Part shown: piece by piece, positions 1 to 20,177 of the stretch | Layout: each line of letters starts with the position of its first letter | Numbering within the stretch: the first letter of the stretch is position 1 | DNA from: a virus | IMG/VR virus record: IMGVR_UViG_3300040808_000727 | Location: 1 to 20,177 of that record | Reading direction: 5' to 3' (one strand) | Length of the DNA stretch: 20,177 nucleotides | Notes under the pieces: model-generated | Databases searched by the model: none | What the model was told of the DNA's origin: nothing | What the model saw: the letters and a program-made list of their open reading frames with translations, nothing else | Program-made: the position numbers and the translations under genes

Positions 1-692
1 CCTCCGCTATAATCTATTCTCGGTAAGTCCTCTAAGATACCTGCTTGTGCAGTAGTCGCTCCCGTTTCTATGTAGTCGGTTGCTACCAAGCCTTGTTCTT
101 TTTGTGCCGCATAAATAAGAATATCAAGGGTGTCATCAGTATTGATACTTCCTCTTGCGCCAATAAAAGTATTGCTATTTGTTGAGCAGTTCACAAATGT
201 TTCAAACCTCTGCCATTCAGTTGTAGCCGTCCCGTTCTTATAACCCGCTACACTATTACCAAAAGCGAAATCTTGGTTTGTTCCATTATTACTTTTTACA
301 TAGTAAGAAAATGCAAAAACACCAGTGCTTGCGCCTCCTTGATAAATTAAACTTTGGTCAGCTACTGTTGAGCCACCATTTAAATCACATTGTAAACGCC
401 AAGCATTAGAACCTCCATCTGGGTCAATAAATCCACTTGTAAGTACTGCCACACTTCCAGTACCCGCACCTAACTTAACCCAAGCCGCATTGCTAAAATC
501 ATTTGAATAAGTCAAAAGATTCTCTCTACCCTTCTCAATTAACCCGTTCTCATCTACCCTCGTAGCAGCTAAATTGCTGCCTCGTGTAAAGGTGAAATCC
601 CCAGTTCCATCGGTAGGCTTAACTGAATACAAAGTGCCATCCTTAGCACCGTCTGGAATCAATACTAAACTTGCATCATCGAATAAACTCAT
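1..692 (-). CDS. Lectin-like (LamG/ConA-type) phage adhesin, 3' end cut by the window edge
   Basis: About 230 residues are visible and the C-terminus lies beyond the left edge. It starts with ATG at 692, overlapping the stop of the upstream small gene (ATGA). The N-terminus MSLFDDASLVLIPDGAKDGT, followed by a TFTRGSNLAATRV segment, is a type I recognise from many Bacteroidetes and environmental phage tail proteins. The following part is rich in G, S, T, N and aromatic residues (for example NAAWVKLGAGTG, FSYYVKSNNGTN, WQRFETFVN) and fits a concanavalin-A-like beta-sandwich. Its likely role is an appendage binding host surface glycans. GC content falls from about 48% in the first 50 codons to about 35% after them, so the lectin part may have been exchanged by recombination onto a conserved attachment region. 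The family is inferred by pattern, not by search. Confidence 0.75.
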   Translation of the reverse strand, partial: MSLFDDASLVLIPDGAKDGTLYSVKPTDGTGDFTFTRGSNLAATRVDENGLIEKGRENLLTYSNDFSNAAWVKLGAGTGSVAVLTSGFIDPDGGSNAWRLQCDLNGGSTVADQSLIYQGGASTGVFAFSYYVKSNNGTNQDFAFGNSVAGYKNGTATTEWQRFETFVNCSTNSNTFIGARGSINTDDTLDILIYAAQKEQGLVATDYIETGATTAQAGILEDLPRIDYSG

Positions 693-847
693 AATCTTTG
701 TAGTGCTTTAATTTTACCATGTGTGCAAGTGCGGCTGCTAAACATCGTACCGCCATCGGTCAATACCCTTTCCCGATAATTTAAATACTCGCGATATGTT
801 TCGGAGTTCGCCGTAGTTCCAACCCTATTGCTGATGTCTATCCTCAT
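689..847 (-). CDS. Small 52-residue protein of unknown function between two tail genes
   Basis: This short frame is easily missed. ATG at 847 overlaps the stop of the preceding gene (ATGA), and its TGA overlaps the ATG of the adhesin gene (ATGA). The protein begins MRIDISNRVGTTANSETYRE and ends in THGKIKALQRL. It is hydrophilic, with a YRERVLTDGGTMF segment near the middle; I have an uncertain memory of similar DGG-containing short proteins beside adhesins of this type in other phages. No membrane segment or signal peptide is visible. The four-base overlaps at both ends strongly support it as a translated member of the tail operon. A role as adhesin assembly factor or small virion component is only a guess from position. 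Confidence 0.65.
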   Translation of the reverse strand: MRIDISNRVGTTANSETYREYLNYRERVLTDGGTMFSSRTCTHGKIKALQRL

Positions 848-1275
848 ACCGTTTCAAACCTTTTGATTGAATAAAGGTAAATATCACTACCTACGCAAAA
901 CGCCTCGAAGATGTCCGTTTTGTTACTCGTAACGTTTGGTAAATTCCCGTTTTCCAAGTACACAACGCCTCCCGTTACCACGATCGAGTTTACGTTGTGA
1001 TTACCTCCGTTGGTTACGATGAACACATAACGCTCCCCGTCTAACGGGTTAATCAAAGTTACATCCACATCACCATTCAAAGTAAAGGTAAAGTGATGCC
1101 CTATGCCTAAATCAACGTCAACCGCTCCAGATATCCCACCCGCTGCGATGGTTACATTACGCATAAAGTTTGAGCGCGTTATCTTCTTTGTCGTGGTACC
1201 ATTCCAGATTGCTAACTCGTGTGATTCCGATACCGCAGTGATCGCGTCTAATTGTGTTATTGTCTTGTCTGCCAT
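844..1275 (-). CDS. Small putative tail/appendage protein
   Basis: The 143-residue protein starts MADKTITQLDAITAVSESHE, a pattern seen at the N-terminus of many phage tail-fibre or appendage proteins (MADkkITeL...). The middle and C-terminal parts are rich in V, T, G and N (VTIAAGGISGAVDVDLGIG, FIVTNGGNHNVNSIVVTGGV), as expected for beta-structured virion proteins. No transmembrane helix or catalytic motif is visible. It sits three bases after the DUF3168-like gene and overlaps the following 52-codon gene by four bases, so it belongs to the structural operon. I infer a small structural component of the tail tip or fibre; the exact role is unknown. Confidence 0.6.
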   Translation of the reverse strand: MADKTITQLDAITAVSESHELAIWNGTTTKKITRSNFMRNVTIAAGGISGAVDVDLGIGHHFTFTLNGDVDVTLINPLDGERYVFIVTNGGNHNVNSIVVTGGVVYLENGNLPNVTSNKTDIFEAFCVGSDIYLYSIKRFETV

Positions 1276-1278
1276 TTC

Positions 1279-1776
1279 TTATATCTTAATTCGTGAACCC
1301 GTTTCCCATAATAGATTGCTTCCAGCCTCCCACAACAAATAATCTCCGTTCTCCTGGTATATTACCCTCAAGCTGATTAATTGGCTGAAGATAACCCCAT
1401 CGTTGCCGTATTCCTCTATCTCGCGTGTATCTTCAACGTAGGTATGTAGGTTAAGCAACCCCTCGTTTAAGTCAAACGTTCTGCTCTTGCTATCCTTTAC
1501 CAACTGCAATACCTGCTGGCTGATCGCATACATCGGTAACTTACTTACTCCGCCCTTCCTCTGCTTGGTTACTACCCGAATATCCAAACGCGCTGGACCT
1601 CCGAAGTAGTCCTTTGTAAGGTCCTCGATGAACCTGAACCCCTCCAGTACGATGTAGTTGGAAGGTGCGTTCTTAGGTACTCCAGTATAAACTGGTACAT
1701 CGCTCCCGTCGTAAGAAAGATTTCCATCTAACAACTGAACCAATGCAGATAATATGCCGAGTGCTGGCTCTCTCAT
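1279..1776 (-). CDS. Tail completion protein, DUF3168-like
   Basis: The 165-residue protein has the layout of the DUF3168/gp17-type tail completion family: an N-terminal helix (ILSALVQLLDGNL), then YTGVPKNAPSNYIVLEGF, then a beta-rich part with LDIRVVTKQRKGG and helix ISQQVLQLVKDS. Members of this family sit at the head-tail junction of siphoviruses. Position agrees: it follows head closure and gp10-like genes and overlaps the upstream gene by one base (TAATG). The C-terminus carries a short tandem duplication, LLWEAGSN then LLWETGSR, just before the end. It could instead be another neck protein, since the sequence is divergent. Confidence 0.55.
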   Translation of the reverse strand: MREPALGILSALVQLLDGNLSYDGSDVPVYTGVPKNAPSNYIVLEGFRFIEDLTKDYFGGPARLDIRVVTKQRKGGVSKLPMYAISQQVLQLVKDSKSRTFDLNEGLLNLHTYVEDTREIEEYGNDGVIFSQLISLRVIYQENGDYLLWEAGSNLLWETGSRIKI

Positions 1777-2039
1777 TAATAGATAGCTAATAGGTCGCCT
1801 GAATACGTCGTGCCTGAAGTAAGAACTTTCTTCACCGCTACCGGAATGTACTCTGGATCTCCAACGCCTTTGAAGGTAGCCGTAGTGCCGTCTGCCGTTA
1901 CTACCGCAACGTCGCCCGTACCTCCTGATGCGCGAACGTAAAAGATACCTACTGGATCGGTGCTAAAGTCCGCTGCCGATACATCGATTTCCTCTGCCGT
2001 TTGTCCTTGATAACGCTCGAATCCTCTTTGTCTTGCCAT
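1776..2039 (-). CDS. Small virion protein resembling the RCAP_rcc01079 spike-base family
   Basis: The protein has 87 residues. The pattern VGIFYVRASGGTGDVAVV, then TADGTTATFKGV, then PVAVKKVLTSGTT and a terminal LLAIY matches what I recall of the short spike-base protein family named after the Rhodobacter gene transfer agent (a glycine-rich strand, TVTF, and a final 'ATGTTAT...L' strand). Proteins of that family lie at the base of capsid spikes. There is no signal peptide or membrane segment. It lies between the gp10-like and DUF3168-like genes in the connector region. The assignment is by pattern from memory; a small tail or head decoration protein is the main alternative. Confidence 0.5.
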   Translation of the reverse strand: MARQRGFERYQGQTAEEIDVSAADFSTDPVGIFYVRASGGTGDVAVVTADGTTATFKGVGDPEYIPVAVKKVLTSGTTYSGDLLAIY

Positions 2040-2044
2040 GATGT

Positions 2045-2479
2045 TTATTTTAATACTTGTTTTACTCTATTTATGAATGGTCTAAAATGCTTTTCCAATG
2101 CTGGCCGCATGAATGGTCGCTTCTCCAAGTTGTTTGCCTGATATCCAAACTCCAACGCGGCTGAATAACGCGCTCCGCTAATTACTCTTCCAGTCATCTC
2201 GCCCGCCTTGCTCTCCCATCTGATATTCTGCTTCAAGTTACCCGTGTCCGTTGCTGGTGGATTATTGGGTGAACTTGCCGTGTGCGTTCTGTTGGGTAGG
2301 TATAACTTTCTTGTTATCCCTGAACCTGGTTTGCTGATGCTCTCGATAACGGTCTTGTGGACCTCTAAGGTAGTTTCTTTCACCGCCTTAGATATCTGCT
2401 TCTGCTGCTTATCAGATGCCTGCTCTATGCGCCTCTGTAAGGCCTTTAATTCGCTATTTGGTATGCTAACCCTAATCAC
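2045..2479 (-). CDS. HK97 gp10-like neck/tail protein
   Basis: The 144-residue protein resembles the HK97 gp10 family: an N-terminal helix (LKALQRRIEQASDKQQKQIS), a central PNRTHTASSPNNPPATDTGNL segment, then ISGARYSAALEFGYQ and KRPFMRPALEKHF. The pattern 'TG.L...I......A.YA...EfG......RPFmrPAl' is typical of that family, which acts between head completion and tail assembly. The start is GTG at 2479, overlapping the TAG of the head-closure gene by eight bases. No in-frame ATG lies close enough to be better. Confidence 0.75.
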   Translation of the reverse strand: MIRVSIPNSELKALQRRIEQASDKQQKQISKAVKETTLEVHKTVIESISKPGSGITRKLYLPNRTHTASSPNNPPATDTGNLKQNIRWESKAGEMTGRVISGARYSAALEFGYQANNLEKRPFMRPALEKHFRPFINRVKQVLK

Positions 2480-2795
2480 GTTTAATAAACATTATTAAGG
2501 TCCATACATTACGCCTCTCATCCTTTACCAAGCTATGCAACTCGTATATCTCCCCTGCATATTCCACTCGGTAGTGCATATCCAATCCTGGTACGTCGTC
2601 GTAATACACTTCGCACTCATACGGCTGGCCGTTTACGATCTGACTTACCTCCAATGCTTCGCTTCCCTTCATCGGCTGAACGTATGCCCATGTGCTCACA
2701 TCTCCAGTCCATGAAGCGGAATAACCCCCGAGCGCATCTTTTGTCTGCGTGGAAGTTTGAAACGTTACCCTATCTTCCATCTTGCCTACACCCAT
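2472..2795 (-). CDS. Head closure / head-tail joining protein
   Basis: The 107-residue protein fits the phage head-tail joining family (SPP1 gp16 / HK97 gp7 type): MEDRVTFQTSTQTKDALGGY, then W..V..WAYVQPMKGSEALE, a central VYYDDVPGLDMHYRVEYAG and the end ELHSLVKDERRNVWTLIMFI. Such proteins form the stopper ring that seals packaged DNA and docks the tail. The ATG at 2795 overlaps the connector stop by ten bases; an internal ATG at 2780 (MEDRV), five bases beyond that stop, is an equally plausible start. The order connector, closure, gp10, completion is the usual one in siphoviruses. Confidence 0.8.
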   Translation of the reverse strand: MGVGKMEDRVTFQTSTQTKDALGGYSASWTGDVSTWAYVQPMKGSEALEVSQIVNGQPYECEVYYDDVPGLDMHYRVEYAGEIYELHSLVKDERRNVWTLIMFIKRD

Positions 2796-3340
2796 ATCCT
2801 CGTACGATAAGCGTTAAGCATCTTCTGTGCGTTGAAGTAACTCAACGTGCGCCCCTGATCGTTACTCGAGCTCCTTACCTCCCACATCTCCGCCAATATG
2901 CTCAAGATAGCCTCTTTGACTGGTCCTGGACAACTCGCGCTGGTAGTGTAGATAAACTCGTAGGAATATGAATTGTCTGTGCTGAAGACTTGAGTAACAC
3001 GAATGGTCGGCTCTGTGTTTCCTATTTTCCAATAGTTGGTGTTTAGGGTTAATGTCGTAGCCGTGCCTTCCTTATCTATTCTCTTAACGCTGGTGATTGT
3101 TGCTACGGGTACGTGAATCAAGTCGAACTCGGTTGTATCTCCTGGTTCGCTTACGTACTGCGTAACGGTTTTGTCAATGAACGAACGGTTGCAATAACGC
3201 TCGGCCCACTCCCTCGCAGAAGTTATCATCCGCGTTATCATCGTATCCTCTTGCGTGTTGCTTACCCGTAGATGTGCTTTGGCTTCCGATAACGTGATTG
3301 GCTCTGTACCAATGCTCGAAAAAGTGCTTTCTACTTTCAT
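2786..3340 (-). CDS. Head-tail connector protein (HK97 gp6-like)
   Basis: The 184-residue protein begins with EPITLSEAKAHLRVSNTQED, followed by helices containing MITSAREWAERYCNRSFI. That is the signature of phage gp6/gp15-type connector proteins ('vsLeeaK.hLRvd...dD..i..li.aAr..iE.yt...'). These form a ring under the portal. A beta-rich C-terminal half ends in the helix VKEAILSILAEMWEVRS. It is the first gene after the capsid terminator, and 99 bases separate it from the capsid stop. Confidence 0.8.
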   Translation of the reverse strand: MKVESTFSSIGTEPITLSEAKAHLRVSNTQEDTMITRMITSAREWAERYCNRSFIDKTVTQYVSEPGDTTEFDLIHVPVATITSVKRIDKEGTATTLTLNTNYWKIGNTEPTIRVTQVFSTDNSYSYEFIYTTSASCPGPVKEAILSILAEMWEVRSSSNDQGRTLSYFNAQKMLNAYRTRIWV

Positions 3341-3386
3341 ACTTACGAAGGTATTAATTGCTCTGTTGGTGGTGTTCTAATTGCAT

Positions 3387-3413
3387 AAAAAAAGGGAGGA
3401 CCGCAGCCCTCCC
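3387..3413 (-). terminator. Intrinsic terminator after the major capsid gene
   Basis: In the minus-strand RNA an 8-bp stem (GGGAGGGC with GUCCUCCC, one G-U pair) closes a 4-base loop and is followed by seven U. It starts 27 bases after the capsid stop codon and precedes the connector gene. Partial read-through would make capsid transcripts more abundant than neck and tail transcripts. Confidence 0.85.
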
Positions 3414-3439
3414 CCTGATTACAACTAATCAACCAATGC

Positions 3440-4675
3440 TTATGATGCAGCCTCGATTGCAAGTTTGATGTTAGCAAACGTATCTACGAACCAAGCAGTT
3501 GGATAGTAGATAGGGAATGCCAAACGCTCCTCAACAACAACTGTTACCAAGTTGTAGATAGCGTTGTCTTGGTCTTGGTCAAACAAGCGAACCGATACCC
3601 CTTCGCGTTGTGCGATTTGAGCAGCGTTAGTATCTCCAATGTAAAGCGTTCCAGCAGCAACCGAAGTTGATTGATAAACGGGAATGCCTTGGAAGAATGC
3701 TGATCCACCTTCGTAAGTGATTTGGTCAAACAAATACTGCCCGTTGCTACCTTTGTCACTCAATGCGTCGTAGTAGTCGATTGGGTTAAGTACAATAGCG
3801 TTTGCGTTGTGCTTGTTGGAAGCTAATACTCCACGTGCAGCGATCATCGCATCCCACTTGTTAGAACCGTCTAATGCATACTTGTCATCGAATACTGTAC
3901 CCGCGATGTCGGCATCTGTAAGTGCTCCTGCTGCAAGTCCAGTCAAGTTTGCTCCTGAACCGTTACCAGTCAAAAGTTGAGTATCTTCTACTTTCAACAA
4001 CTCGATTACTCCGTAGGTTTGAAGGAATCCAGCCAATGCAGGGATATCATTCAACAACTCCTCGCTGATGCGCTTGTGGTGTGCAATCTTACGAGCAGGT
4101 GCTTCTTTCATCTCGAAGTCGTTATCGCTTTGTGGCTTAACAACTCCCTCACCTACTGGTGTTGGTGCTCCGTCTACCGCAGTTTCTTGTGGGTAGGCGA
4201 AGATGCTTCCAGTCATTGGCACTACGCTGAACAACGAGCGAATGTTGAACGCTTCACGCTTCAAAGGAGTGATGGTGCTCAAACGAGTTGGCTCGATGAA
4301 TGATACGTTAGTACCGTTAGTCAATGAAGCTGCTCCAGTCATTGTACCGGCTGCTTTCATACTGATAGGTGCAGTAGTCTTAGCTTCGCGTGATTGGAAT
4401 GCTTTAAAGGAAGCATCCTCCATCAAACGCTCTGCAAGGCCTTTGGAGTTTTTGAACTCGCCACCGTTCTCGCGGAGTTTTTTCACGTCGGTTACCAAAC
4501 GATCGTAGTCGTCTTGGCTGATACCGGCCATTGAGTTTACTTTCTCGGCAAGGTTGCTTAATGCTGACTTTGTTTCTTCTGCGATTCCCGCAGCAGATGT
4601 GGCCTCGTTGTTGGCCTTTTCGATTTGCGCGTTGATTTCATTTTTGATCGCGCCTAATTGTTCTTTCAATTCCAT
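3440..4675 (-). CDS. Major capsid protein, HK97 fold
   Basis: The 411-residue protein shows the plan of the HK97-type capsid family. A charged coiled-coil N-terminus (about residues 1-80, MELKEQLGAIKNEINAQIEK) would serve as scaffolding delta domain. Then come a linker and the mature shell part with INVRSL-like 'FNIRSLFSVVPMTGS', PVGEGVVKPQSDNDFEMKEA, RISEELLNDIPALAGFL and the C-terminal VVVEERLAFPIYYPTAWFVD. A protease gene just upstream supports delta-domain cleavage, probably near residues 100-110. I place the start at ATG 4675, 12 bases after the protease stop; the frame opens a little earlier at a TTG (4687), which is less likely. The gene ends in a strong terminator. Confidence 0.93.
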   Translation of the reverse strand: MELKEQLGAIKNEINAQIEKANNEATSAAGIAEETKSALSNLAEKVNSMAGISQDDYDRLVTDVKKLRENGGEFKNSKGLAERLMEDASFKAFQSREAKTTAPISMKAAGTMTGAASLTNGTNVSFIEPTRLSTITPLKREAFNIRSLFSVVPMTGSIFAYPQETAVDGAPTPVGEGVVKPQSDNDFEMKEAPARKIAHHKRISEELLNDIPALAGFLQTYGVIELLKVEDTQLLTGNGSGANLTGLAAGALTDADIAGTVFDDKYALDGSNKWDAMIAARGVLASNKHNANAIVLNPIDYYDALSDKGSNGQYLFDQITYEGGSAFFQGIPVYQSTSVAAGTLYIGDTNAAQIAQREGVSVRLFDQDQDNAIYNLVTVVVEERLAFPIYYPTAWFVDTFANIKLAIEAAS

Positions 4676-4687
4676 TTTTTGAATCAA

Positions 4688-5377
4688 TTAAAGGTTATTC
4701 CATATGCTTAATAAATCCACCGGCTCGTTAGTCGCTTGAGTGGATTGCTCCGGCTCTGATACGCTAACAAGTGATTTCAATGCTTTCTCTATATCCGATA
4801 CCTCATGCTCTATTAGCTTGAAGGTTTCGTCTGTGTAGTCGCCATTGCGTAGTACGTTGTTTAGCTTGGATAACCGCCCTAACAACTCGCTGGCGAACTC
4901 TGCTTTCATTTCTGACTTCATTCCTACGACTGGAGTGTTCTCATTCGCTCCCCAAGTTACGCTGGAATACTCCCACAACTTGACTTCCTTAATCAGTTGG
5001 TATTCTTTGCTCTCGGCCATCTCTGATTTGATAATCTCAAACCCGATGGAATGCTCCGTAATAACCCCGTCGCGATATAACTTGATGTAGTCGCCATCGC
5101 GAATATCTGATACCTTGCTATCTATCAATAGTCCGTTCTCATCCTGGACCATCGTTAGTGGTGTACCAATCGGGTTGTATCTATCGTGCTGGAATAAGTG
5201 CTTAATGCGTGGTCGAGGTGATTGTGGTCCGCGTTCCTGAATGGTCTTACTGAATGCGCCCTTCTCGATAATATCACCGTCTGAATCCACGTTGCCGAAT
5301 GCTGAAGCATACAAGGTAACAATACCTTTGCTCTCATCTACATCGGCCACCGGTAAAGATGTGTTCTTGTATATCAT
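4688..5377 (-). CDS. Prohead protease, HK97/S78 family
   Basis: The 229-residue protein has the features of HK97-type prohead proteases: TLYASAFGNVDSDGDIIEKG and AFSKTI near the N-terminus, IKHLFQHD (His60 and His64), EHSIGFE (Ser110) and LWEYSSVTWGAN (Glu136). The HK97 triad is His, Ser and Glu in the same order with similar spacing, so His64/Ser110 are the likely catalytic pair. It would cleave the capsid delta domain during maturation and digest itself. The C-terminal part (after about residue 155) is helical and charged and may bind the scaffold. It lies directly upstream of the capsid gene. Confidence 0.9.
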   Translation of the reverse strand: MIYKNTSLPVADVDESKGIVTLYASAFGNVDSDGDIIEKGAFSKTIQERGPQSPRPRIKHLFQHDRYNPIGTPLTMVQDENGLLIDSKVSDIRDGDYIKLYRDGVITEHSIGFEIIKSEMAESKEYQLIKEVKLWEYSSVTWGANENTPVVGMKSEMKAEFASELLGRLSKLNNVLRNGDYTDETFKLIEHEVSDIEKALKSLVSVSEPEQSTQATNEPVDLLSIWNNL

Positions 5378-5386
5378 GCTACAAAC

Positions 5387-5737
5387 TTATTTCTTCTTCT
5401 CTTTGTCTTGTTCTAAATCGGTTACTTTGGCGATTGGGTGATGTTTGTCGTAAACTATCTGGCTCACGAACTGATAACTCACTCCGAACTTAAAAGATAA
5501 CTCCGCCATCGTTTCGCGAACCTTTCCATCATTCTTGCGTAGGATTTCAAAGTAGTGCTTTCTGATTAATACTCGCTCTGGACTTTTGCGCTTAACGCAT
5601 CCAAGCTGGTCTAATACGTGCATTAGGTTGAGGGTAACTCGGTCCTCGATTCCGTACTCCTTGCGAATAAACTCGGCAAACGCTTTGCGTGCTCTTCGCT
5701 TACCTCGCTGGAGTTCTGCTTTATCGAAGTCATTCAT
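5387..5737 (-). CDS. Small basic protein with a helix-turn-helix-like segment, unknown function
   Basis: I place the start at ATG 5737, six bases after the stop of the MuF-like gene, giving 116 residues; the frame is open further upstream from a TTG but overlaps that gene. The protein is basic (GKRRARKAFAEFIRKEYG, CVKRKSPERVLIRKHYF). Residues of about 73-97 (VRETMAELSFKFGVSYQFVS) read like a helix-turn-helix: a first helix, a turn at FGVS and a recognition helix. The tail is charged (EQDKEKKK). It sits between the morphogenesis protein and the protease, where a scaffold or regulator might be expected. I do not recognise a family. Confidence 0.6.
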   Translation of the reverse strand: MNDFDKAELQRGKRRARKAFAEFIRKEYGIEDRVTLNLMHVLDQLGCVKRKSPERVLIRKHYFEILRKNDGKVRETMAELSFKFGVSYQFVSQIVYDKHHPIAKVTDLEQDKEKKK

Positions 5738-5742
5738 ATTGG

Positions 5743-6588
5743 TTAAGATTGGTTGTACTCTGGATTGTTGGGTGTGATGTAAACCATCGTGCATCGGCAA
5801 TTAATTACCTCTGATGCTGGTGCTCCTACCATCTGCGGCCTATCCATCTGCGTTCCATTCACGTTGAAGTAGTCGTCTAATAAGACCACCGTTCCGTTTA
5901 CTGCTCCGTGCGATTCTCTTTCCCTTCCATCTAATGAAGTGATCCACTTCTTCTTCATCTGCAACCCCGTCGCTTTGGCTGCTTGCAAGCTGGCCTCATT
6001 CGCTGCGATACCTACCTCTGTCCTCATTACCCGGACCGCTCTGTAACGATTCTGCTTACCCATATATTCGCGGGTGTAGCTTTGGATTCGCTTCCTCGCT
6101 TGGAATACTGATAACCCCTCATTCACCGCTTCTGCCGTTGCTAACCTGATGGCCCGTAGGAATAACTCTCGGCTGGTTTCGGTCATCATCTTCGCCTTCA
6201 ATCCCGATTGCGTTGCAGCAAACCGAATCGCTACTCGCAACCAGTCATCCAATAACGCGTCTGATACGGGCGGAATAGTCATTGCACCTGCTACCAATGC
6301 TTCGCCCGTTTCAACCTCTTTTTTCGCCTTCTGCGCGTCTTTTGCGATTGCTTCGTATGTTCCCCTTGTGAAGGTCTTAAAAGTGTCCTCGTAGGCCTTG
6401 TAAAGGGTTTTTTCTACCTGCTCCTGCTCAATGAGTGCAGTCAAGGATTCCATCTCGCTCTGCGTAGTGGCATTCCCTAACTCCCGAATCGCTCTGCTGA
6501 TACCCTGCTGAAGTGCGTTGTACGTTGGTCGTGTGTACTTCCTCTCAATCCTGGCTTTCGCCCGATTCTGACTTCTGCTTGTGTTCAT
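5743..6588 (-). CDS. Phage head morphogenesis protein, MuF/SPP1 gp7-like
   Basis: The 281-residue protein ends in the signature of the Mu gpF/SPP1 gp7 family: VMRTEVGIAANEASLQAAKA, then KKKWITSLDGRERESHGAVNG, and the closing pattern ASEVINCRCTMVYI. The SPP1 homologue binds the portal and affects DNA ejection. The N-terminal 150 residues are helical and charged. The start ATG at 6588 overlaps the portal gene by 44 bases, a longer overlap than elsewhere in this operon but with the conserved portal/MuF order. No toxin-type C-terminal extension is present; the protein ends just after the MuF domain. Confidence 0.85.
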   Translation of the reverse strand: MNTSRSQNRAKARIERKYTRPTYNALQQGISRAIRELGNATTQSEMESLTALIEQEQVEKTLYKAYEDTFKTFTRGTYEAIAKDAQKAKKEVETGEALVAGAMTIPPVSDALLDDWLRVAIRFAATQSGLKAKMMTETSRELFLRAIRLATAEAVNEGLSVFQARKRIQSYTREYMGKQNRYRAVRVMRTEVGIAANEASLQAAKATGLQMKKKWITSLDGRERESHGAVNGTVVLLDDYFNVNGTQMDRPQMVGAPASEVINCRCTMVYITPNNPEYNQS

Positions 6589-7888
6589 AGTCGTCTATGT
6601 CGATGTGTTTAAGTGGATCGCCCTCAATGCTCACATCGTCGATATTTATTCTGCCTCCGTTCATATAGTTGTAGTCCATTGCCTTATGCCCTTCGTGCAT
6701 TGCATCGCCTAACTTCTCACGGAATTCGTTTAGTGTGTACGCGCCTAACTCAACGCCTATCTTATAAATCTCTGCTAACTCTTTGCGATCGGCTTGGAGT
6801 TCTGGTACTTGGCTGAAGTCGGGCTCGATATAAACGTTTCCGTAGCTTGGTGCTAACCAACGGTTAAACTCATCTGCAAACGCCTGGACCAATGGAATAA
6901 TAGCATCCGTGTACGCTACCTTGCGTGCCGTGCTCATGTTGTTGTACGTACTCGCGGAATCATCATTAAATAACTGACTCGGTACGTGGTAAACTCGGCA
7001 AAGGTCTTGTAGTGAGAATTTAAGGTCCTCGATAATCGCCATATCAACTGGACTCAATCCTAAGTTGGTGTACTTAATCCGAGCAGAAATAAATGCCATC
7101 TTGCCTTTGTTATCCGCTCCGTTGTATTTCTTATCCCATCCCCGCGCCAATGCTTGAGCCTGCTCCTCTGTAAAATAAGCCTCGCTCATTGGATCGCCAT
7201 CTGAACTAATGATACCGATTGCGCCGTTGTTTTGGAATGCTTTCTGACTGGCTATCTGCGCATCGTTTGATTTGCTGATTGTCCGAGCGGCTGCTCGTAG
7301 TGGACTCATACCGTATAACTCTTCTCCGTAGTCGAAGTCGAAGTTTGGGAATTTGTCGTGTAGTACGTCGGAATAAGGGAAACGAATAACCTGGTCGCCT
7401 ATGTTGAGTTTGTACTCGCTTACCGGGTTCATCCATCCATCGCTTACGATCTCGGTGTAGTGCGCTGGCATGATAAACATCTCCAACGCCTGGCCTATAT
7501 TCCTTCCGCTTTCAATTCGTGGTGAGTAAATGTAGGTGTTTCCCGTTATAAGTTTAAATCCGTAATACTGCTGGAAGAATTCGCTTCGCGCCTGAAGTTG
7601 ATTCGGAATGTCAAGTAGATTGTAGATTGGGTGGTCTGCTAATATGTTACCCTCGAAGTCCTTTACAACAAACTTGGTGAGTGCGGCCTTCTGTGATATC
7701 CAACTGACTATGGAGTAAACCAAGCTATTAACGTTGTAGGCTTGTGTTATGTAGCTTCTACTGGCATCATCTATGCTTAGTGGAGTGTTCATTCCAATAT
7801 AGGAATAAAGTGCCCTTAGAAGTCGGTTATTTGCGTCTGCCTCGTACTGCTTTCCGAATAGCTTACCTATGCGTTCTCTGAATGTCAT
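6545..7888 (-). CDS. Portal protein, HK97 family
   Basis: The 447-residue protein matches HK97-type portals. The N-terminal part has AYNVNSLVYSIVSWISQKAA and LLDIPNQLQARSEFFQQYYG, the core YGMSPLRAAARTISKSNDAQ and FQNNGAIGIISSDG, and the later part DLCRVYHVPSQLFND followed by MSTARKVAYTDAIIPLVQAF. The 'C..f.VP..ll.d.....n...' element is a hallmark of this family. It forms the dodecameric DNA channel and terminase dock. The ATG overlaps the terminase stop (ATGA). Its C-terminus is polar and overlaps the next gene. Confidence 0.92.
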   Translation of the reverse strand: MTFRERIGKLFGKQYEADANNRLLRALYSYIGMNTPLSIDDASRSYITQAYNVNSLVYSIVSWISQKAALTKFVVKDFEGNILADHPIYNLLDIPNQLQARSEFFQQYYGFKLITGNTYIYSPRIESGRNIGQALEMFIMPAHYTEIVSDGWMNPVSEYKLNIGDQVIRFPYSDVLHDKFPNFDFDYGEELYGMSPLRAAARTISKSNDAQIASQKAFQNNGAIGIISSDGDPMSEAYFTEEQAQALARGWDKKYNGADNKGKMAFISARIKYTNLGLSPVDMAIIEDLKFSLQDLCRVYHVPSQLFNDDSASTYNNMSTARKVAYTDAIIPLVQAFADEFNRWLAPSYGNVYIEPDFSQVPELQADRKELAEIYKIGVELGAYTLNEFREKLGDAMHEGHKAMDYNYMNGGRINIDDVSIEGDPLKHIDIDDYEHKQKSESGESQD

Positions 7889-9270
7889 ATTATTACGAAT
7901 CCTTTCTTTTGTTGTCTGCTCTGTAACGCCATTACCATCACATCCACTTGATCGTCGTGCTTTGCGTATGGAAATTGGGTTACCTCATCTAAAAACCTCC
8001 TATTCCAACTTCCAGCGATTAACTTAACCCTTCCAGCCTCTACCATCGCACTCACCGCGTTTGCTCTTGTTACCTTATCTGTATCGGGTGCTTTGTCCTC
8101 TAATACGTTTAACCCCGTCGTGCTTTTGATTTGCTGAACGATGCTCTTACCGCTGGCCTTTGGCTCAATGTATATTCTCGAAGCTGACGTGTAGCCGTTG
8201 TGCATTACGAAGGTCTTGATGTATTCGCAAAGTTGCGGAAACTCAAGCCATACTTGTTCTACTTCCCTAAAATAAAAGAAGTTCCCGTCTGTGGCATATG
8301 CTAACAACGCTGATGGATCGTTGGCCTTGTTGCTCGTGTAGGCCGTGTCAAGTCGGTAGTTCCATACCAACCCCTCTGGTACCTCGTTTGCGATGTCAAA
8401 CCATTTCGCTTTGAAGATATTGCCCTCTGGTGGTGCGGGTTGCTGAAGTATCTGCCCTGCATAACCTGCGCTACCCAAACTTACTCGGTACTCGTGCAGA
8501 ATCTTATCATTGAATCGCTCTGGCCAAAATAGGCCATTTTTATAATACTGTGATAATTTCGTCGGCTTCAGACTTTCTGTGGCCTCTCCTGGAATGCAGA
8601 TGTGCCGATAACCTCCCTTGTTGAGTAGATATCCTGATAGGTCGTCTTCGTGTAGCCTCTGCATCACGATAATACGTACTGCCGTGTGCGGGTTCTTGGT
8701 CCTGGAGTAAAAGGTTTCCGAATAGGCTCGGTTTACGTTGTTACGCTCTATTTCGCTGAATGCCATCTTCGGGTTGAGTGGATCATCCATAATGATTACG
8801 TCTGCACCCATTCCCGTTACCGTTCCCGTTACACTTGTCGCGAATCGCTTACCTCCTTTGTCGTTCTCGTAGTTGCTCTTTACGTTTTGGTCCGTTACGA
8901 TTTGGAATAAGTGGCCGAAGTTCTCAATGAACCAATCGCTCTGTATCAACTGCCTGGACTTTCTCGCGTGTTCGGTGCTTAGCTGATTGCTGAAGCTGGC
9001 CGTGATGAAACTCATATAGGGGTTGATTACCCAACTCCATACCGGGTAGATGATCGTGGTAAGTAGGCTCTTACTGGACCTGAATGGTACGTTTATGATG
9101 ATATCACTGTGCGCTGGTATTCCCTTCCATATCCTTAGCGTTTCGGTTTCCATTACCTCGCAAAGGTACTTGATGTGCCAATTATCCAAGTATGGTGTTT
9201 GCGGCTCTAATATCTTAAAGGCCTCACGGTAGAAATTGTAGTAGTTGTAGTATTTAGGATTCTTCAGCAT
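7885..9270 (-). CDS. terL: Terminase large subunit
   Basis: The 461-residue protein combines a packaging ATPase and a nuclease. A degenerate Walker A is at about residues 61-70 (VPFRSSKSLL), a Walker B at 157-164 (DVIIMDDP), and the coupling region MQRLHEDDLSGYLL near 203-216. The RNase H-like nuclease shows acidic sites at LDTAY (Asp308), YIEPKASGKS (Glu369) and HDDQVDVMVMAL (about 438-449). The N-terminal WHIKYLCEVM element is also typical. It would drive DNA into the prohead and cut genome units. It overlaps the small terminase gene by 17 bases and the portal gene by four. The Walker A lacks the usual glycine before the lysine. Confidence 0.93.
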   Translation of the reverse strand: MLKNPKYYNYYNFYREAFKILEPQTPYLDNWHIKYLCEVMETETLRIWKGIPAHSDIIINVPFRSSKSLLTTIIYPVWSWVINPYMSFITASFSNQLSTEHARKSRQLIQSDWFIENFGHLFQIVTDQNVKSNYENDKGGKRFATSVTGTVTGMGADVIIMDDPLNPKMAFSEIERNNVNRAYSETFYSRTKNPHTAVRIIVMQRLHEDDLSGYLLNKGGYRHICIPGEATESLKPTKLSQYYKNGLFWPERFNDKILHEYRVSLGSAGYAGQILQQPAPPEGNIFKAKWFDIANEVPEGLVWNYRLDTAYTSNKANDPSALLAYATDGNFFYFREVEQVWLEFPQLCEYIKTFVMHNGYTSASRIYIEPKASGKSIVQQIKSTTGLNVLEDKAPDTDKVTRANAVSAMVEAGRVKLIAGSWNRRFLDEVTQFPYAKHDDQVDVMVMALQSRQQKKGFVII

Positions 9271-9640
9271 ATCGCTTGTCCAGAATCTCCTGCACCTGGT
9301 CGTCGCTCAAGGTGTGCAGTTTCATATCGTGGGTGTTCTTGCTTTCGGTGTATTGCATCGCTAACTTCTTAAGTTCCTCGTCTGTGGATATTAGCTTCAT
9401 CAATGCAAGTTGTAGCGTTGGGTTCTCGCTCTGATACCACTTGGATCGGAGTGAACTCTTTACCTCGATTCGGTTCTTGGTGAGTGCTTCTTTTATAGTC
9501 TGTAATTCGTGTAACTGATGGTTATAAAAGGTTTTCTCGCTGATACCTATCATCGGTGCTACGTCGCTGATGAAGAATAGTCTGTGCTTAGCTATTGCCT
9601 CAATCGCTTTCTTCTCAAGTTCTTTTGTGTCGTAGGCCAT
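9254..9640 (-). CDS. Probable terminase small subunit
   Basis: The 128-residue protein is entirely helical in appearance. An N-terminal helix-turn-helix (residues about 10-45: AIEAIAKHRLFFISDVAPMI then GISEKTFYNHQL) resembles the DNA-binding domain of phage small terminases, with an oligomerising middle (SSLRSKWYQSENPTLQLALM) and an acidic C-terminus. Its place directly before the large subunit, with a 17-base overlap, is the strongest argument. It would recognise the packaging site and recruit the large subunit. Its ATG overlaps the stop of the methyltransferase fusion (TAATG). Confidence 0.8.
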   Translation of the reverse strand: MAYDTKELEKKAIEAIAKHRLFFISDVAPMIGISEKTFYNHQLHELQTIKEALTKNRIEVKSSLRSKWYQSENPTLQLALMKLISTDEELKKLAMQYTESKNTHDMKLHTLSDDQVQEILDKRYAEES

Positions 9641-10779
9641 TATTGCTTAGGTTGGTAAGGTTGTCCGTTTCGCTTAATTTGCAAAGATGGGTCTAATTTG
9701 TGCATCCTTTGTACTATTACTTCACAATACTTAGGATCAAGTTCCATGCCGTAGCATTTGCGCTTAAGTTGATGAGCTGCTACCATTGTTGAGCCTGAAC
9801 CGAGAAATAAATCAAGAACTAAATTGCCAGCGTTATAATTATTAAAACACCATTCAACCAATGCAACTGGTTTTTGGGTTGGGTGAACCCTTTTTTCGCT
9901 ATGCTCGCTTGCTTTTATCATTCCGTGCCATTGATGGCGAAACACATCAACCTTTACCCCTTTGTTTACAAATGCAATTTCAGCACCGCTGAATGTATCT
10001 CCCTCTCTTTCTTTATCCCAAATTAACCATCCAAATCCATTAGGTAAACAAGATGAATAATAATTTGCACCCCAAAAAATCATTGTTGCGTCTGCAAATA
10101 AAGACTGGCACAATGAAAAAGAATCTATTGCAACTGTTACATCATTATCTCCTAATATCTCTCCAAAATCATTTTCATTTGCACTTCCTTTTATCCCTTT
10201 GCCGCTGTGAGATATCCCATACGGTGGATCGGTAAATACCATATTGGCATTCTCGCCATTCATCAGCTTCTCTACTTGGTCGCTATCGGTGCTATCTCCA
10301 CAAAGTAGTCGGTGCTCTCCTATCTCGAATAAATCGCCTAATACGATGTCGGTGGTTATCTCGTCTGGAATCTCGTAGTTATCTTCTTCAGCCTCCAACA
10401 CTTCAATCGTTTCGGTTTCGGGTAAATCCAACCCCCACTCATCCAGTAACTGCGTATCCCATTCACTCGCTAATAACTCCCAATCCCACTCTCCACCTGA
10501 AACGTTGTCCTTTATGATGAACTCGCGTTGTTGTTCTTCGGTTAAGTTGTCCGCGTAAATGATTGGTACTTCTTTCAATCCAGCCTCTTTGCAAGCCTTC
10601 AATCGCATATTACCTCCCAGTACGATCATATCCTGATTCACCACGATTGGCCGTATCTCCAGCATCTCGGGAAAGTCCTTTATGCTCTGTACCAACTTTC
10701 TGAACTTGTCATCCTTGATTACTCGAGGGTTGTTCGGGTTGGCCTTTACCGTGCTGATGTTTACTTTGTCAATCTTCAT
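9640..10779 (-). CDS. ParB-like nuclease domain fused to a DNA N6-adenine/N4-cytosine methyltransferase
   Basis: The 379-residue protein has two parts. Residues 1-115 form a ParB/sulfiredoxin-like domain (KANPNNPRVIKDD, IVLGGNMRLKACKEAGLKEV). Residues of about 140-365 are an SAM-dependent methyltransferase with DPPY at 184-187 (VFTDPPYGIS), HPTQKP at 299-304 and FLGSGST at 325-331. DPPY comes before the SAM-binding motif, which is the beta-class order. It probably methylates adenine (or N4-cytosine) in phage DNA, as self-protection or as a packaging mark given its place next to the terminase. GC content is about 50% in the ParB part but near 28-37% over 9,780-10,210, so the methyltransferase core seems to have a different history. 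Confidence 0.88.
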   Translation of the reverse strand: MKIDKVNISTVKANPNNPRVIKDDKFRKLVQSIKDFPEMLEIRPIVVNQDMIVLGGNMRLKACKEAGLKEVPIIYADNLTEEQQREFIIKDNVSGGEWDWELLASEWDTQLLDEWGLDLPETETIEVLEAEEDNYEIPDEITTDIVLGDLFEIGEHRLLCGDSTDSDQVEKLMNGENANMVFTDPPYGISHSGKGIKGSANENDFGEILGDNDVTVAIDSFSLCQSLFADATMIFWGANYYSSCLPNGFGWLIWDKEREGDTFSGAEIAFVNKGVKVDVFRHQWHGMIKASEHSEKRVHPTQKPVALVEWCFNNYNAGNLVLDLFLGSGSTMVAAHQLKRKCYGMELDPKYCEVIVQRMHKLDPSLQIKRNGQPYQPKQ

Positions 10780-10960
10780 AACTATCTCTTATGTCTTTTA
10801 GTGCTTGTAGTTCGGCCTCCTTATCGAAGTCGTGCTCTGCATTCCTTATCCTGATGTAAACATCTCCATCTTTGCCTATAGTTAAGGTGAGTGTAAAGTC
10901 CTTCCATCTGTAAATGCACTTCTCGTCTGCGATGGTTAAGTTGCGGCCGGTTACCTTCAT
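10769..10960 (-). CDS. Small unknown protein
   Basis: The 63-residue protein (beginning MKVTGRNLTIADEKCIYRWK) has an apparently beta-rich first half (FTLTLTIGKDGDVYIRIRNA) and a charged helical end (FDKEAELQALKDIRDSYED). It is not recognised. Its ATG overlaps the upstream stop (ATGA) and its 3' end overlaps the ParB-methyltransferase start by 11 bases, so it appears co-translated with its neighbours. Confidence 0.55.
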   Translation of the reverse strand: MKVTGRNLTIADEKCIYRWKDFTLTLTIGKDGDVYIRIRNAEHDFDKEAELQALKDIRDSYED

Positions 10961-11139
10961 AACAACTGCTTTAATTTCTCAAGGTACACAACAAAGTCCA
11001 TCGCTTCTTCTTGAGCGTGTTGCAGCCATTCTTTTACGGTTAAGTCGTTTCGGTCCATTGTAGTACCGTACTTCCTTTGGCCTCTATCGCTGCGCTCCTG
11101 GAATTGGTCTTTGATGCTTTGGATTATTTGGTCATTCAT
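10957..11139 (-). CDS. Small conserved phage protein with a MazG-like helix pattern
   Basis: This 60-residue helical protein carries RSDRGQRKYGTTMDRNDL, then VKEWLQHAQEEAMDFVVYLE. The pattern 'R...G..KYG......l...eWL.Ha.EE..D...Yl..l' is common in short phage proteins, and its EEAMD segment resembles the E-x-x-D motifs of MazG-type nucleotide pyrophosphohydrolases. If related, it could influence nucleotide pools, but it is far shorter than enzymatic MazG proteins. It overlaps the upstream gene by eight bases and the downstream one by four. Confidence 0.6.
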   Translation of the reverse strand: MNDQIIQSIKDQFQERSDRGQRKYGTTMDRNDLTVKEWLQHAQEEAMDFVVYLEKLKQLL

Positions 11140-11596
11140 CGATGCTTCCCAATTTACGTTCGCACCATCTTAGCATTGGATCGCCTCCCCAAGCTGCGTA
11201 CATTACCGAACCGCATACCTCTTTACCATCTTCGTCGGTAAGGCTTCCCGTATCGTAAACCGATGCTCTGCTCAAGAAGGAATAGGTCCTCTTAATGGTT
11301 CGGACTGATAATGGCTCACGGTTTGCCAACTGCCGTGCTCGTGCCCATCCAACTGGAGTACCGCAGTTGCTTCCGTTCTCCTCCCGATGCCTGATGGCCT
11401 TCTTCGCTTCGTCTGATGCGCTTTTAGGGTAGTCTGCGTAGGGTTCTTCCTTTTCCGTGATTCCTTTCCATTGAGCGTAACAAACCGCTAAGCGTTGGCT
11501 TCCGATTGGATATTCCTCCTCCATCAATGGTTCGGAGTAGCATCTGCTGATGAACTCGCGCTCGGTTTCCTCTGGTCCGGGTTTAGGAATTGGCAT
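11132..11596 (-). CDS. Conserved phage protein of unknown function (GWARARQLA / AWGGD type)
   Basis: The 154-residue protein has two recognisable segments. The first is MPIPKPGPEETEREFISRCY with RLAVCYAQW, a pattern I know from short phage proteins and from the N-termini of some head-protease ORFs. The second is SASDEAKKAIRHREENG, CGTPVGWARARQLANREPLS, TYSFLSRASVYD and CGSVMYAAWGGDPMLRWCER, also widespread in phages. Conserved Cys residues (Cys19, Cys39, Cys78, Cys127) could bind metal or form structure. No enzymatic assignment is possible. Here it is a separate gene away from the protease, between a membrane protein gene (14-base overlap) and a MazG-like gene (8-base overlap). Confidence 0.65.
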   Translation of the reverse strand: MPIPKPGPEETEREFISRCYSEPLMEEEYPIGSQRLAVCYAQWKGITEKEEPYADYPKSASDEAKKAIRHREENGSNCGTPVGWARARQLANREPLSVRTIKRTYSFLSRASVYDTGSLTDEDGKEVCGSVMYAAWGGDPMLRWCERKLGSIDE

Positions 11597-11819
11597 CTCC
11601 GTTGTTTTTTAGGTTGTAGTATAAACCCAACCCTGCGATTACTGCTACCACGATTGCGCAGATTTGCGCTAAAGTAAGTAAAGTGGCCGTTAAAAACCCA
11701 ACTCCGTTATCGGTTACCACCCATATCAATAGGAATAAACCCACCCCAAACATGCTAAGGAATGCAAGGAATATGCGTACCAACTTCTCGGTGTGATCGT
11801 CTTGTTCTTCGTATTTCAT
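11583..11819 (-). CDS. Two-helix membrane protein, possible holin
   Basis: The 78-residue protein has a charged N-terminus (MKYEEQDDHTEKLVR), then two membrane helices at about residues 14-36 (IFLAFLSMFGVGLFLLIWVV) and 43-68 (LTATLLTLAQICAIVVAVIA), joined by the short turn TDNGVG, and a short polar tail. Size and topology suit a class II holin. However, the lysis-like genes of this phage lie 8 kb away, so superinfection exclusion or another membrane role is possible. It overlaps the next gene by 14 bases. An upstream TAAATTTA near 11,825-11,832 is one base from the -7 promoter consensus, which is weak evidence. Confidence 0.6.
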   Translation of the reverse strand: MKYEEQDDHTEKLVRIFLAFLSMFGVGLFLLIWVVTDNGVGFLTATLLTLAQICAIVVAVIAGLGLYYNLKNNGDANS

Positions 11820-11853
11820 AATCTAAATTTAGTGAATTGTTTTAATATATCAG

Positions 11854-12396
11854 TCAAATATCGGACTTTTTTTGCATTGCGTTGCCCAGCCTTCGGTACT
11901 TGGCCTTCATCTCCTTAAGTTCCTCGATGGAATACTTCTTTATTTTGCCTCTCCTGGACTTTAACTGCTCAAACCTCTTATCCCCTATGCGAAGTGGTAA
12001 ACGCTCCGTGTACTCGATTAAATTGCCGTGCAGGTGCTGATTGCACGCTACGCATTGGCCGTGTACGTTATCCGCATCGAATCTTAACTCTGGAGTGCTA
12101 CCTACTGAATAATAATGCCCTGCATCGTATTTGCCTACTAATGGCTTGCCACAACTGATGCAAGGCTTATTCTTATCGCGTAGCCTGATGTAACGGTTGA
12201 ATTGCGTCTGGACCTCCCTCAGCCAATCGGACTGCGTCTTGAGTGCATCTCTGCGTTCCTTCTTCTCCTTATTCCACCGCTTCTTCTCTTGTTGCTTAGT
12301 GTACGCCATCGCGCAGATTGGACTGCATACCATTTGCGTCGTGGTGTACTTCGGAGTGAAGGTGTTCTTGCAGATCTTACACTTCTTTGGTTTCAT
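11854..12396 (-). CDS. ninG: NinG-like recombination protein
   Basis: The 180-residue protein matches lambda NinG (Rap). An N-terminal Cys cluster (CKICKNTF, VCSPICAMAYTKQQ) looks like a zinc ribbon, followed by a basic helical part (RWNKEKKERRDALKTQSDWL) and the NinG core FNRYIRLRDKNKPCISCG, then YDAGHYYSVGSTPELRFD and NVHGQCVACNQHLHGN. In lambda this protein acts on branched DNA in the Red pathway; the core resembles HNH-type nucleases. Together with ERF, the exonuclease, NinB and SSB it suggests a complete phage recombination set. Its start overlaps the methyltransferase gene by 20 bases. Confidence 0.9.
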   Translation of the reverse strand: MKPKKCKICKNTFTPKYTTTQMVCSPICAMAYTKQQEKKRWNKEKKERRDALKTQSDWLREVQTQFNRYIRLRDKNKPCISCGKPLVGKYDAGHYYSVGSTPELRFDADNVHGQCVACNQHLHGNLIEYTERLPLRIGDKRFEQLKSRRGKIKKYSIEELKEMKAKYRRLGNAMQKKSDI

Positions 12397-13543
12397 ATTG
12401 GCTTATTGCTTTGAATATCTGTAACGCTACTTGTGGTACTATTGCGTTTCCGTAGGCCTTGATGGATTCGTTTCTCCACTTAGAAAAGGTAATGCTGTCC
12501 AGTTCTCTGGGAAGCCCATCATCTCCTCCACAAAGAGGGGGTTTAGTTGGGAATTCTTGGAATGGTAAGGTGTTTCTATATGTTGGTACACGTTTCGTAG
12601 CATATGCTTCCTGGCCTCGTTGTTGTTTATACTTGTTGGAGGATACGCTCCTTTGCAGTCCGTTGCTGTCGGAGTTGGTAGCATTTGCAATCTCGCCATT
12701 TGTTTTAATGGCATTTGTAGGTTGATTCCCTTCTCTTTGTACTTCGCTTTGTCCTCCTCCCATTTCTGCGGAGTTCTCGCGCTGTTGTAGTCGAATGCCG
12801 TTGGGGTTGGTAGCATTCCCTGCGTCGCAAAGTCTTTCAAGTCGCCTCTCCAATTGCCCATCTTCTCGTAGTCCTTCCTTCCTGGTTTCGGTCTTAATGG
12901 TCTGCCCTTTCCATTTCCGTCTATTGCCTGTGGAGTTGGAAGCATCCCGTACTTGACTTGGCTCAATAGACTGCCGTACTTCGTGCCGTTCTTGTACCCG
13001 TTCTTCTCTGCTCTTGCTCTCATCTTCTCCGGACTCTCGTCGGTCATTACTGCCGTTGGAGTGAGCAACAAACCAGATTCTATCTCTTCTGTGCGGCGCG
13101 TTGAGGCCTGCAGCTGGAAGTAGAAACGGTTGGACTTCGTACCCTTCAGCTTCCAACTCAAGTTGCACCTCGTCGAATACCAACCCTCCATTCCAATTAA
13201 CAAGGCCGCGAACGTTTTCGCCCACAACCCATTGGGGTTTAATTTCTCGAATTGCTCTAAGCATTTCTGGCCATAAATGGCGTTCGTCTTCTTTTCCCTT
13301 TCGCTTTCCTGCGCTTGAGTAGGGTTGGCAAGGGAATCCTCCCGTGAGGATATCGATGCTTCCTCTATGGCATCTAAAATCGATATTTGTAACATCTTCA
13401 TAACTTATTGCTTTTGGCCAATAATGGTGTAAAACTCTTCGCCCGAATGGATTCCACTCGCAATGGAATATGTTTTCCCACCCCATCCATTCTGCTGCAA
13501 GGTCGAACCCTCCGATTCCTGAAAATAAGCTCCCGTGCCTCAT
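12377..13543 (-). CDS. DNA C5-cytosine methyltransferase
   Basis: The 388-residue protein carries the standard motifs: I at residues 5-20 (SLFSGIGGFDLAAEWM), IV with the catalytic Cys72 (GGFPCQPYSSAG), VI (VGENVRGL, 107-114), VIII (LNAPHRRDRIWFVAHS, 147-162) and the final SAM-pocket motif X (ESIKAYGNAIVPQVALQI, 359-376). It would methylate cytosine in phage DNA, probably against host restriction. Between motifs VIII and X, residues of about 162-330 are hydrophilic and repetitive (DASNSTGNRR, DAGNATNPNGI, IANATNSDSNGL) and do not look like a normal target-recognition domain. This part, and much of the catalytic part, is overlapped by a long ORF in another frame. The ATG overlaps the preceding stop (ATGA). 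Confidence 0.92.
   Translation of the reverse strand: MRHGSLFSGIGGFDLAAEWMGWENIFHCEWNPFGRRVLHHYWPKAISYEDVTNIDFRCHRGSIDILTGGFPCQPYSSAGKRKGKEDERHLWPEMLRAIREIKPQWVVGENVRGLVNWNGGLVFDEVQLELEAEGYEVQPFLLPAAGLNAPHRRDRIWFVAHSNGSNDRRESGEDESKSREERVQERHEVRQSIEPSQVRDASNSTGNRRKWKGQTIKTETRKEGLREDGQLERRLERLCDAGNATNPNGIRLQQRENSAEMGGGQSEVQREGNQPTNAIKTNGEIANATNSDSNGLQRSVSSNKYKQQRGQEAYATKRVPTYRNTLPFQEFPTKPPLCGGDDGLPRELDSITFSKWRNESIKAYGNAIVPQVALQIFKAISQYETKEV
12439..13401 (-). CDS. Overprinted ORF nested in the cytosine methyltransferase gene, LPTP-repeat protein
   Basis: This 320-codon frame lies wholly inside the methyltransferase gene, on the same strand in another frame. It looks protein-like: residues 44-100 contain GQKCLEQFEKLNPNGLWAKT and WYSTRCNLSWKLKGT with NRFYFQLQ. 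Four related units start at about 112, 153, 196 and 240 (LLTPTA, MLPTPQAIDGNGKG, MLPTPTAFDYN, MLPTPTATDCKG), and the end has SQLNPLFVEEMMGFPENWT. From memory, proteins with these motifs occur in other phage and metagenome sets near or within C5 methyltransferases, so I think both frames may be used. A start by internal initiation at ATG 13401 is a guess. Function is unknown; if not translated, the frame would be a by-product of conserved methyltransferase codons. Confidence 0.55.
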   Translation of the reverse strand: MKMLQISILDAIEEASISSREDSLANPTQAQESEREKKTNAIYGQKCLEQFEKLNPNGLWAKTFAALLIGMEGWYSTRCNLSWKLKGTKSNRFYFQLQASTRRTEEIESGLLLTPTAVMTDESPEKMRARAEKNGYKNGTKYGSLLSQVKYGMLPTPQAIDGNGKGRPLRPKPGRKDYEKMGNWRGDLKDFATQGMLPTPTAFDYNSARTPQKWEEDKAKYKEKGINLQMPLKQMARLQMLPTPTATDCKGAYPPTSINNNEARKHMLRNVYQHIETPYHSKNSQLNPLFVEEMMGFPENWTALPFLSGETNPSRPTETQ

Positions 13544-13728
13544 AACACTTCTACCATCTTGAGGAATCCGTTATCGACTGGTACTATCTTTGTTTCTCTC
13601 AATCGCTTGGCCAACTGTTGGTAGTTGTATTCGCTCGTTTCCGCCATCGCGCTCTTCACGGTCTTGTAAACCTTAATGTTATTCACGCTCTCAAAATAAA
13701 CTACTACCGGCCTCTCTTTATACTTCAT
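13540..13728 (-). CDS. Small unknown protein upstream of the cytosine methyltransferase
   Basis: The 62-residue basic protein (MKYKERPVVVYFESVNNIKV, ending in FLKMVEVL) has a beta-like first part and a helical YNYQQLAKRLRETKI segment. The pattern 'YkTVKSAMAETSEYNYQQLAKRL' suggests a small DNA- or RNA-binding fold, but I do not recognise it. It overlaps the methyltransferase start by four bases (ATGA), which supports expression from the same message. Confidence 0.55.
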   Translation of the reverse strand: MKYKERPVVVYFESVNNIKVYKTVKSAMAETSEYNYQQLAKRLRETKIVPVDNGFLKMVEVL

Positions 13729-13763
13729 CTAATGTAGGTGTTTCTGTTTTTAGTCTGTTCTAA

Positions 13764-14126
13764 TTAAAAAGGGAATGAATCGTCGATATCTTCTTGAGCG
13801 TGTGCAGCTACCTTCGCCTGACTCTGGACCACTCGCTTAACATCCCGCGCGATGATGTTGGTGTACTTGGTACCGTCTTTCTCGGAGTAACTCAACTCGC
13901 CTTCAATATACACCATATCGCCCTTCGCGAATCCTGATGCTTTCTTAGCAGCGTATCCGAAGGTGGTGATGTTGTGCCATTGGGTGTCCTCTTTCCAATT
14001 GCCCTCTTTGTCTTTGTAGTTTCGGGTGGTGGCAAGTGAGAACGTTGCCATTGTGATTTCACCGTTGCGCTCGGTGGTTCTTGGTTCTTGGCCGATGCGA
14101 CCTAAAATAATGCTCTTGTTGATCAT
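13764..14126 (-). CDS. ssb: Single-stranded DNA-binding protein
   Basis: The 120-residue protein has the OB-fold features of bacterial-type SSB: MINKSIILGRIGQEPRTTER, ATFSLATTRNYKDKEGNW, TQWHNITTFG and GDMVYIEGELSYSEKDG. It ends in the acidic tip DIDDSFPF used by SSB to recruit repair and replication proteins. The C-terminal linker is short compared with cellular SSB. It would coat single-stranded DNA during replication and ERF-driven recombination. It follows a 179-base gap with inverted repeats, so it may head its own transcript. Confidence 0.95.
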   Translation of the reverse strand: MINKSIILGRIGQEPRTTERNGEITMATFSLATTRNYKDKEGNWKEDTQWHNITTFGYAAKKASGFAKGDMVYIEGELSYSEKDGTKYTNIIARDVKRVVQSQAKVAAHAQEDIDDSFPF

Positions 14127-14305
14127 TGTGTTTAATTAAAGGGTTAAATTATTAGTTGTTTTTTCGTTGCTTTTAGATATAATTTTGGCTCCTGATGCTT
14201 TTTCTGTTGCTTATGCATATAATCTGATGATGTGCAAAAAGTGCACTAACCACTATTTTAGGGTTTAATGGTGGGTAGTTCCATCACTCTTTGGTATTGA
14301 ATGTT
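14127..14305 (-). promoter_or_regulatory. Non-coding gap with inverted repeats upstream of ssb
   Basis: This is one of the longest gaps between genes. A perfect 5-bp inverted repeat (GTGCA, 5-base spacer, TGCAC) lies at 14232-14246. Next to it, 14248-14276 forms an imperfect 10-bp stem (8 pairs) around a 9-base loop. Neither is followed by a U-run in the minus direction, so they look more like operators or RNA structures than terminators. I found no TAnnTTTG promoter motif in the gap, so any promoter here would be of another type. Confidence 0.35.
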
Positions 14306-14752
14306 TTACTCTATACTTTCCACTTGGTTTGGATCGGGAATCGCGATATTAAATACCTCCGATGCAAACATCTGCGCTTCATTGACTAACTCCATAAATT
14401 CGGAAGTGCTCAAGTCCGACGTTCCCCGCTTCTCCTGGAATACCTCACCCTCCAGAACGCTCTCTTGTAAGATTACCGAATCGCCATACTTTTGGATAAT
14501 TAGGTCGGTGATTAGCTGATGTGTTTGTTCTTTGTTTCGCGCCATTCCAGCCTCTCTAAAGCAGTCTTGAAAGATTGGTACTATAACTCCCCACCAATAA
14601 GCATTCTGTTCATTAGATCGCTTCTTACGCCACCTCTCGATGGTGATGCTTACCTCTCGGCCTTCGTGTTGTCTTAATGCTGCCTCGAGTAGCGGCCTAT
14701 TCTTGCGAACCTGGCCGCCCTCGATTGAGCACTTTATCTCTATCTTTCTCAT
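14306..14752 (-). CDS. NinB-like recombination protein
   Basis: The 148-residue protein resembles the NinB/Orf family of lambdoid phages: an N-terminal beta-rich part (VSITIERWRKKRSNEQNAYW), the typical RSNEQNAYWWGVIVPIF and a helical LITDLIIQKYGDS region. NinB-type proteins bind single-stranded DNA and assist recombination mediated by annealing proteins. The presence of ERF, SSB and NinG in the same early region supports this. The C-terminus (ASEVFNIAIPDPNQVESIE) is short. It overlaps the preceding gene by four bases. Confidence 0.7.
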   Translation of the reverse strand: MRKIEIKCSIEGGQVRKNRPLLEAALRQHEGREVSITIERWRKKRSNEQNAYWWGVIVPIFQDCFREAGMARNKEQTHQLITDLIIQKYGDSVILQESVLEGEVFQEKRGTSDLSTSEFMELVNEAQMFASEVFNIAIPDPNQVESIE

Positions 14753-15183
14753 AACCCGCCGTGAATATATTCAAAGCTATCATCGTATGGTGAGCCGTTC
14801 TTCATATAACGGTCTGATGCGATATCTAAGATGTCCTGAACCTCGTCGCTGATATCTACCTTGTAAACTAACCCGGTGTTATCGTTCTCGATGTACACGT
14901 AGTGGTAGCTGCTATCTAAGTGAATCTCCTTTGTTCGGTGGTTATTGCGATCGTCTTGGAAAACTTTGTAAGATACCTCCACAAAGTACATCACCTCATC
15001 TCGGTACTTTATATCCACCTCCAAACGTTCGTGGTCTGATTCGCCATCTTGATACGTATCGAATGCGTAGCTGAAGTTCTCCTCTAAGTTGTTGAGGAAT
15101 ATCTGAATGTAGTCCTTGTGGCCGAAGATATCAATCGCGGCTCTCCATTGGTCTAAGCTAATTTCTATATCTGCAACTCTCAT
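14749..15183 (-). CDS. Unknown acidic protein
   Basis: The 144-residue acidic protein (beginning MRVADIEISLDQWRAAIDIF) is rich in D, E and Y, with YHYVYIENDNTGLVYKVDIS and an acidic end (PYDDSFEYIHGGL). It has no membrane segment and I do not recognise it. It overlaps its neighbours on both sides by four bases and lies in the early operon after the putative 15.5 kb promoter. Acidic early proteins of this size are sometimes inhibitors of host defence, but nothing in the sequence shows that. Confidence 0.6.
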   Translation of the reverse strand: MRVADIEISLDQWRAAIDIFGHKDYIQIFLNNLEENFSYAFDTYQDGESDHERLEVDIKYRDEVMYFVEVSYKVFQDDRNNHRTKEIHLDSSYHYVYIENDNTGLVYKVDISDEVQDILDIASDRYMKNGSPYDDSFEYIHGGL

Positions 15184-15470
15184 AACTCGATTTCTTCATT
15201 CATTATTGAATAGTACAATTCGCTGGTAGTGTCAATGTCGAAGTATTGATCACCGATGTTAATCCGGGTGGTGCAGCTTTTAATCTCTACCTCGACCATT
15301 CCGATATCGTGGTCCTTTCTCCATTTCCACTTGGCTCGGGTTTCCAGAACTAACTTCCCGTCGATGTTGGCCCGAATGTAGGTTTCATCCTGCTGGTAGT
15401 GGTTTACGATGTGATTGGTTACGCGCTCCAACTCGGACTCGATAACCTCTTGAAAATAATTGTAATTCAT
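15180..15470 (-). CDS. Unknown early protein
   Basis: The 96-residue protein (starting MNYNYFQEVIESELERVTNH) has an N-terminal helix and a beta-rich rest (YIRANIDGKLVLETRAKWKW, VEVEIKSCTTRINIGDQYF). It is the first gene after the putative promoter at 15494-15501 and starts 24 bases downstream of the -7 element. Like the next gene it alternates charged and hydrophobic residues in strands and may belong to the same structural class. Not recognised. Confidence 0.6.
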   Translation of the reverse strand: MNYNYFQEVIESELERVTNHIVNHYQQDETYIRANIDGKLVLETRAKWKWRKDHDIGMVEVEIKSCTTRINIGDQYFDIDTTSELYYSIMNEEIEL

Positions 15471-15493
15471 TGTAGTAAGTGTTGATTCGAAAA

Positions 15494-15524
15494 CAAATAT
15501 ACACTTTATTTTAATATAAACTAA
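15494..15524 (-). promoter_or_regulatory. Putative Bacteroidetes-type promoter before the unknown early genes
   Basis: The minus strand carries TATATTTG at 15494-15501, matching TAnnTTTG, with TTAG (one base from TTTG) 19 bases upstream at 15521-15524. The first start codon is 24 bases downstream. Spacing and position fit a Bacteroidetes housekeeping promoter. Confidence 0.5.
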
Positions 15525-16813
15525 AAAGGTGCTGAATTTTTTTGTTCTTGGATAACGTCGTCGGCATACCTAATCAACTCGGGAATCCAACTTACCTTCA
15601 TCTTGCCGGTACTTCCTGCTCTGTTCTTAGCTATTATCCATTCACCTTTCCCTTCGGTATTCGAGCCATCGTCGAACTCCATTAGTCCGTAATACTCTGG
15701 TCGGTGAAGGAAGCAAACCATATCAGCCTCCTGCTCAATACTTCCCGATTCGCGAAGGTCTGATAACATCGGTTGCTTATTTCCTCGCTCCTCTACCTTT
15801 CGGTTTAATTGGCTCAATGCGATTACGGTGCACTTGTGTTGCTTAGCAAGGTTTTTCATCGCAGTTGCGATCTCGTTAATCTCCTGCTCTCGCATATCCT
15901 TTGTACCGGATATCCTTTGAATGTAGTCTACCGCTATTAAGTCTATCTTGCGCTTTCCTGCTTCCACCTGGATACGGTTCTGAATCTGCGGAAGCGTTAC
16001 CGATTCATCTATGGTTAAGTTCCATTTCTCGATTAGTGCAGCTGCTTTGTTGATCTTAATCCACTCCTCTTGGCTCAATCTCTTTCTTCGCATCTGCTCG
16101 GAATCTATCTTGGTAAGTTGAATAATCATTCGGCCTATTAACTCCGATGCAGTCATTTCTGCACTTACTACGTGAACGGACTTTCCATCGTAGCAGGCTT
16201 GCATTACTTCTCCAATCATTGCAGCCGTCTTACCCATTGCTGGCCGTGCTGCGAAGATAATTAACTGTCCGGGTTGATAACCTCCAGTAAACTTGGTCAT
16301 CATCTCAATGCTGGACCTAATGCGGCTCGTGTCCGATTCTTGCAGTTGATCGATGAAGGTCTTTATCTGGGTAGTCGTATCTTCGATTCGGTTGCCGTCT
16401 ATCTGGACTGCCTCCTGGTAGTATTCTCCTACTTTTTTAAGTACGGTATCTATTGGGTCTGTTAGATTGATGGTCTTTATCTTGAGTGCTAACATCTCAA
16501 TGTTGCGCTTCATTTCCATCTCCAACAGTTGAGTAACGTAATACTCGATGCGCTCATTAGCTACCTTTTCCTGAAGGGTAAGTAACATTACGGACCAACC
16601 TTCTTCTGGTGGTGTTTCTCCCTTCAGTTCGTGATCGAGTGCGAATACGTCGATTGTAGCTTTGTTGGATAATCGTTGCATTGCTCTCCATATCTTGCGA
16701 TGTGGCTCGAAGTAAAAACTGGTTTCTCGAATCATTGAGGAATATTGGAAGTAAAGGTTATTCCAGATGATGAATCTGCCCAGTACGCCTTCTTCGATGG
16801 TCTTGTCGTTCAT
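15521..16813 (-). CDS. dnaB: DnaB-type replicative helicase
   Basis: The 430-residue protein has a DnaB N-terminal domain (residues 1-110, with FYFEPHRKIWRAMQRLS) and a RecA-like C-terminal domain. Walker A is at 189-197 (ARPAMGKTA), the Walker B strand at 290-297 (IDLIAVDY), the SQLNRKVEERGNKQPMLSDL segment follows, and LRESGSIEQEADMVCFLHRP carries the usual arginine and acidic positions. It would form the hexameric helicase that opens the phage fork. It follows the initiator gene with an ATGA overlap, as in phages where an O-like initiator loads a phage-encoded DnaB. There is no intein or primase fusion. Confidence 0.93.
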   Translation of the reverse strand: MNDKTIEEGVLGRFIIWNNLYFQYSSMIRETSFYFEPHRKIWRAMQRLSNKATIDVFALDHELKGETPPEEGWSVMLLTLQEKVANERIEYYVTQLLEMEMKRNIEMLALKIKTINLTDPIDTVLKKVGEYYQEAVQIDGNRIEDTTTQIKTFIDQLQESDTSRIRSSIEMMTKFTGGYQPGQLIIFAARPAMGKTAAMIGEVMQACYDGKSVHVVSAEMTASELIGRMIIQLTKIDSEQMRRKRLSQEEWIKINKAAALIEKWNLTIDESVTLPQIQNRIQVEAGKRKIDLIAVDYIQRISGTKDMREQEINEIATAMKNLAKQHKCTVIALSQLNRKVEERGNKQPMLSDLRESGSIEQEADMVCFLHRPEYYGLMEFDDGSNTEGKGEWIIAKNRAGSTGKMKVSWIPELIRYADDVIQEQKNSAPF

Positions 16814-17481
16814 AAGTTGATGTTGTTATATGGTTGTTTAGTTGATTGTGTTTTGTTGTACTTGTTAAATTTATCTTCTCTGATCCACTTAAAAAAGGCT
16901 AATCTGTAATCCTTCCATCTAATACCTTTTGTGTTGCTAATGTAATAAACAAAGTCCTCCATCGCCTTTGAACCGTCTTTATTCGGGTACTTATCTTCAG
17001 CTTGTTGAATAAGCAACTCCTGGTTCTCCATTACGTACCTCTTTCCAAAATTCTGCGAGGCTTTGTCTATTTCTTCTTTTGTACTATTAGTGTTTTGTAT
17101 AGTATAGTTATTTGTAGTTGCCGTTTTACCGTCTGTCGGTTTTCCGTCAATCGGTTTTGCGCCATTCGGAATTACGTAATTCGGATCTTCTTTTACGGAA
17201 AAGTCATAAACAATATACTGCACTCCATTAAATTGTCCTTTATCGTTTACCTTTTGAACTCTTACGATGTAACCATCTTCCTCAAGTTCATTAAAGGCAT
17301 CATCGATTCGCTTTCTTCCAGCGTCAAAATGATTGTATAGCTGCTTCTTGTGAACCACCCAATCTAATGGCATACTAAGCAAATAGATGTGAATGGCAAG
17401 TCGTACCGGGTTCTTCGTATTCTGAATAATGTCGTTTGGTACGTTTGTGAATCTTTCAGTAAGGTGTGATCTAATAATCAT
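16810..17481 (-). CDS. Winged-helix replication initiator, lambda O-like organisation
   Basis: I choose ATG 17481 (MIIRSHLTERFTNVPNDIIQ), giving 223 residues. The frame opens further upstream, but that part would read through the terminator hairpin and is poor in protein-like sequence. Residues 24-95 form a winged helix (VRLAIHIYLLSMPLDWVVHK, GRKRIDDAFNELEEDGYIVR) as in O-like or DnaD-like initiators. Residues 98-140 are a flexible linker made of 5-residue units (IPNGA, KPIDG, KPTDG), and residues 150-205 a helical C-terminal domain with IRWKDYRLAFFKWIRED. The linker DNA holds in-phase 15-bp repeats. It would bind the origin and load the adjacent DnaB helicase. Confidence 0.75.
   Translation of the reverse strand: MIIRSHLTERFTNVPNDIIQNTKNPVRLAIHIYLLSMPLDWVVHKKQLYNHFDAGRKRIDDAFNELEEDGYIVRVQKVNDKGQFNGVQYIVYDFSVKEDPNYVIPNGAKPIDGKPTDGKTATTNNYTIQNTNSTKEEIDKASQNFGKRYVMENQELLIQQAEDKYPNKDGSKAMEDFVYYISNTKGIRWKDYRLAFFKWIREDKFNKYNKTQSTKQPYNNINL
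17064..17188 (-). other. Candidate replication origin inside the initiator gene (iteron-like repeats plus AT-rich stretch)
   Basis: Four in-phase 15-bp units lie at 17129-17143, 17144-17158, 17159-17173 and 17174-17188, each with TCGG at the same place; the first two differ in only two bases. A perfect 14-bp palindrome (GAATTACGTAATTC) lies at 17169-17182. Directly beside them, about 17061-17120 has only about 25% GC. Repeats followed by an AT-rich stretch within the initiator linker is the plan of the lambda O gene. The repeats also encode the 5-residue linker units, so simple protein repetition is the alternative. Confidence 0.45.
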
Positions 17482-17492
17482 AATGTACAAAT

Positions 17493-17527
17493 AAAAACCC
17501 CCGCGTCGATTGGACAAAACGCAGGGG
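17493..17527 (-). terminator. Intrinsic terminator/attenuator just before the initiator gene
   Basis: In minus-strand RNA a 9-bp stem (CCCCUGCGU with ACGCGGGGG, one G-U pair) closes a 12-base loop and is followed by five U. It lies 69 bases after the DnaA-like stop and ends 11 bases before the initiator ATG, so it may attenuate transcription into the initiator-helicase pair. Confidence 0.75.
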
Positions 17528-17578
17528 TGATCATAGAAACTAAAACTAAATCTGTACGGAAGGTGTCCAATCTTCATT

Positions 17579-17586
17579 CAAATATA
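17579..17586 (-). promoter_or_regulatory. Possible -7 promoter element before the initiator leader
   Basis: TATATTTG on the minus strand matches the same -7 consensus as two other intergenic sites, but no good TTTG lies 19-20 bases upstream. If active, the transcript would begin near 17,572 and pass through the terminator hairpin before the initiator ATG. Confidence 0.3.
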
Positions 17587-17595
17587 AAAAAAATA

Positions 17596-17994
17596 TTAAT
17601 ACCTCCGATAAAAGTCGAATAATTTTTGCCGAAGGATATCTAACGTGTTTTCAATCCGCTCATCGAATGGCATCTGATTGTTGATGGTACGAACGTAATG
17701 AACAACGCTGGAGTGATCGCGATTGATAAACCCTCCTATCGTGTAATAGGTGATCCCTGCATCTTCTTTGAGCAGATAACCGTAGTACATCCTCGCCATA
17801 ACTTTGGGTTGCTTACGATTGGCTGATTGCGCATCCTGGACCGTAACTCCGAAATGCTCGCAACAAACCTTGAGTACGTCGAAGGGATTTACCTTCCTGA
17901 ACTCGTACCATTGCATTGGCCGACTGTACTCGACCTTGCCCTCTGGTGCAACGGGTGCTACCTTCTCTACTGAATAAGTGTAAACCGCTTTCAT
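17596..17994 (-). CDS. Stand-alone DnaA domain IV-like DNA-binding protein
   Basis: The 132-residue protein carries, from about residue 36, the DNA-binding domain IV of DnaA: FDVLKVCCEHFGVTVQDAQS, then VMARMYYGYLLKEDAGITYY, and the signature GGFINRDHSSVVHYVRTINN, where DHSSVVH corresponds to DnaA's DHSTVLH. The N-terminal 30 residues are unlike DnaA, and the AAA+ ATPase domain is absent. It would bind DnaA-box-type DNA either to start phage replication or to occupy host sites. It overlaps the exonuclease gene by four bases and is followed by the initiator and helicase genes, all consistent with a replication role. Confidence 0.82.
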   Translation of the reverse strand: MKAVYTYSVEKVAPVAPEGKVEYSRPMQWYEFRKVNPFDVLKVCCEHFGVTVQDAQSANRKQPKVMARMYYGYLLKEDAGITYYTIGGFINRDHSSVVHYVRTINNQMPFDERIENTLDILRQKLFDFYRRY

Positions 17995-18602
17995 ATCGTA
18001 TGGATTAATTGGTTAATATATTCCCGAGCGTTATTCACTCGCTGCTGAAGGTCCTCGATAATGGAGTGATCGTACTCCACCTCATAAACCTTTACGCGAT
18101 GCTTCGGCTCAACTTGTGAATAGTCGTAGTGAATCCGGGTAAGATCTTCAGGTGTTTCCATCAATACGTAAACCAACTCGGCCTTCTTCAATCCAGTCAA
18201 ATGCATATAAACCTGAAGCTGGTAGTAGTAGTCCTTAGTTGGAATCTCATCCTCAAACAAAGGGAAGGTAAAGCAATCCCAGCTGCTTTTGATATCCACC
18301 ACCTTATCGCGTGGAAAGATAACATCGGGTGTACCGGTAAAGAAGTCATCCTCGTAGCCATCCTCATTCTTTACTGCTAAATCCCAGCCGAGCACCTTTT
18401 CTGCAAAGTTGATTGAATCCTGCTCTACCTCGATTCCTTTGGTAAGGTACTTGGAAGTGATAACTTGGCGCACTCCGTATATCTGCTCCTTAGTCCACTC
18501 CTGAAGATAAATCTTGGTGGTTTCTGAAAGGACCTCCCCCTTTTTACGGGGGTTGGTCATTAACTTTCCTGCGGCTGATGCTCTAATTTTGAACTCTTTC
18601 AT
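17991..18602 (-). CDS. YqaJ/lambda-exonuclease-like PD-(D/E)XK recombination nuclease
   Basis: The 203-residue protein has the elements of phage recombination exonucleases: RASAAGKLM near the start, KGIEVEQDSI (acidic helix, about residues 56-64), FFTGTPDVIF (Asp93) and VVDIKSSWD (Asp103, Lys105), then YYYQLQVYMHLTGLKKAELV. Asp93 and the D-x-K pair would bind metal. It probably degrades the 5' strand of DNA ends to give single strands for the annealing protein encoded just before it. It overlaps that gene and the next by four bases each. The length is near that of lambda exonuclease. Confidence 0.82.
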   Translation of the reverse strand: MKEFKIRASAAGKLMTNPRKKGEVLSETTKIYLQEWTKEQIYGVRQVITSKYLTKGIEVEQDSINFAEKVLGWDLAVKNEDGYEDDFFTGTPDVIFPRDKVVDIKSSWDCFTFPLFEDEIPTKDYYYQLQVYMHLTGLKKAELVYVLMETPEDLTRIHYDYSQVEPKHRVKVYEVEYDHSIIEDLQQRVNNAREYINQLIHTI

Positions 18603-19162
18603 TTTGCTTGATTTGCTTGGATTAGTAATGCTTCACGGTCTGCACCGGTGAGTTTGAACTTGCGATCGATTTGGTTGATGTTTACCGTGTTATCACGGAG
18701 TGCGAGTACCGCCTTCTGCCAAGTGGTTGTACCCGGTTTGAGTTCCTCTTTACTCGGTGCGGGTTGGTTACGCTTCATTGCTCTTTCTCCATCGTCGTCG
18801 CTCTCTGAGTTTAAGCTGAGTGCACTTGAGATGGAATACCTGCGAGCGTAGGTAATGGCTGAACCCATCGCTTGAGGATCTTTCTCTTTTGCAGCTACTA
18901 ACTCCGTTCCGAGAATGGAAACGTACTGCCCTGATGAATGTACGAAGGTAGTAACGATGTGGTTGTCGTGTACCGGTTGGAATACTGCCAAGCCGTGTTC
19001 CTGAAGAACGGGTTCTACCTCGTTGAGGATTGCAGATAAATCTGCGTACTTGGATTTGAAGAAAGGATTCTTACTTCCTTTGGTGATTGAGCCGATGTGG
19101 CTCTTGGCTGCAACGAGTGCTTTTAGTACCTCGTCTGCATTGGGTGACTGTTGAATAAACAT
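18599..19162 (-). CDS. erf: ERF-family single-strand annealing recombinase
   Basis: The 187-residue protein fits the ERF family: KGSKNPFFKSKYADLSAILN near residues 29-48, VLQEHGLAVFQPV, and the highly typical DPQAMGSAITYARRYSISSA followed by SESDDDGERAM. The C-terminal 60 residues are variable and end in TGADREALLIQANQAK, a small helical domain. P22 Erf anneals single strands and circularises the genome. It is paired with a nuclease immediately downstream (ATGA overlap). Start ATG 19162 lies two bases after the stop of the 30-codon peptide gene. Confidence 0.92.
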   Translation of the reverse strand: MFIQQSPNADEVLKALVAAKSHIGSITKGSKNPFFKSKYADLSAILNEVEPVLQEHGLAVFQPVHDNHIVTTFVHSSGQYVSILGTELVAAKEKDPQAMGSAITYARRYSISSALSLNSESDDDGERAMKRNQPAPSKEELKPGTTTWQKAVLALRDNTVNINQIDRKFKLTGADREALLIQANQAK

Positions 19163-19164
19163 AA

Positions 19165-19257
19165 TTACTGGTTTGATTGATTAGTAAACTTGTTGTCTGC
19201 GTACTGCTGGAGTTTTGCCCAGCCGATGAATAGTGCGATAAAAAGTAGTGCGTTCAT
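19165..19257 (-). CDS. 30-residue membrane peptide, first gene of the early operon
   Basis: This small frame runs from ATG 19257 to TAA 19165 and encodes MNALLFIALFIGWAKLQQYA followed by a polar ten-residue tail ending in NQSNQ. Residues 3-14 are hydrophobic, enough for one short membrane or amphipathic helix. It begins about 27 bases below a promoter-like TATATTTG and ends two bases before the ERF start, with the tight spacing of the genes around it. It may be a membrane microprotein or a leader peptide coupled to ERF translation. Not recognised. Confidence 0.5.
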   Translation of the reverse strand: MNALLFIALFIGWAKLQQYADNKFTNQSNQ

Positions 19258-19283
19258 GATTGATTAGTTAATGATTACGTAGG

Positions 19284-19313
19284 CAAATATAACACTTATT
19301 CACAAACTACAAC
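19284..19313 (-). promoter_or_regulatory. Putative promoter of the early replication/recombination operon
   Basis: Minus-strand TATATTTG (19284-19291) matches TAnnTTTG, with GTTG about 18 bases upstream. It lies between the terminator ending the lysis-like genes and the first early genes, with the first ATG about 27 bases downstream. Confidence 0.5.
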
Positions 19314-19344
19314 ACAAAAAGCATATTTTTTTTACTCAATGCAT

Positions 19345-19373
19345 AAAAAAAGGCCCGAGAATCAACCCGAGCC
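19345..19373 (-). terminator. Intrinsic terminator after the lysis-like genes
   Basis: In minus-strand RNA, GGCUCGGG pairs with CUCGGGCC (8 bp, two G-U pairs) around a 6-base loop and is followed by seven U. It begins about 52 bases after the stop of the membrane-anchored gene and separates that operon from the early promoter. The U-run side shares TGCAT plus seven A plus GG with the capsid terminator. Confidence 0.8.
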
Positions 19374-19424
19374 ATACTAATCAACTATCAAACTACTTCG
19401 TAAAGATACGGAATCTAACCCGTA

Positions 19425-19859
19425 CTACATCAATATCGAAACTAAAAGTAGCACCCCCAAACCAACGCCTCCGTAAATTATCGCGCTCTTGGTTGTATTC
19501 AGCCTCCGCTCCAGGATTACTACCTCCTCCCGACAAAAGTCATACCGCTGGACCATATAACCCTTCTGCAGCTCTTGCAATTCGATTTGTTTATTGTAGT
19601 TCCCAGCTAAATTGCGGAAGTCGATCGCTTGTGCTTTGTAGTGAAGCAATAGCTTGTCTTGCGTCTGAATAATGCTATCTGCTATTAATAGGTCTTGATA
19701 CCAAGTCCACACCGCCCGGAATTGAGTACCCGTTAGCGACGTATCGGTCTGCCCATAAACGGACTTGGTCAATAATGATATCAGTATCAACCATGATATG
19801 TAAAGAATCCACACGTTGCCTTCGCGTTTTGAGGATTTCAAGTTCTGAATTAAGCGCAT
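19425..19859 (-). CDS. Exported coiled-coil protein with C-terminal membrane anchor, spanin-like
   Basis: The 144-residue protein has a signal-peptide-like N-terminus (WILYISWLILISLLTKSVYG, with VYG before Q as a plausible signal peptidase I site near residue 36), a helical, Q/L-rich middle (LLIADSIIQTQDKLLLHYKA, NYNKQIELQELQKGYM) and a C-terminal membrane helix (residues about 122-144, IIYGGVGLGVLLLVSILM). This gives a periplasmic coiled coil anchored in the inner membrane. The first 61 codons overlap the preceding gene in the +1 frame, as Rz1 overlaps Rz. No lipobox cysteine is present, so it is not a classical outer-membrane spanin. Confidence 0.65.
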   Translation of the reverse strand: MRLIQNLKSSKREGNVWILYISWLILISLLTKSVYGQTDTSLTGTQFRAVWTWYQDLLIADSIIQTQDKLLLHYKAQAIDFRNLAGNYNKQIELQELQKGYMVQRYDFCREEVVILERRLNTTKSAIIYGGVGLGVLLLVSILM

Positions 19860-20070
19860 TTATCGTATCTTGTTTCTCGCGCAAAGATAATAAAAGTATC
19901 TCGTTTGAGTGTTTTATTTTTGTCAAAACAACGTTAAGACTATCATATTTGCGTTCTAAGCGATTATCTTCTTTCGATGGTACTCTATATCCATAACGTA
20001 TCCAAATGCCGTAAGAAGCTGTAAAAACCACTAAAGCAGCGCAAATAATATCTTTGGCCGTTACTTTCAC
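19675..20070 (-). CDS. Inner-membrane coiled-coil protein, i-spanin-like
   Basis: The 131-residue protein starts with GTG 20070, overlapping the upstream stop (GTGA). It has one N-terminal membrane helix (about residues 8-27, IICAALVVFTASYGIWIRYG) and a long charged helical stretch (EDNRLERKYDSLNVVLTKIK, LREKQDTINALNSELEILKT) typical of a periplasmic coiled coil, then a short end with ADRYVANGYSIPGG. Size, topology and overlap with the next gene resemble Rz-type inner spanins. Its position after a possible endolysin would fit, but that gene cannot be identified here. Local GC content is low. Confidence 0.65.
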   Translation of the reverse strand: MKVTAKDIICAALVVFTASYGIWIRYGYRVPSKEDNRLERKYDSLNVVLTKIKHSNEILLLSLREKQDTINALNSELEILKTRRQRVDSLHIMVDTDIIIDQVRLWADRYVANGYSIPGGVDLVSRPINSR

Positions 20071-20177
20071 TCGAAGTAATGCGTTAATCGTGCGATCTGT
20101 CCTCTATCCCGTGAGTGAATAAACCCCTCTATCGCCTTGATTGCGCTATAACCGTTTCGGTGATGCCAACTATCCGT
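20067..20177 (-). CDS. C-terminal fragment of an unidentified gene, cut by the right window edge
   Basis: Thirty-six residues and a stop are visible (TDSWHHRNGYSAIKAIEGFI then HSRDRGQIARLTHYFE). It is the only minus-strand frame open from the right edge. It overlaps the next gene's GTG by three bases, so it belongs to the same operon. Its place just before spanin-like genes makes an endolysin possible, but the fragment has no catalytic motif I recognise. Confidence 0.6.
   Translation of the reverse strand, partial: TDSWHHRNGYSAIKAIEGFIHSRDRGQIARLTHYFE

Follow-up and report, generated by a model that had tools for sequence, protein, structure and literature searches.

The DNA analysed here, referred to as the window, is a 20,177-base IMG/VR virus record (IMGVR_UViG_3300040808_000727). 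Near its right end, two overlapping genes on the minus strand, which we call A and B, lie between the end of an exonuclease gene and a terminator-like hairpin. The features of this region are as follows.

20070..20177, minus strand: 3′ end of the exonuclease gene, last 36 codons, truncated by the window end; phrog_704 match, E 4.6e-5.
19675..20070, minus strand: gene A, GTG start, 131 amino acids, N-terminal membrane anchor and putative periplasmic helical domain, i-spanin-like.
19425..19859, minus strand: gene B, ATG start, 144 amino acids, Sec/SPase I type signal peptide, putative periplasmic domain and C-terminal hydrophobic tail.
19675..19859, minus strand: overlap of A and B, 185 nt, with B in the +1 frame.
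19752..19859, minus strand: predicted signal peptide of B, residues 1–36, without a lipobox and with Gln next (Bacteroidetes Q-rule); site by inspection.
19428..19481, minus strand: C-terminal hydrophobic tail of B, about residues 127–144, with 0 K/R after it and 3 K/R in the preceding 15 residues.
19352..19373, minus strand: terminator-like hairpin 3′ of B, 8 pairs and then a T run; 2 such hairpins in the region versus 0.8 expected.

The GTG start of A shares bases with the stop codon (GTGA) of the exonuclease gene that precedes it, and B starts 211 nt past the A start, which places it in the +1 frame. An earlier, sequence-only reading of the window had described two genes overlapping by 185 bases in different frames, and the present coordinates agree; every residue of B as far as Q37 is encoded inside the overlap, as expected from its statement that the signal peptide falls entirely there. 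Hydropathy, taken as the best 15-residue stretch, is 2.21 at the N terminus of A, 2.43 at the N terminus of B and 2.38 at the C terminus of B, which bears out both the N-terminal membrane helix proposed for the first protein and the membrane-type segment proposed to end the second. The only Cys in B is residue 109, and the protein accordingly lacks a lipobox cysteine, again as proposed. The coiled coil suggested for A stands less firmly: the helical periodicity of residues 33–93 was reached by 94/2000 shuffles and that of residues 33–110 by 185/2000, weakly above chance. The periodicity of B was not above chance (1062/2000 shuffles), and its AlphaFold model (mean pLDDT 53) was too poor for use. 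With a transmembrane (TM) helix predicted from hydropathy, A has the form of a first spanin subunit, namely an N-terminal TM and a periplasmic helical domain, and the 185-nt overlap places the pair among the embedded, overlapped or adjacent gene arrangements of spanins.

Overlapping frames can arise by chance, and B might in principle be an open frame that happens to run within and past A. Of 20,000 recodings of A with random synonymous codons, 5 left the +1 frame uninterrupted across the overlap, and 0 did so with a TM-like segment. Relatives of the window pair were found in seven IMG/VR contigs (B 97–98% identity, A 92–95%). These relatives are near-clones that represent few independent lineages (five have the same 29 differences from the window), and against them the overlap contains 11 substitutions, 9 of which are silent in B and 2 in A. 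Within the overlap, the protein under the stronger constraint is thus B. In the rest of the two genes, silent and replacing changes number 14 and 7 in A and 26 and 5 in B. In a second family of such pairs, the L086 family described below, two clades were of sufficient size for testing, and in both the synonymous differences in the A frame are lower inside the overlap (0.504 falling to 0.295, and 0.483 to 0.271). Synonymous differences in the B frame are mixed: 0.277 in the overlap versus 0.151 after it in a clade of 27, and 0.140 versus 0.447 in the other clade. The chance-frame reading of B is already contradicted by the recoding and substitution tests, and we give it almost no weight.

The neighbourhood of the pair is more complete in the near-identical contigs. 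In one of these (L013), tail-type genes are followed by a 98-aa TM/coiled-coil gene, an M15 endolysin gene, the complete exonuclease gene (L013:4892-6004), A, B and then genes matching the Erf-led block of the window. The endolysin is a 136-aa M15 peptidase (phrog_894, E 2.4e-24; PF08291, E 2.7e-16). The sequence-only reading had made its proposal depend on an endolysin in the same operon, and an M15 endolysin indeed stands upstream of exonuclease–A–B in these contigs. It had also asked what lies to the right of the window; the 36 exonuclease codons there match the C terminus of phrog_704 ('DNA repair exonuclease'), which in the relatives comes after the holin-like gene and the endolysin. The 98-aa protein (L013:4182-4478, P0006), an N-TM coiled-coil protein encoded immediately before the endolysin, is a holin candidate by position. 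Its weak PHROG matches include an Rz-like family (E 3.7e-6) and other coiled-coil families, and we count the Rz-like match against a spanin reading of A and B. The best-scoring named-phage matches of the terminase, among the best 15 of 1493 records, are to Croceibacter, Chryseobacterium and Cellulophaga phages and one phage from sewage; those of the exonuclease, among the best 50 of 1975, are to S-CBS2 and then to Flavobacterium and Elizabethkingia phages. From these matches, the host of the window phage is likely to belong to the Bacteroidota. Elsewhere in the window, among early-type genes, positions 11583-11819 encode a 78-aa protein with two hydrophobic segments, of which a relative was seen and which had no family match above the cut-off.

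Searches of family libraries with A and B of the window gave no meaningful match and no spanin family. Among 50,697 phage records, tblastn found no relative of B, and two E=1 matches of A to one virion RNA polymerase were rejected. The same gene layout was, however, found in a viral family collected through the second protein of locus L086, relatives of which occur at 69 viral loci. This set comprised 72 rows, in which three contigs appear twice (L112, L113 and L115 are second fetches); two rows with an incomplete B (L147 and L182) were dropped, leaving 70 full-length. The second fetches are included in the 70-row counts and excluded from the context counts over 57 and 34 loci. A +1-frame A is present in 68 of the 70 full-length rows (65 of 67 contigs), the overlap being 80 nt in 60 rows and 83 nt in 8. 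Of the two exceptions, L123 has the start of B 84 bases from the end of its contig, and no A was recognised in L134. Where at least 3.3 kb is available past B (34 loci), a convergent endolysin gene was found in 31, a Phage_holin_4-like gene in 32 and the exonuclease gene in 24. Location with holin and endolysin genes, as is typical of spanins, thus applies to the window family, the L086 family (31/34) and phage P2559S, considered below.

The upstream side of the L086-family pairs has a different character. Where at least 1.3 kb precedes B (57 loci), a transglycosylase-like gene is found in 29; the encoded protein (L086:3093-3473 and relatives) has a signal-peptide-like N terminus (PF01464, E 1.6e-4). 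These pairs end an operon after replication genes, with the endolysin on the opposite strand and convergent, an arrangement that we count against a spanin reading. Because replication-type genes precede many of the pairs, they may not belong to a late operon. An AlphaFold model of an L086-family B gives a beta hairpin and one helix for residues 38–127 (mean pLDDT 84). Profiles of these B proteins returned 112 and 24 pattern matches in genome_contigs with no confirmed relative; PDB gave no sequence at E<=0.1, BFVD no structure at E<=0.001, and three of the proteins had no match by tblastn of 50,697 phage records.

Two further pairs were recognised in named phages. In Croceibacter phage P2559S, gp29 and gp30 lie directly after the annotated endolysin on the same strand. 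The annotated start of gp30 is late (L229:27508-28065); starting at ATG 27508 gives a +1 overlap of 167 nt and at ATG 27577 one of 98 nt, and from such an upstream ATG the protein has a signal peptide lying in the overlap, and no Cys. It has no hydrophobic tail and was not flagged with a C-terminal TM, which counts against a spanin reading; an apparently strand-rich C terminus was not significant (418/2000 shuffles). In phage S-CBS2, gp001 and gp002 lie beside a 54%-identical exonuclease and overlap by 101 nt in the +1 frame if gp002 starts at ATG 693. Its annotated start looks late (L099:693-1193), and the upstream ATG restores a signal peptide within the overlap. This pair was missed by the automated pair scan and recognised by reading, and the tail of its second protein is weakly hydrophobic (1.40), again a point against a spanin reading. 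For the P2559S and S-CBS2 pairs, about 0.6–1.3% of recodings yield by chance an open frame that contains a hydrophobic stretch, so that each is singly weaker than the window pair. Two observations stand beside these pairs. S-CBS2 is recorded as a Synechococcus phage, and a TATATTTG motif, which we take to be the Bacteroidota -7 element, lies about 40 bases before gp001 (425, L099), in addition to the Q-rule type signal in gp002. In phage P2559Y, gp23 (L228:22998-23621), encoded after the amidase, is possibly a single-chain variant: it begins with a TM, and its C-terminal part seems rich in strands, though not significantly so (123/2000 shuffles).

The window pair had no detectable similarity to the other pairs tested by BLAST and hhalign, the P2559S pair being compared by tblastn and family scans alone, and homology between the L086 and S-CBS2 pairs was likewise unsupported. 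The recurrence may therefore be one of layout only. A role in modifying the envelope, for example in superinfection exclusion, and unrelated to lysis, would suit the position of the L086-family pairs after replication genes and near a transglycosylase-like gene, and also a weak PADLOC match of the first S-CBS2 protein to ZorB (E 0.0013). PADLOC gave no match for the window, L086 or P2559S pair, and the pairs of the window family and P2559S are downstream of the endolysin on its strand, so that we consider such a role quite unlikely.

The second proteins of all four groups have putative export signals of one kind. By inspection, a plausible signal peptidase I site (its position marked here by a hyphen) is followed by Gln in the window (SVYG-Q), S-CBS2 (VSMA-Q), P2559S (LALS-Q) and the L086 family (YSQ, in 57 of 57 unique proteins). 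These sequences fit the Bacteroidetes Q-rule, which places Gln directly after the signal peptidase I site (PMC5837995); for Porphyromonas phages, signal peptides of this Q-rule type have already been noted in genes whose function is unknown (PMC10367356). The signal ends in SQ in all 57 unique L086-family B proteins; a canonical lipobox occurs in 0/57, and a relaxed match precedes the conserved SQ in 2. The apparent lipobox of L086 itself was set aside, as the family does not conserve the Cys. A canonical lipobox is absent from the second protein in all four groups, and neither window B, the L086-family proteins nor P2559S gp30 is a lipoprotein of the kind that forms the second spanin subunit. 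Nor does B combine a lipobox and a C-terminal TM in one protein, as a unimolecular spanin (u-spanin) does: it has the C-terminal segment and no lipobox. As the lipobox is missing, we do not file A and B as a spanin.

The surroundings of the tail bear on the membrane that it may enter. In the 57 unique L086-family B proteins, the tail reaches the C terminus or stops within three residues of it, with 0 or 1 K/R after it and 3–8 in the preceding 15 residues. Under the positive-inside rule, a tail with basic residues before it and none after it is a poor inner-membrane stop-transfer anchor. The basic residues that precede the B tail, with none following, therefore favour the outer membrane as its location. 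If the tail were anchored in the inner membrane instead, both proteins would reside there, and A, with its one N-terminal TM and putative periplasmic domain, could form with B a holin/antiholin or lysis-timing pair analogous to T and RI of phage T4. This is unlikely in our view: a Phage_holin_4-like gene is already present in 32 of the 34 L086-family loci that are long enough, another TM/coiled-coil gene immediately precedes the endolysin in the window family, and u-spanins occupy the same slot in some relatives.

These u-spanin candidates came from a scan of the best 80 exonuclease loci among more than 599. In a strict scan, 14 of the 80 encoded a lipobox + C-terminal-TM protein within about 0.7 kb of the exonuclease; a 15th flag, at L086, was set aside as a member of an overlapping pair. 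A looser scan added three u-spanin-type loci (L021, L024 and L056), and among 29 further loci such a protein was found within about 1 kb in 6, three of which are near-identical. An apparent pair at L019 is, by eye, a u-spanin gene overlapping the end of a probable lysozyme gene. At most of the 80 loci, the available sequence showed no u-spanin and no pair. Candidates from cultured phages are Muminvirus gp03, beside the exonuclease, and Cellulophaga phi17:1 gp65, and part of a report on flavobacterial phages describes unimolecular spanins there too (PMC8776804). Both cultured candidates match phrog_5885, which is listed as of unknown function (phi17:1 gp65, L230:38280-38711, E 2.1e-53; Muminvirus gp03, L096:1383-1772, E 3.4e-12). 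The phrog_704-type exonuclease repeatedly adjoins a u-spanin candidate in a lysis region (17 loci within L019-L084 and 6 within L216-L227). The sequence-only reading had supposed an arrangement particular to Bacteroidetes phages; the layout does recur in other phages, but it is not general in the Bacteroidota, where several relatives have a u-spanin instead.

A canonical o-spanin or u-spanin might also be encoded elsewhere in these genomes, leaving A and B an accessory role. The scanned contigs may be incomplete. The clearest exception to the absence of candidates is contig G005 (L148), where a 103-aa lipobox + C-terminal-TM protein (contig 28638-28949, minus strand, in L190) is encoded about 3 kb from the pair; no endolysin was recognised near that pair. 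L148 was also the one real candidate among three flags in a u-spanin scan of 34 L086-family loci, the other two (L139 and L150) being minus-strand frames judged antisense by eye. Pattern scans found no coding-strand lipobox candidate in two window-family contigs (G001, 31.3 kb; G002, 29.8 kb) and no candidate at all in four of the six other pair contigs (G004, G008, G009 and G010); those flagged in the remaining two, G006 and G007, were judged non-coding by eye. The coding strand of P2559S, scanned for that combination only, encodes no lipobox + C-terminal-TM protein. On these scans, a separate spanin appears rather improbable.

We favour, with a probability of about 0.57, the reading that A and B form an outer-membrane-disrupting lysis module that would work as a two-component spanin does, though with no lipid anchor. 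In this proposal, which draws on topology signals, the overlap and selection on it, cassette position, the missing lipobox and recurrence of the layout, A would be held in the inner membrane by its N-terminal helix, with its helical domain projecting into the periplasm. B would be exported by Sec and cut by signal peptidase I, exposing Gln, and would then be anchored in a membrane, probably the outer membrane, through its C-terminal hydrophobic tail and bind A. Once the endolysin has removed the peptidoglycan, the A–B complex could join both membranes, and the outer membrane would fail. The cleavage of B, its binding to A, the membrane entered by its tail and the joining of membranes are parts that we infer. 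The variant spanin pair of the sequence-only reading survives as a good functional reading, given an endolysin in the operon and a layout that recurs near endolysins (in S-CBS2, beside the exonuclease), but the lack of a lipobox keeps the pair outside the spanin class.

Both described spanin types reach the outer membrane through a lipid, according to part of a 2018 survey, in which 91/677 genomes had no candidate meeting its localisation requirements (PMC6139136). A 2025 survey reports unimolecular spanins as the only type in Bacteroidetes phages and an absence of spanins from Cyanobacteria phages; o-spanin and u-spanin candidates without a lipid box were discarded (PMC12596118), so that lipid-free pairs could have been overlooked. 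As these filters are described there, pairs like A and B would fail those of both surveys, and we found no earlier description of such a lipid-free pair in the open-licence literature. It is a tentative proposal, which we hold at somewhat less than even odds, that Bacteroidota phages repeatedly arrived at lipid-free two-component spanins, with an inner-membrane first subunit and an overlapping Q-rule second subunit C-terminally anchored in the outer membrane, that replace the u-spanin and escape searches requiring a lipobox. If the proposed function of A and B is true, a lipid anchor is not essential for outer-membrane disruption, and the pairs have a searchable signature: an N-TM gene, a +1 overlap, a Q-rule signal, no lipobox and a C-terminal membrane segment. 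The cultured phage P2559S is a carrier open to direct test.

Known systems resemble the pair in different respects. Rz/Rz1-type overlapped pairs also have the +1 register. Like two-component spanins with overlapped genes, A has an N-terminal inner-membrane anchor, the B gene starts within A and the two occupy a lysis-cassette position; unlike them, B has an SPase I/Q-rule type signal, no lipobox Cys and a C-terminal membrane-type tail, and there is no sequence match. In three families of overlapped two-component spanins, as part of the 2018 survey describes, the first protein diverges in its overlap-encoded C terminus (PMC6139136), and in the window family, too, constraint across the overlap is weaker on A than on B. 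As in unimolecular spanins of the T1 gp11 type, B appears to be exported and to have a periplasmic domain and a C-terminal hydrophobic segment, and u-spanin candidates likewise adjoin the phrog_704 exonuclease or come immediately after the endolysin. By contrast, a lipobox is present in the 14 u-spanins compared (mostly members of a single family), together with 1–3 K/R in the 5–12 residues after the hydrophobic segment, whereas 0 K/R follow the tail in B of the window and S-CBS2 and 0 or 1 in the 57 unique L086-family proteins, and a partner gene is present. In phage T4, the single-TM holin T and the periplasmic antiholin RI are single-anchor proteins that act in lysis control. The predicted single anchors and putative periplasmic domains of A and B are similar to those of T and RI, but most pair loci have a separate holin-like gene.
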